Shown here: positions 1 to 64,000 of the stretch, in pieces
Numbering within the stretch: the first letter of the stretch is position 1
How the letters are laid out: every line of letters starts with the position of its first letter
NCBI RefSeq assembly: GCF_005405885.1
Contig: NZ_BJFL01000015.1
Coordinates: 1 to 64,000, forward strand
Reading direction: 5' to 3'
DNA from: Gandjariella thermophila
GTDB lineage: Bacteria > Actinomycetota > Actinomycetes > Mycobacteriales > Pseudonocardiaceae
DNA: 64,000 bases
Program-made: the position numbers and the translations under genes
Notes under the pieces: model-generated
The model's database searches: none
The model's input: the letters and a program-made list of their open reading frames with translations, nothing else
Told to the model about the DNA's origin: nothing

Positions 1-135
1 AACACCGCCGGCCCCACCGGCCTGCTGCCCGAGGAATACGACCCCCTGGCCGAACGCTCCCTGGGCAACCACCCCCAGGCCTACTCCCACCTCGGCCTCA
101 TCCGCTGCGCCCAACTCCTGGACCGGATGCTGTGA
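1..135 (+). CDS. GH15 glucoamylase-like protein, C-terminal end (partial)
   Basis: The frame is open from the window edge and gives 44 residues before TGA. The visible end contains GLLPEEYDP, then GNHPQAYSHLGLI, the typical C-terminus of glycoside hydrolase family 15 proteins (glucoamylase/trehalase-like, cytosolic in actinomycetes), where the NxPQAxxH segment lies in the (alpha/alpha)6 barrel. GH15 enzymes remove glucose from the ends of alpha-glucans or trehalose. The alpha-glucoside-type importer a few kilobases downstream fits that role, but the catalytic part lies outside the window, so the substrate cannot be stated. Confidence 0.8.
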   Translation, partial: NTAGPTGLLPEEYDPLAERSLGNHPQAYSHLGLIRCAQLLDRML

Positions 136-139
136 CGGC

Positions 140-1492
140 TCACCTGGTCGACGCCGACCGGGCCCGGCGGGACCACAGCCGCCAGGCCCGCGGTTCGCCG
201 CGCGCGTGATGGGCGCCGGCCTCGCCGAACCGGAGGCGGATCCGCGCGCCCCGCAGCCGGCCGCGATCGACGAAGATGGTGCCGCCGGTGGCCTCCACCG
301 CGTGCCGTGCGATGTCCAGGCCCAGGCCGGTGGAGCCCTGGCTGCTCGCGCCGCGCCGCAGCGCCGCCTCCGGGTCGGCGATACCCGGCCCGCCGTCCTC
401 GACCACCAGCGTCACCCAGCCGCCGTGCCGGACCAGGGTCACCGCCATCGGCACGCCGCTCGGCGTGTGCTGGAAGACGTTGCCGGCCAGGGCGTCCACC
501 ACGGCGGCGAGGTCCTGCGCGGGGAGCGGCACGGGCGCGGTGTCCGGCTCGCAGGTGAACTCGCAGCGCCGGTTCTGGTGCTCGGCCAGCGCGGACCAGA
601 ACGCCATCCGGTCCCCGACCACCACCGCGGCGTCGCAGGTGGTGCTCGCCTCGCGGCAGGTGTCGCCCGCGGTGCGGATCAACTCGTCGACGTCCGCGCC
701 GAGGGTGGCCACGGCACGGCGGATCCGGTCGGCGACCGGGCCGCCGCCGATGGACTCGGAGTCCAGCCGCAGCGCGGTCAGCGGAGTGCGCAGCCGGTGC
801 GACAGGTCCGCCACCATCTCCCGCTCGCTGGCCAGCAGTTGCCGTACCCGGTCGGCGATCCGGTTCAGCGACGCGGCCAGGTCGGTGAGTTCCTCCGGGC
901 CGTCGATGCTGATCGGCGGGTGTTCCCGGTCGCCGCCGATGGTGGCCGCCGAGGCGGCCAGCGTGCGCAGCGCCGTGACCATCGACGCGGAGCGCAGCCA
1001 GGCGACCAGCCCGGCGGCGAGCACACTGCCCACCGCGACCAGGAGCAGCGCCCCGAACCTCGGCAGCAGCCCGGCGAGCGCCGCGTCGCCGGGCAGGTAG
1101 ACCTCGACCACCGCGGTGTCGTGGTCGACCGTGGTGACCGGCCGCAACCGGGCTGTGCCGCCGGGCGCATCGACGTCGACGGAACCGGACCGCCCCGCGG
1201 CCGCGGCCACGTCCTGCGGCCCGACGTGGCTGGTGCCGACGGTCGGCCCGCCGGCCAGGTGCACGGCCAGGTCGCCGCGGGCTCCGGCGCTGGTCATCGC
1301 GACCGCCCGGCGCAGCGCGTCGTGATCGACGGTGATCGACAGCACCTGTGCCACCGCGGTGGCCTGCGCCGTGGCGTCGGCGGACGCGCGCGCCCCGGCG
1401 TCCCGCCAGTCCAGCACCGTGACCGCGCCCAGCAGCAGCGCGGCGACCAGGGCGGAGGTGAGCAGGGTGATCCAGATCAGGGCTCGTCTCAT
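140..1492 (-). CDS. Membrane sensor histidine kinase (HAMP-HisKA-HATPase)
   Basis: This 450-residue kinase has TM1 at about 4-26, an extracytoplasmic region of about 115 residues, TM2 at about 146-166, a HAMP segment, the phosphoacceptor motif DLSHRLRTPLTAL (H232), an N-box GNVFQH and the ATP-lid motifs EDGGPGI and GLGLDIARHA. The ATG at 1492 was chosen because it overlaps the stop of the upstream response regulator (ATGA), which indicates translational coupling; an in-frame start further upstream would run deep into that gene. It should autophosphorylate and pass phosphate to the adjacent OmpR-type regulator. The sensory region resembles no known ligand-binding domain. The basic, low-complexity C-terminal tail is not conserved in the family. 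Confidence 0.88.
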   Translation of the reverse strand: MRRALIWITLLTSALVAALLLGAVTVLDWRDAGARASADATAQATAVAQVLSITVDHDALRRAVAMTSAGARGDLAVHLAGGPTVGTSHVGPQDVAAAAGRSGSVDVDAPGGTARLRPVTTVDHDTAVVEVYLPGDAALAGLLPRFGALLLVAVGSVLAAGLVAWLRSASMVTALRTLAASAATIGGDREHPPISIDGPEELTDLAASLNRIADRVRQLLASEREMVADLSHRLRTPLTALRLDSESIGGGPVADRIRRAVATLGADVDELIRTAGDTCREASTTCDAAVVVGDRMAFWSALAEHQNRRCEFTCEPDTAPVPLPAQDLAAVVDALAGNVFQHTPSGVPMAVTLVRHGGWVTLVVEDGGPGIADPEAALRRGASSQGSTGLGLDIARHAVEATGGTIFVDRGRLRGARIRLRFGEAGAHHARGEPRAWRLWSRRARSASTR

Positions 1493-2172
1493 GTCGGTGC
1501 GCAGAGCTTGAGTCCCACGCCGCGGACGGTGTGCAGGTAGCGCGGTCGCGCGGCCGACTCGCCGAGCTTGCGCCGCAGCCAGGACACGTGCACGTCGATG
1601 GTCTGGTCGTCGGTGACGTGCGGCTGGTGCCACACGGCGTTGATCAGCTCCCGCCGGGTCACCACGTTGCCCGGCCGGGCGGCGAGGTAGGCGAGCAGGT
1701 CGAACTCGCGCCGGGTCAGCTCCAGGTCCTTCCCGGCGAGCTCGACGCGGCGCTGGGTGAGGTCGACCCGCAACTCGCCGACCACGAGTACGTCACTGGT
1801 CGGTGCGCGGCTCGCGGTACGGCGCAGCAGCGCGGTGATCCGGGCCGCCAGGTGCTCGCTGGAGAATGGCTTGACCACGTAGTCGTCGGCACCCGAGTTG
1901 AGCATCCGGACCACGTTGGCCTCGTCGCCGCGCGCGGTCGCGATGATGACGGGGGCATCGGTGACGCCGCGCAGCATGCGCAGCGTGGTGGCCCCGTCCA
2001 GGTCGGGCAGGCCGAGATCGAGGATCACCACGTCGGGCTCGTCCGTCGCCGCCTCCCGCAGCGCGTCGACCGCCGTGCCCAACGCTCGGACGAGATGGCC
2101 GCGGTCGGTCAGCGCCTGGGTGAGCGCGGCGCGGACCACCTGGTCGTCTTCGACCAGCAGAACGGTAGCCAT
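1489..2172 (-). CDS. OmpR/PhoB-family response regulator
   Basis: The 227-residue protein has a receiver domain with acidic pocket EDD (8-10), phosphoacceptor D52 in ILDLGLPDLDG, and K101 in the VVKPF motif. A winged-helix DNA-binding domain follows at about 130-225 (LTRREFDLLAYLAARPG, then DVHVSWLRRKLG). It forms a two-gene operon with the histidine kinase (4-bp overlap). It is divergent from the sugar ABC operon across a 333-bp gap, so that operon is a natural candidate target, but no operator could be read. It is a typical single-phosphorelay transcription factor; the signal is unknown. Confidence 0.9.
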   Translation of the reverse strand: MATVLLVEDDQVVRAALTQALTDRGHLVRALGTAVDALREAATDEPDVVILDLGLPDLDGATTLRMLRGVTDAPVIIATARGDEANVVRMLNSGADDYVVKPFSSEHLAARITALLRRTASRAPTSDVLVVGELRVDLTQRRVELAGKDLELTRREFDLLAYLAARPGNVVTRRELINAVWHQPHVTDDQTIDVHVSWLRRKLGESAARPRYLHTVRGVGLKLCAPT

Positions 2173-2505
2173 GGGAGAGCACGGTAGAGAATGAGTTGTG
2201 TGCCGGGCATCGGCCCGCCGGTTTTTCTTCGCCCGGCATGGTCGCCGATCGTGCCGCCGGCCACGCGGTGTGCAGCAGGTATAACGGTGCGCACCCGGTC
2301 GATGACGCTCGGTGGATCGGCGGATCGCCTGTTTAAATCAACTGCGACTCAGCCTTAAGGTTTTCTTCGGCCGACCCTCGCTAGCATCTGTGCACCCAAG
2401 GAAAAGGTGTGGTGCGGATCACGGGCTGGTTCGCACCGGAATCGGCGCCCGCGCCGGCCGATGACCCGTATCGGTCGCGTCGGTCCGGTGCCGCCAGGAG
2501 GTGTC
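2173..2505. other. Divergent intergenic region between two-component system and sugar ABC operon
   Basis: This 333-bp gap holds no convincing ORF. It is more AT-rich than the surrounding genes, especially at about 2330-2400, as expected of a promoter region serving both directions. TAGCAT at about 2382-2387 could be a -10 element for the ABC operon, but no good -35 or sugar-repressor palindrome was recognised. The AGGAGG at 2496-2501 is the ribosome binding site of the ATPase gene. Confidence 0.4.
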
Positions 2506-3708
2506 GTGTCGTCAGTTGTGCTCACCGGACTGGGAAAGGTCTATGGGGACGGAACGCGTGCCGTCACCGACCTGAACCTGGAGATCCGGGACGGAGAGTT
2601 TCTCGTCCTTGTCGGGCCTTCCGGATGCGGCAAGACGACGGCATTGCGGATGATTGCCGGTCTGGAGGAGGTGAGTGAGGGCACCATCGAGATCGGGGAC
2701 CGCGTGGTGAACGAGGTCCCTTCCCGGGACCGGGACGTGGCGATGGTTTTCCAGTCCTACGCGCTTTATCCGCACCTGAACGTTTTCGACAACATCGCGT
2801 TCGGCCTGTCGCTGCGGAAGCTGCCGAAAAAGGAGATCGAGCGGCGGGTGCGCGAGGTGGCCGGCATTCTCGAACTGCAGGACCACCTGCGCCGCAAGCC
2901 CCGGCACCTCTCCGGCGGCCAGCGCCAGCGGGTGGCGATGGGGCGGGCGATCGTGCGCGAGCCGCAGGCGTTCCTGATGGACGAGCCGCTGTCCAACCTG
3001 GACGCCAAGCTGCGGGTGCAGATGCGGGCGCAGATCGCCAGGATCCAGCGGGACCTCGGGGTGACCACCGTCTACGTCACGCACGACCAGACCGAGGCCA
3101 TGACTCTGGGCGACCGGGTGGCCGTGCTCAAGCGCGGCATCCTGCAGCAGGTCGGGCCGCCCCAGGAGTTGTACGACCGGCCGGTCAACCTGTTCGTCGC
3201 CGGTTTCATCGGCTCGCCCGGCATGAACGTGCTCGGCGCCACGCTGGAGGTGGGCGACGACGAGCGGTACCGGGTGCGGTTCTGCTCCCAGTCCCTGGAC
3301 CTGCCGGACAGCGTGCTGCGGGAACGACCGGCGCTGCGCCGGTACGCGGGCCGCCCGGTCGTCCTCGGTATCCGGCCGGAGGACATGGAGGACGCCGAGA
3401 TCGTCGGCGCGGAGCAGGGCGCCACGCTGCGTTCCAGCGCGGAACTGGTCGAGGCGATGGGCTCGGACGTGCTGGTGCACTTCCCGGTGGACACCAAGCC
3501 GGTGACCACCGACGGCGTGCGCGAACTGGTCTCGGACGGCGGGGTGGTGGACCCCGGCCCGCTGGGCGCGGCCGGCGGCACCGTCCTGGTTGGCCGGTTC
3601 AGCCCGCGCACCCGGGTCTTCGAGGGGCAGTCCATCGAGGTCCGGGTGGACACCGCCCGGCTGCACTTCTTCGACCCGGAAACCGGATCGTCGATCTGGC
3701 ACGAGTGA
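2506..3708 (+). CDS. Sugar ABC transporter ATP-binding protein (MalK/MsmK/UgpC type)
   Basis: The 400-residue cytoplasmic ATPase has Walker A GPSGCGKTT (37-45), Q-loop VFQSYALYPH, signature LSGGQ (135-139), Walker B FLMDEP and the switch histidine in YVTHDQTEA. A C-terminal TOBE/regulatory domain (about 240-400) is typical of the CUT1 carbohydrate-importer ATPases. The GTG at 2506 was chosen because it follows AGGAGG; upstream in-frame codons give a non-homologous arginine-rich leader. It is the first gene of the four-gene importer operon. Many actinomycetes share one such ATPase among several sugar importers, so it may also serve permeases elsewhere. Confidence 0.9.
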   Translation: MSSVVLTGLGKVYGDGTRAVTDLNLEIRDGEFLVLVGPSGCGKTTALRMIAGLEEVSEGTIEIGDRVVNEVPSRDRDVAMVFQSYALYPHLNVFDNIAFGLSLRKLPKKEIERRVREVAGILELQDHLRRKPRHLSGGQRQRVAMGRAIVREPQAFLMDEPLSNLDAKLRVQMRAQIARIQRDLGVTTVYVTHDQTEAMTLGDRVAVLKRGILQQVGPPQELYDRPVNLFVAGFIGSPGMNVLGATLEVGDDERYRVRFCSQSLDLPDSVLRERPALRRYAGRPVVLGIRPEDMEDAEIVGAEQGATLRSSAELVEAMGSDVLVHFPVDTKPVTTDGVRELVSDGGVVDPGPLGAAGGTVLVGRFSPRTRVFEGQSIEVRVDTARLHFFDPETGSSIWHE

Positions 3709-3779
3709 AAGCGAAACCCCACAGGAGGACGGCCTCCACAGGCGAACCGTGTCCACAGGAGACCACAGAGGAGCTGTTG

Positions 3780-5102
3780 ATGAGCCGAAAATTCGGTGCC
3801 GTCGCCGTGGCCGGCGCCGTCACCCTGGGCCTTTCCGTCTTCGGGTTGACCGGCTGCGGCGGAGCGAGCGGATCCGGCGGGAACGGTGAGCTTGCCGGCC
3901 AGACCATCGAGGTCACCGGGCCGTGGTCGGGCGACGAGCAGAAGGCTTTCCAGAAGGTGCTGGCCGTCTTCGAGAAGCAGACCGGCGCGAAGGTCAACTA
4001 CACCGCGGCCGGCGACGAGGAACCGACCGTGCTGCAGAGCAAGGTGCAGGGCGGCGCGCCGCCGAACATCGCCATCCTGGCCCAGCCCGGCGCCATCGCG
4101 CAGTTCGCCCGCGAGGGCGTGCTCAAGCCGGTGACCGCCGACGTCGAGCAGCAGGTCGACGCGCACATGGCCAAGGCGTGGAAGAACTTCGGCACCGTCG
4201 ACGGCAAGCTCTACGGCGTCTACTTCAAGGCCGCCAACAAGTCGATCGTCTGGTACAACGACCGGCTGCTCACCCAGGCCGGCTACCAGCCGCCGGCGAC
4301 CTGGGACGACTTCGTCAAGACGGTCAACTCGCTGTCCGACACGGGGGTCGCCCCGCTGGCGGTGGCCGGGGCGGACGGCTGGACGCTCACCGACTGGTTC
4401 GAGAATGTCTACCTGCAGACCGCTGGCGGCGAGGCGTACGACAAGCTCGCCAAGCACCAGATCCCGTGGACCGATCCGTCGGTGAAGCACGCGCTGCAGG
4501 TGCTCCAGCAGGTGTTCCAGCCCAAGCTGGTCGCGGACGGCAACGCGGGCGCGCTGCAGACCGACTTCTCCAGCTCGGTGACCAAGGTGTTCAGCGACGC
4601 GCCGAAGGCGGCGATGGTGTTCGAGGCCGACTTCGTCGGCCAGGTGATCGCGTCGAACACCAAGGCGAAGGTCGGCGACGACGCGCGGTTCTTCCCGTTC
4701 CCGGCGATCGGCAAGCCCGCCGGCAAGCCCAGCGGCTCGGTGGTCACCGGCGGCGACGCCGCGGTGGCGTTCAAGGACGACAAGGCGACCATGGCGCTGA
4801 TGAAGTTCCTCGCCTCCCCGGAGGCCGGGGTGGAGTGGGCCCGCTCCGGCGGATTCCTGTCGCCGAACAAGGACATGCCGCTCGACTCCTACACCGACGA
4901 CCTCACCCGCGCCATCGCCAAGCAGATGCTCGGCGCGGACGATATCCGGTTCGACATGTCCGACCAGGCCCCCGCGGAGTTCGGCGCCACCAAGGGCGCG
5001 GGCGAGTGGAAGGACCTGCAGGACTTCCTCGGCAACCCGGCCGACGTCGACGGCACCGCGCAGCGGCTCGAGGCGGACGCGGCGAAGGCCTACCACACGT
5101 GA
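3780..5102 (+). CDS. Alpha-glucoside-type sugar-binding lipoprotein (ABC importer)
   Basis: This 440-residue extracellular solute-binding protein (family 1) begins with a lipoprotein signal: basic MSRK, a hydrophobic stretch and lipobox LTGC with Cys at about 26, followed by a Gly/Ser linker. The mature part has type-1 sugar-binding features such as IEVTGPWSGDEQKAF, GVYFKAANKSIVWYN and the ligand-cleft aromatics WTLTDWFENVY. It resembles AglE-like binding proteins for alpha-glucosides; the substrate is inferred from family likeness and the GH15 gene nearby. The ATG at 3780 follows GAGGAG. It would capture an oligosaccharide outside the membrane and hand it to the two permeases encoded next; its stop overlaps the first permease start (TGATG). 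Confidence 0.87.
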   Translation: MSRKFGAVAVAGAVTLGLSVFGLTGCGGASGSGGNGELAGQTIEVTGPWSGDEQKAFQKVLAVFEKQTGAKVNYTAAGDEEPTVLQSKVQGGAPPNIAILAQPGAIAQFAREGVLKPVTADVEQQVDAHMAKAWKNFGTVDGKLYGVYFKAANKSIVWYNDRLLTQAGYQPPATWDDFVKTVNSLSDTGVAPLAVAGADGWTLTDWFENVYLQTAGGEAYDKLAKHQIPWTDPSVKHALQVLQQVFQPKLVADGNAGALQTDFSSSVTKVFSDAPKAAMVFEADFVGQVIASNTKAKVGDDARFFPFPAIGKPAGKPSGSVVTGGDAAVAFKDDKATMALMKFLASPEAGVEWARSGGFLSPNKDMPLDSYTDDLTRAIAKQMLGADDIRFDMSDQAPAEFGATKGAGEWKDLQDFLGNPADVDGTAQRLEADAAKAYHT

Positions 5103-6469
5103 TGAGTACCCTGCTGACCAGTGATCAGGGCCCTGCCGCCGGCGCCGCCGGCGGCACGGCCCGCACCGGCCGACCGAAGGGCCGTACCGGCACCCGCGGG
5201 TCGCTGCGGGTGGCCGCGCTCTACCTGCTGCCCGCCGTCGCGCTGATCGCGATCTACCTGGCCTACCCGGTGGTCTACTCGATCGGTCGCAGCCTGTTCG
5301 ACCGGTCCGGGGCGACCTTCGTCGGCCTGCACAACTACGCCGAGTTGTTCACCGACCCGCGCACCCAGGTGGCGCTGCGCAACAACGTCATCTGGGTGCT
5401 GGTGGCACCCGCGCTGGTGACCGGCCTCGGGCTGATCTTCGCGGTGCTGACCGAGAAGATCCGGTGGGCGACCGCCTTCCGCCTGGTGCTGTTCATGCCG
5501 ATGGCGATCTCGCTGTTCGCCTCCGGGATCATCTTCCGGCTGGTCTACCAGGAGGACCCGAGCCTCGGCCTGGCCAACGCCGCCGCGGTCACCGTGCACG
5601 ACGCGTTCCTGGAGCCCTCGAAGTACCCCGGCGCCCGGGCCAGGGACGCGCGGGCGCTGGTCGCCGACCACGGGAACCTGACCACGACCGCGAACTACGG
5701 CCGCGGCGACGTGGTACGCCTGCCGCTGGTCGGTCTCTCCCCGCAGAAGCTGCCCCGGCAGGCCGCGCCGGCCCAGGACCTCCGCCCCGACCCGAGGGAC
5801 CTGCGTGGCGTGGTGTGGCTGGACGTCGCCGCGGGAGGCGGACCTCCGGGCACGCTCGGCGGCGGGAAGCGGGGTATGCCGGGCGTCACCGTGCAGGCCC
5901 TGCGGGACGGCCACGTCACGGCGACCACCACGACCGGGGACGATGGCAGCTTCGCCTTCCCGGACCTGTCGCCGGGCACCTACACCATCCGGTTGCCGGC
6001 GTCGAACTTCGCCCAGCCGTTCCGCGGGCTCACCTGGCTGGGCCCGGCCCTGGTCACCCCGGTGATCATCTCGGCATGGGTGTGGATCACCACCGGGTTC
6101 GCCATGACGTTCATCGGCGCCGGGCTCTCGGCGATCCCCAGGGACGCGCTGGAGGCCGCCCGGGTGGACGGCGCCACCGAGTGGCAGGTGTTCCGGCGGG
6201 TCACCGTGCCGCTGCTGTCCCCGGTGCTGCTGGTCGTGTTCGTCACCCTGGTGATCAACGTGCTCAAGGTGTTCGAGCTGGTGTTCGTCATCGCACCCGG
6301 CTCGGCGCAGGCCGACGCCAACGTGCTCGCGCTGCAGCTGTGGCAGGTCGCCTTCGGCGCGGGCGGCGGGGACCAGGCCATGGGCAGCGCCCTCGCGGTG
6401 GTGCTGTTCCTGCTCGTGGTCCCGGCGATGCTGTTCAACATCCGCAGGTTCCGACGGGAGCGCCGATGA
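5102..6469 (+). CDS. Sugar ABC permease (AglF/MalF-like) with extracellular CnaB/SdrD-like insert
   Basis: The 455-residue permease has TM1 at about 38-61, further helices up to residue 147 and a C-terminal half from about 311. The cytoplasmic EAA loop EAARVDGATEWQVFRRVTVP (351-370) docks with the ATPase. Between the two halves lies an insert of about 160 residues (151-310). Its second part (about 234-302) reads as a CnaB/SdrD-B or carboxypeptidase-regulatory-like beta-sandwich: GVVWLDV, GMPGVTVQAL, TTTTGDDGSFAFPDLSPGTY. E. coli MalF also carries a folded periplasmic P2 loop that contacts its binding protein, so a similar docking role is likely here. It overlaps its neighbours on both sides (TGATG and ATGA). 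Confidence 0.87.
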   Translation: MSTLLTSDQGPAAGAAGGTARTGRPKGRTGTRGSLRVAALYLLPAVALIAIYLAYPVVYSIGRSLFDRSGATFVGLHNYAELFTDPRTQVALRNNVIWVLVAPALVTGLGLIFAVLTEKIRWATAFRLVLFMPMAISLFASGIIFRLVYQEDPSLGLANAAAVTVHDAFLEPSKYPGARARDARALVADHGNLTTTANYGRGDVVRLPLVGLSPQKLPRQAAPAQDLRPDPRDLRGVVWLDVAAGGGPPGTLGGGKRGMPGVTVQALRDGHVTATTTTGDDGSFAFPDLSPGTYTIRLPASNFAQPFRGLTWLGPALVTPVIISAWVWITTGFAMTFIGAGLSAIPRDALEAARVDGATEWQVFRRVTVPLLSPVLLVVFVTLVINVLKVFELVFVIAPGSAQADANVLALQLWQVAFGAGGGDQAMGSALAVVLFLLVVPAMLFNIRRFRRERR

Positions 6470-7371
6470 CTGCTCTGCCCACCACCGAACCGGTTCGCAT
6501 CGTGGTCGCCGGCGCGCCCCGCCGGTCCGCGCTGGCCCGGCTGCTCGGCGTGTTCGGCTCCGGCGTCGTCCGCGCGGTGCTGGCCGTGGTCGCGGTGTTC
6601 TGGCTGGTGCCGGTGCTCGGGCTGTTTGTGGCCTCGCTGCGGACCGAGTCGGACAACAACACCAGCGGCTGGTGGACGGTATTCACCGCACCCGCCCAGC
6701 TCACCCTGCGGAACTACCGCGCACTGCTGGACAACACCGAGATCATGCGGTCCTTCGGCAACACCGTGCTGATCACCGTGCCGGCCACGGTGCTGGTGAT
6801 CGTGATCGCCGCGCTGGCCGCGTACGCGCTGGCGTGGATCGACTTCCCCGGCCGGGACTGGCTCACCGTGCTGATCGTCGGCCTGCTGGTGATGCCGATC
6901 CAGGTCGCGCTGATCCCGATCTCCCGGCTGTACGGGCTGTTCGGGCTGTTCGGATCGATCGCCGGGGTGGTCATGTTCCACGTGGCCTTCGGCCTGCCGT
7001 TCGCGGTGTTCCTGCTGCGGAACTTCTTCGCCGGGATTCCTGCCGACCTGCTGGAGGCGGCACGCATGGACGGCGCGAAGGAGTGGCTGATCTTCCGCAG
7101 GGTGGTGCTGCCGATCGGGCTGCCGGCCATCGCCTCGCTGGCGATCTTCCAGTTCCTCTGGGTGTGGAACGACCTGCTGGTCGCGCTGGTGTTCGCGGAC
7201 GACCGGTCCGCGCCGATCACCCTGGCGCTGCGGTCCCAGCTCCGCGAGTTCGGTACCAACATCGACGTGCTGGCCACCGGCTCGTTCCTGTCGATGGTGG
7301 TCCCGCTGGTGGTGTTCTTCGCGTTCCAGCGGTTCTTCGTGCAGGGCGTGCTGGCTGGCTCCACGAAGTAG
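6466..7371 (+). CDS. Sugar ABC permease (AglG/MalG-like)
   Basis: This 301-residue, six-helix permease has an N-terminal helix at about 33-54, a typical MalG-type core and the EAA loop EAARMDGAKEWLIFRRVVLP that binds the ATPase. The final stretch FFVQGVLAGSTK matches the C-terminal tail of MalG-like proteins, which in E. coli reaches towards the ATPase. The ATG overlaps the stop of the preceding permease (ATGA), so the two permeases are coupled. It is the last gene of the importer operon; a strong inverted repeat follows. Substrate as for the binding protein: probably an alpha-glucoside. Confidence 0.88.
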   Translation: MTALPTTEPVRIVVAGAPRRSALARLLGVFGSGVVRAVLAVVAVFWLVPVLGLFVASLRTESDNNTSGWWTVFTAPAQLTLRNYRALLDNTEIMRSFGNTVLITVPATVLVIVIAALAAYALAWIDFPGRDWLTVLIVGLLVMPIQVALIPISRLYGLFGLFGSIAGVVMFHVAFGLPFAVFLLRNFFAGIPADLLEAARMDGAKEWLIFRRVVLPIGLPAIASLAIFQFLWVWNDLLVALVFADDRSAPITLALRSQLREFGTNIDVLATGSFLSMVVPLVVFFAFQRFFVQGVLAGSTK

Positions 7372-7415
7372 CGAGGTGGCGCCCGGCCACCCGGCGCCGG
7401 GCGCGCCGAGGACCG

Positions 7416-7453
7416 CGCCCCGCGGGTCGTGCCCGAGCCCGGCCCGCGGGGCG
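7416..7453. terminator. Perfect 11-bp stem-loop between convergent operons
   Basis: CGCCCCGCGGG (7416-7426) and CCCGCGGGGCG (7443-7453) form a perfect 11-bp stem with a 16-nt loop. It sits in the 107-bp gap between the converging sugar-permease and bacterioferritin genes and has no U-tract. Such hairpins commonly act as bidirectional terminators in high-GC actinomycetes. Confidence 0.55.
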
Positions 7454-7478
7454 TCACCACGCCGGGACCCGGCTGGGG

Positions 7479-7964
7479 TCAGCCGGCCGTGGGTGGGCGT
7501 TCCACGAGTTGGCTGTGGTAGAGCGGCTCGCCGAGGGTGTCCAGCAGCTGCAACTGGGTCTCCAGGTAGTCGATGTGTTGCTCCTCGTCCCGGAGGATGT
7601 CCTCGAACAGCCTGGCGGTGGTGATGTCGCCCTTCTCCCGGCACATCGCGATGCCCGGCCGCAGCCGGTCCACCACCTCCAGTTCGATCGCCAGGTCGGC
7701 GCGGAACTGCTCGGCCACGGTCTGCCCGATCCGCAGCGGGAACAGCCGCTGGTAGTTGGGCAGCCCCTCGAGGAAGAGGATGCGGTCGGTCAGCCACTCC
7801 GCGTGCCGCATCTCCTCGATGGACTCGGCACGGGTGTGCTCGGCCAGCTTGGTGAAGCCCCAGTTCGCCTGCATCTTCGCGTGCAGGAAGTACTGGTTGA
7901 TCGCGGTGAGCTCGCTGGTGAGCTGCTCGTTGAGCAGAGAGATGACCTCGTCGTCGCCGCGCAT
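7479..7964 (-). CDS. bfr: Bacterioferritin
   Basis: The 161-residue iron-storage protein has every ferroxidase ligand at the canonical number: E18, E51, H54, E94, E127 and H130, plus M52, the axial ligand of the inter-subunit haem. It should assemble into a 24-mer cage that oxidises Fe(II) and stores Fe(III). The ATG at 7964 gives the family N-terminus (MRGDDEVI...) and is preceded by GGAGGG; a longer in-frame reading upstream is not conserved. The gene lies downstream of bfd on the same strand, 147 bp away, and may share its iron-regulated transcript or have its own promoter in the gap. Confidence 0.97.
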   Translation of the reverse strand: MRGDDEVISLLNEQLTSELTAINQYFLHAKMQANWGFTKLAEHTRAESIEEMRHAEWLTDRILFLEGLPNYQRLFPLRIGQTVAEQFRADLAIELEVVDRLRPGIAMCREKGDITTARLFEDILRDEEQHIDYLETQLQLLDTLGEPLYHSQLVERPPTAG

Positions 7965-8111
7965 GCCGCTCACCCTCCGGATCCGGCCCGACCGCCCGTT
8001 CCGCCTGACGGTGGGACCATACGCCCGCGTGGCGAATTCGCCATGGCAAGACACCGGGCCGACCGGCAGCTCACCCGAACCGGGGGGCGGCGCCCTGGTG
8101 GGCCGGCGGGC

Positions 8112-8303
8112 TCAGGCGACGCGTTCCGGCGCGCCGACCTCCCCGGCCATCTCCGCCACCAGCATGCCGAGCCGCTCCACGCAACTTCCGCAGCCGGTAC
8201 CCGCGGCGCAGCGGTCGCCGATGTCCTCCGCAGTGCGCGCGCCGGCCAGGATGCACTCCCTGACCTCGGGCTCGCTCACCGCCGCGCAGATGCACACGTA
8301 CAT
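8112..8303 (-). CDS. bfd: Bacterioferritin-associated ferredoxin
   Basis: This 63-residue BFD-type [2Fe-2S] ferredoxin has ligands C4 and C6 (CxC) and C38 and C41 (CGSC), the exact arrangement of the family. In bacteria where it has been studied, Bfd binds bacterioferritin near its haem and supplies the electron needed to release stored iron. A GGAG lies a few bases before the ATG. A strong IdeR-type iron box lies 44-62 bp upstream, so expression should rise when iron is low. The gene order bfd-bfr supports an iron release/storage unit. Confidence 0.95.
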   Translation of the reverse strand: MYVCICAAVSEPEVRECILAGARTAEDIGDRCAAGTGCGSCVERLGMLVAEMAGEVGAPERVA

Positions 8304-8346
8304 CGACTCCGGTTCCTTCGCCTTGTCGTCCGCCCGCCATGGCCAT

Positions 8347-8365
8347 TTAGGTAAGCCTAAACTAA
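8347..8365. promoter_or_regulatory. IdeR/DtxR iron box upstream of bfd
   Basis: The 19 bases TTAGGTAAGCCTAAACTAA match the IdeR/DtxR consensus TWAGGTWAGSCTWACCTWA at 18 of 19 positions by eye. The site is 44-62 bp upstream of the bfd start codon, where an Fe(II)-loaded repressor would block transcription. Confidence 0.8.
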
Positions 8366-8490
8366 CGGCACGGGCGGGTGACTGGCAAGCGGTCGGCGGT
8401 GCGGACCGGCCGGCCGTGCTCGCAGCCGGTCCGGCCCGCCCGCCGGGTGTCAGTGCCTGTTCCGCGAACGCGCGCCGCGGGAGGCGACCG

Positions 8491-9243
8491 TCAGTTGTTG
8501 TCGATGAACTGCTGGGCCAGCGCCCGGCCGCGGGCGACCGCGGCGGCGTGGTTCTCGATGGGCGACACCTTGGAGTTCTTGAACACGATGTAGGTGACCC
8601 CGGAGTCCACCCCGCCGTTGCTCGGGTCCGGGTTGATGCCCAGGGCCTTGGCGGTGGCGTAGGACGCCTCGCCGATGATGCCGCTGGGCCCCTCGTCGCC
8701 GAAGACGGCGTACTCGACGTGGCCGTTGTAGATCACCGCGACCACGTCGCCGCCCTGGAGGCCGGCCTTCTGGTAGTCCCACCTGCCGCTGGGTAGCGGG
8801 ATCACCACGTACGGCAGCTTCGCCGCGTTCAGCGGCCGGCCGTCGGACTGGTGGAACGAGGTGTCGGCCTGGAAGCAGCAGTCGGTGTTCTCGTTGCACT
8901 GCGACGTGCGCTGGCCGTCGCAGTCGATGTCCATGTCGGCCTTCCAGAAGTAGGCCCCGTTGGCGCCGCAGATCGCGACGGTGGCCGAGCCGGCGTCCTC
9001 GTCGGTCTTGTACTTGCCGTTCGAGACCTGGTTGCAGTTCTTGGTCTTGGCCAGCAACTGGCTGGCCGTCGGGGCGCCGTCGTCCGCCAGCGGCGCGGCC
9101 TGGACCGAGCCCGCGGTCGTGCCGGCGGCCGGGGAGGCGACCGCGGGTTGGGCGGCCGCGTGCGTCCAGGACGTGCCCAGCGCGGGTAAGACGGCGGCGC
9201 CCACGGTGACCAGCGCGGCCCCGAGCACCTTGATCCTGTTCAT
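8491..9243 (-). CDS. Secreted GH75 chitosanase
   Basis: The 250-residue protein has a signal peptide (MNRIKVLGAALVTVGAAVLP, cleavage near residue 31), a short Ala/Pro linker and a glycoside hydrolase family 75 domain. The catalytic region contains the acidic run DMDIDCDG (D103, D105, D107, D109) and the later FGDEGP with E184, matching the Asp and Glu catalytic residues known for GH75 endo-chitosanases. Several cysteines (QCNENTDCCF) suggest disulfides. It would cleave deacetylated chitin outside the cell to chito-oligosaccharides. It is monocistronic; a palindrome resembling the chitosanase operator of streptomycetes lies just upstream. The ATG at 9243 follows GAGG. Confidence 0.88.
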   Translation of the reverse strand: MNRIKVLGAALVTVGAAVLPALGTSWTHAAAQPAVASPAAGTTAGSVQAAPLADDGAPTASQLLAKTKNCNQVSNGKYKTDEDAGSATVAICGANGAYFWKADMDIDCDGQRTSQCNENTDCCFQADTSFHQSDGRPLNAAKLPYVVIPLPSGRWDYQKAGLQGGDVVAVIYNGHVEYAVFGDEGPSGIIGEASYATAKALGINPDPSNGGVDSGVTYIVFKNSKVSPIENHAAAVARGRALAQQFIDNN

Positions 9244-9258
9244 GCCACCTCGCCGAAA

Positions 9259-9279
9259 TTAGGAAAGTTACTTAACTAA
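9259..9279. promoter_or_regulatory. Palindrome resembling a chitosanase (CsnR-type) operator
   Basis: TTAGGAAAGTTACTTAA (9259-9275) differs at two positions from the palindrome TTAGGAAAGTTTCCTAA, recalled as the CsnR operator of Streptomyces chitosanase genes. Read to 9279 it also forms a 21-nt imperfect palindrome (TTAG..AAGT.ACTT..CTAA). It lies 16-36 bp upstream of the chitosanase start codon, a position suited to a repressor. Confidence 0.5.
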
Positions 9280-9357
9280 CTGCGGCGGCAGAGCAGAAAT
9301 ATGGTCCGCGCCGGGTCCGGCGTCAAGACCGGGCGGTGACGTTCGTCGGGATGGCCG

Positions 9358-10797
9358 TCATCGGTCGTTCCGGGCCGGATGGCGGACCCGTTGCCGCCGT
9401 TCGGCGCCGTGCGTGAACCCGGCCGCCTCGGTGCCGCGGATCGGCGCGGCCTGCCGCTCCAGCAGCGGCAGCGCCCGGCGCAGGTCGCCGATCAGCAGGT
9501 CGGCGAGATCGTGGGTGAAGCCGTTGCGCACCACGATGCGCAGCGCCGCCAGGTCCTCCCGGTGCGCGGGGAAGGTGTAGGCGGGCACCAGCCAGCCGCT
9601 TTCGCGCAGCGCGGCCGACACGTCGAACACGGAGAAGTCGCGCACCTGCTCGTCCAGGGTGAACGCGAACACCGGCAGGTCACAGCCGTTGGTCAGCAGC
9701 CGGAAGGGACCGAGCCGGGCGATCCGCTCAGCCAGGGACATGGCCACCTCCCGGCAGGACTGCTGCACCCGCCGGTAGCCGTCGAAGCCCAGCCGGACGA
9801 AGTTGTAGTACTGGGCGACGACCGGGGCCCCGGGTCTGGAGAAGTTCAGCGCGAAGGTCGGCATGTCGCCGCCGAGGTAGTTCACCCGCAGCACCAGGTC
9901 CTCGGGCAGGGCCTCGGGGTCCCGCCACACCACCCAGCCGACGCCCGGGTAGACCAGCCCGTACTTGTGACCGGAGGTGTTGATCGACGCCACCCGGTGC
10001 AACCGGAAGTCCCATTCCAGGTCCGGGTCGCAGAACGGGGCGACCATCGCGCCGGAGGCGCCGTCCACGTGCACCGGCACGTCCAGCCCGGTGTGCCGGT
10101 GCAGCTCGTCCAGCGCGGCACAGATCTCCGCGACCGGCTCGTAGCTGCCGTCGAAGGTGGACCCCATGACGGTGACGATGCCGATGGTGTTCTCGTCGCA
10201 GTGCGCCACCGCCTCCTCGGCGCCGAGGTGCAGCCGGCAGCCCTCCACGGGCACCAGGCGTGGCTCAACGTCCCAGTAGTTGGCGAACTTGTCCCAGCAG
10301 ACCTGCACGTTCGCGCCCATCACCAGATTGGGGCGCTCGGTGGGCCTGCCGGCCGCCCGGCGGGCGTGCTGCCAGCGGCGCTTCAGCGCCAGCCCGGCGA
10401 GCATGCACGCCTCGCTCGACCCGGTGGTGGAGCAGCCGGGTGCGGCGGCCGGATCCGGGGCGTTCCACAGTTCGGCGAGCATGTGCACGCACCGTGACTC
10501 CAGGTCCGCGGTGCGCGGGTACTCGTCCCTGTCGACGATGTTCTTGTCGAGTGTTTCCGCCATCAGCCGCTGGGCCTGCGGCTCCATCCAGGTGGTGACG
10601 AACGTGGCGAGGTTCAGCCTGGCGTTGCCGTCCAGCATCAGCTCGTCGTGGACGAGCTGGTAGGCCACCTCCGGATCGACGCCCCCGAACGCCAACCGGT
10701 CGCGCGGCACCCGGACCGGCTCCCTGGTGAAGAGCGGGTTGACCGAGACCTCGGCACGAGGGTGCGCGCGATCGTATGTCGGATGTGACAGGGGCAT
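9358..10797 (-). CDS. gadB: Glutamate decarboxylase (PLP-dependent)
   Basis: This 479-residue group II decarboxylase converts L-glutamate to GABA and CO2 while consuming a proton. The PLP-binding lysine lies in NTSGHKYG, the PLP-stacking region in HVDGASGAMVAPF, and the GAD signature in GCSTTGSSEACMLAGL. Length and N-terminus (SVNPLFTREP) match bacterial GAD. The ATG at 10797 was preferred over one seven codons upstream because the family starts near MPLSHPTYD and AGGG lies before it. No glutamate/GABA antiporter gene is next to it, so a full acid-resistance pair is not present here; a role in GABA metabolism is equally possible. Confidence 0.92.
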   Translation of the reverse strand: MPLSHPTYDRAHPRAEVSVNPLFTREPVRVPRDRLAFGGVDPEVAYQLVHDELMLDGNARLNLATFVTTWMEPQAQRLMAETLDKNIVDRDEYPRTADLESRCVHMLAELWNAPDPAAAPGCSTTGSSEACMLAGLALKRRWQHARRAAGRPTERPNLVMGANVQVCWDKFANYWDVEPRLVPVEGCRLHLGAEEAVAHCDENTIGIVTVMGSTFDGSYEPVAEICAALDELHRHTGLDVPVHVDGASGAMVAPFCDPDLEWDFRLHRVASINTSGHKYGLVYPGVGWVVWRDPEALPEDLVLRVNYLGGDMPTFALNFSRPGAPVVAQYYNFVRLGFDGYRRVQQSCREVAMSLAERIARLGPFRLLTNGCDLPVFAFTLDEQVRDFSVFDVSAALRESGWLVPAYTFPAHREDLAALRIVVRNGFTHDLADLLIGDLRRALPLLERQAAPIRGTEAAGFTHGAERRQRVRHPARNDR

Positions 10798-11063
10798 GCG
10801 AGCGACCCTAACGACCACGGGTCGGCACGGCCGGGCGAGCGAAGCGGGCGAATGCGACCTTCAACCGGACGAGCGAGCGCGGCCACCGTGCGAAGCAACC
10901 GGAACCGCCCGAACCGGCGACCGCCCGGACGGATGACCGTTCCGCCCGGCGGCATCCCGCGGTTCACCCGCTGCGGATGAGACGTCCCGGCGTTTCCGCT
11001 GGTGGACTGGGTTGAAGGGAGGGTGCCACGCGCGCGGATGTCGAGTGTCGAGGAGGCACGACC

Positions 11064-11615
11064 ATGGCGGATCTGATCGCAATCGGGTACGACGACGAGG
11101 CCACCGCGGCGCGGGCCGCGGACGAGGCCCGGCGGCTGGCGCGGGATCTCATCATCCAGCCGGACGCCATCGCGGTGATCGTGCGGGACAAGGAGGGCAG
11201 GTTCCACGTCACGACCAGCCACCATCCGGTCGGTTCGGGTGCGGTGTGGGGAATGTTCTGGGGCATGCTCTTCGGGCTGCTGTTCTTCGTCCCCTTCTTC
11301 GGCCTGGCCGTCGGCGCGGGCCTGGGCGCGCTGATGGGCAAGATCGCCAAGTCCGGCATCGACCGCGAGTTCCAGGAGCAGGTGCGGGAGATGGTGAAGC
11401 CGGGAACGTCCGCGCTGTTCCTCATGGTGGAGAAGGTCACCCCGGACAAGGCGGTCGAGGCGTTGCGGCAGTACGGCGGCACGGTGCTGAAGACGTCGCT
11501 GAGCAGGGAGGGCGAGCAGCAACTCCAGGACGCGCTGCACGGCGGCGAGGCCAAGGTGCCGGAGCCGACGCCGGCTCCGGGTGCGGAGACGCCGACCCGG
11601 ACCCAGCGGAGCTGA
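11064..11615 (+). CDS. DUF1269-family membrane protein
   Basis: The 183-residue protein begins with a cytoplasmic ferredoxin-like segment (ADLIAIGYDDEATAARAADE), then has a glycine-rich hydrophobic hairpin at about 55-93 (VWGMFWGMLFGLLFFVPFFG), then the conserved FQEQVREMVKPGTSALFLMVE and a short Pro-rich tail. This is the DUF1269 domain found in many actinobacteria, often near stress genes; its biochemical function is not known. A GAGGAGG-like site precedes the ATG. It is divergent from glutamate decarboxylase (266-bp gap), so a shared stress promoter region is possible but not shown. Confidence 0.8.
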   Translation: MADLIAIGYDDEATAARAADEARRLARDLIIQPDAIAVIVRDKEGRFHVTTSHHPVGSGAVWGMFWGMLFGLLFFVPFFGLAVGAGLGALMGKIAKSGIDREFQEQVREMVKPGTSALFLMVEKVTPDKAVEALRQYGGTVLKTSLSREGEQQLQDALHGGEAKVPEPTPAPGAETPTRTQRS

Positions 11616-11772
11616 TCATCGGCGTTGCGCATGCCGTTCATTGTTGGGGCCCGCCGCCGCCGTGCGGCGGGCTTCGACCGGGTGAACCCGCGCCGCGGCG
11701 GCCGCCACCAGGCAGAACGCCGGCGGGTTCACCTCGTGCGGGCGTGTCGGCCCTGGCCTGCGGGCCGGGTGG

Positions 11773-12078
11773 TCAGCCGCGCAGAATCCGGGCCTTCGCG
11801 GCGGCGAACTCCTCGTCGGTGAGGGCGCCGCGACGGTACATCGCGTCCAGGCGGGCCAACTGGTCCAGGATGGACGGTGTCGGCTGCTCGGGCACTCCCG
11901 CCGCGCGGGCCGGTTGCCCCTCCGACCCGGACTCCGAAGTGGACGCCGCGGTGGCCGTTGTGGACCCGCCCGCCGACCCGGTGTCCGGTGTGGACGCTGC
12001 CGGGATTCTCCTGCCCGGGTGGTGGCCGCCGCCCACGGCGGCGGCGCGCAGCACGGGTCGTCGCCGGTAGATGGTCAT
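11773..12078 (-). CDS. SHOCT-domain small protein
   Basis: The 101-residue protein has a basic N-terminus (MTIYRRRPVLRAAAVGG), a disordered Ser/Thr/Gly-rich middle, and a C-terminal SHOCT motif: LDQLARLDAMYRRGALTDEEFAAAKARIL. SHOCT domains are short oligomerisation modules at the ends of actinobacterial membrane or regulatory proteins. A GGAGG precedes the ATG. It is the second gene of an operon with a carboxymuconolactone-decarboxylase-like gene (11-bp gap). No catalytic role can be read. Confidence 0.72.
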   Translation of the reverse strand: MTIYRRRPVLRAAAVGGGHHPGRRIPAASTPDTGSAGGSTTATAASTSESGSEGQPARAAGVPEQPTPSILDQLARLDAMYRRGALTDEEFAAAKARILRG

Positions 12079-12089
12079 GGTGCCTCCGA

Positions 12090-12461
12090 TCAGGAGAACT
12101 CCTCGCCGCCGGGGAGGGAGAGGCCGAGGGCGAGCGCGATCTCCGGGGCGGCGGCGACCACCTTCGGCATGCCGACCTGCGAGGCGACCGCGCGCAGCAC
12201 GCCGAGCATGTCCGCCGGGGCTACTCCGGCCTCCAGCGCCTGCGGGATCTGCCCCAGGTAGGACGCCGGCGGCGCGTCGAGCGCGATCAACACCGCGATC
12301 CGGACCAGGGCGAAGGTCCGCGCATCCAGCCCGCTGCCGGCCCGATCCTCGGCGCGTGCCTGCTCGGCCGGCCGCAGCACGCCGAGGTCGCCGGCGGACA
12401 GCCTGGCCAACGCCTCGCGGGTGGGCTGATCGACCTCGACGGTGGGGGTGTGCGCGGTCAT
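12090..12461 (-). CDS. Carboxymuconolactone decarboxylase (CMD)-fold protein
   Basis: The 123-residue protein has an AhpD/CMD-type helical core: DARTFALVRIAVLIALDAPPASYLGQIPQALEAGV, then MLGVLRAVASQVGMPKVVAAAPEIALALG. It lacks the CxxC peroxidase pair of AhpD, so thiol peroxidase activity is unlikely. Similar actinobacterial proteins are uncharacterised. The ATG at 12461 follows GGAGG with 5-bp spacing. It forms an operon with the SHOCT protein and is a paralogue of the protein at 24213-24620; both share the VALDAxPxSYL core. It is not part of the pca pathway, which has its own pcaC. Confidence 0.75.
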   Translation of the reverse strand: MTAHTPTVEVDQPTREALARLSAGDLGVLRPAEQARAEDRAGSGLDARTFALVRIAVLIALDAPPASYLGQIPQALEAGVAPADMLGVLRAVASQVGMPKVVAAAPEIALALGLSLPGGEEFS

Positions 12462-12767
12462 GCGTACCTCCATCCTCCGCGGGTACGAGTACGGCCCCGG
12501 CACGGAAAGTTCGGAGTGCCCGGTGGCCACCGCGAGTTCCGTGGCCCGGCGCCGGCCGGGCCGTCACGGGGAGACCGCCGCCCTCACGCTGCGCCGCCGC
12601 CGGCGAGCGGCACATCACCCGCGCCGGGTGAATCCCCCGGTGGGCCGCACATCACCGACGGCGCGACGACGGTCGGTCCCAGCGCGGGCACGCTGACGGA
12701 CCCCCGGGGGCACAGGAACCCGGGGGTCAGCATGGGTTCGATCACTCGGCGCGACGCTCGCGGCGAC

Positions 12768-13009
12768 CGGTCCACCGAACCGGCGGACGGCCAGGGCCAG
12801 CGTTTCCAGGAGTTCCGCCAGCGTTGTCAGCTCCGCGCTGCTGATCGCAGCCACAGGCACCGGTGTGTGGCGTCGGCGATGACCCACTCCGCCTCCCGCG
12901 GCCACACCGCGAGCGTGCGCGCGTCGGGCGTCGGTGGTCGCTCCGGCGCGATGTCCGTTCCTCTCACGGCTGTTGACCTCCGGCCGGCCCCGTTGGTGTT
13001 TGGCTCCAC
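12768..13009 (-). pseudogene. Degraded small hypothetical gene next to XRE remnant
   Basis: Two overlapping reverse-strand frames look coding in succession. The first begins at 13009 and includes LAVWPREAEWVIADATH; a one-base shift near 12850 then continues as PVPVAAISSAELTTLAELLETLALAVRRF. Together they would make one short, helix-rich protein, but no intact frame exists. Its position, divergent from a decayed XRE regulator, suggests a small partner protein. Function unknown; the limits are approximate. The rest of 12462-13095 holds nothing recognisable. Confidence 0.35.
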
Positions 13010-13095
13010 ACCGTGGCTGTGGCAGCTACAGCTACACCAGTGCTCCTTTCGGGTGGCCTTTGTCGGCCCCCGCCGGACACGAGAGGATGTGTTGC

Positions 13096-13693
13096 ATGCC
13101 TGCTAACACCTCGCCACGCGCGCCGCGCTGTCGGCGGCGTTACGCGAGGCACGGAAGGCCAGCGGCATCGGCGTGCGTGAGTTGGATCGTCTCCTGTCCA
13201 TCTCACCGACGGAAATATCCCACTGGGAGAACGGGCACCAAACGCCGAAACTGGAAACCGTGGCGGTGATACTCGCGGCCATTCGGACTTCTCCGGAAGA
13301 GCGGGAACGGATCCTCGACCTGGCGCGCAACGAGAGCGAACCGAATTGGCTCACGGTGGGCATGAACGGCATCCCTCAGCAACTCGCGGGCGTGGTCGAG
13401 CATGAGCGGGCAGCTTCTCGGCTCACCGACTGCCATGCGTCCGAACATCACGATCCGCGTGATACCAGTTGGATACTGGTTGGCATCCGGGTGTGGCCGG
13501 GCCGTTCGTACTCTTTGAGTTTCCTCGCGCCTCACCCGTTGTCTGTTTCGAGCCCCACAGTTCCGGGGCGTTCGTCCCCACAGAACACGACGTGACGGAG
13601 TATCGAAGGGCGATTGAATGGCTCCGTCGGATAGCGAAGACCCGGAAGACTCCTGCGACTTCCTGCCCACCGTCGTTCGAGAATTGGAGGTAG
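13096..13693 (+). pseudogene. Decayed XRE-family regulator (DUF5753 type)
   Basis: Pieces of one regulator occur in three frames. The ATG at 13096 (MPANTSPRA) breaks frame at once. The HTH continues in another frame as ALREARKASGIGVRELDRLL and ISPTEISHWENG, then LAGVVEHERAASRLT. About 90 residues are then missing, followed by NITIRVIPVG and, in a further frame, GWHPGVAGPFVLFEF and VTEYRRAIEWLRR of the DUF5753 domain. Intact relatives are about 270-290 residues long. They pair with DUF397 proteins in actinobacterial developmental and antibiotic control (WhiJ/AbaA-like systems). This copy cannot make a normal protein. Confidence 0.85.
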
Positions 13694-13700
13694 CAGCGTC

Positions 13701-13873
13701 GTGAACGCATACCGTTGGCGAAAGTCAAGCCGTTCCAGCCTCAACGCTCCTGCGTTGAGGTTTCCGGCACGCTGGACGCGATCCGTGACAGCAAGAATCC
13801 CACCGGCCCCGTGCTGCGGGCGGACGTGACCGCGCTGGTGCGGGCCGTGAAGGCGGGCAAGCTGGACCGCTGA
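13701..13873 (+). pseudogene. Frameshifted DUF397 protein
   Basis: A GTG at 13701, preceded by GGAGG (13686-13690), opens the DUF397 hallmark YRWRKSSRSSLNA. A one-base shift at about 13745-13755 is needed to continue as CVEVSGTLDAIRDSKNPTGP and VLRADVTALVRAVKAG to the TGA at 13873. DUF397 proteins are the small partners of XRE/DUF5753 regulators, and this one directly follows the decayed regulator. Both members of the pair are therefore lost. Confidence 0.82.
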
Positions 13874-13966
13874 GCAGCCGAGCGGCGCGGCGAACCCCCG
13901 GCCATGGTGGCCGGATCGCGTCTCGGCGCTCTGGGTGCTCCGGCCGGCGGAGAGCACAATGCGGGC

Positions 13967-14179
13967 ATGTGCCGGAGCATCAAGACGCTGCGCCCGCCGT
14001 ACGCGGAGAGCGTCACCGAGACCGACATCCGCGCCGCCGCCCTGCAGTACGTGCGCAAGGTGTCGGGCTTCCGCCGGCCGGCCGCGCACAACGCGGCGGC
14101 CTTCGACCGGGCCGTGGCCGAGATCGAGCGGGCGACCGCCGAGTTGCTGGCCGCGATCGAGGTGCGCGGCGCCCGCTGA
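13967..14179 (+). CDS. DUF2277 family protein
   Basis: The 70-residue protein starts MCRSIKTLRPPY, the invariant opening of DUF2277 (COG5552), and continues ATEVDIRAAALQYVRKVSGF-like (here ETDIRAAALQYVRKVSGFRRP) and a helical tail. The ATG at 13967 is fixed by this N-terminus. DUF2277 is widespread in actinobacteria and some other phyla, with no known activity. It is a lone intact gene between the decayed XRE module and the LytS operon. Confidence 0.85.
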   Translation: MCRSIKTLRPPYAESVTETDIRAAALQYVRKVSGFRRPAAHNAAAFDRAVAEIERATAELLAAIEVRGAR

Positions 14180-14354
14180 TGGCCGCTACCCGGGGTGCCC
14201 ACCACCGGCACGCGGCTGGCACGCCCCGGTTGAGGAGGCGCACGCGTGCTCCGATTCGCCGGGCCAGGCGGCGACCGGTCGCCGGCCGGGTGGACCGCGA
14301 CGTGCACGGACGGCCGGTTTCGCCTGACGAACGGCCGACCGTCAGGGTTACGGT

Positions 14355-15461
14355 GTGTCTCGAGCAACTGTCTCGGGAGCTGCGGTGGCGGTACCAGCGG
14401 ACAACGAGGTCGGCCGGGAGCGACCCTGGCGGCTGTTCGCGCGCGCCGAGCCGGCGGCCACCCTGGCCGCCGCGCGCCGCGTCGCGCGGCAACTCGCCGA
14501 GGGTCTCACCGGCCCGCGGGCTCGCTCGGCCGCCCGTGCCCTGCGCCGCCTGCTCGGCGTGCCCGCGGTCGGTCTCGCCGACCTGTCCGGCGCGGCCGAG
14601 TGGGGTGGGCGCCTGCCCGCCGCCGGCGAGGTCACCGCACTGATCGAGACCGTGCTGCGCACGGAGAACCAGGCGGGGAAGCCGCCGCTGGTCGCGTACC
14701 CGCTGCACGTGCACGACGAGCTGGCCGGGGTGTTGCTGATCGCCGGCACGCCCCAGCCCGCCGCGGTGCGCGAGACGGTGGGCTGGGTGGCCGAGGCGCT
14801 CGAGCGCGCCCGGCTGGACGCCTCCGCCGACAAGGCCGCCCAGGCCGAGCTGCGGGCCCTGCGCGCGGAGATCTCCCCGCACTTCGTCTACAACGCGCTC
14901 ACCGTGATCGCGTCGCTGGTCAGCTCCGACCCGGACCGGGCGAGGGAACTCATGCTCGACTTCGCCGACTACAACCGGTACAGCCTGGCTCGGCACGGTG
15001 AGTTCACCACGGTGGCCGAGGAGTTCCACGCCATCGAGGCGTACCTGGCCCTGCAGCGCGCGGTACTCGCTGACCGGCTGCGCGTGCAGGTACGGGTCGC
15101 GCCGGAGGTGCTCGCCGTGCCCGTGCCCTACCTGGTGCTCCAGCCTCTGGTGGAGAACGCGGTGCGGCACGGCATCGAGCCCCGGTCGACGGCCGGGCTG
15201 GTCCAGGTGCGCGGTGAGGCCGAGGGCAACGACTGCGTGATCAGTGTGGAGGACGACGGCGTGGGCATGGAGCCGGAACGGGCGGCGGCCATCCTTGCCG
15301 GGCAGGGTGATCCGGGCAGCGTTGGACTGGTCAATGTGGACCGTCGACTGCGGACGGTCTATGGCGCGTGGTACGGGCTGGTGGTGGAGACCGCGGCGGG
15401 CGCGGGAACCCGCGTGGTGGTGCGGGTACCGCGGTTCCAGCCGGGGGTGCTGGCGCGATGA
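14355..15461 (+). CDS. Soluble LytS-type sensor histidine kinase
   Basis: The 368-residue kinase has no transmembrane helix. An N-terminal GAF-like sensor segment (about 50-165) is followed by the LytS-type His_kinase motif LRAEISPHFVYNALTVIASL, and an ATPase domain with VENAVRHGIEP (N-box), VEDDGVGM and GSVGLVNVDRRL. Family members such as BtsS and YpdA of E. coli sense pyruvate, but through membrane domains absent here. Its stop overlaps the LytTR regulator (ATGA), and two symporters follow, so it probably senses a cytoplasmic cue linked to carboxylate uptake. The GTG start is uncertain by up to about ten codons. Confidence 0.86.
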   Translation: MSRATVSGAAVAVPADNEVGRERPWRLFARAEPAATLAAARRVARQLAEGLTGPRARSAARALRRLLGVPAVGLADLSGAAEWGGRLPAAGEVTALIETVLRTENQAGKPPLVAYPLHVHDELAGVLLIAGTPQPAAVRETVGWVAEALERARLDASADKAAQAELRALRAEISPHFVYNALTVIASLVSSDPDRARELMLDFADYNRYSLARHGEFTTVAEEFHAIEAYLALQRAVLADRLRVQVRVAPEVLAVPVPYLVLQPLVENAVRHGIEPRSTAGLVQVRGEAEGNDCVISVEDDGVGMEPERAAAILAGQGDPGSVGLVNVDRRLRTVYGAWYGLVVETAAGAGTRVVVRVPRFQPGVLAR

Positions 15462-16249
15462 CCGGGACCGCGCCGCTGCGGGTGCTCGCCGTCGACGACG
15501 TCCCACCGGCGCTCGACGAGCTGTGCCGGCTGCTGCGGCAGGCCCCCGAGGTGGGCGAGGTGGTCGCCGCGCAGGACCCGGTGAGCGCGCTGCGCCTGAT
15601 CCAGGGCGAGCGGTTCGACGCGGTGTTCCTGGACATCGCGATGCCCGCGCTGAACGGGCTGGAGTTGGCCTCGCTGCTGGCCAAGCTGGCCGAGCCGCCG
15701 GTGATCGTGTTCGTCACCGCGTACGACCGGCACGCGGTGGCCGCGTACGGCATCGGCGCGGTTGACTACCTGCTCAAGCCGGTGCGGGCGGAACGGCTCG
15801 CCGACGCGCTGGCCAGGGCGTCCACCATCGTCTCCGCACGCGGTGAGACCACGCCGGACGAGCCCGGGCCGGTGCCGGCCATGGCCGCACTGCCGGTGGA
15901 GACCGGTGGGCGCACCTACTACGTCCGGCGCGCGGATGTCGCCTTCGTCGAGGCGCACGGCGACTACGTTCGGTTGCACACCCGGTCCGGAGTGCACCTG
16001 GTTCGGATGGCCATCTCCAAGCTGGCCGAGTACTGGGAATCCGCCGGCTTCGTCCGGGTGCACCGCGGCTTCCTGGTCGCGCTCACCGCGGTCCGCGAGC
16101 TGCGCAGCGACTCCAGCGGCGGCCTGCTCGCGCACACCGACCTCGGTGACGTCCCGGTCAGCCGCCGGCACGCCCGGGAGCTGCGCGAGGCGCTGCTGCA
16201 GGCGGCGCAGCGCGGGGAGCTCGGCAGGTTCGAGCGGAGGGCCCGGTGA
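15458..16249 (+). CDS. LytTR-family response regulator
   Basis: The 263-residue regulator has a receiver domain with VDD, phosphoacceptor D in FLDIAMPALNGLE, and K in LLKPVRAERL. A C-terminal LytTR DNA-binding domain follows (TYYVRRADVAFVEAHGDYVR, VHRGFLVALTAV, VPVSRRHARELR). The ATG at 15458 overlaps the kinase stop. LytTR regulators bind paired direct repeats upstream of target genes; in E. coli, BtsR and YpdB activate pyruvate transporters. Here the nearest target is the downstream symporter set, a parallel architecture with a different transporter family. Confidence 0.91.
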   Translation: MTGTAPLRVLAVDDVPPALDELCRLLRQAPEVGEVVAAQDPVSALRLIQGERFDAVFLDIAMPALNGLELASLLAKLAEPPVIVFVTAYDRHAVAAYGIGAVDYLLKPVRAERLADALARASTIVSARGETTPDEPGPVPAMAALPVETGGRTYYVRRADVAFVEAHGDYVRLHTRSGVHLVRMAISKLAEYWESAGFVRVHRGFLVALTAVRELRSDSSGGLLAHTDLGDVPVSRRHARELREALLQAAQRGELGRFERRAR

Positions 16250-16596
16250 ACCGCGGCAGGCGGGTGGCGGTGACGAGTCCGCAGACACGCCTCGCCCACG
16301 CGCGGCGGCGGTCCCGCGGGCGGTGGCGTCCCACGCCGTTGCCGCCGGAGGACGCCGAGCGAGCCGCCCTGCTGTACCTGCGCCAGCGTCGCCGCGCGGT
16401 CGGCGCACTGCTGCTGCTGTTCGCCCTGCTGCTGGGCCTGCCGCTGGTGCTGGCGGTGTTCCCCGGGCCGGATTCCGTGCGGCTGCTGGGCGTTCCGCTG
16501 TCCTGGCTGGCGCTCGCCCTGCTGCCGTACCCGATGCTGCTCGGCCTGGCCCGCTGGCAACTGCGCCGCGCCGAGGACGCCGAGGAGAGGCGATGA
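16246..16596 (+). CDS. Small two-helix membrane protein, symporter-associated
   Basis: The 116-residue protein has a basic N-terminus, then a helical cytoplasmic start (PPEDAERAALLYLRQRRRAV) and two membrane helices at about 52-70 and 80-100, ending in a charged tail. It overlaps the LytTR gene stop (GTGA) and precedes a sodium/solute symporter, the same position that DUF485 proteins hold beside ActP-like symporters. It is likely an accessory subunit; direct DUF485 sequence likeness is weak, so this rests on topology and context. Confidence 0.7.
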   Translation: MNRGRRVAVTSPQTRLAHARRRSRGRWRPTPLPPEDAERAALLYLRQRRRAVGALLLLFALLLGLPLVLAVFPGPDSVRLLGVPLSWLALALLPYPMLLGLARWQLRRAEDAEERR

Positions 16597-16675
16597 GAGC
16601 CGCTCCGCGGGGCCCGGGCGTGCGCGCCGCGCAGCGCGGCGGCCCGGGTGCCCCGCGGGGAGCCGTGGAGCGACC

Positions 16676-18436
16676 GTGATCATCGCGTTCGCCATCGCCC
16701 CGCTCGTCCTGGTCACCCTGTTGATCGGGGTGCGCGGGGTGGCCGCGATGCGTACCACGTCGGACTTCCTCGTCGCCTCGCGGCAGGTGTCACCGCTGGT
16801 GAACTCCGCGGCCGTGTCCGGGGAGTACCTGTCGGCGGCGTCCTTCCTCGGCGTGGCCGGCCTGGTGGTCAAGGACGGCGTCGGCGCGCTGTGGTACCCG
16901 GTCGGCTTCACCGCCGGCTACATCGCGATGCTGGTGCTGGTCGCGGCGCCGATGCGGCGCTCGGGCGCGCTCACCGTGCCCGACTTCGCGGAGGGCAGGC
17001 TGGCCTCGCCCGCGCTGCGACGGCTGGCCGCCGTGGTCGTGCTGGTGATCGGCGGCCTGTACCTGGTGCCGCAGTTCCGCACGGCCGGGCTGGTGCTCAG
17101 TGAGGTCAGCAGCACGCCGTACTGGGTGGGCGTGGTGATCGCTGGTGCGGCGGTGAGCATCACGCTCGCGCTCGGCGGCATGCGCGCGGCCACCTATGTG
17201 CAGGCGTTCCAGTTCTTCCTGAAGCTGTGCCTGTTCATCGTGCCCGCGGTGTGGCTGATGCTCCAGGTCGGCCCGGCCGTCCGGGACCAGGCGGTGCATC
17301 CGGTGGAGTTCACCACGTTCCCCCGCGACACCCCGGTCGTGTTCCGGGTGCCGGTAGTTCTCGACGTGCGTGAACCGGTCACGGTGCGGGACAACCGGGG
17401 ACACCCGTCGTTGCTGCCGGCCGGGCCGCAACCGGTCGCGGCGGGTCAGTCCCTGGTGTTCCCGGCCGGATCGGCGGTGCCCCGGGTACGCGGGGAGAGC
17501 CCACCGGGCGGCCCGGGCTGGCAGCGGCCCCTGCTCGACCTGCGGCAGGCCGGCCACCCACTGCTCGGCACCTGGGCGGTGCTGATGGCCACCATGCTGG
17601 GCACCATGGGGCTACCGCACGTGCTGGTGCGGTTCAACACCAGCCCGGACGGCCGCTCCGCCCGCCGGACCGCGGCCCTGACCGTCGGCCTGCTCGGGAT
17701 CTTCTACCTGTTCCCCGGCATCTACGGGGTGCTGGGGCGGGTGCTGGTGCCGCAGCTCTACCTGGCCGGCGCCACGGACACCGCGGTGGTTGCCCTGCCG
17801 GCGCAGGTGAACCAGGGCTGGGCCGGGACGCTGTTCACCGGGCTGCTCACCAGTGGGGCGTTCGCGGCGTTCCTGGCCACCTCGCTCGGGCTGCTGCTGG
17901 TGGTGTCCGGCGCGATCTCACACGACCTGCTGCCCGGCGGGCTCGCGCGGCTGCGCGCCACGGTCGTGGTCGCGGCCGTGGCGGTGGTGCTGCTCGCGCT
18001 CCCCGCCGCGGGTATCGACGTGAGCACCCTGGTGACCTGGGCTTTCGCCGTCGCTGCCTCCACCTTCTCGCCGCTTCTGGTGCTCGGCATCTGGTGGCGG
18101 CGGCTGACTCCGGCCGGGGCGCTGGCCGGCATGTCGGTCGGGCTGCTCGCCTCCGCGGGCGCCATCGCCGTCACCCTGTTCGCGCCGCCGCTGCACGGCG
18201 CCGCCGCCATCCTGGTGGCCCAGCCGGCGCCCTGGTCGGTGCCGCTCGCGTTCGCCACGATGCTGTTGGTCTCCCTGCGCGGCCGACCACCGGCCTGGTC
18301 CTGGGCCGCCATGCTGCGCCTGCATCTCGACGAGCCGCCCGGCGCCACCCGCGATCGGAGTGACCTGCGCCACTCGACCCGCGTTCGACGCCGTTCGTCA
18401 GCCGTTCGTCGCGCGGCTCGGCGGTTGGTCGGCTGA
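16676..18436 (+). CDS. Sodium/solute symporter (SSS family, acetate/monocarboxylate type) with loop insert
   Basis: The 586-residue transporter has about 13 helices of the LeuT fold. Diagnostic stretches are DFLVASRQVSPLVNSAAVSG, EYLSAASFLGVAGLV and LGTMGLPHVLVRFNT, shared with ActP/MctC monocarboxylate carriers. An extra segment at about residues 203-295 is mostly non-helical and beta-like (VVFRVPVVLDVREPVTVRD, AGQSLVFPAGSAVPRV) and should lie outside the membrane. The GTG at 16676 follows GGAG. It is in a transcription unit with the LytS/LytTR genes. Substrate is probably acetate, pyruvate or a similar small acid, with Na+ or H+. Confidence 0.85.
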   Translation: MIIAFAIAPLVLVTLLIGVRGVAAMRTTSDFLVASRQVSPLVNSAAVSGEYLSAASFLGVAGLVVKDGVGALWYPVGFTAGYIAMLVLVAAPMRRSGALTVPDFAEGRLASPALRRLAAVVVLVIGGLYLVPQFRTAGLVLSEVSSTPYWVGVVIAGAAVSITLALGGMRAATYVQAFQFFLKLCLFIVPAVWLMLQVGPAVRDQAVHPVEFTTFPRDTPVVFRVPVVLDVREPVTVRDNRGHPSLLPAGPQPVAAGQSLVFPAGSAVPRVRGESPPGGPGWQRPLLDLRQAGHPLLGTWAVLMATMLGTMGLPHVLVRFNTSPDGRSARRTAALTVGLLGIFYLFPGIYGVLGRVLVPQLYLAGATDTAVVALPAQVNQGWAGTLFTGLLTSGAFAAFLATSLGLLLVVSGAISHDLLPGGLARLRATVVVAAVAVVLLALPAAGIDVSTLVTWAFAVAASTFSPLLVLGIWWRRLTPAGALAGMSVGLLASAGAIAVTLFAPPLHGAAAILVAQPAPWSVPLAFATMLLVSLRGRPPAWSWAAMLRLHLDEPPGATRDRSDLRHSTRVRRRSSAVRRAARRLVG

Positions 18437-18504
18437 CCCTTCGGCGCTCGCCGGTGGCCTCCCTAATGTGCGGTGGGTCACAGAGTTGCGACAGGGAGGC
18501 CGGC

Positions 18505-18849
18505 GTGAGTATCACCGAGCCCACGACCCGGACGCCGAGCGGCGGCGTCTGGGCGGAGGTGCAATCCAGTGCGGAGTTCGCCGGGTTGCGGCGGCGGTTG
18601 CGCACCTTCGCGTTCCCGATGACCGCGGCGTTCCTGCTCTGGTACCTGCTGTACGTGCTGCTGGCCGACTACGCGCACGGGTTCATGGCGACCAGGCTGG
18701 CCGGGAACATCACCGTCGGCCTGGTGTTCGGCCTGCTGCAGTTCGCGTCCACCTTCGTGATCACCGGGTGCTACGTGTGGTACGCCAACCGCCGGCTCGA
18801 CCCGGTCGCCGAGCGGATCCGCGCGGAGATCGAGGAGGGGCGGCGATGA
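18505..18849 (+). CDS. DUF485 family membrane protein
   Basis: The 114-residue protein has two membrane helices (FPMTAAFLLWYLLYVLLADY and GLLQFASTFVITGCYVWY) and the DUF485 signature FAFPMTxxFLxWYLLYVxLADYA. The GTG at 18505 follows GGGAGG. DUF485 proteins (YjcH in E. coli) are encoded directly before ActP-type acetate symporters, and here the stop overlaps the start of such a symporter by 4 bp. It is likely a small partner needed for stability or control of the carrier. Confidence 0.9.
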   Translation: MSITEPTTRTPSGGVWAEVQSSAEFAGLRRRLRTFAFPMTAAFLLWYLLYVLLADYAHGFMATRLAGNITVGLVFGLLQFASTFVITGCYVWYANRRLDPVAERIRAEIEEGRR

Positions 18850-20480
18850 GCGTGCTGGCGCAGGGGACGGGCGGGAACCCGGCCCTCAACATCGGCATCT
18901 TCGCCGCCTTCGTGGCGATCACCTTGGTGATCGTGTTCCGCGCGTCGCGCAGCACCAGGTCGGCGGCCGACTACTACGCGGCGGGCCGGGCGTTCACCGG
19001 ACCGCAGAACGGGATCGCCATCTCCGGCGACTACCTGTCCGCCGCGTCGTTCCTCGGCATCGCCGGGGCGATCGCGGTGAACGGCTACGACGGCTTCCTC
19101 TACTCGATCGGCTTCCTGGTCGCCTGGCTGGTGGCCCTGCTGCTGGTCGCCGAACTGCTGCGGAACACCGGCAAGTACACCATGGCCGACGTGCTGAGCT
19201 TCCGCATGCGGCAGAGGCCGGTGCGGACCGCCGCGGCGATCTCGACCCTGGCGGTGTCCTTCTTCTACCTGCTGGCGCAGATGGCCGGTGCCGGTGGCCT
19301 GGTCGCCCTGCTGCTCAACGTGAAGGACAAGACCGGGCAGGCCGTGGTGATCGCGGTGGTCGGCGTGGTGATGATCGCCTATGTGCTGATCGGCGGCATG
19401 AGGGGCACCACCTGGGTGCAGATCGTCAAGGCGGTGTTGCTGATCGCGGGCGCCGCGGTGATGACGCTGTGGGTGCTGGGCAAGTACGGGATGAACTTCT
19501 CCCACCTGCTCGACGGCGCGATCCGCAGGAGCGGCAGCGTGGGCGACAAGGTGCTCGCGCCCGGCCTGCAGTACGGCAAGACGGAGACCACCAAGCTGGA
19601 CTTCGTCTCGCTGGCCATCGCCCTGGTGTTGGGCACGGCCGGCCTGCCGCACGTGCTGATGCGGTTCTACACGGTGCCGTCGGCGCGGGAAGCACGCCGC
19701 TCGGTGGTGTGGGCGATCGTCGTGATCGGGCTGTTCTACCTGTTCACCCTGGTGCTCGGGTACGGCTCGGCCGCGTTGGTCGGCCCGGACACGATCAAGA
19801 AGGCGCCCGGGGCGGCGAACTCGGCGGCCCCGCTGCTGGCGCAGGCGCTGGGCGGGACTCTGCTGCTCGGGTTCGTCTCGGCGGTCGCGTTCGCCACCAT
19901 TCTCGCCGTGGTGGCGGGCCTGACCATCACCGCATCCGCGTCGTTCGCGCACGACGTCTACGCGAACGTGATCAGGGGCGGCGCCGCGGACGACAAGGCA
20001 GCCGAGGTGCGGGTGGCCCGCTGGACCGCGGTGGTGATCGGCATCCTGGCGATCATCGGTGGCATCTTCGCCAACGGGCAGAACATCGCGTTCCTGGTCG
20101 CGCTGGCGTTCGCGGTGGCGGCATCGGCGAACCTGCCCACCATCCTGTACTCGCTGTTCTGGAAGCGGTTCAACACATCGGGAGCGCTGTGGAGCATCTA
20201 CGGCGGTCTGTTCTCCTGCGTCGTGTTGATCGTGTTCTCGCCGGTGGTCTCGGGCAAGCCGATCGACAGGGCGACCGGCAAGAGCCCGTCGATGCTGCAG
20301 GGCGTGGACTTCCACTGGTTCCCGCTGGACAACCCGGGCCTCGTCTCGATTCCGCTGTCCTTCCTGCTCGGTTTCGTCGGCACGGTGCTGGCCAGGGACC
20401 GGGCCGCCGAGGAGAAGTACCCCGAAATGGAGGTGCGCGCGCTGACCGGCGCGCACGCAGAGAAGGCGGTCGCCCACTGA
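18846..20480 (+). CDS. actP: Cation/acetate (monocarboxylate) symporter
   Basis: The 544-residue SSS-family carrier is of ActP/MctC type. Key stretches are DYYAAGRAFTGPQNGIAISG, DYLSAASFLGIAGAIAVNGY, LGTAGLPHVLMRFYTVP and FAVAASANLPTILYSLFWKRF. Relatives take up acetate, propionate or pyruvate with Na+ or H+. Unlike the first symporter, it lacks the external loop insert. It forms a coupled pair with DUF485 (ATGA overlap) and follows the first symporter, so the locus has two carriers under one LytS/LytTR system. A tandem hairpin repeat follows its stop codon. Confidence 0.91.
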   Translation: MSVLAQGTGGNPALNIGIFAAFVAITLVIVFRASRSTRSAADYYAAGRAFTGPQNGIAISGDYLSAASFLGIAGAIAVNGYDGFLYSIGFLVAWLVALLLVAELLRNTGKYTMADVLSFRMRQRPVRTAAAISTLAVSFFYLLAQMAGAGGLVALLLNVKDKTGQAVVIAVVGVVMIAYVLIGGMRGTTWVQIVKAVLLIAGAAVMTLWVLGKYGMNFSHLLDGAIRRSGSVGDKVLAPGLQYGKTETTKLDFVSLAIALVLGTAGLPHVLMRFYTVPSAREARRSVVWAIVVIGLFYLFTLVLGYGSAALVGPDTIKKAPGAANSAAPLLAQALGGTLLLGFVSAVAFATILAVVAGLTITASASFAHDVYANVIRGGAADDKAAEVRVARWTAVVIGILAIIGGIFANGQNIAFLVALAFAVAASANLPTILYSLFWKRFNTSGALWSIYGGLFSCVVLIVFSPVVSGKPIDRATGKSPSMLQGVDFHWFPLDNPGLVSIPLSFLLGFVGTVLARDRAAEEKYPEMEVRALTGAHAEKAVAH

Positions 20481-20497
20481 TCAGGTGGCGACCCCTG

Positions 20498-20587
20498 CCG
20501 GATCCGCCCCCGTGGCCCCCGAACATGGGGGCGGGTCCCCCACCGGATCCGCCCCCGTGGCCCCGAACATGGGGGCGGGTCCCCCAC
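20498..20587. repeat. Tandem 46/45-bp repeat with hairpins between convergent genes
   Basis: Two nearly identical copies lie head to tail (20498-20543 and about 20543-20587); the second lacks one C. Each starts CCGGATCCGCCCCCGTGG, has GAACAT in the middle and ends GGGGGCGGGTCCCCCAC. CCGCCCCC and GGGGGCGG pair within each copy as an 8-bp stem. The position between the ends of actP and cydB suggests a doubled bidirectional terminator or transcript-stabilising hairpin. Confidence 0.8.
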
Positions 20588-20650
20588 CCCGGGGCCGCTG
20601 CTGGCGCCCTCGGCGGGCTGGTCGCGGAGGTGCGCGGCGCCCACCGCCGG

Positions 20651-21736
20651 CTACTCCCGGGGATCCGAGTGCTGGTGCGGCGGCGGCTCGGGGATGCGCG
20701 GCTCCGGCGGCTCGGCCGGCTCGTCGCCGTGCTCGGCGACCAGCTGGGCGGTGAGGTCCAGCCGGTACAGCAGGGCCAGGGCCGGCACCACGAGGGCGAG
20801 TGCCACCAGCGCGGCGGCCACCAGCCAGCGCTGCGTCTGCGGGTCGGCCGCGGCCTGCTCGATGGTCAGCGCGGTGGGCAGCAGGTAGGGCCGTTGCGCC
20901 AGCGCCCAGGCGAACACCGCCGAGCCGACCGCCACCACCGCGGTGATCCGGGTGATCCAGCGCAGGCGGTGGCCGACCAGTGCCGCGGTGCCGACCGTGG
21001 CCACCACGGTGAGCACCGCGAAGCCGAGCGCCCAGCCGCGGCCGAGCCCGCGGAACACGTAGGCCGCGTCCCACCGCCACACCGCGAGGCTGGCCGCCTC
21101 GACGACGAGCAGCGCCGCCGCGCTGGCCACCGCGCGGCGGCGGAAGTAGCCGACCAGGTCGGGCACACCGAACCGGCCGGCGTCCCCGGTGAGGTACACC
21201 GCGCCGAGGAACGCGGTGCCGGCCACGGCCATCACGCCGAACGCGATCGAGGTGGGGTTCCACCACGAGGTCACCGGGTCGCCGGCGCGGTTGCCCACCG
21301 GGATCCGGCCGGACGCGATGCCACCGAGAACGGTGCCGAAGAAGAACGGGGTGAGCGCCGACGAGATCGCGTAGGTCGCCCCGGCGCGGCGCTGCTGGGC
21401 CAGCCGCCGGGTGGGCTTGCGGAAGGCGAACCCGGCGCCGCGCAGCACCAGGCCCAGCGCCGCGAGGGTGAGGGCGATCCAGGCGGTGGAGAACACCGAC
21501 TCGAACAGCACCGGGAACCCGGTCCAGGTCAGCACCAGGGCGAAGACCAGCCAGACGTTGTTGGCCTCCCACACCGGGGCCATCGCGTAGTCGATCAGCG
21601 CGCGGGGCCGGGCGCCCCGGTCGGCGCCGCCGGCCACCAGGTCCCAGAACCCGGCGCCGTAGTCGGTGCCGCCTCCGCAGGCGTACGCGGCCATGACCAG
21701 GACCAGCGCCAGCGCGTCCAGGTTCGCCGCGGTCAC
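20651..21736 (-). CDS. cydB: Cytochrome bd oxidase subunit II
   Basis: The 361-residue membrane protein has about nine helices and the CydB opening VMAAYACGGGTDYGAGFWDL, then APVWEANNVWLVFALVLTWTG-type sequence. It pairs with CydA to form the quinol oxidase that reduces O2 to water at low oxygen tension and resists cyanide and NO. The GTG at 21736 overlaps the cydA stop (GTGA). The C-terminus is a charged, Pro-rich tail, probably cytoplasmic. No cydDC assembly transporter gene follows, so it must be elsewhere. Confidence 0.93.
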   Translation of the reverse strand: MTAANLDALALVLVMAAYACGGGTDYGAGFWDLVAGGADRGARPRALIDYAMAPVWEANNVWLVFALVLTWTGFPVLFESVFSTAWIALTLAALGLVLRGAGFAFRKPTRRLAQQRRAGATYAISSALTPFFFGTVLGGIASGRIPVGNRAGDPVTSWWNPTSIAFGVMAVAGTAFLGAVYLTGDAGRFGVPDLVGYFRRRAVASAAALLVVEAASLAVWRWDAAYVFRGLGRGWALGFAVLTVVATVGTAALVGHRLRWITRITAVVAVGSAVFAWALAQRPYLLPTALTIEQAAADPQTQRWLVAAALVALALVVPALALLYRLDLTAQLVAEHGDEPAEPPEPRIPEPPPHQHSDPRE

Positions 21737-23202
21737 CGGGCGTCTTCTCCTCGCGGCCCGGTGGGATGCGGCGCGCCGGGCCTCGGCCCGTACGGGACCT
21801 CGGCCTCGGGCGGGCCGTACGGCACTCCGGCATCCGGCGGGCCGACCCGCGCCGCCCGGTGGTCCTGCGCCCGCCAGCGCAGCCGCATGTGCCGCAGCAC
21901 CGCGACGAGCCCCCAGCCGATCAGCCCGTAGATCACCAGGATCGTGCCGAACGAGATCCACAGCGCCGCCGGGCCGATGTTGGTCACCGCGTCGGCCACA
22001 TACATGTACTGGTAGACGATCCACGGCTGCCGGCCCACCTCGGTGGTCACCCAGCCGGCCTCCATGCAGACCACCGCCGCCACCCCGGCGAGAGCGGCGG
22101 CCCGGTAGAACCACCGGGACTCCGGCAGCCGCCGGTGGCGCAGCAGGACGACCCCGCACCAGATCGCGAGCAACAGGAGCAGCGAACCGACCACCACCAT
22201 GACGTCGAACGCCGTGTGCGTGATGTTGGCCAGCGGGATGGCCGGCCGGGTGTTCGGCGGCACCGCGGTCAGTCCCCGCACCCGGGTGCTCGGGCTGAAC
22301 CCGGCGAGGATCGAGTCGAACCAGGGAATCGGAATGCCGCCGGAGACGGTGCCGTCCGGGTTGAGCCGGCCGAAGACGTACTCGGTCACATGAGTGTCGG
22401 TGTTCCAGACCAGTTCCATCGCGGCGAACTTGGTCGGCTGCAGGTTGAACACCGCCCTGGCGACCACGTCGCCGAGGACCACCTGCACCGGGGCGGCGAT
22501 CGCGCCGACGCCGAACGGCACGGCGAAGCCGAGCCGGTGGTAGCGGTCGCGGCGGCCGCGCAGCCAGCCCACCGCGTACACGCCGGCCACCAGGAACGCC
22601 GCCGTCATGTACGCCGCGCCGAGAAAGTGCCACAACTCCGGGCCGAAGATCGGGGTGAACAGGGCGCGGCGGATGTTCACCCTGCTCGGCGTGCCCGGCG
22701 GACCCTCGACGAACCCGGTCGGCGTGTTCATCCACGCGTTGGCGGCCAGCACCCCGAACGCGCCCACCACGGCCACCAGCGGCAGCGGCAGGCCGGCCAG
22801 GAAGTGCGGCCACGGCCGCATCCGGCGCCAGCCGTACAGGTAGATCCCGATCAGGATGGCCTCCAGGAAGAACGCCCAGCCCTCGATCGTGAAGCCCAGC
22901 CCGAACACGTCGCCGAACCGGCCCAGCATCGCCGGCCAGAGCAGGCCGAACTCGAAGGACAGCACGGTGCCGGTGACCGCGCCGACCGCGAACGTGACCG
23001 CCATGACCGCCGACCAGCGGCGCGCCAGCTGCAGCGCGACCGGGTCGTTGCGGCGCAACCCAAGGAAGTTCATCAGCAACGTGATGAACGGCAGCGACAC
23101 CCCGATCGGCACCAGGATGATGTGGTAGGCGAGGGTGAACGCCATCTGCGCGCGGGCGGGCAGCACCTGCGCGGGTACGGACAGCACCATCAGGTCCGTC
23201 AT
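21733..23202 (-). CDS. cydA: Cytochrome bd oxidase subunit I
   Basis: The 489-residue subunit carries the haem-binding core: RAQMAFTLAYHIILVPIGV with the N-terminal haem-ligand His, GTVLSFEFGLLWPAMLGRFG, TIEGWAFFLEAILIGIYLYG, and GRQPWIVYQYM near the C-terminal quinol side. The Q-loop is short, as in actinobacterial and cyanide-insensitive-type oxidases. The last 40 residues repeat a Pro/Gly motif (VGPPDAGVPYGPPEAEVPYGP), which is not a family feature. The start at 23202 has no strong ribosome site; a second ATG four codons on is possible. Cotranscribed with cydB. Confidence 0.93.
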   Translation of the reverse strand: MTDLMVLSVPAQVLPARAQMAFTLAYHIILVPIGVSLPFITLLMNFLGLRRNDPVALQLARRWSAVMAVTFAVGAVTGTVLSFEFGLLWPAMLGRFGDVFGLGFTIEGWAFFLEAILIGIYLYGWRRMRPWPHFLAGLPLPLVAVVGAFGVLAANAWMNTPTGFVEGPPGTPSRVNIRRALFTPIFGPELWHFLGAAYMTAAFLVAGVYAVGWLRGRRDRYHRLGFAVPFGVGAIAAPVQVVLGDVVARAVFNLQPTKFAAMELVWNTDTHVTEYVFGRLNPDGTVSGGIPIPWFDSILAGFSPSTRVRGLTAVPPNTRPAIPLANITHTAFDVMVVVGSLLLLLAIWCGVVLLRHRRLPESRWFYRAAALAGVAAVVCMEAGWVTTEVGRQPWIVYQYMYVADAVTNIGPAALWISFGTILVIYGLIGWGLVAVLRHMRLRWRAQDHRAARVGPPDAGVPYGPPEAEVPYGPRPGAPHPTGPRGEDAR

Positions 23203-23355
23203 GGGAAACGCCCCGTTCTCCGCGACGTCGCGCGCGGCCGCCGTCGGCTCGGCGGCCGGGGCGGGGACCGGGGCAGGGTTCGCGGTACCAGGATGTCGGC
23301 TGCGCCGGCCGCGGGCATCGCCCCGGCCGGGTGGTGCGCGTCCCCCACGGTGGGG

Positions 23356-24110
23356 TCAGCCCGGCGCTACCGGGGAGGACCGCTCGGCGGGCCGGCTTCC
23401 GGTGTGCACCAGCAGGGCCACCAGGAACGACACCACCATCAGCCCCGCGACGACGGCGAACGCCACCGCCAGCGAGCCGGCGAAGGCGGCTTTCGCGGCG
23501 TCGATCACCCAGGCCGGTATCCCGCTGGGCAGCGTGCCGCCCCGGGAGTGGGCGAGCGCGGTCTGCACGGTCTCCGTGGGCCGGCCGACCGACGCGGCGA
23601 GCCGGTGCACGAACAGCGGACCGAGCACGGCCGTGGTCACCGCGGTGCCGATCGTGCCGCCGAGCAGCGGGCCGGCGGCCACGCCCAGCGCGGAGGCCCC
23701 GGCGTAGATGCCCAGCGCCCTGCCCGCTCCTGGCGCGGGAAGGCGTTGGTGACGCTGGCCTGCGAGGTCGGGGTCATCAGCGCGGCGACGAGCAGCGTGC
23801 TGGTCCGCGCCAGCCCAGCGAGAAGCGACGCGACGACGAACGTGAGCAGGCCGGCCATGAACAGCCGGCGCTGCCCGAGCCGGTCGGCGAACCGGCCCGC
23901 CGCTGCGATGCACGCGGTGTAGACCAGCAGGTACGCGTTGACGATCCAGACCCGCCCGGAGTTGCTCAGGTCCAGTTCGCGCTGGATGGTCGGCAGGGCC
24001 ACCGAGACGATCGTGGCGTCGATCATGGTCACGGTGAACGCCAGCGACATCGCCACCACCCACTGCCGGCGAGCCGCCGGCTGCTTCCCGGCCACCGTCG
24101 GTGCGGGCAC
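23356..24110 (-). pseudogene. MFS transporter with internal deletion and frameshift
   Basis: The N-terminal part reads as a normal drug-transporter (DHA2-like) MFS start: VVAMSLAFTVTMIDATIVSV, then DRLGQRRLFMAGLL and AALMTPTSQASVTNAFPRQE. Frame is lost near 23735; the next frame gives RALGIYAGASALGVAAGPLL and then jumps to C-terminal helices (FAVVAGLMVVSFLVALLVHT). Only about 250 codons remain of the usual 450-500, so most of the central and later helices are gone. It cannot make a working carrier. Confidence 0.85.
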
Positions 24111-24212
24111 GTGCGGTCCCCTTCTCGCCGTCGCGCGCGATCCCGGCCGGGTCGCGGCGCACCCGGCCCACCCCCCAGGTGCGGGCCGGGTGCGGGTCCT
24201 CCGCCGCCGCGG

Positions 24213-24620
24213 CTACCGGTCCCGGCGGGGCCGTTGCGCTCGCGACGCGGAGAGTTCCTCGGCCGAGCGCCCCTCCAGTTCCCCGGCGATGTCCTCGGCG
24301 ATGCCCAGGGCGCGTAGGGTCCGCGCCGCCGCCGAGGTCACCCTGGCGCTGCCGACGATCGGGGCGATGGCGGTGAGCACGCCCTGCACGTCCCGGGCGT
24401 TTACCCCGGCCTCGTGCGCGGCGCCCAGGTTGACCAGGTAGGACACCGGCGCCGCGTCCAGCGCGACCAGCGCGGCCAGGCGCACCAGGTGATAGGTGTG
24501 CTCCGGCAGCTTGGAGCGTTCCAGCGTGTCCAGGTGCATCTGCCCGAGCGTCTCCAGGACCGGTGCGTCGCCGTGCGCCACGGCGCCGAGTGCCTCCTCG
24601 GGTCCCATTTCGGCTGCCAT
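24213..24620 (-). CDS. Carboxymuconolactone decarboxylase (CMD)-fold protein
   Basis: The 135-residue protein has a CMD/AhpD-type helical core: LPEHTYHLVRLAALVALDAA, PVSYLVNLGAAHEAGVNARD, VQGVLTAIAPIVGSARVTSA. There is no CxxC pair. The ATG at 24620 follows GAGGAGG. It is related to the protein at 12090-12461, also lacking catalytic cysteines. Function unknown; related small actinobacterial proteins are annotated only by fold. It lies between the ruined MFS gene and an acyl-CoA ligase on the same strand. Confidence 0.78.
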   Translation of the reverse strand: MAAEMGPEEALGAVAHGDAPVLETLGQMHLDTLERSKLPEHTYHLVRLAALVALDAAPVSYLVNLGAAHEAGVNARDVQGVLTAIAPIVGSARVTSAAARTLRALGIAEDIAGELEGRSAEELSASRAQRPRRDR

Positions 24621-24744
24621 GACCACCCTCCTCGTCCGGCGTCCGCACGGCGTCGACCCGCCGTCGCCACCGGGTCGACGCACTGCGGCCAGCGTGACAA
24701 GGGCACGGGCGGCCGGCCTCACCCTCGGCGGGTGGTCCGCCGAC

Positions 24745-26385
24745 TCAGGGCGTCTCGGCGGCCGGCTCGGCACCCACCGGGTACAGGCGCTCGCGCAGCG
24801 TCTTCTTGGAGAACTTGCCGGTGCTGGTCTTGGGGATCTCGTCGACGAACAGCACCTCGTCCGGCAGCCACCACTTCGCGACCCGCGGTCGCAGGTGGTC
24901 GATGATCTCCTCCGCGGTCACCGTGGCGCCCTGCTCGACCACCACGCAGGCGACCGGCCGTTCCGACCACTTCGGATCCGGCTTGGCGATCACCGCGGCC
25001 TCGGCCACCGCGGGATGGGCCATGATCTCGTTCTCCAACTCCACCGAGGAGATCCACTCGCCGCCCGACTTGACCAGGTCCTTGGTGCGGTCCACCAGCC
25101 GCACGTAGCCATCCGGGTCGATGGTGGCCACGTCGCCGGTGCGTAGCCAGCCGTCGTCGGTGAACGAGCCGCCGCCGTCCTCGGCGTGGAAGTACTCCCT
25201 GGCCACCCACGGGCCGGACGCCTGCAACTCGCCGAAGGCCACGCCGTCCCACGGCAGTTCCTCGCCCGACTCGGGGTCCACGATGCGCAGGTCCATCAGC
25301 GGCACCGGCTGGCCCTGCGCGGCCCGCACGTCGGCCAGCGCGTCCGCGGCCAACCTCTCGTGCTGCGAGCGCGGGGTGGCGATGCTGGCGATCGGGCTGG
25401 TCTCGGTCATGCCCCAGGCCTGGGTGATGGGCAGCCCGATCTTCTCCCGCCACGTCTCGGACAGTGACCTCGGTACCGCCGACCCGCCGCAGACCACCAT
25501 CCGCAGGCTGGACAGGTCGTGGGAGTCCAGCAGCGGGACGGCGCCCATCCAGATGGTGGGCACCCCCGCGGTCACCGTCACCCGGTGCCGCTCGATCTGC
25601 TCCAGCAGCGCGGCCGGGGTCATCGACGGCCCGGGGAAGACCAGGTTCGCGCCGGCGAACACGGCGGCGTAGGGCAGCCCCCAGGCGTTGACGTGGAACA
25701 TCGGCACCACCGGCAGCAGGGTGTCCCGCTCGCACAGGGCGACGGCGTCCGCGGTGAGCAGGATCAGCGAGTGCAGCACCGTGGAGCGGTGCGAGTACAC
25801 CACGCCCTTGGGGTTTCCGGTGGTGCCGGAGGTGTAGCACATCGCGGCCGCGGCGTTCTCGTCCGCGACGGCGAACCGGCCGGCGAACGGTTCGGCGGCG
25901 GCGAGCAGCGTCTCGTAGTCGTGCACCCGCGGATCGCCGGGCATCTCGCAGTCCGCGCCGTCGTCGATCACCACGACGTGCCGGACTTCGGGCATCTCGG
26001 CGACGATCGGCCACAGCGCGGGCAGCAGCGAGCGGTCGACGAAGATCGCCTCGTCCCGGGCGTGCCGCACGATGTAGCGCACCTGGTCGGCGAACAGCCG
26101 GATGTTCAGCGTGTGCAGCACCCGGCCGGTGCACGGGACGGCGAAGTACAGTTCCAGGTGCCGCTGGGTGTTCCAGGCGAAGCTGGCCACCCGCGCGTCC
26201 GGTGCCAGGCCGAGGGTGTCCAGCACGGTGGCCAGCCGCCGCACCCGCCGGGCCCACTCCGCATAGCTGACCGTCACCTCGCCGGTGTGCGTGGCGGTGA
26301 CGATCGACCTGTGCCCGAAGAGTTGCTCGGCGCGGTGGAAGACATGGGGAAGGCCGAGTGGCCGGTCCTGCATCAGTCCGTACAT
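24745..26385 (-). CDS. Fatty-acid/medium-chain acyl-CoA ligase (AMP-forming)
   Basis: The 546-residue ANL-superfamily enzyme has the AMP-binding P-loop [16 protein letters not shown], motif A5 [12 protein letters not shown]7 [18 protein letters not shown]8 [14 protein letters not shown] and the C-terminal catalytic lysine in [11 protein letters not shown]. These match long/medium-chain fatty-acid CoA ligases rather than peptide-synthetase domains. It activates a carboxylic acid with ATP to acyl-AMP and then acyl-CoA in the cytoplasm. No beta-oxidation genes are adjacent, so the natural substrate is open. Confidence 0.9.
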
Positions 26386-26590
26386 CGAAACCCCTCACGA
26401 ACAACTCTGGTCGCAGGTCGCCGACCGGAGTGTCGCCCACCGGAGGCGCCGGGTCCACACGTCGGCCGGCAAAACCGTGCCCGCCGGCGGAAGTGGCTTC
26501 CCGGCGGAGGTCGGTGACCAGCAAGGTGATCGCCGATCCATGGGTGCCACCGACTATGGTGGAGATCTCGGCAACCGCGGAGAGGGCGAC

Positions 26591-27772
26591 ATGAACGCGA
26601 GGCGATCGCCGGACGGCAGGCGCTGGATGGGGGTCGGCAGATCGGCGGAGCCGGACTCGCGCGCCGCCGCCTCGGCCGCCGCGCGGGCCGCGCTGGCTGG
26701 TCCGGAACCGAAGTTACTGATCGTCTTCACCGCGGTGCACCACGACGGCGCCGCGGTGCTGGCCGGCGTCCACGACGTCGCCCCGGACGTGCCGCTGATC
26801 GGCTGCTCCACACACGGCGAGATCGGCCCGGGCGGTCCGGCGGACGGCACGGTCACCATTGCCGCCATCGGCGGCGCGGGCTTCTCCGTGGCCACCGCGA
26901 CCGCCGAGGCGGTGTCCGGCCGACAGCGGGTGGCCGGTGCGGAGTTGGCCGGCTCCGTGCGGCGGGTCGACGACCTGGCGCACCGGGTCCTGCTGCTGCT
27001 CACCGACGGCCTGGTACGCGAGCAGGAGACGCTGCTGCGCGGCTGCTACGCCGTGCTCGGCGCGAGCGTCCCGCTGTTCGGCGGGGCCGCCGCCGAGGGG
27101 TTTCAGCGGTGCGGGCCGTACGTGCTCGGCGGCGAGCGGGTGCTCAGCGATGCCGCGGTCGCGGTGACCATCGCCTCGGAGGCGCCGCTGTCCGTCGCGG
27201 TACGGCACGGCTGGCGCACCGTCGGCGACCCGATGATCGTGACCGGCAGCGGCAACGGCTGGGTCTACACCCTGGACGACCAGCCGGCGCTGGACGTGTA
27301 CCTGGACCGGCTCGGCGCGCCGCCCGAGGCCTACACCGACGCCGGCGCTTTCATCGACTTCGCCCTGCCGCGGCCGCTGGGTGTGCAGCGGCGCAGCGGG
27401 GTCGAGCCGCGCAACCTGGGCAACCGGGTGGACATCGAGCGTCGTGCCATCTCCAGCGGCACCGCCATCGATCACGGCGGGCTGGTGTGGGTGATGACCG
27501 GCGACGAGGAGTCGATCCTGGCCGCCACCGACACCGCGTGCGCTGAGGCGGTGTCCGGGCTCGGCTGCGAGCCGGTCGGCCTGTTCACGTTCTCCTGCTC
27601 CGCGCTGCGCCCGGTGCTCGGCGAGCACGGCGTCCGGCGGGAGAACGACCGGATGGCGAAATGGGCCGACGGGGCACCGTTCGCCGGCTTTTACACCTAC
27701 GGGGAGATCGCCCGCGTGCGTGGCATCGACGGCTTCCACAACCAGACGCTCGCCGTCCTGGCACTCGGCTGA
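26591..27772 (+). CDS. FIST-domain sensory protein
   Basis: The 393-residue soluble protein has FIST_N and FIST_C domains: MGVGRSAEPDSRAAASAAAR, LIGCSTHGEIGPGGPADGTV, LFGGAAAEGF and C-terminal GLFTFSCSALRPVLGEHGVR with FAGFYTYGEIAR. FIST domains are proposed to bind small ligands such as amino acids and occur in signalling proteins. There is no membrane segment. The ATG at 26591 follows GGAGAGGG. The next gene, 30 bp on, encodes a GAF-GGDEF diguanylate cyclase, suggesting a sensor/output pair. The stop codon is the first triplet of a 36-bp repeat. Confidence 0.88.
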   Translation: MNARRSPDGRRWMGVGRSAEPDSRAAASAAARAALAGPEPKLLIVFTAVHHDGAAVLAGVHDVAPDVPLIGCSTHGEIGPGGPADGTVTIAAIGGAGFSVATATAEAVSGRQRVAGAELAGSVRRVDDLAHRVLLLLTDGLVREQETLLRGCYAVLGASVPLFGGAAAEGFQRCGPYVLGGERVLSDAAVAVTIASEAPLSVAVRHGWRTVGDPMIVTGSGNGWVYTLDDQPALDVYLDRLGAPPEAYTDAGAFIDFALPRPLGVQRRSGVEPRNLGNRVDIERRAISSGTAIDHGGLVWVMTGDEESILAATDTACAEAVSGLGCEPVGLFTFSCSALRPVLGEHGVRRENDRMAKWADGAPFAGFYTYGEIARVRGIDGFHNQTLAVLALG

Positions 27773-27805
27773 CAGCCTGTCCCGGAACTGGACTGACCTG
27801 CGATG
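27770..27805 (+). repeat. Stop-codon-linked 36-bp interspersed repeat, copy A
   Basis: It begins with the TGA of the FIST gene (TGACAGCCTG), has CCGGAAC in the middle and ends GACCTGCGATG, whose ATG is the start codon of the GGDEF gene. Other copies are at 51515-51549 (+) and 53338-53373 (-). The inner palindrome TCCGGAACCGGA seen in the other copies is degenerate here (CCCGGAACTGGA). Confidence 0.8.
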
Positions 27806-29326
27806 GCGCATCCCTCCGGCTTCCAGGTCCAGCAGATCCTCGAACTGCTGGCCGTCGTGTCCTCCTACCCGGACGAGGACTCGGCGGTGCAGGGCGCGGT
27901 GGAACGGGCCGCGCAGGCGCTGGAGGCCGAGGTCGCCGCGGTGGTCTTCGCCGACCGGGTCGCCGCCTGCGTCGGTTTCCCGGTCGGCGCGGTGCCCGAG
28001 GCCGACCTGTTCGCGGTGGCCCGGCGGGAGCGGGACCGGCTGGACGTGCCGGGCGCCGGCCGGTGCCACACCGTCGCCGCCGGCTGGGGTGGCGGCCACC
28101 CCGGGCACCTGGTCCTCGCCCGCGGCGACGACCCGTTCTCGGTGGAGGAACGCAACCTGGTCCGCGGCATGGCGCGGCTGCTCGAACTCACCCTCACCAT
28201 GCTGCGCACCCTGCAGGCCGAGCACGCCATGCGGGAGCGCAGCGACCGCCAGGCCGCGGAGAACGCCCGGCTGCTGGCGGACCTGCGGCAGCGGCAGCGA
28301 TTACTGGAGAACCTGTTCGAGATCCAACGGGCGATCTCCCACCGCCGCCCGCTCGGCCAGGTGCTGAACATGATCACGCGGGCGGCGCAGGACCTGCTCG
28401 GCGACGATATCGTCGCCTTGTGGCTGACCGACGGCCAGGGCGCCGACCGGTGCACCCTGGTCGCCGGGGTCGGGCTGTGCGAGGACGTCACCCGGCGGCG
28501 GCCCACGGTGACGCTGGCGGACGCGGGCGCGGTGGGCGAGTCGGTGTTGGCCGACGACGTGGTGGTGTGGTCGGCCGCCCGCGGCCCCGGCGCGACGCTG
28601 TCCTGGCTCACCGGTGGCCGGCTGCGCGCGTCGATGGCCGCGCCGGTGCACGACAGCGGCACGGTCACCGGTGGCCTGCTAGTCGGCTCCTTCCAGCCGG
28701 GCCGCGACTACGCCGAGGCGGACGTGCAGACGCTGCGCGCCTTCGCCGAGCACGCCAGTCTCGCGCTCACAGACGCCAACACGGTGGACCGGATGTACCG
28801 GGCGTTCCACGACTCGCTGACCGGGCTGGCCAGCCGCGGCCTGTTCGTGGAGCGGCTGACCCAGCACCTGGGCATGGCCGAGCGGGAGAACCAGCGGATC
28901 GCGCTGCTGTTCATCGACCTCGACCGGTTCAAGGCGATCAACGACACGCTCGGCCACGCCGCGGGCGACCAGTTGCTGACCACCACCGCGCAGCGGTTGA
29001 CCGCGCAGCTACGCGGCACCGACGTCGCCGCCCGGTTCGGCGGCGACGAGTTCGCCATCATGCTCTACGGCGTGTCCTCGCTCGCCGACGCGTCCGTGGT
29101 GGCCGAGCGGATCATCCGCGCGATCGGCGAACCGATGATCATCGGCGGCCGGGAGTTCCGGGTCAATGCCAGCATCGGCATCGCGTTGAGCACGCCGGGC
29201 ATGCCCAACCCGGCGGAACTGGTGCGCCGCGCGGACATCGCCATGTACCAGGCCAAGCGCAGCGGGCGCGGCCGCTACCAGGCGTTCGCCGAGGACATGC
29301 TGCTGGCCTTCCCGGAGTCCGGCTGA
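27803..29326 (+). CDS. GAF-GGDEF diguanylate cyclase
   Basis: The 507-residue soluble enzyme has an N-terminal GAF-like region (about 1-145), a linker coiled coil (about 145-175), a second GAF domain (about 175-330) and a GGDEF domain (about 340-505). The active site ARFGGDEFAIML is intact, and RGTD lies five residues before GGDEF, the position of the RxxD inhibitory site. It should make c-di-GMP from two GTP, with product inhibition. No EAL domain is present. Its start codon lies in repeat copy A, with no clear Shine-Dalgarno sequence, so translation may depend on coupling to the FIST gene. Confidence 0.9.
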   Translation: MAHPSGFQVQQILELLAVVSSYPDEDSAVQGAVERAAQALEAEVAAVVFADRVAACVGFPVGAVPEADLFAVARRERDRLDVPGAGRCHTVAAGWGGGHPGHLVLARGDDPFSVEERNLVRGMARLLELTLTMLRTLQAEHAMRERSDRQAAENARLLADLRQRQRLLENLFEIQRAISHRRPLGQVLNMITRAAQDLLGDDIVALWLTDGQGADRCTLVAGVGLCEDVTRRRPTVTLADAGAVGESVLADDVVVWSAARGPGATLSWLTGGRLRASMAAPVHDSGTVTGGLLVGSFQPGRDYAEADVQTLRAFAEHASLALTDANTVDRMYRAFHDSLTGLASRGLFVERLTQHLGMAERENQRIALLFIDLDRFKAINDTLGHAAGDQLLTTTAQRLTAQLRGTDVAARFGGDEFAIMLYGVSSLADASVVAERIIRAIGEPMIIGGREFRVNASIGIALSTPGMPNPAELVRRADIAMYQAKRSGRGRYQAFAEDMLLAFPESG

Positions 29327-29385
29327 CCGACCGCCGCCGCCGCGCGACGGCAACGTGATCACGGCCCGCGGCCGGGAGTGAGCGC

Positions 29386-30924
29386 TCAGCGGGCCGTGCA
29401 CGGACCGTCGTCCGCCCACGCGCCCTGCTGGTTGGCGCCGGGCTCGTCACCGCGTGTCCACCACTTCGCCGTCCAGGTGCGGCCGGCGTGGGTGACCGTG
29501 TCACCGCGCACGTAGGTGCCGTTCGGGTCCCACGCCGCGGCGGTGCACGTGGCGACCGGCCGGCCGGAGCCGGCGCACGGGCCGTTGTCCACCCAGACGT
29601 TGTCCGGGTTGGCGCCGGGCACCTCGCCCTGGTTCCACCACTTCGCGGTCCACGCGTGCCCGTTGTAGGCGACCACCGTGCCCCCGACGTAGGGGTTGGT
29701 CGCGTTCCACGGCAGCGCCGAGCAACCCGCCCGCGCCGACCCGCCGGGGTTCGGCCGTGGTGGGGTGGTCCTGGTCGTGGCGGGCGGCCGGGCCGGCGCG
29801 GGTGGCCGGGCGGGCTGGGCGCCGGGCAGCACGGCGGCCGCGTCCTGGTTGCCGAACCGCGCGGTGAACCCGGTGAACTCCCACGGGCTCTGCGGGACGT
29901 CGCTGCAGCCGGGGCCCGGCTGCAGCGGGTCGCACGGGCGGTCCCGGTCGACCGCCCAGAAGGTGAACCGGCCCAGCCGGTTCCGCAGCGCGTAGGTCAG
30001 CACGGAGCGGAAGTCGGCCTGGGTGAACACCTCGCCGGCGTCGGTGCGGCCGTTCATGCCGAGGACGCCCTCGTGCGCGTAGGCGGTGGCGGAGTCCCAG
30101 TCGAAGGTGGTCATCAGGATGCCGTGGAACGTCTCCAGCGCGGCGATCTGCGCGCGGTCGCCGGTGAAGCCGTTGTCGAAAGCCATGATCGTGAAGTTGT
30201 CCGGGACGAACCCCATGCTCTTCGCCAGGTTGAGGATCTGCTGCCCGAAGCCGCCGGTGCCCGCGGTGGTGCCCGCCGTGGTGATCGACACGTACAGGCC
30301 CGGGTTGCGCTGCCGGAGCAGCTGCGCGGCGCCCACCTCGTTGGCCAGCGCCGAGGAACTCTCGTAGCCGGGCGCCTCCAGGTCGAAGTCGACCGCCCGG
30401 ACCTGGTAGGCGTCCACGACCTGCTGGTACGCGTCGGCGGTGGCCTGCGGGGTGGGGCAGCTCTGGCCGAGCTTGGCGCCGCCGAAGCCACCGAAGGAGA
30501 CCACCACGTCGCCGCCCGCGCCGCGCACGGTGTCGACCAGCCGCCGGACCGCCCCGTCGACGATCGGCCGGTCCCCGTTCCAGGTGGGTGTGCAGCCGCC
30601 GCTGGTGGCGGCCAGCACGAACGGCAGGGTGAAGGTCTTCTGGCCGGTCGCCGCCATGATCGCGGTCAGGTCGGGCGGGTTGTCCGGGTCGGTCAGGTAC
30701 GGCGCGGCGCCGTACCAGGCGGGCAACGCCGCACCGCGGGCGCCGACCTGCGCGCCCAGCGTGGTCTGCGGCTCCAGCGCGGTCGGATCGGGAGAGCTGC
30801 TGGTAGTGGCGACGACGGTGGCGGCGACGATCATCACCGCGGCCGCCGTCAACGAGTACGTCCCGACCTTCGACCGGCCGACCTTCGAGTGCCCGACTCT
30901 CGACCGCCCTACTATCGACCGCAC
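29386..30924 (-). CDS. Secreted GH18 chitinase with two CBM5/12 modules
   Basis: The 512-residue protein has a signal or signal-anchor helix (about 22-42), a GH18 catalytic domain (about 65-380) and two C-terminal chitin-binding modules of about 45 residues, each with YxxGxxVxYxGxxWxAKWWNxGxxP sequence (WTAKWWNQGEVPGANP and WTAKWWTRGDEPGANQ). The catalytic motif is VRAVDFDLEAPG, in which E is the acid/base. A Pro/Thr linker joins the parts. It would cut or bind chitin outside the cell. The GTG at 30924 follows AGGAGG; a much longer in-frame reading upstream is not conserved. The N-terminus contains a repeated VGRSxVGxSKV motif. Confidence 0.86.
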   Translation of the reverse strand: MRSIVGRSRVGHSKVGRSKVGTYSLTAAAVMIVAATVVATTSSSPDPTALEPQTTLGAQVGARGAALPAWYGAAPYLTDPDNPPDLTAIMAATGQKTFTLPFVLAATSGGCTPTWNGDRPIVDGAVRRLVDTVRGAGGDVVVSFGGFGGAKLGQSCPTPQATADAYQQVVDAYQVRAVDFDLEAPGYESSSALANEVGAAQLLRQRNPGLYVSITTAGTTAGTGGFGQQILNLAKSMGFVPDNFTIMAFDNGFTGDRAQIAALETFHGILMTTFDWDSATAYAHEGVLGMNGRTDAGEVFTQADFRSVLTYALRNRLGRFTFWAVDRDRPCDPLQPGPGCSDVPQSPWEFTGFTARFGNQDAAAVLPGAQPARPPAPARPPATTRTTPPRPNPGGSARAGCSALPWNATNPYVGGTVVAYNGHAWTAKWWNQGEVPGANPDNVWVDNGPCAGSGRPVATCTAAAWDPNGTYVRGDTVTHAGRTWTAKWWTRGDEPGANQQGAWADDGPCTAR

Positions 30925-31172
30925 CGTGTCCTCCTGTCGCAAGGCGTGCTGTCCTTTGCTACGCCGTGCCGGCGGGGAACGTTCACCAGCCTGCCGCCAG
31001 CCTGTCGAGTGAGCCGATGCTGGGCCAGCCGGTCGATATTCGCTGGGTCGAACGGGTCGCGGCGGATCGGTTGCCTTGCCTCGCCCGGATCCCGCTCGGC
31101 ACTGTGCCACCGGCGGCGCGATCGATCGGCGGCGGTGTCGCACGCGCCGCGGCCGCGACGCAGGGGGTGACC

Positions 31173-31880
31173 ATGGCGCAGGACGACGGGCCCGGGGACG
31201 CGGGCGAGCACGAGGTGTCGGGTGCCGCGCCGGCCGGGCAGCGCCCGGCCGTGTCCTTCGCCGCCACCGTGCTGCTGGCCGTGCTGCTGCCCTACGGGAC
31301 CTACCGGCTGCTGCTGGACTACGACTTCGAGTCGGTGGACGCGCTGGTGCTCGCCGCGGTTTTCCCGGTGGGTCTGGCCACCGTGGACCTGGCGCTGCGG
31401 CGCCGGCCGGACCCGCTGACCGGGCTGTCCGTGCTGACCATCGCGCTGGGCATCGCGGCGGGTGAGTTGACCGTGGACCCCCGCCTCGCGCTGGCCCGCT
31501 ACTCGCTGTTCAGCGGTGGCTTCGCGGTGGTGCTGCTGGGCTCCCTGGCGGTCGGCCGGCCGCTGGCATTCGTGCTCTGCCGCACGTTCGTCGCCCGGCA
31601 CGACCCGGAGATCGAGCGGGTCTGGCTGAACCGCTGGCGCGGCTGCCCGGCGTTGCGGGCCACGCTGCGCCGCATCACCGCGGCGTGGAGTGTTCTGCTG
31701 CTCGCCGACGCGGCGGCGCGGGTTGCCGTCGCCTACACGTTGCCGGTGACGCGGGCGACCACGGTCAGCCACCTCGCCGCGGTGCTGGCGGTCGCGCTGC
31801 TGCTCGCCGTCACCGCGGGATACCTGCGTCGCGGGTTGCCGGCGATCCGCTGGGAGTTCGCCGAGCAGGACCGGGCCTGA
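31173..31880 (+). CDS. Integral membrane protein (VC0807-like)
   Basis: The 235-residue protein has about six membrane helices, with a first one in FAATVLLAVLLPYGTYRLLL and others in VLVLAAVFPVGLATVDLALR-type stretches, and a conserved-looking cytoplasmic loop CRTFVARHDPEIERVWLNRW. This layout matches the uncharacterised VC0807 family. The ATG at 31173 was chosen after GGGGGTGACC; a GTG two codons earlier is equally possible. No enzyme motif is visible. It lies divergent from chitinase and upstream of nagA in the same direction. Confidence 0.7.
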   Translation: MAQDDGPGDAGEHEVSGAAPAGQRPAVSFAATVLLAVLLPYGTYRLLLDYDFESVDALVLAAVFPVGLATVDLALRRRPDPLTGLSVLTIALGIAAGELTVDPRLALARYSLFSGGFAVVLLGSLAVGRPLAFVLCRTFVARHDPEIERVWLNRWRGCPALRATLRRITAAWSVLLLADAAARVAVAYTLPVTRATTVSHLAAVLAVALLLAVTAGYLRRGLPAIRWEFAEQDRA

Positions 31881-31905
31881 CGCCAGCCGGAGTCGCCGAC
31901 TCGCA

Positions 31906-31917
31906 TGGTCTGAACCA
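31906..31917. promoter_or_regulatory. DasR-like (dre) site upstream of nagA
   Basis: TGGTCTGAACCA matches the core of the GntR/DasR consensus TGGTCTAGACCA at 10 of 12 positions, with 4-bp perfect outer arms. It is 115-126 bp upstream of the nagA start. DasR represses nag and chitinase genes in streptomycetes and is released by glucosamine-6-phosphate. Only sequence likeness supports this. Confidence 0.42.
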
Positions 31918-32031
31918 ATTGCCCTACTATCGGGACAGCCGTCGGGGATGGTCGTGCGGCGCGTCCGGCGCGGCGAACCGGCGTGTTCCCGCCGGTCAGC
32001 GCTCCGGCGACCGGGAGAGCAGGAGGCTTTG

Positions 32032-33258
32032 GTGGTAGTTCTCGACCGCGCCAGGATCGTCACCGAAACCGGCATCATCAACGACGGTCACATCGCGGTC
32101 GAGGGCGAGACCATCGTCGCGGTCGAAGCGAACGGGCCCGGCGCGGCGCCCCCGCGGCTGGCGGCGGAGGCGGTCGACCTCGCTGGCCACTGGGTGCTGC
32201 CCGGCTTCGTCGATCTGCACAACCATGGCGGAGGCGGCGGCTCGTACGCCACCGGCGACCCCGAGTCGGCGCTGCGCGCCTACCGCTTCCACCGGAAGCG
32301 GGGCACCACCACGTCGATCGCCAGCCTGGTCACCGCCTCGGTGGACGACCTGGCCAGGGACGTGGCGGCGCTGGCCGAGCTGGTCGACGACGGCGTGCTC
32401 GCCGGCCTGCACCTGGAGGGGCCGTTCATCAGCCAGGCCCGCTGCGGCGCGCACGATCCCCACCTGCTGCGCGCGCCGGACCTGCCCGTGCTGCGCTCGC
32501 TGCTGCGCGCGGGCCGCGGCGCGGTACGGATGGTCACCCTGGCGCCCGAGCTGGAGGGCGGTATCACTGCGGTGCGGCACCTCGCCGAGTCCGGGGTCAC
32601 CGCCGCCGTCGGGCACACCGACGCCGCCTACCACACCGCCAGGGACGCGTTCGCCGCCGGCGCCACCGTGGCCACCCACCTGTTCAACGCCATGCGGCCG
32701 ATCCACCACCGCGAGCCGGGGCCGATCACCGCGGCGCTGGAGCACGACGGCGTAATCGTCGAACTGATCAACGACGGGGTGCACCTGCACGACGCGGTGG
32801 TGCGCGCGGTCTTCGGCGCCGTGGGAGCGGAGCGGGTCGCGCTGATCACCGACGCGATCAGCGCGGCCGGCCTGCCGGACGGCTCGTTCCGCCTCGGGCC
32901 GATGCGGGTGCGGGTATCGGCCGGGGTGGCCCGGCTGGCCTCCTCCGACGCGATCGCCGGGTCCACGCTCACCCAGGACGCCGCGCTGCGCAGGGCCGTG
33001 CTGGACGAGGGACTGTCCATCGTGGACGTTTCGGCGGCGCTGTCCGCGACGCCGGCGCGGGTGCTCGGCCTGGACGGGGAGATCGGGACCGTGCGGCCGG
33101 GCAAGCGGGCGGACCTGGTGGTGCTGGACGCCGACCTGGCCGTGGTGGGGGTGATGGCGCGCGGCCGGTGGATCACCCGGTTCACCGGCAACGGCCACGC
33201 CGGCGCCGGCGGGAACGGCCACCGGGCGCGGACCCCTCCGGCGACCGAATCCGCCTGA
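32032..33258 (+). CDS. nagA: N-acetylglucosamine-6-phosphate deacetylase
   Basis: The 408-residue amidohydrolase-superfamily enzyme removes acetate from GlcNAc-6-phosphate to give glucosamine-6-phosphate. It shows the HxN/HxH-type start FVDLHNHGGGGG, the metal Glu in LHLEGPF, metal histidines in VGHTDA and THLFNAM, and catalytic Asp in LITDAISAAG. The GTG at 32032 follows AGGAGG with 5-bp spacing. It fits the chitinase and chitosanase nearby: polymer degradation outside, GlcNAc use inside. No nagB or phosphotransferase genes are present in the window. A DasR-like site lies upstream. Confidence 0.93.
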   Translation: MVVLDRARIVTETGIINDGHIAVEGETIVAVEANGPGAAPPRLAAEAVDLAGHWVLPGFVDLHNHGGGGGSYATGDPESALRAYRFHRKRGTTTSIASLVTASVDDLARDVAALAELVDDGVLAGLHLEGPFISQARCGAHDPHLLRAPDLPVLRSLLRAGRGAVRMVTLAPELEGGITAVRHLAESGVTAAVGHTDAAYHTARDAFAAGATVATHLFNAMRPIHHREPGPITAALEHDGVIVELINDGVHLHDAVVRAVFGAVGAERVALITDAISAAGLPDGSFRLGPMRVRVSAGVARLASSDAIAGSTLTQDAALRRAVLDEGLSIVDVSAALSATPARVLGLDGEIGTVRPGKRADLVVLDADLAVVGVMARGRWITRFTGNGHAGAGGNGHRARTPPATESA

Positions 33259-33310
33259 GCGGCCGGTCGGCCCGCCGCCACCGGGTCGCGGCGCCCGCCG
33301 GGCGTGGTCC

Positions 33311-35626
33311 TCAGGCCGGGTGGGACGGGCGCTCGGTGACCCAGGCCGCGACCTGGGTACGCGAGGTGAAGCCCAGCTTCTTGAGGATGTTCTCCACGTG
33401 GCTCTCCGCGGTGCGCTCGGAGATGACCAGCGTGGCGGCGATCTTCTTGTTGCTGTATCCCTCGGCGAGCAGCTCGGCGATCTGCCGCTCCCGCCGGGTG
33501 AGGCCGCCCGGTGCGGGCTCGTCCGCCGCGCCGCCGGGCTCGGCCCGCTCCTCCAGCGCGTAGCCGATCACCTCGTCCGGGCTGAGTTCGCTGCCCCGGC
33601 GGAACGCCTTCTCGTAGGCGTGGTCGCCGAGGGCATGGCGGGTCATCGCCTCGTACCGGTGGTGCGGCTCGTCCAGGTAGCTCAGCCGGGACAGTCCGGT
33701 CACCTGCCAGATCCGGGACAGCCCACCGAAGAGGGTGGCGGCGCGCTCGGCGCGTTCCGTGGCCGCGATCCAGGCCAGCGCCTCGATCGCCACGCACACC
33801 CCGAGCAGGTCGTCGAACTCCGACTTCAGCCGGATGCACTTGTGCTCGAGCGCGATGGCCCGCCGGTGGCCGCCCTGCTCCCACCGCGCGATGCCGAGCA
33901 CCCACAGGGTGTGCGCGCGGAACCATCGCTCGCCGTGCACCTGGCTCATCGCCAGCGACTGGGTGCACAGGGTCACCGCGGTGTGCGCGTCGCCCAGCAG
34001 CACGGCGGCGGTGGCCAGCCGGATCAGCGCGTGCGCGGTACCCACCGGGTCGCCGGTGGCCTCGTGCAGCCGGAGAGCCTGCCGGATGAGCGCGACCGCG
34101 TTGGTGAGGTCGCCCCGGTGCAGGGCGACCAGCCCGGCGATCTGGGTGGTGTAGGCCAGCGCCGTGTCGTCGTCGAACCTCCTGGCCAGCGCCCGGCTCT
34201 CGGCCAGCATCGGCTCGGCCGCCTCGACGTCGTTCTGCAGCGCGGCCAGCCACGCCCCGCACCACAGGCCCTTCACCCGCTCCGGGCTCGGTTCCTGGTC
34301 CAGCGCGAGAAACTGGTCCAGCCAGCGGCGCCCCTCGCTGACGAAGCCGGTTCCGGACAGCCAGTAGACGCGCAGCGTGCCGGCGATGGCCAGCCCGCTG
34401 CGTGCCTCCCCGGGCTCGGTCAGGCAGAAATCCAGCGCGGCACGGAGATTGGCGTGCTCCTGCCGCAGCCGCGCGGACCATTCCACCTGGTCGGGGCCGA
34501 ACCATTCGGCCTCCGCGCGCGCCGCCATGCGCTGGTACCAGTCACGGTGCCGGGACCGGAAGACGGTTTCCACGCCGGTGGCACGCAGCCGGTTCCTGCC
34601 GTAGTGCTGGATGGTTTCCAGCAGCCGGTACCGAACCCGGTCACCGGAGCCGTTGCGGATCAGCACGGAGCGGTCGACCAGGGACCGCAGGGTCGCCGCC
34701 ACCCGATCCGGTGCGAGTTCGTCGTCGACGCAGCAGACCTCCTTCGCCGCGTCCAGGTCGAAGCCGCCGGAGAACACCGACACCCGCATCCACAGCGTGC
34801 GCTCCTCGGCGGTGCACAGTCCGAAGCTCCAGCCGATCAGCGCGTGCAACGTCTGGTGGCGCGGCGCGGCGATCCGGCTGCCGCCGCGCAGCAGCCGGTA
34901 CCGGTCGTCCAGCCGCTCCAGGACCTGCTCCGGAGACAGCGCGCGAAGCTGCACCGCGGCCAGTTCGATGGCCAGCGGGATGCCGTCCAGCCGCCGGCAC
35001 AGCCGGGCCACCGCCGCGGAGTTCTCCGGGGTGACGTGGAAGTCGGACACCGCGGCCGAGGCCCGTTCCGCGAACAGGTTCACCGCCTCGTACTGCAGCA
35101 GCCGAGCCGGTTGCAGCACCCGGTCCTCCGGCAGGGACATCGGCGGCACCCGCAGCACCCGCTCCTCCGGCAGCCGCAACGCCTGCCGCCCGGTAGCCAG
35201 CACGACCAGCCCGGGCGCCGTGGCGAGCAGCCGCCCGACCAGCTCGGCGCAGGCCGAGGACAGGTGCTCGCAGTTGTCCAGAACCAGCAGCAGCCGCTTG
35301 CCCGCGAGGTAGCTGGCCAGGCTGTCGGCCATGTGCCGCGCCGACTGGCTGCGCGCCCCGACGGCGGAGGCCACCGTCTGCGGCAGCAGGCCCGGATCGC
35401 TCAGGTCGGCGAGTTCCACCAGCCACGCGCCGTCCGGGAAGCCGCGCTGCAGCTCACCCGCCACCCGCAGGGCCAGCCGCGTCTTGCCCACCCCGCCGAC
35501 GCCGGTCAGCGTGACCAGCCGGGACGCCGCCAGCAACCGCTTCGCCTCCGCCACCTCGCGGCGGCGGCCGACGAAGACCGTGACCTCCGCAGGAAGGTTT
35601 CCCACCCGCCGCGGCGACTTGGACAC
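33311..35626 (-). CDS. LuxR-family transcriptional regulator with NB-ARC ATPase and TPR region
   Basis: The 771-residue regulator has an NTPase domain at the N-terminus (GVGGVGKTRLAL, Walker A; LLLVLDNCEHL, Walker B; RLDGIPLAIELAA, the GLPL-type motif), a winged-helix/arm region, a TPR-like helical middle (about 390-660), and a C-terminal LuxR HTH (LTRRERQIAELLAEGYSNKK, then VISERTAESHVENILKKLG). Such proteins (STAND type) are switched by nucleotide and ligand and then bind DNA. It faces a paralogue without the HTH across a 335-bp region. Target genes are unknown; it is probably self-controlling or acts on that neighbour. Confidence 0.9.
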   Translation of the reverse strand: MSKSPRRVGNLPAEVTVFVGRRREVAEAKRLLAASRLVTLTGVGGVGKTRLALRVAGELQRGFPDGAWLVELADLSDPGLLPQTVASAVGARSQSARHMADSLASYLAGKRLLLVLDNCEHLSSACAELVGRLLATAPGLVVLATGRQALRLPEERVLRVPPMSLPEDRVLQPARLLQYEAVNLFAERASAAVSDFHVTPENSAAVARLCRRLDGIPLAIELAAVQLRALSPEQVLERLDDRYRLLRGGSRIAAPRHQTLHALIGWSFGLCTAEERTLWMRVSVFSGGFDLDAAKEVCCVDDELAPDRVAATLRSLVDRSVLIRNGSGDRVRYRLLETIQHYGRNRLRATGVETVFRSRHRDWYQRMAARAEAEWFGPDQVEWSARLRQEHANLRAALDFCLTEPGEARSGLAIAGTLRVYWLSGTGFVSEGRRWLDQFLALDQEPSPERVKGLWCGAWLAALQNDVEAAEPMLAESRALARRFDDDTALAYTTQIAGLVALHRGDLTNAVALIRQALRLHEATGDPVGTAHALIRLATAAVLLGDAHTAVTLCTQSLAMSQVHGERWFRAHTLWVLGIARWEQGGHRRAIALEHKCIRLKSEFDDLLGVCVAIEALAWIAATERAERAATLFGGLSRIWQVTGLSRLSYLDEPHHRYEAMTRHALGDHAYEKAFRRGSELSPDEVIGYALEERAEPGGAADEPAPGGLTRRERQIAELLAEGYSNKKIAATLVISERTAESHVENILKKLGFTSRTQVAAWVTERPSHPA

Positions 35627-35961
35627 CGGTAACGCCCCATGGTCGTATGTGTCGGACCAGCGGCAAACGCTGTCACCGCACGAGAACGATCAGTTTTCCA
35701 TCATGCATGCCAGCTCTATTACTCTATCATCACCACTTCAACCAAAACGGCGACACGCGTGGTTCCGCGAAGAACGTTGGTTGATACGACGATCTGGACG
35801 TAACAACGATCGAGACGGAAAAGCGATCCAGTCGAAGAACGCCAGCTCCGGAGGCGGGCCGGCGAGGGCGGCTCCGGAGATTTCCGTCCGCCCCGGAGCA
35901 CTCGATTCGCCGGTCTTCGACATCCTTTGACCGCGCTACGCGCCCGGCATAGCGTGAGGCC
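35627..35961. promoter_or_regulatory. Divergent regulatory region with 8-bp inverted repeat
   Basis: This 335-bp gap between two STAND regulators is clearly AT-richer than its surroundings at about 35640-35860 and has no convincing ORF. TCAACCAA (35738-35745) and TTGGTTGA (35777-35784) form a perfect inverted repeat with 31 bp between the arms, a layout compatible with a dimeric LuxR-type operator or a transcript hairpin. Confidence 0.45.
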
Positions 35962-38103
35962 GTGGTCGCTGCGGCGGAGAAGCAGCGGGCCGGCAACGTA
36001 CCGAAGGATGCGACCAGTTTCGTCGGCCGCCGGCGGGAGACCGCGGAAGTCAGGAGGATGCTGGCGCGGTCACGGTTGGTCACCCTGACCGGTCCGCCCG
36101 GGGTGGGCAAGACCCGGTTGGCCCTGCGCGTGGCTCGCCAGATCCACCGCGGCTTCCCGGACGGCGTGTGGTGGGTGGACCTCGCCCCGCTGTCCGACGG
36201 CGCCCTCCTCACACACACCGTGATGGACACCCTCGGCATCACCGACCGCCTGGCGCACCGGCCGGCGGGCGCACTCGCCGAGCCACTGGGCACCCGGCGG
36301 CTGCTGCTGATCCTGGACAACTGCGAGCACCTGCTCGACGAGACCGCGCTGCTCGTTGACGGGCTGCTCGGGGCGGCGCCGCGGCTGCGGATCCTCATCA
36401 CCAGCCGGCAGGTACTCGGCGCCGCCGGGGAGCACGTGCTCACGGTGCCGCCGCTGTCCCTGCCGGACCCGGAGGAGCCGCCGACCGTGGCGGCGGCCGA
36501 GCACCACGACGCGGTACGGCTGTTCACCGCTCGGGCGGCGCGGGCCGCGCCCGGGTTCACCGTGCAGCCCGGCAACGTTGCCGCGGTGACCGCGCTCTGC
36601 CGCCGGCTGGACGGCATTCCGCTGGCCATCGAACTGGCCGCGGTGCGGCTGCGGACGCTGTCCCCGGAGCGGATCCTGGCGCTGCTGGACACCCGGTTCG
36701 ACGTGCTCGCCGAGGGCGAGCGGGACGGTACGCACCGGCACCACGCGCTGCGCGCGGCGATCGGCTGGAGCCACGAGCTGTGCACCCCGGACGAGCGCCG
36801 GCTGTGGGCGCGGCTGTCGGTGTTCGCCGGCGGCTTCGACCTGCGCGCCGCCGAGGAGGTGTGCTCGGACGCCGACCTGCCCGAACGGGCGGTGTTCCCG
36901 GCACTGGCCGCGTTGCTGGAGAAGTCGGTGCTGTGCCGGAAGGAGGCCGGCCGGCGGGTCCGGTACCAGATGCTGGAGACCCTCCACGCGTACGGCCGCG
37001 AGCGGTTGCACCAGCACGGCGAGCGGGGGGTGCTGCGCCGCCGGCACCGGGACTACTACCAGCGGTCGGCCGCCCGCGCCAACGTCGAGTGGATGAGCCC
37101 GAACCAGGTGAGCTGGCTGTCGTGGCTGCACGAGGAGTGGGCCAACGTGCGTGCCGCGCTCGGCTACTGCGCCACCGAGCCGGGGGAGGCGAGCTCCGCG
37201 GTGGGGATGGCCACGGCGCTGCGCTACTACTGGATCGCCGCCGGCGCCGTCCGGGAGGGCGGGCACTGGCTGTCCACCGCGCTGCATCTGCACCCGGAGC
37301 CCGACAGCACCCGGGCCAGGGCGCTGTGGGCGGACAGCCACTTCGCCCTGCTGAGGGGTGACATCCGGGGCGCCGAGGCCCGGCTGGCCGAGTGCCGCGC
37401 GCTGGCCGAGCGGCTGGGCGACGCCGAGGCGGGCGCGTACGCCACCCAGTTCACCGGCCTGGCCGCGCTGATGCGTGCGGACTTCCGCGGCGCGGTGCGG
37501 CTGCTCCGGGAGGCGCTGGACCGCCACGACCGCAGCCACGCCGGCCGGATCAACGACATCTGGCTCGCGCTCTACCATCTCACGCTGGCCAACGCGCTGT
37601 GCGGGGACATTCCCGCGGCGGTGCGGGCCGGGCGCGAGTGCCTGGACCTGTGCGCGGAGCGCTCCGCCGAGCTGTCCCGGTCCTACGCGCTGTGGGCGCT
37701 CGGCTTCGCCCGGTGGAGCCAGGGGGACGCGGATGCGGCGGCCGGTCTGATCGAGGACGCGCTGCGGGCCAAGCGGTCCCTCGGGGACCCGTGGGGCATC
37801 GGGCTGTGCCTGGAGACGCTGGCCTGGACGGCGGCCGCGCAGCACCGGCCGGTGCGGGCCGCTCGGCTGCTCGGTGCCTCCGCCGCGCGCTGGCAGTCGT
37901 TCGGCGCCGCGCAGCCGACGCTCGGCCTGCTGGTCGCGAACCACCGGCGGTGCGTCGCCGCGATCCGGCACGCGCTCGGCGAGCGGACCTTCGACACCAG
38001 CTTCGACCAGGGCCGCCGGCTGAGCGTCCAGCAGGCCGTCGAATACGCGCTGCACGACCGGGTGGACGTGGCGCCGCCCGCGCCGGCGACCACGTCCTCG
38101 TGA
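35962..38103 (+). CDS. NB-ARC/TPR STAND protein lacking a DNA-binding domain
   Basis: The 713-residue protein parallels the divergent LuxR regulator: FVGRRRETAEVRRML, Walker A GPPGVGKTRLAL, Walker B LLILDNCEHLLDE, RLDGIPLAIELAAV, winged-helix LSVFAGGFDLRAAEEV and TPR-like repeats. It ends shortly after GRRLSVQQAVEYAL, the point where family members continue into the LuxR HTH; only DRVDVAPPAPATTSS follows. So it has ATPase and sensing parts but no HTH. It may act by complex formation with the neighbour or as a signalling ATPase. No frameshift is seen in the remaining 35 bp before the next gene. The GTG start has a modest GAGG. Confidence 0.85.
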   Translation: MVAAAEKQRAGNVPKDATSFVGRRRETAEVRRMLARSRLVTLTGPPGVGKTRLALRVARQIHRGFPDGVWWVDLAPLSDGALLTHTVMDTLGITDRLAHRPAGALAEPLGTRRLLLILDNCEHLLDETALLVDGLLGAAPRLRILITSRQVLGAAGEHVLTVPPLSLPDPEEPPTVAAAEHHDAVRLFTARAARAAPGFTVQPGNVAAVTALCRRLDGIPLAIELAAVRLRTLSPERILALLDTRFDVLAEGERDGTHRHHALRAAIGWSHELCTPDERRLWARLSVFAGGFDLRAAEEVCSDADLPERAVFPALAALLEKSVLCRKEAGRRVRYQMLETLHAYGRERLHQHGERGVLRRRHRDYYQRSAARANVEWMSPNQVSWLSWLHEEWANVRAALGYCATEPGEASSAVGMATALRYYWIAAGAVREGGHWLSTALHLHPEPDSTRARALWADSHFALLRGDIRGAEARLAECRALAERLGDAEAGAYATQFTGLAALMRADFRGAVRLLREALDRHDRSHAGRINDIWLALYHLTLANALCGDIPAAVRAGRECLDLCAERSAELSRSYALWALGFARWSQGDADAAAGLIEDALRAKRSLGDPWGIGLCLETLAWTAAAQHRPVRAARLLGASAARWQSFGAAQPTLGLLVANHRRCVAAIRHALGERTFDTSFDQGRRLSVQQAVEYALHDRVDVAPPAPATTSS

Positions 38104-38135
38104 ACCCGGCCACGCCGGCGAGCCGGCGGCGGCCG

Positions 38136-38915
38136 CTACCGGTGGGTGCTCCGGTGGCCGGCCCAGCCCAGCGCGCGGGAGATGCCTCGGGCCGAGGCCC
38201 GCACCGGCGGCACGATCGTCCGCGGATCGGTGCCCTCGGCCGGCACCACCACGGACAGCGCCGCGACCACCGTGTCCGCCGGTCCGTACACCGGTGCGGC
38301 CACGGACAGCGAGAACGTCTCCACCTGGCCGTCGCACATGGCCACCCCGTCCCGGCGGACCGCGGCGAGGACCCGGCGCAACTCGCCGGCGTCGGTGACG
38401 GTGTTGCCGGTGAACCGCCGGAGCGGACCGGAGAGCACCCGCTCCTGCAGGTCCCGGTCGGCGTAGGCGAGCAGCACCTGACCGACGCCGGTGGCGTGCA
38501 GGGGCAGCCGGCTGCCCGGGCGGGTGATCACGCTGACCGCCCTCGGCCCGGAGATCCGCTCCACGTAGACCACCTCGGCCCCGTCCAGCACGGCCAGTTG
38601 CACGTTCTGGTGGGTGATCTCGTAGAGGTCCTCCATGAACGGCAGCGCCGTCTCGCGCAGCCCCAGGCCTCGCGGGGCGAGCGAGCCGACCTCCCACAGC
38701 CGCAGGCCCACGTGGTAGCGGCCGGCGTCGTCACGTTCCAGTGCCCCCCACCGGACCAGCTCGCCGACCAGCCGGTGCGCGGTGGTGAGCGGCAGCCCGG
38801 TGTGCCGGCTGATCTCGGAGACCCCGAGCGTGACGCGCTCCGCGCTGAACGCGCCGAGGATGGCGAGCACCCGGGAGGTCACCGACCGGGGCGCGCCACG
38901 CGACATCGCTGGCAT
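38136..38915 (-). CDS. IclR-family transcriptional regulator
   Basis: The 259-residue protein has an N-terminal winged HTH (SVTSRVLAILGAFSAERVTL, ISRHTGLPLTTAHRLVGELV) and a C-terminal ligand-binding domain (YVERISGPRAVSVITRPGSR, LPLHATGVGQVLLAYA). The ATG at 38915 follows GGGAG. It is divergent from pobA and heads away from the pca operon, as with PobR/PcaR/PcaU regulators of 4-hydroxybenzoate and protocatechuate use, many of which are IclR type. It probably controls pobA-pca in response to 4-hydroxybenzoate, protocatechuate or 3-oxoadipate. Confidence 0.88.
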   Translation of the reverse strand: MPAMSRGAPRSVTSRVLAILGAFSAERVTLGVSEISRHTGLPLTTAHRLVGELVRWGALERDDAGRYHVGLRLWEVGSLAPRGLGLRETALPFMEDLYEITHQNVQLAVLDGAEVVYVERISGPRAVSVITRPGSRLPLHATGVGQVLLAYADRDLQERVLSGPLRRFTGNTVTDAGELRRVLAAVRRDGVAMCDGQVETFSLSVAAPVYGPADTVVAALSVVVPAEGTDPRTIVPPVRASARGISRALGWAGHRSTHR

Positions 38916-39005
38916 GGGATCTCCCTGCTGGGCCGTCCCCGTCCGCGGGGCAAACGCCGCGCCGTGCACGTGGCCGGCGCCGGACATATCGTGCCAGGTG
39001 TCCGT

Positions 39006-39022
39006 CTTCCGTTGAATGGAAG
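39006..39022. promoter_or_regulatory. Inverted repeat between iclR-type gene and pobA
   Basis: CTTCC-gttgaat-GGAAG has perfect 5-bp arms and a 7-bp spacer; it is 68-84 bp upstream of the pobA start. The TTCCnnnnnnnGGAA form resembles operators of IclR-family proteins. It is a candidate site for the divergent regulator. Confidence 0.4.
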
Positions 39023-39089
39023 GCCCAGTTCTTTCCCGGTGCGCGGCGCTGCACCCTGGCACCCGAAGCCAACCTGGAGGTGGTCAACG

Positions 39090-40280
39090 GTGCGTACCTC
39101 GGTGGGCCGGGTGCCCGTGGGGATCGTCGGCGCCGGCCCGGCCGGGTTGCTGCTCTCCCACCTGCTGCACCTGGCGGGCATCGAGTCCGTGGTGCTCGAG
39201 GCGCGCAGCCGGGAGTACGTGGAGCGCCGGGTGCGTGCCGGCGTGCTCGAGCAGCCGACCGTCGACCTGCTGCGCGAGGTCGGGATCGCCGAGCGGCTGG
39301 ACCGGGAGGGCATGCCGCACCACGGGCTGTCGCTGCGCTTCGACGCGGCCGACCACCGGATCGCGCTCACCGAGCTGACCGGCCGGTGCATCACCGTCTA
39401 CGGGCAGCAGGAGGTGGTCAAGGATCTGATCGCCGCGCGGCTGGCCGCCGACGGGCGGATCGAGTTCGAGGTCACCGGCGTCGCGCTGCACGACATCGAC
39501 GGCGACGCGCCGCGGATCAGCTACGTCGACGCCGCGGGCCGGCCAGCCGAGCTGCGCTGCGACGTGGTCGCCGGCTGCGACGGCTTCCACGGCATCTGCC
39601 GGCCGAGCATCCCGGCCGGGGTGCTCACCGAGTACCAGCACACCTACCCGTTCGCCTGGCTGGGCATCCTGGCCAAGACACCGCCCTCGCACGCGGAGCT
39701 GATCTATACCCACCACGAGCGGGGCTTCGCGCTGCACAGTATGCGCTCACCCGAGCTGACCCGGCTGTACCTGCAGGTGGACCCGGACGAGGACATCGCC
39801 GACTGGCCGGACGAGCGGGTCTGGGCGGAGCTGGCCGCGCGGCTCGCGGTGGACGGCGAGTTCACCCTGCACGAGGGTCCGTTGCTGGACAAGGGCGTCA
39901 CGCCGATGCGCAGCTTCGTGGTGGAGCCGATGCGCTACCGGCGGCTGTTCCTCGCCGGCGACGCCGCGCACATCGTGCCGCCCACCGGGGCCAAGGGGAT
40001 GAACCTGGCGGTCGCCGACGTCCGGGTACTGGCCCGCGCGCTCACCGCGCTGCTGAAGGAGAACCGCACCGACCTGGCGGAGTCCTATTCGGACACCTGC
40101 CTGCGCCGGGTCTGGCGGGCCGAGCACTTCTCCTGGTGGATGACCTCGATGCTGCACCGCTTCGGCGAGCACGACGCGTTCCAGCGGCGGCTGCAACTGT
40201 CCCAGCTCCGCTACACCGTGACGTCCACCGCGGCGGCAACCAGCCTCGCCGAGAACTACGTGGGCCTGCCGTTCGACTGA
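39090..40280 (+). CDS. pobA: 4-hydroxybenzoate 3-monooxygenase
   Basis: The 396-residue FAD monooxygenase converts 4-hydroxybenzoate to protocatechuate with NAD(P)H and O2. FAD motifs are PVGIVGAGPAGLLLSHLL near the N-terminus, the DG motif in VAGCDGFHG and GDAAHIVPPTGAKGMN. The substrate region includes RRVRAGVLEQPTVDLL as in characterised PobA. Length agrees with PobA (about 394). The GTG at 39090 gives the right N-terminus; GGAGG lies about 10 bp upstream. It leads the aromatic operon, 35 bp before pcaI. Confidence 0.95.
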   Translation: MRTSVGRVPVGIVGAGPAGLLLSHLLHLAGIESVVLEARSREYVERRVRAGVLEQPTVDLLREVGIAERLDREGMPHHGLSLRFDAADHRIALTELTGRCITVYGQQEVVKDLIAARLAADGRIEFEVTGVALHDIDGDAPRISYVDAAGRPAELRCDVVAGCDGFHGICRPSIPAGVLTEYQHTYPFAWLGILAKTPPSHAELIYTHHERGFALHSMRSPELTRLYLQVDPDEDIADWPDERVWAELAARLAVDGEFTLHEGPLLDKGVTPMRSFVVEPMRYRRLFLAGDAAHIVPPTGAKGMNLAVADVRVLARALTALLKENRTDLAESYSDTCLRRVWRAEHFSWWMTSMLHRFGEHDAFQRRLQLSQLRYTVTSTAAATSLAENYVGLPFD

Positions 40281-40315
40281 CCGAACCTCCACAGTAGACA
40301 CCGGAGAAGGAGAGT

Positions 40316-41149
40316 ATGGCGCGGATACTGTCGCTGGCCGACGCGGTCGGCGAGGTGGTGCACGACGGGGACACCGTCGCGCTGGAGGGGTTCACCCACC
40401 TCATCCCGTTCGCCGCCGGGCACGAGATCATCCGGCAGGGCCGGCGTGACCTCACCCTGGTGCGGATGACCCCCGACCTGATCTACGACCAGCTCATCGG
40501 CGCCGGCTGCGCGCGGAAGCTGGTGTTCTCCTGGGGCGGCAACCCCGGCGTCGGATCGCTGCACCGGTTCCGCGACGCGGTGCAGAACGGCTGGCCGGTG
40601 CCCCTGGAGATCGAGGAGCACAGCCACGCCGGGATGGCCAACCGGTACGTGGCCGGAGCGTCCGGGCTGCCGTTCGCCGTGCTGCGCGGCTACACCGGCA
40701 CCGACCTGCCCGCGCACAACCCGAACATCAAGCAGATCACCTGCCCGTTCACCGGCGAGACGCTGACCGCGGTGCCGGCGCTCAACCCGGACACCACCAT
40801 CGTCCACGCGCAGCAGGCCGACCCGGCCGGCAACGTGCAGGTGTGGGGCATCACCGGGGTGCACAAGGAGGCCGTGCTGGCCGCGAAGCGCAGCCTGGTC
40901 ACCGTGGAGGAGATCGTCGACGAACTGCGGCCCCGGCCGGGTGCCATGGTGCTGCCCGGCTGGGCGGTGACCGTGGTCGCCGAGGCGCCGCGCGGCGCCC
41001 ACCCCTCCTACGCCCAGGGCTACTACGACCGGGACAACGACTACTACCAGGCCTGGGACGCGATCGGCCGGGACCGGGACGCCTTCCGGGACTGGTTGAC
41101 CGAGACGGTGTTCAACAACACCGCGACGGCAGGGGGAGGGACACGATGA
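40316..41149 (+). CDS. pcaI: 3-oxoadipate CoA-transferase, subunit A
   Basis: The 277-residue subunit of a class I CoA-transferase moves CoA from succinyl-CoA to 3-oxoadipate, together with PcaJ. It shows the alpha-subunit fold pattern: VHDGDTVALEGFTHLIPFAA, FSWGGNPGVGSLHRF, and the later IVHAQQADPAGNVQVWG. The sequence is somewhat like glutaconate CoA-transferase subunits too, but position in the pca operon decides the call. AGAAGGAG precedes the ATG; its end overlaps pcaJ by 4 bp. Confidence 0.9.
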   Translation: MARILSLADAVGEVVHDGDTVALEGFTHLIPFAAGHEIIRQGRRDLTLVRMTPDLIYDQLIGAGCARKLVFSWGGNPGVGSLHRFRDAVQNGWPVPLEIEEHSHAGMANRYVAGASGLPFAVLRGYTGTDLPAHNPNIKQITCPFTGETLTAVPALNPDTTIVHAQQADPAGNVQVWGITGVHKEAVLAAKRSLVTVEEIVDELRPRPGAMVLPGWAVTVVAEAPRGAHPSYAQGYYDRDNDYYQAWDAIGRDRDAFRDWLTETVFNNTATAGGGTR

Positions 41150-41928
41150 GCCAGACCGCCTCGGCGCGGCCGGCCGCCGGCTACACCACCGACGAGATGA
41201 TGTCCGTCGCCGCGGCCCGGGCGCTGCGCGACGGCACCTCCTGCTTCGTCGGCATCGGCCTGCCCAGCACCGCGGCCAACCTGGCCCGCCGCACCCACGC
41301 CCCGAACCTGGTGCTGATCTACGAGTCCGGCTGCCTGGGCGCCAAGCCGGACCGGCTGCCCCTGTCCATCGGCGACGGTGTGCTCGCGGACACCGCCGAC
41401 GCCGTGATCGGCGTGCCCGAGGTGTTCAACTACTGGCTGCAGCCCGGCCGGATCGACGTCGGCTTCCTGAGTGCCGCCCAGTTGGACCGGTTCGGCAACA
41501 TCAACACCACGGTGATCGGCGACGACTACGCCGACCCCACGGTGCGGCTGCCCGGCGCGGGTGGCGCCCCGGAGATCGCCGCGTCCTGCCGCGAGGTGTT
41601 CGTGGTGGTCCGGCAGAGCCGGCGCAGCTTCGTGGAGCGCGTCGACTTCGTCACCTCGGTCGGCCACGGCCGCGGCCCCGGCGACCGGGAGCGCCTGGGC
41701 CTGCCCGGCGCCGGGCCGGTGCTGGTCATCACCGACCTGGGCGTGCTGCGGCCCGACCCGCACACCCGGGAACTGGTGCTCACCGACGTCCATCCCGGGG
41801 TGGAGGTGGACGCGGTGCGCGCGGCCACCGGCTGGGACCTCACCGTGGCCGACGACCTCGGCCGCACCCCGGAACCCACCGAGCGGGAACTGACCGCGCT
41901 GCGCGCCCTGACCGCGGCGAGCGCGTGA
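41146..41928 (+). CDS. pcaJ: 3-oxoadipate CoA-transferase, subunit B
   Basis: The 260-residue beta subunit pairs with PcaI. The conserved segment LVLIYESGCLGAKPDRLPLS contains the glutamate (in YESG) that forms the acyl-enzyme/CoA thioester in class I CoA-transferases. Other matching stretches are GIGLPSTAANLARR and VGFLSAAQLDRFGNINTTVI. The ATG overlaps the pcaI stop. The product 3-oxoadipyl-CoA needs a thiolase (PcaF), which is not in this window. Confidence 0.91.
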   Translation: MSQTASARPAAGYTTDEMMSVAAARALRDGTSCFVGIGLPSTAANLARRTHAPNLVLIYESGCLGAKPDRLPLSIGDGVLADTADAVIGVPEVFNYWLQPGRIDVGFLSAAQLDRFGNINTTVIGDDYADPTVRLPGAGGAPEIAASCREVFVVVRQSRRSFVERVDFVTSVGHGRGPGDRERLGLPGAGPVLVITDLGVLRPDPHTRELVLTDVHPGVEVDAVRAATGWDLTVADDLGRTPEPTERELTALRALTAASA

Positions 41929-41980
41929 CGCGTCGAGGAGCCCCGCGAGTTCGCCGAGACGGCGGAGGAGGAGAAGACCG

Positions 41981-42724
41981 GTGACCAGCAACCCGACCAG
42001 CACCCGCCTGACGCTGCCCGGTTACCGGCGGGACCACGAGGACGCCGACCCGCCCCTGGACTCCCCGGAGTACCGCAGCACCCGGCTGCGCGCCCCGAAA
42101 CGGCCACTGATCCTGTTGCCGCACCTGCTCACCGAGGTCACCGGGCCGCTGCTGGGCCACGAGCGGGTCGGCCCCACCGACCATGACCTCACCCGGCAGC
42201 ACGAGGGTGAGCCGCAGGGCCAGCGGATCATCGTGCACGGCCGGGTGCTGGACGGCGACGGCCGGCCGGTGCCGGAGACACTGATCGAGATCTGGCAGGC
42301 CAACGCCGGCGGGCGCTACCGGCACGCCAACGACAACTGGCCGTGCCCGCTGGACCCCAACTTCACCGGCGTCGGCCGCACCATGACCGACAATGACGGC
42401 CGCTACGAGTTCGTCACCATCAAGCCGGGCGCCTACCCGTGGAAGAATCACGACAACGCCTGGCGTCCGGCGCACATCCACTTCTCGCTGTTTGGGCGGG
42501 CGTTCACGCAGCGGCTGGTCACCCAGATGTATTTCCCGGACGACCCGCTGTTCTTCCAGGACCCGGTGCTCAACTCCATCCCCGACCCGAACGCCCGGCG
42601 GCGGCTGATCTCCCGGTTCGACCACTCCCGCACCCGGCCGGAGTGGGCGCTCGCGTTCCAGTTCGACATCGTGCTGCGCGGTCAGCTGCCGACCCCGGTG
42701 GAGGAGGACCACGACGATGAGTGA
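41981..42724 (+). CDS. pcaH: Protocatechuate 3,4-dioxygenase, beta subunit
   Basis: The 247-residue subunit carries the active-site Fe(III) of the intradiol dioxygenase that opens protocatechuate to 3-carboxy-cis,cis-muconate. Iron ligands are two Tyr and two His: the Tyr in GGRYRHAND, the Tyr of GAYPWKNHDNAWRP, and the histidines in RPAHIHFSLFG. The family start PLDSPEYRSTRLRAPKRPLI is present. The GTG at 41981 follows GGAGGAGGAG. Overlaps pcaG by 8 bp. Confidence 0.96.
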   Translation: MTSNPTSTRLTLPGYRRDHEDADPPLDSPEYRSTRLRAPKRPLILLPHLLTEVTGPLLGHERVGPTDHDLTRQHEGEPQGQRIIVHGRVLDGDGRPVPETLIEIWQANAGGRYRHANDNWPCPLDPNFTGVGRTMTDNDGRYEFVTIKPGAYPWKNHDNAWRPAHIHFSLFGRAFTQRLVTQMYFPDDPLFFQDPVLNSIPDPNARRRLISRFDHSRTRPEWALAFQFDIVLRGQLPTPVEEDHDDE

Positions 42725-43292
42725 GCTGCTGGCGCCGACCCCGTCGCAGACCGCCGGCCCGTTCCTGCACATCGGCCTGCTCTGGGACGACGGGCCGGAC
42801 GTGGTGCCGGAGGGCACGCCCGGCGCGATCATCCTGACCGGCCGGGTGTTCGACGGCGCCGGACAGCCGCTCGCCGACGGGCTGGTGGAGACCTGGCAGG
42901 CCGACCCGAACGGCCGGTTCGCGCACCCGGACGACCCGCGCGGCGCCACCGACCCGCCGGTGCCCGGCTTCCGCGGCTTCGGCCGGTGCGCCACCGACGC
43001 CGAGGGCCGCTACACCATCCGCACCGTCAAGCCCGGCCCGCTGCCCGCCCCGGACGGCCGCACCGAGGCGCCGCACGTCAACGTGTCGGTGTTCGCCCGT
43101 GGCCTGCTCGCCCGCGTGGTCACCCGGCTGTACTTCCCGGACGAGGGCGAGGCGAACGCCGCCGACCCGGTGCTCACCTCGATCGACGACCCGGCGGTGC
43201 GCCGGACCCTGATCGCCGGGGCCGAACAGGGCGGCTACCGGTTCGACATCTACCTGCAGGGCGAGAAGGAGACGGCGTTCTTCCGTGTCTAG
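42717..43292 (+). CDS. pcaG: Protocatechuate 3,4-dioxygenase, alpha subunit
   Basis: The 191-residue alpha subunit shares the intradiol fold but lacks the iron ligands. Typical parts are TPSQTAGPFLHIGLLW, VETWQADPNGRFAHP, GFGRCATDAEGRYTIRTVKP and APHVNVSVFARGLL. It assembles with PcaH into the multimeric enzyme. The ATG lies within the last codons of pcaH, so translation is coupled. Confidence 0.95.
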   Translation: MSELLAPTPSQTAGPFLHIGLLWDDGPDVVPEGTPGAIILTGRVFDGAGQPLADGLVETWQADPNGRFAHPDDPRGATDPPVPGFRGFGRCATDAEGRYTIRTVKPGPLPAPDGRTEAPHVNVSVFARGLLARVVTRLYFPDEGEANAADPVLTSIDDPAVRRTLIAGAEQGGYRFDIYLQGEKETAFFRV

Positions 43293-43303
43293 GCGGTTGT
43301 GCC

Positions 43304-44647
43304 GTGGGTAGCACCAGGTTCGGCGGGCTGCTCGGCCCGGTGAGCGGGGACGCCGAGGTGGACGCGGCGCTGGACGACCGGGCGCTGCTGGCCGCGCTGC
43401 TGCGCTTCGAGGCCGCGCTGGCCAGGGCGCAGGCGCGGGTCGGCGTGCTGCCGGCGGACGCGGCCGAGGCGATCGTCGCGGCGTGCGTGCCGGACCACTA
43501 CGACGCCGACGACCTGGGCCGCCGCGCCGCGGGAACCGGAGCGCCGGTGGCCCCGCTGACCCGGGACATCGGCGCCCGGGTGCCCGAGGACGCGCGCCGG
43601 TGGGTGCACTTCGGCGCCACCACCCAGGACGTCATGGACACCGCGCTGATGCTGCTCGCCCACCGGGCCACCGGGCTGGTCGGCAGGAGGCTGGCCGCCG
43701 CCGCGGACGCCTGCGCCGAGCTGGCCCGCCGGCATCGGGACACGCCGATGGTCGCCCGCACCGTCGGCCAGCACGCACTGCCCACCACGTTCGGGCTCAA
43801 GGCGGCCGGCTGGCTGGCCGCGCTGGACGTCGCCCGGGCCCGGCTCGCCGCCGCCCGGGCCCGGCTCGCCGTGCAGTTCGGCGGCGCCGCCGGCACCCTG
43901 GCGGCGCTGGGCGAGCAGGGCACCGCGGTGCTCGCCGCGCTCGCCGAGGAACTCGGCCTGGCCGCGCCGAGCCTGCCCTGGCACACCGACCGGACCAGGG
44001 TGCACGAGCTGGCCGGCGCGCTCGGGTCCACCGTCGCCGCGCTCGGCAAGATCGCCACCGACGTGGTACTCGGCTCCCAGCAGGAGGTCGGCGAGCTGGC
44101 CGAACCCACCGGCGGCGGGTCGTCGGCCATGCCGCACAAGCGCAACCCGATCGCCTCGGTGCGGGTGATCGCCGCGGCCCGGCGCACCCCCGGGCTGGTG
44201 GCCACGCTGCTGGCCGCCGGGTTGCCGGAGAACGAGCGGGCCACCGGCTCCTGGCACGCCGAGTGGGAGCCGCTGCGCGACCTGCTGCACCTCACCGGCG
44301 GCGCGGCCGGCCGGACCGCCGAGGTGCTGGCCGGCCTGCGGGTGCACCCCGACCGCATGCGCGCCAACCTCGACCTCACCGGCGGGGCCATCCTCGCCGA
44401 GCGGGTCACCGGCCGGCTCGCCGACACGCTCGGCCGGGCCGCCGCGCACGACCTGGTCGCCGAGCTGGCCAGGACGGCCGCTGAGCGGGGCGTGCCGCTG
44501 CGCGAGGTGCTGCTCGCCGACGACCGGGTGAACCTCGCCAAGGCGGACGTGGACGCCGCCCTGGACCCGACCACCTACCTCGGCTCGACGGGCGCGTTCG
44601 TCGACCGGGCCCTCGACGAGCACCGACGAGGCGGAGGCGACGAGTGA
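43304..44647 (+). CDS. pcaB: 3-carboxy-cis,cis-muconate cycloisomerase
   Basis: The 447-residue member of the fumarase/aspartase superfamily converts carboxymuconate to 4-carboxymuconolactone. It has the signature GSSAMPHKRNPIASV, the catalytic loop of the superfamily, plus WVHFGATTQDVMDTALMLL and TVGQHALPTTFGLKAA. Length suits bacterial PcaB. The GTG at 43304 is preferred; a start one or two codons upstream cannot be excluded. It overlaps pcaD by 4 bp (GTGA). Confidence 0.94.
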   Translation: MGSTRFGGLLGPVSGDAEVDAALDDRALLAALLRFEAALARAQARVGVLPADAAEAIVAACVPDHYDADDLGRRAAGTGAPVAPLTRDIGARVPEDARRWVHFGATTQDVMDTALMLLAHRATGLVGRRLAAAADACAELARRHRDTPMVARTVGQHALPTTFGLKAAGWLAALDVARARLAAARARLAVQFGGAAGTLAALGEQGTAVLAALAEELGLAAPSLPWHTDRTRVHELAGALGSTVAALGKIATDVVLGSQQEVGELAEPTGGGSSAMPHKRNPIASVRVIAAARRTPGLVATLLAAGLPENERATGSWHAEWEPLRDLLHLTGGAAGRTAEVLAGLRVHPDRMRANLDLTGGAILAERVTGRLADTLGRAAAHDLVAELARTAAERGVPLREVLLADDRVNLAKADVDAALDPTTYLGSTGAFVDRALDEHRRGGGDE

Positions 44648-45414
44648 GGGGTGCACGGCTCGGCTACGACGTCACTGGAGACGAGCACGCCGACGTGGTC
44701 GTCATGGCCGGTTCGATCGGCACCACGCGGGAGATGTGGCGGCCCCAGCTCCCGGTGCTCGCCGAGCGGTTCCGGGTGGTGCGGGTCGACCACCGCGGCC
44801 ACGGCGAGTCCTGGGTGCCGCCCGGCCCGTACACCATCGCCGACCTCGCCGGCGACGTGCTCGACCTGCTCGACGCCCTCGGCGTGGCCCAGGTCCGGTT
44901 CTGCGGGCTGTCCCTGGGCGGCATGGTCGGCATGTGGCTGGCCGCGCACGCGCCGGACCGCATCCGCCGGCTGGCCGTGCTGTGCACCTCGGCGGCGCTG
45001 AACGTGAACGGAAGCTGGGAGAACCGGGCCGCCACGGTGCGCGCGCAGGGCATGTCCGCGATGCTCGGCGCGGCGCCGGGGCGCTGGTTCACCGAGGACT
45101 TCCGCCGTGACCACCCGAACGTGGTGGACGACATCCTGGCCATGCTGGCCGGCACCCCCGCCGAGGGGTACGCCGGCTGCTGCGACGCCATCGCGGTCAT
45201 GGACCTGCGCGCCGACCTGGCCAGGATCACCGTGCCGACGCTGGCCATCGCCGGCGCCGACGACCCGGCCACCCCGCCCGCGCACCTCGAGGAGATCGCC
45301 CGGCGCGTTCCCGGTGCCCGGCTGGAGACGATCCCGCGCGCCGCGCACCTGGCCAACGTCGAGCACCCGGAAACCGTCAACCGGCTGCTGCTGGCGCACT
45401 TCACGGAGGAGTAG
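44644..45414 (+). CDS. pcaD: 3-oxoadipate enol-lactonase
   Basis: The 256-residue alpha/beta hydrolase hydrolyses the enol-lactone to 3-oxoadipate. The nucleophile elbow is GLSLGGMVG (Ser), the acid Asp lies in AGADDPATPP and the His in RAAHLANVEHPE. Further PcaD-like stretches are VRVDHRGHGESWVPPGPY. Its GTG overlaps pcaB. In many actinobacteria this domain is fused to PcaC as PcaL; here it is a separate gene, ending 3 bp before pcaC. Confidence 0.94.
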   Translation: MRGARLGYDVTGDEHADVVVMAGSIGTTREMWRPQLPVLAERFRVVRVDHRGHGESWVPPGPYTIADLAGDVLDLLDALGVAQVRFCGLSLGGMVGMWLAAHAPDRIRRLAVLCTSAALNVNGSWENRAATVRAQGMSAMLGAAPGRWFTEDFRRDHPNVVDDILAMLAGTPAEGYAGCCDAIAVMDLRADLARITVPTLAIAGADDPATPPAHLEEIARRVPGARLETIPRAAHLANVEHPETVNRLLLAHFTEE

Positions 45415-45417
45415 CAG

Positions 45418-45816
45418 ATGGACGATGCCGCCCGGCACGAGCAGGGCATGGCGGTGCGCCGGGCGGTGCTCGGCGACGAGCACGTCGACCGGGCCGTCGC
45501 CCGCACCGATGACACCACCCGCGACTTCCAGGACTTCATCACCCGCGTCGCCTGGGGCGACATCTGGTCCCGGCCCGGGCTGGACCGTCGCACCCGCAGC
45601 CTCGTCACCCTGGCCGCGCTCATGGCGCTGAACCACCACGACGAGCTGGCCATGCACGTGCGGGCCGCGCTGCGCAACGGCCTGAGCCCGGAGGAGATCT
45701 CCGAGGTGCTGCTGCACGTCTCGGTCTACGCCGGCGTCCCGGCCGGCAACCGCGCGTTCGCCGCCGCCCAACCGATCCTGGCCGAGGCTCGTGCGCACGC
45801 ACCACGCGCCGACTGA
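45418..45816 (+). CDS. pcaC: 4-carboxymuconolactone decarboxylase
   Basis: The 132-residue all-helical enzyme removes CO2 from 4-carboxymuconolactone to give the enol-lactone. The sequence VLGDEHVDRAVARTDDTTRD, WGDIWSRPGLDRRTRSLVTL, and LRNGLSPEEISEVLLHVSVY with AGVPAGNRAFAAA matches PcaC over its whole length. It is the last gene of the pob-pca operon, 3 bp after pcaD. It is much closer to true PcaC than the two other CMD-fold proteins in the window. Confidence 0.95.
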   Translation: MDDAARHEQGMAVRRAVLGDEHVDRAVARTDDTTRDFQDFITRVAWGDIWSRPGLDRRTRSLVTLAALMALNHHDELAMHVRAALRNGLSPEEISEVLLHVSVYAGVPAGNRAFAAAQPILAEARAHAPRAD

Positions 45817-45861
45817 TCGGCCGAACGGTGTTACGGCGGGCCGACATCTGGAAAAGAATTC

Positions 45862-46416
45862 TTGCCATATGGGAGACGTGGGGACGTGTATGCCATGGAC
45901 TACCCCGGCGGCGCCTTCGACGTGGTGCACGCGCACCAGGTGCTGCAGCACCTCGCCGACCCGGTCGGCGCGCTGCGGGAGATGCGCCGGGTGTGCCGGC
46001 CGGGCGGGATCGTGGCCGTGCGCGACGCGGACTTCGCCGCGATGGCCTGGTACCCGCGGTCGCCGGGGATGGCCGAGTGGCTGTCGGTGTACCGGCGCGT
46101 CGCCCGGTCGGTCGGGGGCGAGCCGGACGCCGGGCGGCGGCTGGTCTGCTGGGCCGGGCAGGCCGGCTTCTCCGATATCACCGCGACCGCGTCGGCCTGG
46201 TGCTTCGCCACCCCGGCGGAGCGACTGTGGTGGAGCAGGACGTGGGGCGACCGGATGGTGGACTCGGCGGTCGCGCGGCACGCCGTCGCCGGCGGGCACG
46301 CCGACGAGGCCACCCTGCGGCGGCTGCGGGACGCCTGGTACGCCTGGGCCGAGGCGGAGGACGGCTGGTTCGGGATCATTCACGGCGAGATCGTCTGCCG
46401 GGCGCCCACGCCATGA
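45862..46416 (+). pseudogene. N-terminally truncated class I SAM methyltransferase
   Basis: The frame begins in the middle of a methyltransferase: GDVYAMDYPGGAFDVVHAHQ, then VLQHLADPVGALREMRRVCR-type motif-II/III sequence and the C-terminal cap. The N-terminal half with the SAM-binding GxGxG motif is missing; relatives are about 260-280 residues, this frame has about 180 from a TTG at 45862. The deletion point is just upstream, about 45 bp after pcaC. It overlaps the next MFS gene by 4 bp and may still be translated as a fragment, but it should not bind SAM. Confidence 0.78.
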
Positions 46417-47594
46417 CCGGCGAGCACCCGCCGGGCGGCGGCGTCGAACTGGCCACCCGGCCGGCCACCCCGCGGTCCCGGTTCCTGGCCGCCGCCGTCT
46501 ACGTCGGCGGCCTGCTCGGACCGTTCGGCGGCGGCGTGGTGGCGCCGATGCTGCCCCAGATCGCCGCCTCGGTGCACGCCTCGACCAGTGCCGTGGCCGG
46601 CTCGATCACCGCCTACTTCGTGCCGTTCGCCGCCATCCAACTGGTCTCCGGCACCTTCGGCGAGCGCTGGGGCCGCCGCCGCACCGTCCGGATCGCCTAC
46701 CTGGTCTACGCGCTCGGCTCGGTGGTGTGCGCGCTGGCGCCGACGCTGCCGATCTTCCTGGCCGCCAGAGCGGTGCTCGGCGCGGCCAACGCGTTCACCA
46801 CGCCGCTGCTGCTGGCCGGCCTGGCCGACATCGTGCCGCCGGAACGGCTCAGCCGCGCCGTCGGCGTCTACTCCAGTTGCCAGGCCGGCGGCCAGTCCTT
46901 CGCTCCGCTGGTCGGCGGGCTCGCCGCGGCGACCTCGTGGCGGTTGGGGTTCGTCGCGGTCGCGGTGGTCGCGGCGCTGCTCGCGCTCGCCCCGCCACCG
47001 GGCGCGCCGAGGTCCGGGGCGGCCACCCCGCCGTGGCGGCCGCTGCTCGGCCGGGACATGGGGATGCTGTCCGCCGGCGCGTTCCTGTCCTACTTCGGGT
47101 CCTCGGCGCTGCCCTTCCTGGTCGCCCTCGACCTCGGCGAGCACCTCGCCGTCTCGCCCGAGCAGACCGGCGTGGTGCTGCTCGGCTACGGCGTTGCCGG
47201 GCTGCTGCTCGGCTCGCTGTGGGGCCGGGTCACCGACCGGTTCGGGGCGCGCGGCTGCGGCGCGCTGGCCGCCGTGGTGAACGGCCTGTTCGTCGCGCTG
47301 GTCGGCATCTCGGGCTCGACGCCGACGCTCGCCGCGTACTGGGCGCTGGCCGGCGCCGCGTCCGCGATGCTCACCGTGGCGCTGCAGAACCTCACCGTGC
47401 GGGCCGTGCCCGGCAACCGTGGCGGCGCGCTGTCCGTGGTGGCCGCGTTCCGGTTCGCCGGCGCCGCGGTCGCCCCGCTCGCCTGGCTGCCCGTCTACCA
47501 GGCGAACCCGGCCGTGGCCTTCGCCGCCGCGGGTGCCTCGATGCTGATGGCGGTGCCGGCGCTGGCGGCCCTGCGCCGGCGCCCGGCGGGGTGA
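46413..47594 (+). CDS. MFS transporter (drug/metabolite efflux type)
   Basis: The 393-residue, 12-helix carrier has the A-like motif GTFGERWGRRRTVRIAYLVY between TM2 and TM3 and ARAVLGAANAFTTPLLLAG in TM4, typical of proton-driven DHA1-type exporters. Its short N-terminal tail is disordered. The ATG overlaps the truncated methyltransferase stop (ATGA). Substrate is unknown; being next to the pca operon it could move aromatic acids, but no aromatic-acid-symporter motif (DGxD in TM1) is visible. Confidence 0.85.
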   Translation: MTGEHPPGGGVELATRPATPRSRFLAAAVYVGGLLGPFGGGVVAPMLPQIAASVHASTSAVAGSITAYFVPFAAIQLVSGTFGERWGRRRTVRIAYLVYALGSVVCALAPTLPIFLAARAVLGAANAFTTPLLLAGLADIVPPERLSRAVGVYSSCQAGGQSFAPLVGGLAAATSWRLGFVAVAVVAALLALAPPPGAPRSGAATPPWRPLLGRDMGMLSAGAFLSYFGSSALPFLVALDLGEHLAVSPEQTGVVLLGYGVAGLLLGSLWGRVTDRFGARGCGALAAVVNGLFVALVGISGSTPTLAAYWALAGAASAMLTVALQNLTVRAVPGNRGGALSVVAAFRFAGAAVAPLAWLPVYQANPAVAFAAAGASMLMAVPALAALRRRPAG

Positions 47595-47752
47595 GCGGCG
47601 TTACCCCGGAGATCATGGACGCGGCCGCCGCCGGACGGCGATGGTGGGCGTGCACCGGCCTCCGGCCGGGCCAGCCGGGGACGGCCGACCGGTGTTGCGC
47701 CGGTTGCCGGTCGCCACTAGTGCGAAAGGCGGCCCGGCGCTAGCGTCCAGCC

Positions 47753-48982
47753 ATGGCGGTCGAGACGCCCGACGTCGTGCAGCTCGGGCCGCGCGGGGTG
47801 CCCGCCACGCTGGTGGGGCAGTTGCTGGCCGACATCGACGGGGTCAACCAGCGGTTAGTGGACGCCATCCTGGCGGACAACCGCGGCTACCTGGACTCCT
47901 CCCTGGTGTCGCTCGCCGACCTGCGACGGTCGTGCCGGAACAACGTGGAGCGGGTGCTGCAGATCCTGGCCGACGCGGTACCCGACGGGGTGCCCCGGTA
48001 CGGGCCGGCGCGGGAGACCGGCCGGCAGCGCGCGCTGCAGCGCGTCCCGCTGGACGACGTGCTGCGCTCCTACCGGCTCGGCGGCCGGGTGATCTGGCAG
48101 GCGCTGCTGGAGGCGGCCAGGGCCGGCGGCGGCATCGACCCCGCGGACCTGCTGGACGTCGGCACCTCGGTGTGGACCGTGGTGGACGCGGTGTCCTCGG
48201 AGGTGGCCCGGTCCTACCGGGAGACCGAGCTGGACCTGATCCGCCAGGACGACCAGCGGCGCAACGCGCTGATCGACCAGTTGCTGCGCGGCCGCGGCCG
48301 GGACCACGGCTTCGCCCAGACCGCCGCCCGCACCCTGGGCCTGCCCGCGGACGGCCGGTACCTGGTGGTGGCCGCCGAAGCAGCCGAGGACGGCGGCACG
48401 GCGGGGCGGCCGGCACTGGCGTGCGCCGCCGACGCGCTGGCCGGGTGCGGCATCCGCTCCGTGTGGCAACTCCGCGGCGAGGGCCTGGTCGGCCTGGTCG
48501 CGCTGGAACAGCACGGCGCCGACGCGGTGCTCGCCGAGCTGCGGCCCAGGCTGCGCGGGCGGGCCGCGGCGGCGCCGCCGGTGACCGGGCTGGACGAGGT
48601 CGGCTCCGCCTACGAGATGGCCCGCACCGCCCTGCACACGCTGGCTCCGGGGCAACGGCAGCTGATCACCCTGGACGAGCGGCTGCCCGAGTCGCTGCTG
48701 ATGCGCTCGCCGGAGCTGGCCAGGCGGCTGGTCGAGGTGACCCTGCGTCCCGTGCTGGAACTCCCGCCGCACGAGCGCGACGCTCTGCTGACCACGGTGG
48801 CCACCTGGTTCTCGGTCAACTGCTCCGCCGCACACGCCGCGGCCACCCTGTACTGCCACCGCAACACGGTGCTCAACCGGCTCAACCGGTTCGAGGAACT
48901 CACCGGGCAGCGGCTGCACCACCGGGCCGACTCGCTCACCCTCGGCCTGGCGCTGATCGCGGTGCGGCTCGGTTTCGACTGA
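47753..48982 (+). CDS. PucR/CdaR-type transcriptional regulator
   Basis: The 409-residue protein has an N-terminal helical sensor (about 15-170), a GGDEF-like regulatory middle and the C-terminal PucR HTH_30 domain: LLTTVATWFSVNCSAAHAAA, TLYCHRNTVLNRLNRFEEL, TGQRLHHRADSLTLGLAL. PucR of Bacillus controls purine use, and relatives control many catabolic operons. It reads towards the molybdenum hydroxylase genes 204 bp downstream, which it may regulate. No clear Shine-Dalgarno sequence precedes the ATG. Confidence 0.87.
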   Translation: MAVETPDVVQLGPRGVPATLVGQLLADIDGVNQRLVDAILADNRGYLDSSLVSLADLRRSCRNNVERVLQILADAVPDGVPRYGPARETGRQRALQRVPLDDVLRSYRLGGRVIWQALLEAARAGGGIDPADLLDVGTSVWTVVDAVSSEVARSYRETELDLIRQDDQRRNALIDQLLRGRGRDHGFAQTAARTLGLPADGRYLVVAAEAAEDGGTAGRPALACAADALAGCGIRSVWQLRGEGLVGLVALEQHGADAVLAELRPRLRGRAAAAPPVTGLDEVGSAYEMARTALHTLAPGQRQLITLDERLPESLLMRSPELARRLVEVTLRPVLELPPHERDALLTTVATWFSVNCSAAHAAATLYCHRNTVLNRLNRFEELTGQRLHHRADSLTLGLALIAVRLGFD

Positions 48983-49186
48983 GCCGCCGGGAGCCGCGCG
49001 GCTTGTGCAGGGTGCACAGCGCCGTCCCGCCAACGGTGGGCAGCCAGGCATTGTCCGGTGGGTGTGCGCTGCGTCACGCTCCGCTGCACGGCGGATGCGG
49101 ATCACCCGCCCTTCGGGGGATCGCCGGCGTCCGTCCGGTGCGCACCACAGCGCAGCTTCGGCACCAGGCTCGTGGAGAGGAACGTC

Positions 49187-51517
49187 GTGGCAGACCAACG
49201 TCGATCGCCTTGGCCCGCAACGGAGATCCGGCCGCCCGGCGTGCGGCGGCGCCGCTTCCTCGGCTATCTCCTTGCGGCGCCGACCCTCGCGGTGGCCGCC
49301 GAGATCGGCGGCGCGGCCGTCGACCCGGACACGGCGGAGGGCGCCATCCCCTCGCCGCCGGAGCCGGCCGACACCTACGACCTCAGCGACGCGCTGACCG
49401 ACGCGGCGATGCCCACCGCCAACCTGATCACCGTCCAGGTCAACCCGGACGGCACGGCGTCGTTCGCGTTGCCGCGCGCCGAGGTGGGGCAGGGCATCAC
49501 CACCGCGATCGGCATGCTCATCGCGGAGGAACTGGACCTGCCGCTGTCCAAGGTCACCGTGACCCTCGCCGACGCCCGGCCGGAGCTGCTGTTCAACCAG
49601 CTCACCGGCGGCTCGAACACCATCCACGCGATGTACCAGCCGGTGCGCACCGCCGCCGCGATCGCCAGGGCCCGGCTGCTGGCCACCGCGGCCGCCCAGT
49701 GGGGCGTCCCGGTGTCCTCGCTGTCGGTGAAGAACGGCGTGATCCGGTCCGGTAACGGGAAGACCGCCAGCTACGGCTCACTGGCCAGGGCCGCGGCCAG
49801 CGACACGGTCCGGCCGGTCACCGTGACACCCAAACCGGAGTCGGCGTTCACCCTGGTCGGCACCCCGCAGAACCGGGTGGACGCGCACGACATCGTCACC
49901 GGCAAGAAGAAGTTCACCCTGGACCTCGCCGTGCCGAACGCCAAGCCCACCATGGTGTGCCGGCCGCCCACGATCAACGGCACGGTCCGGGCGGTGCGCA
50001 ACCTGGCACAGGTCAGGGCCATGCCCGGCATCACCGACGTGGCGGTCGTCTCCACCGGCGTCGCGGTGCGCGGCGAGACCTTCGGTCAGTGCATCGACGC
50101 GGTCCGCGCGCTCCAGGTCACCTGGGGACCGGGCAGCGTGGACGGCGAGTCCGACGACACCGTGCTGGACAAGCTCAAGGCGGCCACCCCGCCGCCCGCG
50201 GTGCCGCCGGTGCTCACCAAGTCGATCGATGCCGAGTTCGTGTTCGCCTTCGCCAGCAACAGCGCGCTGGAGACCAACTGCGCCATCGCCGACGTCCGCA
50301 AGGACCGGGCGGAGATCTGGTCCGGGCTGAAGTCGCCGATCACCACCCAGGAGCAGATCGCGAAGATGCTGGGCCTGCCGGTGAGCGCGGTCACCGTGCA
50401 CGTCACCCAGGGCGGCGGGTCCTTCGGCCGCAAGCTGTTCGGCGACGCCGCGCTGGAGGCCGCGGAGATCTCCCACAAGATCGGCAAGCCGGTCAAGCTG
50501 ATGTGGCACCGCACCGACGACTTCCGGCACGGCCGGGCGCACCCGATGAGCTACTCGCGGATCCGGGTCAACTACTCCGGTGCGAACGTGGTCAGCTACG
50601 AGCAGCGGCACGCCAGCTCCGCCACCGACTTCAGTCACGGTCTCGGCGAGATTCTCACCGCCACCTCCGCCAAGCTGCCGGTCGGCGAGCTCGGCTTCTC
50701 CGAGACGGTGTTCACCCTGTCCCAGTCGGTGCCCTACAACTTCGGCGCCACCACCCAGACGCTCACCGAGGTGCCGCTGAAGTTCCACACCGGCAGCATG
50801 CGCAACGTCTACTCGCCCAACGTGGTGTGCGCGCGGGAACTCGTGGTGGACCAGCTCGCCGCGAAGATGAGCCAGGACCCGGTGGCGTTCCGCCGGTCCT
50901 TCTTCAAGGACGACCGGTTCCGCGCGGTGCTGGACAAGCTCGCCCAGGTCGGCCAGTGGGGGCGGTCGATGCCGAAGGGCACCGCGCAGGGCGTCGGCTT
51001 CCACCACGAGTACAAGAGCTGCAGCGCGGTGCTGGTGGAAATCGACTGCCGCCCGGAGACGGTCAACCGCGAGGTCCGCGACGGCGTCACCGGCCCCCGG
51101 GTGACCAAGGCGGTGATGGTCGTCGACGTGGGCCGGCCGATCAACCCCCGGGGGCTTCAGGCGCAGATGATGGGCTGCATCTCCGACGGGATCGGCCTGG
51201 CGCTCACCGAGAGCCTGCACATCGCCGACGGGCTGCCGCTGGAGGGAAGCTGGGACAACTTCTTCTACACCCGGCAGTGGAACACGCCGACCGAGATGCA
51301 GATCGTCGTCATGCCGACCACCACGGGCGACCCCGGCGGCGCCGGCGAACTCGGTGTGGCCAGCTCACTGGCCGCGGTCGCGTGCGCCTATGCCCGCGCC
51401 ACCGGCACCATGCCCACCCGCTTCCCGATCAACCACGGCACCCTCGGCTTCGATCCGCTGCCCCGGGTGCCACCGATTCCGCAGTCGCCCACCGACGGCC
51501 TGAAGTACGCGTTCTGA
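49187..51517 (+). CDS. Tat-exported molybdenum hydroxylase, large subunit (IorB/aldehyde oxidase type)
   Basis: The 776-residue protein has a twin-arginine signal (RRRRFLGYLLAAPTLAVAAE) and xanthine-dehydrogenase-family molybdopterin-binding segments: RAEVGQGITTAIGMLIAEEL, NQLTGGSNTIHAMYQPVR, TQGGGSFGRKLFGDAALEAA and near the end GDPGGAGELGVASS, with the catalytic Glu of the family. This looks like isoquinoline 1-oxidoreductase beta subunits or exported aldehyde dehydrogenases. The GTG at 49187 follows GGAGAGG. It is followed, not preceded, by the iron-sulfur subunit gene. No molybdenum-insertion chaperone is adjacent. Its stop starts repeat copy B. Confidence 0.9.
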   Translation: MADQRRSPWPATEIRPPGVRRRRFLGYLLAAPTLAVAAEIGGAAVDPDTAEGAIPSPPEPADTYDLSDALTDAAMPTANLITVQVNPDGTASFALPRAEVGQGITTAIGMLIAEELDLPLSKVTVTLADARPELLFNQLTGGSNTIHAMYQPVRTAAAIARARLLATAAAQWGVPVSSLSVKNGVIRSGNGKTASYGSLARAAASDTVRPVTVTPKPESAFTLVGTPQNRVDAHDIVTGKKKFTLDLAVPNAKPTMVCRPPTINGTVRAVRNLAQVRAMPGITDVAVVSTGVAVRGETFGQCIDAVRALQVTWGPGSVDGESDDTVLDKLKAATPPPAVPPVLTKSIDAEFVFAFASNSALETNCAIADVRKDRAEIWSGLKSPITTQEQIAKMLGLPVSAVTVHVTQGGGSFGRKLFGDAALEAAEISHKIGKPVKLMWHRTDDFRHGRAHPMSYSRIRVNYSGANVVSYEQRHASSATDFSHGLGEILTATSAKLPVGELGFSETVFTLSQSVPYNFGATTQTLTEVPLKFHTGSMRNVYSPNVVCARELVVDQLAAKMSQDPVAFRRSFFKDDRFRAVLDKLAQVGQWGRSMPKGTAQGVGFHHEYKSCSAVLVEIDCRPETVNREVRDGVTGPRVTKAVMVVDVGRPINPRGLQAQMMGCISDGIGLALTESLHIADGLPLEGSWDNFFYTRQWNTPTEMQIVVMPTTTGDPGGAGELGVASSLAAVACAYARATGTMPTRFPINHGTLGFDPLPRVPPIPQSPTDGLKYAF

Positions 51518-51549
51518 CAGCTCTTCCGGAACCGGACGGACCTGCGATG
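51515..51549 (+). repeat. Stop-codon-linked repeat, copy B
   Basis: This 35-bp copy begins at the TGA of the molybdenum hydroxylase gene (TGACAGC), carries TCCGGAACCGGA (5-bp arms around AA) and ends GACCTGCGATG. It lacks one base of the 36-bp form near position 8. The terminal ATG opens an 18-codon ORF (51547-51603, product starting MTSPGTRRGE) ending just before the next ribosome site. Confidence 0.8.
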
Positions 51550-51611
51550 ACGAGCCCAGGAACGCGTCGGGGCGAAGCTCGCACGTTCAGGAACAAGCAC
51601 TAGGAGCCGTA

Positions 51612-52088
51612 GTGTCACAGCACACCTTCATCCTCAACGGCCAGCGGGTCACCGTGGAGGCTCCGGACGACCTGCGACTGCTGTGGGTGCTCCGCGACCT
51701 GCTCGGCGTCACCGGCCCCAAGTACGGCTGCGGCCTCGACGTCTGCAAGGCGTGCACCTGCCACATCAACGGCAAGGCGTTCAACCCGTGCTCGGTGCCC
51801 GTCTCGCAGATCAAGCCGACCGACGAGATCACCACCATCGAGGGACTCGCCGACCGCCAGACCGGCGCCCTGCACCCGATGCAGCAGGCGTGGCTGGACC
51901 ACGACGTGGCCCAGTGCGGCTACTGCCAGCCCGGGCAGATCATGGCGGCCATCGCCAAGGTCCGGCAGGCCAGGACCGAGGGGCGCGAGATCAGCGACGC
52001 CGACCTCGACGAGTTGCGCAACATCTGCCGGTGCGGCACCTACTTCCGCATCCGCGAGGCGGTCAGGAGCGCGGCCGCCAAGATGTGA
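51612..52088 (+). CDS. 2x[2Fe-2S] subunit of molybdenum hydroxylase (IorA/CoxS type)
   Basis: The 158-residue electron-transfer subunit has a plant-type cluster site (YGCGLDVCKACTCHINGKAF, then NPC) and the C-terminal helical cluster site QCGYCQPGQIM with NICRCGTYFRIREAV. It moves electrons from the molybdenum site to an acceptor such as a cytochrome. It has no signal peptide and would be co-exported with the Tat-tagged large subunit, as accepted for periplasmic relatives. The GTG at 51612 follows TAGGAG; the gap to the large subunit is 94 bp. Confidence 0.93.
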   Translation: MSQHTFILNGQRVTVEAPDDLRLLWVLRDLLGVTGPKYGCGLDVCKACTCHINGKAFNPCSVPVSQIKPTDEITTIEGLADRQTGALHPMQQAWLDHDVAQCGYCQPGQIMAAIAKVRQARTEGREISDADLDELRNICRCGTYFRIREAVRSAAAKM

Positions 52089-52381
52089 CACCGGCATCCG
52101 TTGCGGGAATTCGCCCGGATATGCCCGGACGATATGCCGGCAGGAGGTGGCCGGGCCGGTGGGCTCGGGCGCCGGGGGACCGGACGGGTACGGCCGATGG
52201 CCCGGCGAAAGCCGTACCCGGCCCGGCGCCCCGAGCCTGCAACGCGTGCGCAAGCGTGGCCGGCGGTTCCGCGCGCGTTCTCCGCTGCTTCTGCGCGGCC
52301 GCGTTACGTGGCCAAATGGGCAGGTGCGGCCCGTCGGTCGGTGGGGGCGGTATTGCCCGAGCGGCGAGATGCCGGGAATGG

Positions 52382-52768
52382 CTAGGCGGCGGGGTTCTTC
52401 TTCTTGCGGCCGTGCGCGCTCTCGAATGCCTCGATGATGTGTGACGGGATGCGGCCGCGCTCGGACACGTCGTGCCCGTTCTTCTTGGCCCACTCCCGGA
52501 TGGCCTGGTTCTGTTCGCGGGTGTAGCCGCCAGTGGAACTGGTCTTCGCCTTGGGCGCGCTGCCCGCGGTACCCCGCTTGGCCCGGCCGCCGACCCGGCG
52601 GGCGGCGGCGATGAAGTCCTCGAGGCCCTTGCGCAGCTTCGCCGCGTTCGCCTTGGTGAGGTCGATCTCGTAGGTCACGCCGTCGAGACCGAACTGCACG
52701 GTGGAGATGTCGTTGCTGGTGGTGCCGTCCAGATCGTCGACAAGCTGGACGAGAACCTTCTGTGCCAT
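52382..52768 (-). CDS. lsr2: Lsr2 nucleoid-associated xenogeneic silencer
   Basis: The 128-residue protein has an N-terminal dimerisation domain (MAQKVLVQLVDDLDGTTSND, VTYEIDLTKANAAKLRKGLE) and a C-terminal DNA-binding domain (IREWAKKNGHDVSERGRIPS, IIEAFESAHG) with the RGR AT-hook-like motif that binds the minor groove of AT-rich DNA. It is the actinobacterial H-NS equivalent, coating transferred and AT-rich DNA. GAGGA precedes the ATG at 52768. Some organisms have two copies; whether this is the main one is not decidable here. Confidence 0.95.
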   Translation of the reverse strand: MAQKVLVQLVDDLDGTTSNDISTVQFGLDGVTYEIDLTKANAAKLRKGLEDFIAAARRVGGRAKRGTAGSAPKAKTSSTGGYTREQNQAIREWAKKNGHDVSERGRIPSHIIEAFESAHGRKKKNPAA

Positions 52769-53027
52769 CGAGTGATCCTCGCTGTGCCAGGGAACGTGTT
52801 TGTGTTGTCGGTAAGCCTGATGTTCGGCATCCGGTTCGCGGGCGAAGGTGCGGCAAGCCCGGCACCGCGCCCTGAATGCGGAGCGTAGCACGGCGAAGAA
52901 GACTGATCGCCGACACACGCGGCGCGATGATCGAAGGAAGGATGCCGGATCGTCGGCGCGAACTCGAAAAACGTTTGGTGGTGGATCGGCGGGCGGGACG
53001 GGATGCGGTCCCGGAGGTGGGGAACTC

Positions 53028-53337
53028 ATGCCGGCACTGCCACCCGATCAGGTGAGAAAATTCGTCGAGGACGGCTTCGTCCATCTGCCCGGTGCGTTCT
53101 CCCGGTCACTGGCGGACGAGTGCCGGGCCATTCTCTGGGCGGACAGCGGAGCCGATCCGGACAACCCGACCACGTGGCGGCAACCGGTGATCCGCATCGT
53201 GGACGGCGCCGAGGAACCATTCCGGCTGGCCGCGAACACGCCCCGGCTGCACGCCGCCTTGGACAACTCGTCGGTCCGGGGCACTGGGTGCCCCGGGTCA
53301 GCCTCGGCGGCTTCCCCGTCCGGTTCCCGCACCTGGT
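53028..53337 (+). pseudogene. Phytanoyl-CoA dioxygenase-like gene, frameshifted and truncated
   Basis: The start is intact: GGAGG, ATG at 53028, then LPPDQVRKFVEDGFVHLPGA, FSRSLADECRAILWADSGAD. One base is missing near 53268; the next frame continues QLVGPGHWVPRVSLGGFPVR and FPH, then stops matching exactly where repeat copy C begins. Intact PhyH-family proteins are about 250-300 residues and have their iron ligands (HxD...H) after this point, so all catalytic residues are lost. The remnant converges on the conservon operon. Confidence 0.83.
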
Positions 53338-53373
53338 CATCGCAGGTCGGTCCGGTTCCGGAGCAGGCTGTCA
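53338..53373 (-). repeat. Stop-codon-linked repeat, copy C
   Basis: Read on the reverse strand it begins at the TGA of the DUF742 gene (TGACAGCCTG), includes TCCGGAACCGGA and ends GACCTGCGATG, 36 bp. It lies between the conservon and the broken dioxygenase gene, exactly where cvnD (GTPase) would start in a normal conservon. Confidence 0.8.
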
Positions 53374-53757
53374 GAGTGCCCGGATACCGTCGAGGACCGC
53401 CTGCAGCAGGTGCCGGTCCGGGGCGTGTGCCGGCTGGACGGGCGGCCGGACGGTGACGTCTCCGCGCTCGACCAGGTCCCCGACCAGCACCTTGGCCACA
53501 GCCAGCGGAACGTCCACGTAGACCGCCAACTCCGCGATCGACCAGGGCCGCTGGCACAGCTCCAGGATGCGCAGGTGCTCGGGCTGCAGCCCGGCCAGGT
53601 TGGTCCGCGCCCGGGTGGCCACCACCTGGGCGGCCAGATCCAGGCGCTCGCCCGCCGCGCCGGTCCGGCCACCGGTCAGGGCGTACGGGCGGACCACCGG
53701 GCCCGCCGCCTCGTCCACCCATTCCGCGCCCTCGTGCTCGCCGTCGTACCCGGTCAT
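53371..53757 (-). CDS. cvnC: Conservon protein C (DUF742)
   Basis: The 128-residue DUF742 protein has VVRPYALTGGRT, the domain opening, then a winged-helix-like body (LQPEHLRILELCQRPWSIAE, VDVPLAVAKVLVGDLVERGD) ending in LDGIRAL. It overlaps cvnB by 4 bp. In conservons the A-B-C-D proteins form a membrane-linked, G-protein-coupled-receptor-like complex. Here its stop codon is not followed by the GTPase gene cvnD. Confidence 0.9.
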   Translation of the reverse strand: MTGYDGEHEGAEWVDEAAGPVVRPYALTGGRTGAAGERLDLAAQVVATRARTNLAGLQPEHLRILELCQRPWSIAELAVYVDVPLAVAKVLVGDLVERGDVTVRPPVQPAHAPDRHLLQAVLDGIRAL

Positions 53758-54203
53758 GGCGACGTCCTCTGGTCGCCGCCCCGCAGCCGGCCGTCCGGGA
53801 CGAACTGGTGGCGACTGGCCGCGCTCAGGGCCGTGCCCACCTGCTTGACCAGCAGGTTCATCTCGTAGGCGACCATGCCGATGTCGGCGCGCTCCCCGGC
53901 GAGCACGGCCAGGCAGGCGCCCCGGCCGGCGGCCATGACGAACAGGTACGCGTGCTCCAGTTCGACGATCGTCTGCCGGACCCGCCCGGCGTCGAAGTGC
54001 CGGCCGGCCCCCTTGGCCAGGCTCTGGAAACCCGAGGCCATCGCGGCCAGGTGGTCGGCGTCGTCCCGGGCCAGCCCGCGCGATCGGCCCACGAGTAACC
54101 CGTCGGCGGAAAGCACGACCGCGTGGCGCACCTCGGCCACCCGTTCCACCAGGTTGTCCAGCAGCCAGTTCAGATCGGCTGCCGCGTTCGGCTTCTCGCT
54201 CAT
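53754..54203 (-). CDS. cvnB: Conservon protein B (roadblock/LC7 domain)
   Basis: The 149-residue roadblock/LC7 protein has LNWLLDNLVERVAEVRHAVV, LSADGLLVGRSRGLARDDAD, LAAMASGFQSLAKGAGRHF and the dimerising C-terminal strand-helix. Roadblock proteins in bacteria act as GTPase-activating partners of MglA/CvnD-type small GTPases. The start at 54203 (MSEKPNA) was chosen by family N-terminus; an in-frame ATG at 54242 (MVTNVRN) adds 13 residues. Neither has a strong ribosome site. Overlaps cvnC. Confidence 0.9.
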   Translation of the reverse strand: MSEKPNAAADLNWLLDNLVERVAEVRHAVVLSADGLLVGRSRGLARDDADHLAAMASGFQSLAKGAGRHFDAGRVRQTIVELEHAYLFVMAAGRGACLAVLAGERADIGMVAYEMNLLVKQVGTALSAASRHQFVPDGRLRGGDQRTSP

Positions 54204-54339
54204 GGGCTGACCCGACTTCCCGTTCCGCACGTTCGTGACCATGTCGACCCGCCGCCGCCGCGGTTGCCGGCCCGTTCCGGGACGGAGCCGGCTCGGCCGG
54301 GGAGACCGCCGGCTCCGCGGGAAGGCGCGCACCGGCGGG

Positions 54340-56790
54340 TCATTCCTCCGCGTCCTCGCCGGCTCGGCGGGCCTCGCGGGAGCCCCGCTGGAACGCGGAG
54401 AGCATGTCGCGCATCCGCTCCGGGGACCGCTCGCCACCCCCGGCGGCACCGCCGTCGCCGCCGTTCTCGCCGCCAGCGCCGGCAAGAGCTGTGGCCCGCA
54501 ACTGCGGGGCCAGGTTCTGCCGTGGCCGGCGCCGGGGCAGCGGCGGCGGGTCCGTCGCCTCGCTCGGCGCCTGCTCCGGCACCTCGACCGCGGGCGGCTC
54601 GTCCGCCCGGACCGCCGCGGCGCCGGTGCCGCTGATCCGCGCGCCGTTCCGGCCCGGCTCGGGGCCACCCGTGCCGGGGAAGCCGCCGGCGCCCGCCCCG
54701 CGGTCCGAACCGGCCCGCCGCACCCGGCGGGGGACCGGCGAGTCGCCGGCGGATTCCTCCGGATGCGTGTCGGTGGCCACCAGATGCGCGGGGACCCGCA
54801 CGATCGCGCGGGTCCCGCCGTACGGCGACGCGCGGAACTCCACCCCGATGTCCAGCCGCGCCGCCAACCGGGCGATGACGAACAACCCCAGCCGCGCATC
54901 GCCGCGCAGCGCCATCGCATCGAAGTCGGGCGGATCGGCCATCATCGCGTTGGCCCGGGCGAGGTCCTCCTCGCTCATGCCCAGCCCGCGGTCCTCGATC
55001 TCGATGACCACCCCCCGCCTCACCGGCGCGCCGCTCACCTGCACCTCGGACCGCGGCGGGGAGAACGCGGTGGCGTTGTCCACCAGTTCGGCGACCAGGT
55101 GGACGGCGTCGGCGACGGCGGAGCCGACCAGCGACACGTCCGGCACGCGATCCACCCGGACCCGGGTGTACTGCTCGGTCTCGGCGACCGCCGCGCGCAC
55201 CACGTCGATCAGCGGGATCGGCCGGCGCCACCGGCGGCCCGGCTTCCGGCCGCCCAGGATGACGAGGTTCTCCGCGTTCCGCCTGGCCCTGGTGGCCAGG
55301 TGGTCCAACCGGAACAGCCGTTCCAGCAGCGCCGGGTTCTCCTCCTCCCGCTCCATCTCATCCAGCAGTTCGAGTTGCCGGTGCACCAGCGCCTGGTTGC
55401 GGCGCGCGATACCGAGGAAGACGTTGTGCACGCCGTCCCGGGCCTGCGCCTGCCGCACCGTCGCGGACACGGCCGCCGCCTGCGCCGCGTTGAACGCCTG
55501 GGCGAGCTTGCCCACCTCGTCCTCGCCGTAGTCCAGTGCGGCCAGTTCGCCGGCCACGTCAACCGGTTCTCCCGCCCGCAGCCGGCGGACGATGTTCGGC
55601 AACCGCTCGTGGGCCAGGGCGAGCGCGTCGTTCGTCAGCCCGACCAGGCGGGCCACCAGCGCGCGGTCCACCACCGTCCGGGACACCCGCGTCGCGGTGA
55701 CGACCACGGTGAGTGCCGCGAGCAGCGCGACCACGCTGCCGGCCAGGGTGGTCACCAGCCTGCGGGTGCCGTTGGCCAGCGCCTGCGCCGACGACTCGTC
55801 CGCCTGCGCGACGGTCAGGTCGGTCAACGTGGCGGAGACCTGGTTGGTCAGGCCCTGCCAGTCGACCTGGCTGACCGGAATGGTCGGCTGGCCGGGACCG
55901 GACCACGGCCCGTGACTGATGACGGCGTTCTCCGCCTCGGCCAGCCGCCGCCCGGTGTCGCCGGCCAGCAACTGCCGGTACCGGTCGCGGATGTCCGGCT
56001 CCAGATGCGGCGCGGTCTGGTCCAGTGCGCTGCGGTACCCGCCGACCAGGGTGGCGAACCCGAGGTGGTCCTGCGGGGTGAGCGTGCCGGCGGCGAACGC
56101 CGCCGAGGCCAGCGACGTCGCCCGGGACATCTGATCGGTGGCGCGGAACAGGGCGGTGACGTCCAGCCCGCCGCGGGTGGCGAACCCGCTGGGAAGCATG
56201 CGGGCCTGGGTGTCGAAGAGATCGGCGGCGATGTCGAACACGCCGTTGTAGAAGCTGAACACCTCGGCCCGGTCGACCGCGCCCACCCCGATCTGGGCGC
56301 GCTCCCAGGGAAGCTGGTCCAGCGCGTCGTCGAGGCGCCGTACCCGCTGCGCCACACCGCTCGGGACGTCGCCGAGCGCCGCGGTCACCGCGCCGCGCAT
56401 CTGGGCCAGGGCCTGGTCGGTCTGCTGCTGCTGCGCGCGCAGGTCGCGCATGCCACTCGCCGGCCGGCCCAGGTACGTCATGCTGAGTTCGCGTTCCCGT
56501 TGCACCGCGGCCAGCGCCCGAACCGCGGGAACCGACACCTCGCGGACGCTCACCGCCACCTGCCGGTCGCGGTATCCGCCCAGCAGCAGGTACGCCGACG
56601 TCAGCGCCCACATCACCACGAGGGTGACGCCGGGGATGAGCACCGCGGCGGTCAGGCGTTTCCCGATCGGCCGGTGGCGGGGGCGGGAGTCACTCTTTTT
56701 CTTCACGACGCTCCACCAACTCGAGAAACCGTCCTGAGGATTGTGCGGTTCGGTGGTCCTCGGCCATTCCCGGTCGTCATGGGAACTCAT
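54340..56790 (-). CDS. cvnA: Conservon protein A: NIT-domain sensor histidine kinase-like ATPase
   Basis: The 816-residue membrane protein has TM1 (about 46-71), a large extracellular NIT domain (nitrate/nitrite-sensing type, about 80-335), TM2 (about 345-368), a HAMP-like helix, a histidine-kinase ATPase domain (VAELVDNATAFSPPRSEV, IEDRGLGMSEEDLARANAMM, GLFVIARLAARLDIGVEF) and a long Pro/Gly-rich tail. The usual HisKA phosphoacceptor helix is replaced by NVFLGIARRNQALVHRQL, as in CvnA proteins. It starts the three-gene conservon. The C-terminal tail is typical for the class and probably disordered. Confidence 0.92.
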   Translation of the reverse strand: MSSHDDREWPRTTEPHNPQDGFSSWWSVVKKKSDSRPRHRPIGKRLTAAVLIPGVTLVVMWALTSAYLLLGGYRDRQVAVSVREVSVPAVRALAAVQRERELSMTYLGRPASGMRDLRAQQQQTDQALAQMRGAVTAALGDVPSGVAQRVRRLDDALDQLPWERAQIGVGAVDRAEVFSFYNGVFDIAADLFDTQARMLPSGFATRGGLDVTALFRATDQMSRATSLASAAFAAGTLTPQDHLGFATLVGGYRSALDQTAPHLEPDIRDRYRQLLAGDTGRRLAEAENAVISHGPWSGPGQPTIPVSQVDWQGLTNQVSATLTDLTVAQADESSAQALANGTRRLVTTLAGSVVALLAALTVVVTATRVSRTVVDRALVARLVGLTNDALALAHERLPNIVRRLRAGEPVDVAGELAALDYGEDEVGKLAQAFNAAQAAAVSATVRQAQARDGVHNVFLGIARRNQALVHRQLELLDEMEREEENPALLERLFRLDHLATRARRNAENLVILGGRKPGRRWRRPIPLIDVVRAAVAETEQYTRVRVDRVPDVSLVGSAVADAVHLVAELVDNATAFSPPRSEVQVSGAPVRRGVVIEIEDRGLGMSEEDLARANAMMADPPDFDAMALRGDARLGLFVIARLAARLDIGVEFRASPYGGTRAIVRVPAHLVATDTHPEESAGDSPVPRRVRRAGSDRGAGAGGFPGTGGPEPGRNGARISGTGAAAVRADEPPAVEVPEQAPSEATDPPPLPRRRPRQNLAPQLRATALAGAGGENGGDGGAAGGGERSPERMRDMLSAFQRGSREARRAGEDAEE

Positions 56791-56972
56791 CGGTCGACGA
56801 AAGACCGCCGGTACCGCATGGCTTTTCGCGTGCCGCTCCCGCGGCGACGCGGCTCGTCACCCACTCCCTTGCGGTCTGCCTGTTTCGTCCGGACCTCGCG
56901 GGACACCGGCGGTGCCCGGCGACATCCCATCACCAAAACTTCGGCGGAGCAACATAACGCCATACTGACGAT

Positions 56973-57182
56973 GTGGGTGCCCCTCTTTTCAGGTCGCCTG
57001 CCATTTTCCGGGTGGCGTTGCTCGGGCTGGCCGCGCTGCTGCTGCTCGGCACCTGGTGGACCGTGGTGTGGTGGCGGCGGACCCGCGCGGAGGTGTTCGC
57101 CGCCGAGGCGCGCGGTGAGGAGGTTCCGGTGCGGCTGTGCCAGCGGCGCTGGGACATCGCCCCGGAACTCCAGCCGGCCTGA
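56973..57182 (+). CDS. Small single-pass membrane protein
   Basis: This 69-codon frame starts GTG at 56973 and encodes one hydrophobic helix (FRVALLGLAALLLLGTWWTV), then a basic-acidic cytoplasmic tail with VRLCQRRWDIAPELQPA. The coding third-position GC is consistent with a gene. It lies divergent from cvnA (182-bp gap). The ribosome site is weak and no homology is recognised, so it is a candidate only. Confidence 0.5.
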   Translation: MGAPLFRSPAIFRVALLGLAALLLLGTWWTVVWWRRTRAEVFAAEARGEEVPVRLCQRRWDIAPELQPA

Positions 57183-57320
57183 GCCTCCGCCCGCGGGAAA
57201 CGCCAGCCCCGGGGGCGCTCGACCGGTCCCGGACGGCGCCGAAACTCGTCATTTCGTTGACGACCGTTAAGCGTGATGCATAGCATCGGCGCCGCGACGC
57301 GACGACGAAGGGGCGGCGCC

Positions 57321-58220
57321 ATGGACTCCTCGGGCGGGCCGGACATCGACCTCGCGGGCCTGGTCGCCATCGACGTGCACACCCACGCCGAGGTCTCCGC
57401 CACCGGGCACACCTCGCTGTCGCAGGAGTTGCTGGACGCGTCGGCGACGTACTTCGGCGCCCACGGGCACCGGCAGCCGACCATTGACGAGTTGGCCGGG
57501 TACTACCGCGAGCGGAAGCTGGCCGCGGTGGTGTTCACCGTGGACGCCGAGCACGCCACCGGTCACCCGCCGATCGCCAACGAAGAGGTCGCCGAGTCCT
57601 GCGCGCGGCACGCGGACACGCTGATCCCGTTCGCCAGCGTCGATCCGTGGCGCGGCCGTGCGGCGGCGCGGACGGCCCGCCGGCTGGTGGCGGAGCACGG
57701 GGTGCGCGGCTTCAAGTTCCACCCCAGCCTGCAGGGCTTCCAGCCGAACGACCGGATGGCCTACCCGCTGTACGAGGTGATCGAGGAACTTGGCGTGCCG
57801 GCGCTGTTCCACACCGGGCAGACCGGGATCGGCGCGGGCGTGCCCGGCGGCGGGGGCATCCGGCTGGGGTACTCCAACCCGATGTTCGTCGACGACGTGG
57901 CGGTCGACTTCCCGTACCTGAAGATCATTCTGGCGCACCCGTCCTTTCCCTGGCAGGACGAGGCGCTGGCGGTGGCCACGCACAAGCCGTTCGTCTACAT
58001 CGACCTGTCCGGGTGGTCGCCGAAGTACTTCCCGCCGCGGCTGGTCCGCTACGCGAACTCGCTGCTGAGGGAGAAGGTGCTGTTCGGGTCGGACTACCCG
58101 GTGATCACCCCGGACCGGTGGCTGGCCGACTTCGCGAAGCTGGACATCAAACCCGAGGTGCGGCCGCTGATCCTCAAGGAGAACGCCGCGCGGTTGCTCG
58201 GCCTGGCCAGGGAGGGATAG
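57321..58220 (+). CDS. Amidohydrolase_2-family metal-dependent hydrolase/decarboxylase
   Basis: The 299-residue TIM-barrel protein shows the family metal-binding pattern: AIDVHTHAE (HxH), RGFKFHPSLQGFQPND, LFHTGQTGIGAG, KIILAHPSFPWQDEA and LFGSDYPVITPDRW (Asp). Relatives include ACMSD and gamma-resorcylate decarboxylases as well as plain hydrolases, so the reaction is not fixed. The ATG at 57321 was chosen over one 16 codons upstream on family length. It is followed 2 bp later by a CoA-ligase gene, suggesting a two-step route from an aromatic or cyclic acid to an acyl-CoA. Confidence 0.85.
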   Translation: MDSSGGPDIDLAGLVAIDVHTHAEVSATGHTSLSQELLDASATYFGAHGHRQPTIDELAGYYRERKLAAVVFTVDAEHATGHPPIANEEVAESCARHADTLIPFASVDPWRGRAAARTARRLVAEHGVRGFKFHPSLQGFQPNDRMAYPLYEVIEELGVPALFHTGQTGIGAGVPGGGGIRLGYSNPMFVDDVAVDFPYLKIILAHPSFPWQDEALAVATHKPFVYIDLSGWSPKYFPPRLVRYANSLLREKVLFGSDYPVITPDRWLADFAKLDIKPEVRPLILKENAARLLGLAREG

Positions 58221-58222
58221 CG

Positions 58223-59746
58223 GTGCGCAACGAGGGCATCGGGTCGTGGCCGGCCCGCCGCGCGCGCAAGACGCCGGGCAGGACCGCCGTGATGTACGGC
58301 GAGGACCGGCACACCTACGCCGACCTCGACCTGCGGGTGCGCCGGCTCGCGCACGCGCTGCGCGGCCTCGGCGTGCGGCGTGGGGACCGGGTGGCCTACC
58401 TGGGCGCGAACCACCCGGCGTTCCTGGAGACGCTGTTCGCCGCCGGCACGCTCGGCGCGGTGTTCGTCCCGCTGAACATCCGCCTCGCCGGTCCGGAGCT
58501 GGCGCACTGCCTGGCGGACTCCGGCGCCGAGGTGCTGGTGCATGCCCCGGACCAGGCCGAAGCGGCGGCGGTTTCGCCCGGAACGATGCGGCACCGGATC
58601 CCGCTGGCGGGATCGGGCGGGTACGAGGAACTGATCGCCGCGGCGCCGGCCGGGCCGATCGACGAGCCGGTCGGCCTCGACGACCCGTGCATGATCATGT
58701 ACACGTCGGGTACCACCGGCCGGCCCAAGGGCGCCGTGCTCAGCCACGGCAACATCATCTGGAACAGCATCAACGTGCTGGTCGACATCGACCTCGCCGC
58801 GGACGAGGTGACCCTGGTGGTGGCCCCGCTGTTCCACACCGCCGGGCTCAACATGACCTGCCTGCCCACCCTGCTCAAGGGCGGGACGGTGGTGCTGGTC
58901 CCGGCGTTCGACCCGGTACGTGTGCTCGACCTGATCGAGCGGCACCGGGTCACCTACATGTTCGGCGTGCCCACCATGTACGACGCGATGGCCGCCTGCC
59001 CGCGCTGGGCCGCCGCCGACCTGTCCAGCCTGCGGCAGGTCAACTGCGGCGGCTCACCGGTCCCGCCCACGACCATTCGCACCTATCTGGACCGCGGGCT
59101 GGCGTTCAGCCAGGGCTACGGCATGACCGAGGCCTCGCCCGGCGTGCTCTACCTGGCCCGCGAGAACAGCGCCACCAAGGCCGGCACTGCCGGGGTGCCG
59201 CACTTCTTCACCGACGTCCGGGTGGTCGACGCCGCGATGCGGGACGTCGCGCCGGGCGAGAAGGGCGAGGTGCTGGTGTCCGGCCCGAACGTGATGCGCG
59301 GCTACTGGAACCGACCCGACGACACCGCCAGGGCCCTGGACGGCGGCTGGTTCCGCAGCGGCGACGTGGCCACCGTCGACGAGGACGGTTTCGTGTCCAT
59401 TGTGGACAGGATGAAGGATATGATCATCTCCGGCGGGGAGAACGTCTACCCCGCCGAGGTGGAGGCGGTCATCCACGAGCATCCCGACGTGGCCGAGTGT
59501 GCGGTGATCGGCGTGCCGGACGAGCGGTGGGGAGAGGTCGGCCGGGCCGTTGTGGTCGCCATGCCCGGCACCGCACCGTCCGAAGCGGACATCCTGTCCT
59601 TCCTCGCCGGCCGGCTGGCCCGCTACAAGGTGCCGAAGTCGGTGGTGTTCGCGACCGAGCTGCCACGCAACCCGAGCGGAAAGCTCCTGAAGAAGAGCCT
59701 GCGCGAGCGCTACGGCCTGGCCGGCAGCCCGGAGGCACAGGTCTGA
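58223..59746 (+). CDS. Acyl-CoA synthetase (AMP-forming), coupled to amidohydrolase
   Basis: The 507-residue ANL enzyme has the P-loop IMYTSGTTGRPKGAVLSHGN, A5 QGYGMTEASPG, A7 GGWFRSGDVATVDEDGF, A8 RMKDMIISGGENVYPAE and catalytic Lys in NPSGKLLKKSLRERY. It is about 40 residues shorter than the ligase at 24745-26385 and of the class annotated as fatty-acyl-CoA synthase or 4-coumarate/benzoate-like ligase. GTG 58223 follows GGGAGGG and lies 2 bp after the amidohydrolase stop, so the two form an operon. Substrate unknown. Confidence 0.9.
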   Translation: MRNEGIGSWPARRARKTPGRTAVMYGEDRHTYADLDLRVRRLAHALRGLGVRRGDRVAYLGANHPAFLETLFAAGTLGAVFVPLNIRLAGPELAHCLADSGAEVLVHAPDQAEAAAVSPGTMRHRIPLAGSGGYEELIAAAPAGPIDEPVGLDDPCMIMYTSGTTGRPKGAVLSHGNIIWNSINVLVDIDLAADEVTLVVAPLFHTAGLNMTCLPTLLKGGTVVLVPAFDPVRVLDLIERHRVTYMFGVPTMYDAMAACPRWAAADLSSLRQVNCGGSPVPPTTIRTYLDRGLAFSQGYGMTEASPGVLYLARENSATKAGTAGVPHFFTDVRVVDAAMRDVAPGEKGEVLVSGPNVMRGYWNRPDDTARALDGGWFRSGDVATVDEDGFVSIVDRMKDMIISGGENVYPAEVEAVIHEHPDVAECAVIGVPDERWGEVGRAVVVAMPGTAPSEADILSFLAGRLARYKVPKSVVFATELPRNPSGKLLKKSLRERYGLAGSPEAQV

Positions 59747-59779
59747 GCGACTGGCAGCCGCACAGGTCTGCCTGACGCC

Positions 59780-59793
59780 GGCCGGCGCCGGCC
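59780..59793. terminator. 14-bp perfect palindrome in convergent gap
   Basis: GGCCGGCGCCGGCC is a perfect palindrome 34 bp after the CoA-ligase stop, in the 163-bp gap before the converging DivIVA-like gene. It could form an intermolecular or cruciform structure or a short hairpin; there is no U-tract. A terminator role is a guess from position. Confidence 0.3.
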
Positions 59794-59909
59794 ACCATGA
59801 CAACCGCGCCGGTGCCACGGCCGCTTCCCGCCGCACGTGCGGGGCCGACGGTGACCGGTCCACGCTGACCAGTGCGCTGTACCCGCTCGCGCCGTAACGG
59901 CCCGCCGGG

Positions 59910-60536
59910 TCAGGGCTGGGAGAGTTGCTCGGGTAGCTCGCTGAGCTTGTCCACCTCGCGGGTGAAGGCGTCGGATGCGGCGCGGAGCTGCACCTGGATG
60001 GCGTGGCAGAACGCGCGGAGCCAGGCCAGCCGGCGCTCCATCTCCTCCAACTCGGCGGCATGGTTGTGGCCGGCGTTGTGCCGGTACGCCTGGACCGCCT
60101 CCTCCGCGGCTTTCTCGGCGCGCTCCTGGGCGTCCTGGAGAATCGTCTCGGCGTGCTGCCGCGCCTCCGTTGTCAGCCGGCGCGAGTACGCCTCCGCCTG
60201 GGAGATGTACGCCTCGGCCTGGAGCTGCGCCTCGGACAGCATGTTCACCGCCTGGGCGTTGACCCGGGACCGGCCGGCGGGGCGGGGCGAGTCGACGTCC
60301 ACACCCCGCTCCCGGTACCAGTTGCGGAGCCGCAGGATCTCCGCCTGCAGCCGGGTCTTCTCGGTCTCGCTCGCGGCGATCTCCTCGGCCACCCGGTGCA
60401 GGAAGAGGTGTACCTCCTCGATGTCGTAACCACGGCGGGCGAGGGAGGTCCTGGTGAAGGCGGTGGTACGGATCCGCTCCGGGGTGAGCGCCGGTCGCCG
60501 CCTCCGCGTCGTGTTTCCTCGGTCGTGTTGGTGCAT
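59910..60536 (-). CDS. DivIVA-domain coiled-coil protein
   Basis: The 208-residue protein begins with a basic tail (MHQHDRGNTTRRRRPALTPE), then a DivIVA-type N-terminal motif (IRTTAFTRTSLARRGYDIEE, VHLFLHRVAEEIAASE) and a long coiled coil rich in Ala/Glu/Arg (QAEAYSRRLTTEARQHAETI, LQDAQERAEKAAEEAVQAYR). The Wag31/DivIVA membrane-binding pattern at the start is partial. Likely a scaffold at cell poles or a secondary DivIVA-domain protein as are common in actinomycetes. It lies downstream of the flavohaemoglobin on the same strand with a 62-bp gap. Confidence 0.85.
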   Translation of the reverse strand: MHQHDRGNTTRRRRPALTPERIRTTAFTRTSLARRGYDIEEVHLFLHRVAEEIAASETEKTRLQAEILRLRNWYRERGVDVDSPRPAGRSRVNAQAVNMLSEAQLQAEAYISQAEAYSRRLTTEARQHAETILQDAQERAEKAAEEAVQAYRHNAGHNHAAELEEMERRLAWLRAFCHAIQVQLRAASDAFTREVDKLSELPEQLSQP

Positions 60537-60598
60537 GCTGCCTTGCCCTTGTCCTGTGCTCGGATCCCGCTCCACCAAGCAGGTCTGGTCGGCCGGGG

Positions 60599-61822
60599 TC
60601 AGGTGTACTGCGTGGGTTGACGCGGGGTGGCTTGGCTCATGGTGGATCGACTGGGCGCCTCCGTTGGTAGCCCGTGCGGTTGCTCGTCTGGTTGTTCGTC
60701 CAGTGGCGGGTCCACCGACCACCCGGTGAAGGTCTCGTGGCGGACGTGCTGGTCGGGGATGCCGGCCGCGCGCAGTGCCTGCCTGCTGCCGGCCACCATC
60801 TCCGACGAACCGCAGACGTAGATCTCGTGGTGCGGCCACGGCCCGTGGCGCAGCGCGACATCGGCCACCTGGCCACGTTCTCCGGTATGGCGCGGATCGT
60901 CCGACACCGCGGGGACCACCCGCAGCCGGGGCACCCTGCTCGCGTACTCCTGCAGCGCCCGCAGGTCGTACAGCTCGCGGGAGTTGCGGGCGCCAACGAA
61001 CAGGTGCACGTCGCGGCGCCCGCCCTCCCGCATCGCCTGGTCCACCAGGGCCTTGAATGGGGCCAGACCGGTCCCGCCGGCGATCAGCACCACGTCGTGG
61101 TCGTGCTCCATGGTCAGCCGCTCGCCCACCGGGGCGCCCAGCCGCAGCACGTCCCCGGCGCGGACGGCCTGGACCAGCGCGGTGCTCACCGCCCCGCCGT
61201 CCACCAGCCGGACGTGCAGTTCGATCGTGCCGTCCTCGCGCGGCACGTTGGCCGGCGTGTAGTAGCGCCACAACCGCGGACGGAGTTCGGTTTCCACCGC
61301 GATGCTCTGCCCCGGCAGGTAGTCCAGCGGCTGGTTGGTGCGCAGCAGCAACACGGCGATGTCCGGAGTGCGCTGCTCGTGGTGGATGACCTCGGCCTCC
61401 CACCACGGCGGCGACACCTTGGCGGCCTCCTCCGCGGCCTCGATCATGACCTTGGCGACGAGCCCGTACGCCTCCTCCCAGTCGGCGGCGAGCTGCGGTG
61501 TCCACCGGTCGCCGAGGAAGTGCTCAAGGGTTGTCAGCAGGGCGTTGCCCACCGCCGGGTAGTGCTCGGCCATCACCGAGAACTTGCGGTGGTCCCGGCC
61601 CAGTTGCTGGATCACCGGGACCACGCTGTCCAGGTTCTCCACATTGGACACCACGGTGCCGAGGGCGGAGACCAGCTTGTCCCGCTGGCTGGACATGGAC
61701 GCCGGGAACAGTTGACGCGTCTCGGGGTGTTCGAGGAACAGGACGGAGTAGAAGAACAGCGGGAGCTGGATGCCGTATTCGGCCACCGCGTTCCAGCTTT
61801 GTCGCAGTCTTGCCGTGTCCAC
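60599..61822 (-). CDS. Flavohaemoglobin-like protein (globin-FAD/NAD reductase)
   Basis: The 407-residue protein has a globin domain (1-135) with Tyr B10 (Y25), Gln at the E7 region (Q46), proximal His F8 (H78 in GRDHRKF) and Y88, lined up with E. coli Hmp. A ferredoxin-reductase part follows: FAD motif RLWRYYTPAN (R-x-Y-T instead of R-x-Y-S), NAD site IAGGTGLAPFKAL and CGSSEMVAG. It would turn NO and O2 into nitrate, drawing electrons from NAD(P)H. The extra 30-residue tail is not needed. Its GTG is 3 bp after the truncated haemoglobin stop, so it is the second gene of the operon. Confidence 0.9.
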   Translation of the reverse strand: MDTARLRQSWNAVAEYGIQLPLFFYSVLFLEHPETRQLFPASMSSQRDKLVSALGTVVSNVENLDSVVPVIQQLGRDHRKFSVMAEHYPAVGNALLTTLEHFLGDRWTPQLAADWEEAYGLVAKVMIEAAEEAAKVSPPWWEAEVIHHEQRTPDIAVLLLRTNQPLDYLPGQSIAVETELRPRLWRYYTPANVPREDGTIELHVRLVDGGAVSTALVQAVRAGDVLRLGAPVGERLTMEHDHDVVLIAGGTGLAPFKALVDQAMREGGRRDVHLFVGARNSRELYDLRALQEYASRVPRLRVVPAVSDDPRHTGERGQVADVALRHGPWPHHEIYVCGSSEMVAGSRQALRAAGIPDQHVRHETFTGWSVDPPLDEQPDEQPHGLPTEAPSRSTMSQATPRQPTQYT

Positions 61823-61825
61823 GAG

Positions 61826-62386
61826 CTAGGGGGCCTCCTGCCCGCTGGTGCCGGAGGCGGCCTGCGGCGCTTCCGCGCGCGGCTGGCCTGCCGGTTCGGC
61901 TCCCGGCTCGACGATCTGCTCCCGCAGGCTGTCGAGGGTGACCGAGACCGCGGTGACGACCTCCGCCGGGGCGCCGAGGTCCCGCAGTGTCGCGGCCAGG
62001 TGCTCGGCCACCTTGGCGTAGTGCTGCCCGGTGATGCCCCGGCCGCGGTGCGCCACGGCCAGGTCCCGGCCCTGGTACTCGTCCGGGCCGCCCAGCGCGG
62101 TGGTGAGCAGTTGTACCTGGTGCCGCTTCAGCCGCGGCATGTTCGTGGCGGTGAAGTACGAGGCCAGGTCCGGATCTTTCAGGACCCTTTCGTAGAATGC
62201 GTCCACGGCGGCACGAATCGTCGGGGCACCGCCGATCTGGTCGTAGTAGCCGGGCGCGGAGGCTGTCGGCTTTTCCGATTCTTCCGGCTTCGCTGCTCTT
62301 CCCGGTTCGTCGGAAACGGTGGCGGTGCGCGGAACGTCCCTTTTCGGGGCATCCTCGTGGACGTTCTCGATCTCGCGTGCGCTCAC
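61826..62386 (-). CDS. Group I truncated haemoglobin with N- and C-terminal extensions
   Basis: The 186-residue protein contains a complete trHbN domain at about 46-165: YYDQIGGAPTIRAAVDAFYE (Tyr B10 about Y65), NMPRLKRHQVQLLTTALGGP, and proximal His about H113 in AVAHRGRGITGQHY. About 45 disordered acidic residues precede it and about 20 Ala/Glu/Pro-rich ones follow. Mycobacterial GlbN also has a short N-terminal extension important for NO dioxygenation; this one is longer. It leads the operon with a flavohaemoglobin, which may reduce it. The GTG at 62386 follows AAGGAGAG. Confidence 0.88.
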   Translation of the reverse strand: MSAREIENVHEDAPKRDVPRTATVSDEPGRAAKPEESEKPTASAPGYYDQIGGAPTIRAAVDAFYERVLKDPDLASYFTATNMPRLKRHQVQLLTTALGGPDEYQGRDLAVAHRGRGITGQHYAKVAEHLAATLRDLGAPAEVVTAVSVTLDSLREQIVEPGAEPAGQPRAEAPQAASGTSGQEAP

Positions 62387-62849
62387 AGGGGGTTTCTCTC
62401 CTTAAGCTCTCATATCGGGGGAAGAGCCGGAGCGTCCCGCCGGCCGGACGCGTCGGGGGAGCACGTCCCGCGGGTGTGGCGGGAGGCGATGGCATGTCCT
62501 CGCGAGTCGCGGCGAGGTTACGTGCGATCGGCACGTCGCGACAAGGACGGAGGTTACGGTGATTAATCTTACATTTTTTCAGTGGCACGAAACGAAACGT
62601 CTGTGCTTGCCGATATCGGTGAAGGAGAGTGTCGTGCCCAGCGAAGATATATGACTTCAGCTGTCCGGCGACCACTATGCGTGACATCGTACGGATCAAG
62701 GGCCGTGATTCCGGTGCCACGCCGCGTACGCAGCGTGATCGGCTGCCTGGCCGCCCCCGCAGGTCCGCCCGGCTGCCCCGACAGGCGCGCTGTCAGCTTT
62801 TTGATAGCGCGCGGTGTGCGGGCGTCCGCCGAACGCGCTCGGCAGTGCC
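62387..62849. other. AT-richer 463-bp intergenic region upstream of globin operon
   Basis: This region has markedly lower GC at about 62555-62690, likely promoter DNA for the globin operon on the reverse strand; TAAGAT on that strand near 62565-62570 could be a -10 element. On the forward strand GAAGGAG (about 62622-62628) leads to GTG 62633 and a 6-codon ORF (MPSEDI) whose TGA overlaps an ATG at 62651 (ATGA). The longer frame after that ATG (to 62896) runs antisense into the DUF1232 gene and does not look like a protein. No known NO- or redox-regulator box was recognised. Confidence 0.4.
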
Positions 62850-63365
62850 TCAGGAGGCGGACACGTCCGGACGCCGCGGAGCGGGGCGGGCCGTGACGTC
62901 ATGGTCGGTGTCGCGGGCGTGGACGTAGTGGCCGGCCTCGGTGTAGACGGTGGCGAGCAGCCACGCGACCAGGCCGATGTCGCCGGGGATGCCGATCAAC
63001 GGGAACACCACGTCGGCGATCACGTCGAGCGGGGAAACCAGGTACACCAGGGCGACCAGCCACAGCACCGTCTGCGACCGGGGCAGGGTTCCCCGGCCGC
63101 GCCAGGCGTCCACCACCATGACCGGCACCGCGCGCAGCCGGCGTACGGGTCCGCCGGCGGACGGCAGCGGGCCGGCGGCCCGGCGGGCGGCCCGGAACGG
63201 CAGGAGCCGGCGGCGCGCGGCGGCGACGACTCCGGCCAGACCCACGCCGATCCCGGCGGCGAGCAGTCCGGGCGGGACCAGCCACCACGGCGAAGGGGCG
63301 TGGTGCACCCCCGCGACATAGCCCACCAGCCCCGCCACGGCGAGGAGTATTCCGGTGCGAATCAC
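62850..63365 (-). CDS. YkvA-like DUF1232 membrane protein
   Basis: The 171-residue protein has two N-terminal hydrophobic helices (TGILLAVAGLVGYVAG, WWLVPPGLLAAGIGVGLAGV), a basic loop and the DUF1232 motif ALVYLVSPLDVIADVVFPLI, GIPGDIGLVAWLLATVYTEA. The YLxxPxDxIPD-type hallmark is changed to VSPLDVIADVV. Family function unknown; often near stress or membrane-integrity genes. The GTG at 63365 follows GGAGGG. Confidence 0.82.
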   Translation of the reverse strand: MIRTGILLAVAGLVGYVAGVHHAPSPWWLVPPGLLAAGIGVGLAGVVAAARRRLLPFRAARRAAGPLPSAGGPVRRLRAVPVMVVDAWRGRGTLPRSQTVLWLVALVYLVSPLDVIADVVFPLIGIPGDIGLVAWLLATVYTEAGHYVHARDTDHDVTARPAPRRPDVSAS

Positions 63366-63457
63366 TTGAGCCCTCCGTTTCACCACCCGCCGCCCCTGCC
63401 GTCCGAGGCCGCCGCGCGGGTGGTCAGTGTGCGTCCTGCCGGCCGCTGGCGATCGCG

Positions 63458-63619
63458 GTGAGCACCTCGCCGAGCACGGCGAGGCTGTTCTGGCCCGCGG
63501 TGCTGGCCGGGTGGCTGGTCGCGGCCGGCGTGGGCCTGCTGGTCGCGGACGCCACCGCGGGCATTCTCGCGCGGTGGTTACGCCGGGCGGCCGGCCGGCG
63601 GCCGGTTCGGCGAGGCTGA
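63458..63619 (+). CDS. Possible small single-helix membrane protein
   Basis: A GTG-initiated frame of 53 residues encodes a hydrophobic core (LFWPAVLAGWLVAAGVGLLV) and ends in a strongly basic segment (RWLRRAAGRRPVRRG), the pattern of a single-pass protein with a cytoplasmic basic end. It fits between the two reverse-strand genes. It has no clear ribosome site and no recognised family, so it may be chance. Confidence 0.3.
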   Translation: MSTSPSTARLFWPAVLAGWLVAAGVGLLVADATAGILARWLRRAAGRRPVRRG

Positions 63620-63682
63620 CCGGGCGCCGCCGGCGCGGCCGCGGCACGGACGACCGGCCCCGAAAGGTCGACGGCGGGTTCG

Positions 63683-64000
63683 TCATGCCCCGGTGCCGGC
63701 GTGCCCCGCACCGTGTTCCCCGTGGCCGTGCCGCGCCGCGGCCTCCGGTGCGCCACCCATCATCCGCAGCATGTCCCGCCCGCCGGTGCGGAAGAACCGG
63801 GCGAGGAGTATCCCGGCGATGACCAGGAAAGCGATGTTCAGCCAGGTCGTGTAGTCCCACGAGACACCTTCGGCCATCACCCGCGCCGAGCGCTCGGCGG
63901 GCACCAGACCGGCCGCGCCGAAGAGCAGTTCCACCAGGTAGCCGGCCAGGGCCATGGCCGCGTAGAAGGTGCCCAGCACGACCAGCGTCATCCGGGTGCC
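63683..64000 (-). CDS. Predicted permease (DUF318/COG0701-type), C-terminal part
   Basis: The reading frame enters from the right edge as GTRMTLVVLGTFYAAMALAG, followed by YLVELLFGAAGLVPAERSAR, WDYTTWLNIAFLVIAGILLA and RFFRTGGRDMLRMMGG, then a His/Gly-rich tail (HGHGEHGAGHAGTGA). This is the C-terminal part of a DUF318-type permease, a family whose members carry organoarsenicals or are uncharacterised. The ATG near 63991 is probably internal, not the true start. The His-rich tail could bind a metal. Confidence 0.7.
   Translation of the reverse strand, partial: GTRMTLVVLGTFYAAMALAGYLVELLFGAAGLVPAERSARVMAEGVSWDYTTWLNIAFLVIAGILLARFFRTGGRDMLRMMGGAPEAAARHGHGEHGAGHAGTGA

Follow-up and report, generated by a model that had tools for sequence, protein, structure and literature searches.

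A MalF-type sugar-importer permease of Gandjariella thermophila with an SdrD_B/CnaB-type beta-sandwich in an extracellular loop

The P2 loop of the maltose permease subunit MalF is the textbook case of a folded extracellular loop that holds a binding protein. In the window, by which we mean the whole stretch of 64,000 nucleotides of Gandjariella thermophila DNA that was analysed, a MalF/UgpA-type permease of 455 residues (P0001; 5102..6469, plus strand) also carries a folded domain outside the membrane, of a kind otherwise used to build adhesins, and the locus raises the question of where this domain came from and what it does in a sugar importer. Among the papers listed by searches of open-licence PubMed Central, none reports a sugar permease with a CnaB, SdrD_B or carboxypeptidase-regulatory domain.

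The importer and its gene neighbourhood

The permease gene starts with an ATG at 5102 that overlaps the stop of the upstream gene and ends with a stop codon at 6467-6469. Its product matches BPD_transp_1 of Pfam-A over residues 309-444 (51.1 bits, cut-off 26.4), and the AF2 model (mean pLDDT 86.7, pTM 0.69) shows a core of six long helices with the EAA coupling motif, EAARVDGA, on the cytoplasmic side (residues 351-358; 6152..6175, plus strand; model helix 347-355). In line with the initial annotation, which supposed a lipoprotein partner outside a Gram-positive cell, the gene adjoins, in an actinobacterium, that of a binding protein with a lipobox-like signal: a solute-binding protein with LTGC and an SBP_bac_1 match of 83 bits (3780..5102, plus strand, the start being chosen within an open reading frame listed at 3705-5102). 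The operon is completed by a partner MalG/UgpE-type permease without the insert (6466..7371, plus strand; BPD_transp_1, 55 bits) and a MalK/UgpC-type ATPase (2407..3708, plus strand, true start possibly further in; ABC_tran, OB_MalK and NCBIfam UgpC at 443.1 bits, cut-off 432). The importer is of type I (maltose-type) and bears a folded graft in the second extracellular loop of its MalF-like subunit. Since the permease missed the NCBIfam equivalog cut-offs for GlcT (71.9 bits, cut-off 360), MalF (56.7, 392) and UgpA (52.6, 335), these scores place it in the same broad type as GlcT, MalF and UgpA and make it none of those named proteins.

On the other side of the ATPase gene lie, on the minus strand, a divergent response regulator (1489..2172; Response_reg, Trans_reg_C) and a sensor histidine kinase (140..1633; HisKA, HATPase_c), followed by a GH15-like gene truncated by the contig end to its 3' part (4..126, plus strand; 90% identity to residues 306-346 of a Lentzea GH15 protein). 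To see this neighbourhood in context, we compared 80 loci kept among the matches listed, all from Actinomycetota by their record titles; 119 further matches lay beyond those listed. The binding-protein gene was found in 75 of the 80, all five misses being cut by a contig end. ATPase genes in place (43/80), similar histidine kinase (35/80) and similar response regulator genes (37/80, two of which, in L072 and L084, are weak and lie elsewhere) are variable across loci while the insert persists, some of the misses being due to contig ends. GH15 genes occur in the neighbourhood, as do GH13 genes, and a GH13 gene lies upstream of the binding-protein gene in both annotated Streptomyces plasmid loci examined. 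Together with the GH15 gene end in the window, these neighbours suggest an alpha-glucoside such as trehalose or malto-oligosaccharides as cargo, although a GH15 gene in only 11/80 loci and a GH13 gene in only 4/80 speak against it.

Limits, fold and site of the insert

The AF2 model and the alignment gap against MalF and SugA delimit an enlarged extracellular loop of residues 150-314 (5549..6043, plus strand) between core TM3 (122-149) and TM4 (315-343). Not all of it is foreign: where P0001 has 176 residues (145-320), 17 of 17 insert-free relatives have 35-44, and residues 150-169 and 309-314 resemble their ordinary loop. The net graft therefore amounts to about 132-141 residues, approximately residues 170-308 (5609..6025, plus strand; edges approximate), and a graft spanning the whole loop is ruled out, as is the inclusion of helix 157-169, which probably belongs to the ordinary loop. 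Thus, the earlier description of about 160 residues inserted between the permease halves holds for the long loop and overstates the graft. Helix order puts the insert outside the cell, and the model likewise keeps residues 234-302 out of the cytoplasm, in agreement with the initial annotation; the orientation of the graft to the membrane is unsure because pLDDT falls to 58-68 where TM3 ends and the loop begins (141-160).

The graft has two parts. Part 1 (approximately residues 170-232; 5609..5797, plus strand), with strands at 186-189, 192-195 and 204-210, has no clear relative: a Foldseek search with only the insert as query found nothing at E<=0.001, and the VIA rows reaching into part 1, RrgB (Z 4.5-4.7) and alpha-2-macroglobulin (Z 5.2), are too weak either to name a relative or to argue against one. 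The second part, residues 234-302 (5801..6007, plus strand), is a genuine SdrD_B/CnaB-type beta-sandwich, as had been read from its sequence pattern. Two Pfam-A cut-offs were passed, by SdrD_B at residues 238-298 (32.4 bits, cut-off 29.7) and CarboxypepD_reg at residues 257-305 (36.3 bits, cut-off 32.3), which makes a chance resemblance implausible, and when 85 related loops were scanned singly at E<=0.01, 75 matched CarboxypepD_reg and 67 SdrD_B. A PDB search with a profile built from these 85 loops retrieved SdrD of Staphylococcus with an E-value of 6.9e-17. Structurally, residues 84-158 of the insert model align by VIA to SdrD B1 (10ps; Z 5.1, 2.5 A, 70 residues, 24% identity), and UafA (3irp) aligns at Z 4.9; because the Z to SdrD B1 is modest and alpha-2-macroglobulin rows reach the same level, the SdrD_B assignment is decided by the sequence profile.

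The sandwich thus belongs to the same domain family as the B domains of SdrD and UafA, which form the stalk of wall-anchored adhesins, whereas in the permease it is a single domain inside a transporter loop. An acidic motif of the form D ... D..E, at positions which we take to be the calcium ligands of SdrD_B domains, is present as D241, D253 and E256 together in 68/85 rows; in the window copy G253 and K256 replace the D and E of most relatives, and the loop after D241 differs from that of the SdrD and UafA B domains. W239, conserved in 75/85 rows, is the only strongly conserved aromatic residue noticed in the sandwich besides F284. A CnaB domain with an intramolecular isopeptide bond is ruled out by the lack of a conserved Lys, no Lys column exceeding 24/85 within residues 233-311 of the 85-row alignment.

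MalF-P2 is also a beta-rich fold, and the insert had been placed at a comparable position. The alignment contradicts this placement: P0001 73-151 aligns to MalF 258-342 and 315-451 to MalF 365-510, so that the insert sits opposite MalF residues 342-365, in the core TM3-TM4 loop, on the same membrane face as P2 but not in its TM1-TM2 loop. In E. coli MalFGK2 (PMC3150292), P2 comprises MalF residues 91-271 and touches the binding protein MalE; none of P2 aligned with the insert in our search. Both proteins are MalF-type subunits of a sugar importer that carry a folded domain on an extracellular loop, and the analogy is one of kind, neither of site nor of family, with contact of the insert to a binding protein being hypothetical. 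The closest solved permease, both by fold (7caf_A, Z 21.4, 4.3 A, 268 residues) and by sequence (7cad_A, E 3.6e-17), is SugA of the mycobacterial trehalose importer LpqY-SugABC, an actinobacterial sugar importer of the same type; SugA, of 305 residues, has no such insert, its residues 20-135 and 166-288 being matched by P0001 34-143 and 317-445. Variation of the TM3-TM4 loop is also seen in the spermidine importer PotABC, for which PMC11414716 gives an extra helix, residues 129-137, in the P2 (TM3-TM4) loop of PotB and contacts of PotC residues 126, 127 and 145 with the C-lobe of PotD. These PotC residues probably lie in the TM3-TM4 loop as well, but in PotB/PotC the variable element is a short helix only, in place of the folded graft of the window permease.

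Spread, constancy and origin

Far from being confined to a single genome, the insert occurs in many actinobacteria. Near-full-length matches were present in 24 of 396 Actinomycetota genomes of a phylum sample (E<=3.4e-32) and in 69 of 394 of a class sample (E<=1.2e-58); the two samples overlap and covered Actinomycetota. Across 104 related frames the loop measures 154-183 residues (median 162), with 154-170 in the 102 unfused frames. From the window and 84 of these frames (excluded were L097, L115 and L140, along with repeat fetches) an alignment of 85 rows was made and joined by 17 insert-free rows, from 20 loci (L011-L030) of which three gave no BLAST row. In a tree obtained by a quick search and having some long branches (L010, non_L021), the 85 insert-bearing rows fall on one side of a single branch with an SH-aLRT of 97. 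On sequence grounds, the insert build is shown to be a stable trait of one Actinomycetota permease subfamily, and the tree fits a single acquisition.

Insert positions evolve faster than those of the helices, with a mean entropy of 1.98 and 1.68 vs 1.28 and 0.94, and the graft could in principle be a decaying or tolerated passenger without function. Its clean loss in one related permease (G913) would agree with this, as would the dN/dS of 0.89 for residues 150-232 in the pair that includes the window copy (overall dN 0.234; 0.44 for the sandwich). That pair lies outside the set used: out of 39 independent pairs, we kept the 22 with an overall dN<0.15; distant pairs show saturation at synonymous sites, with ratios of up to 1.4. 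Each of the 22 close pairs has a dN/dS far under 1 (<0.61 for the sandwich, <0.76 for residues 150-232), and by this measure the insert looks to be under purifying selection. These values and the constancy of length disfavour a passenger, and open frame and sequence pattern recur across the sampled phylum; we regard this explanation as highly improbable.

Possible roles of the insert

The reading that we prefer, at a probability of roughly 0.45, is that the insert docks the lipoprotein binding protein, because the latter is the only outside partner found at every named locus uncut by a contig end. The contacts of PotC with PotD noted above also favour it. Standing on the membrane face that the binding lipoprotein approaches to dock, the graft would serve as a permanent docking or guiding arm, keeping the lipid-anchored protein near the entrance; it would act as MalF-P2 does, though from a separate loop and with no shared ancestry. 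If so, it is a second, independent graft, of another fold and in another loop, found across much of Actinomycetota including Streptomyces; the means by which maltose-type importers hold or gate their binding proteins would then be more than one, which would bear on the way in which a lipid-anchored binding protein is retained at the gate in Gram-positive cells. Against docking stand the faster evolution of the insert relative to the helices, the unsure orientation of the graft and G913, a degenerate related permease without the graft that is still adjoined by a binding-protein gene. With the permease core allowed for, the distance matrices of insert and binding protein still covary (partial r 0.30-0.37), but insert and histidine kinase do so as well in the same 32 loci (partial r 0.32), so the covariation is not specific; for sandwich and ATPase the partial r is 0.47 in 45 loci and 0.10 in the 32. 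Coevolution as proof of docking, considered from a partial r of 0.50 between insert and binding protein vs 0.04 with permease 2 in 54 loci, was discarded when quadratic terms and the kinase control rendered it unspecific.

The graft might instead brace the TM3-TM4 loop or cover the outer gate without any partner outside the permease pair, as both its ends join the ordinary loop, the flanks are conserved (G156, N159, A160, W312-P315) and SdrD_B-type domains are often plain rigid spacers. The flanks say little on the graft, however, since they belong to a loop that insert-free relatives share, many of which have G, N and W-L at corresponding positions, and bracing leaves a two-part graft of nearly constant length unexplained; we consider it rather unlikely. 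Somewhat less plausible still is contact with peptidoglycan, teichoic acid or a polysaccharide substrate, by which the domain would position the importer within the matrix of the wall: SdrD_B domains occur in surface proteins anchored to the wall, but the SdrD B domains are spacers rather than ligand binders, and W239 is taken as a core residue from its place in the SdrD_B motif. Finally, the insert could report the transport state to the neighbouring sensor kinase, a proposal for which the divergent kinase and regulator beside the operon, their recurrence in the loci described above, the insert-kinase covariation and the retention of the insert in 4/5 cases by a degenerate relative without a working ATPase can be cited. 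Yet of the 68 loci, all insert-bearing, that offer 6 kb or more of sequence up to the end of the permease gene, 33 have such a kinase and 35 lack it, which rules it out as the general reason for the insert and makes such signalling very unlikely.

A degenerate form of a related importer was observed in five genomes of one actinobacterial family. Its permease is fused and lacks the EAA coupling motif, and in four of the five genomes the ATPase lacks Walker A; besides this motif, the degenerate ATPase has lost the signature and the glutamate of Walker B. The insert is kept in 4/5 cases; in G913 the graft is absent and the binding-protein gene is still next door. The protein encoded just downstream is, by our reading, membrane-anchored with TPR-like parts and, in two cases, STAND-like ones. 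Insert and binding protein might form an external receptor unit able to work without transport, the ATP-dead importer acting as receptor and the downstream protein passing on the signal, an idea that we hold to be unlikely and for which the literature search found no paper. Were it true, the task of the adhesin-type insert would be sensing or coupling, and NLR-like receptors would have arisen from sugar importers. The permease family offers natural variants with the insert, without it and with an ATP-dead importer.

Fold and site of the permease insert

The permease P0001 is encoded by an intact frame of 455 aa at 5102-6469 (+), inside an importer operon that also holds genes for an ATPase (2407-3708 (+); 443.1 bits against NCBIfam UgpC, passing the cut-off of 432), a binding protein (3780-5102 (+)) and a second permease (6466-7371 (+)). 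The ATG at 3780 is our choice of start for the binding protein, and a lipobox-like LTGC follows from it. P0001 itself exceeds the Pfam cut-offs for BPD_transp_1, CarboxypepD_reg and SdrD_B and reaches that of no NCBIfam equivalog. A GH75 chitosanase-type protein is encoded nearby at 8491-9243 (-).

An AlphaFold2 model of P0001, built with 85 aligned sequences (the window copy and 84 insert-bearing relatives), had a mean pLDDT of 86.7 and a pTM of 0.69, with helices at 32-63 (TM1), 86-119 (TM2), 122-149 (TM3), 315-343 (TM4), 347-355 (EAA helix), 360-388 (TM5) and 425-454 (TM6). The TM3-TM4 loop is placed outside, as in this permease family the EAA helix following TM4 lies on the inner side; in the model the loop contains three strands (186-210), preceded by a helix (157-169) and followed by the strands of a sandwich (234 to 298). 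Because ten-residue pLDDT means are 86-98 at 171-300 and lower at 141-170 (58-83) and 301-320 (74-86), the graft is modelled as a confidently folded unit of uncertain orientation relative to the membrane. Modelled alone, the loop kept its high confidence (87-98 at model residues 31-160, which are permease 178-307), and the helix 157-169 was absent from that model.

The stretch matching P0001 145-320 (176 residues) measures 35-44 residues in all 17 relatives without the insert, and their loop (e.g. IGLLNQIVVSLGGEPKQWLL) resembles P0001 GLANAAAVTVHD ... WLGP, so that both the WLGP end and the helix 157-169 probably belong to the usual loop. The graft proper would span about residues 170-308, or 132-141 residues net; the large insert of the initial annotation therefore stands, and its size of ~160 residues is reduced. 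The likeness then proposed to P2 of E. coli MalF is right about the side of the membrane and wrong about the site: P0001 73-151 aligns with MalF 258-342 and 315-451 with MalF 365-510, which, together with the range 91-271 given for P2 in PMC3150292, puts P2 in the first core loop and the graft in the second.

The fold of residues 231-305 matched SdrD B1 (10ps; Z 5.1, 70 residues, 24% identity) and UafA (Z 4.9), and rows for E. coli alpha-2-macroglobulin equalled SdrD B1 in Z; Foldseek alone returned no match to the insert at E 0.001. Sequence profiles found SdrD at E 6.9e-17 and UafA at 7e-5. The Pfam cut-offs passed by P0001, the SdrD profile and the fold match thus bear out the CnaB/SdrD-like beta-sandwich first described, and CarboxypepD_reg was matched by 75 and SdrD_B by 67 of the 85 loops. 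No Lys in the sandwich is conserved among the 85 sequences; an isopeptide bond is therefore not expected. Of these sequences, 68/85 have the full acidic triplet D241/D253/E256; it is incomplete in the window copy, which has G at 253 and K at 256 (D and E in 72/85 and 78/85, respectively); its SdrD_B acidic motif thus reads as partly lost. Another SdrD_B-like stretch (E 1.3e-6) occurs in an 899 aa frame elsewhere in the same genome (contig C1:5455-5628 (+)).

Spread and selection

The closest form of P0001 was found in 8 of 100 relatives' genomes, the window's own included (54-100% identity, E<=1.3e-144), and a divergent fused form in two. A scan of GTDB contigs gave 253 pattern matches, 199 of them confirmed as relatives; the 80 kept all bear actinobacterial names (among them Lentzea, Amycolatopsis, Pseudonocardia, Saccharothrix, Nocardiopsis, Streptomyces, Micromonosporaceae, Catenulispora, Sphaerisporangium and Intrasporangium). 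The insert query matched 82/396 genomes of a phylum sample at E<=0.001; among the matches listed, at least 24 were near-full-length (E<=3.4e-32), and the best matches listed for the remaining 58 covered part of the loop, mostly the sandwich, in other, often long frames. In a class sample, which shares genomes with the former, 70/394 matched, 69 near-full-length. Across 104 frames, the insert-bearing stretch measures 154-183 residues. In a quick tree search from which the insert's own columns had been removed, all 85 rows with the insert fell on one side of a single branch (SH-aLRT 97) vs the 17 without.

For the 22 close pairs (dN<0.15) out of 39 independent ones, dN/dS was 0.12-0.61 for the sandwich and 0.22-0.76 for residues 150-232, exceeding TM4-6 in each case; these values are taken as upper bounds, since synonymous distances are probably underestimated in GC-rich DNA. 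The window's own, more distant pair gave 0.44 and 0.89. In Pseudonocardia sp. CNS-004 the permease is split over two frames (residues 33-177 and 177-454) by a frameshift that is either real or an error of the draft sequence. The architecture is real and well conserved, joining a known domain to a known transporter at a site where, to our knowledge, none had been seen before; our search of the open-licence literature found no description of it.

Gene neighbours and a putative docking arm

A binding-protein gene is present at 75 of the 80 loci and a contig end cuts each of the other five (L050, L054, L067, L097, L105), making the binding protein the only extramembrane partner found wherever the contig permits. 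The second permease occurs at 78/80 loci, the ATPase in place at 43, a similar regulator at 37, a similar kinase at 35, GH15 at 11 and GH13 at 4, with 28 loci shorter than the full flank. The GH15 and GH13 neighbours, including a GH15-like gene that the contig edge truncates to its 3' end (4-126 (+)) and a GH13 gene directly upstream of the binding protein in both annotated Streptomyces plasmid loci examined, point to alpha-glucosides as the probable cargo. A 40-residue end resembling the GH15-like one lies elsewhere in the genome (contig C9, 173400-173519), and contig C21 carries a fuller GH15 (49% identity).

The graft-bearing loop lies on the docking face for the binding protein. In PotD-PotABC, according to PMC11414716, the C-lobe of the binding protein holds PotC residues 126, 127 and 145, which would lie in the loop corresponding to TM3-TM4 of P0001. 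Because of this placement, the PotC likeness and the constancy of the binding protein as outside partner, we favour, at a probability of roughly 0.45, a putative role of the graft as a docking or guiding arm for the binding protein. Distances of insert and binding protein correlate (partial r 0.30-0.37 in three sets) and decide nothing on docking, since controls give like values (insert vs kinase 0.32; sandwich vs ATPase 0.47).

A degenerate importer module

The query matched in 15 of 150 family genomes, ten with the ordinary form and five (G031, G042, G857, G880, G913) with a degenerate module in which the two permeases are fused and lack the EAA motif, the same stretch being also shorter in G913. 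The layout is an ATPase-like gene, preceding the binding protein in the first four (none was found inside the stretch fetched for G913), the binding protein, the fused permease and, directly downstream in all five, a related protein with, on our reading, a pair of membrane helices close to the N-terminus. The four ATPases have replacements in Walker A (GPSGCGKTT in the window ATPase), in the LSGGQ signature and at the Walker B glutamate. They look kept rather than decaying, as the frames are open and these ATPases are 37-70% alike. The downstream protein gave sub-threshold Pfam TPR matches in 4/5 and NB-ARC in one (G031); that of G913 matched neither in Pfam, and its ~35% identity to G031 suggests an NTPase-like part. 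PADLOC gave no hit for the five proteins submitted. The module might be an ATP-dead receptor. Four of the five modules have an RNase E/G gene on one side and obg on the other, and four have the enlarged loop of 154-183 residues. In the G913 fused permease (L201:6088-7887 (-)) the graft is gone (17 residues vs 161 in P0001), though the binding-protein gene is kept.
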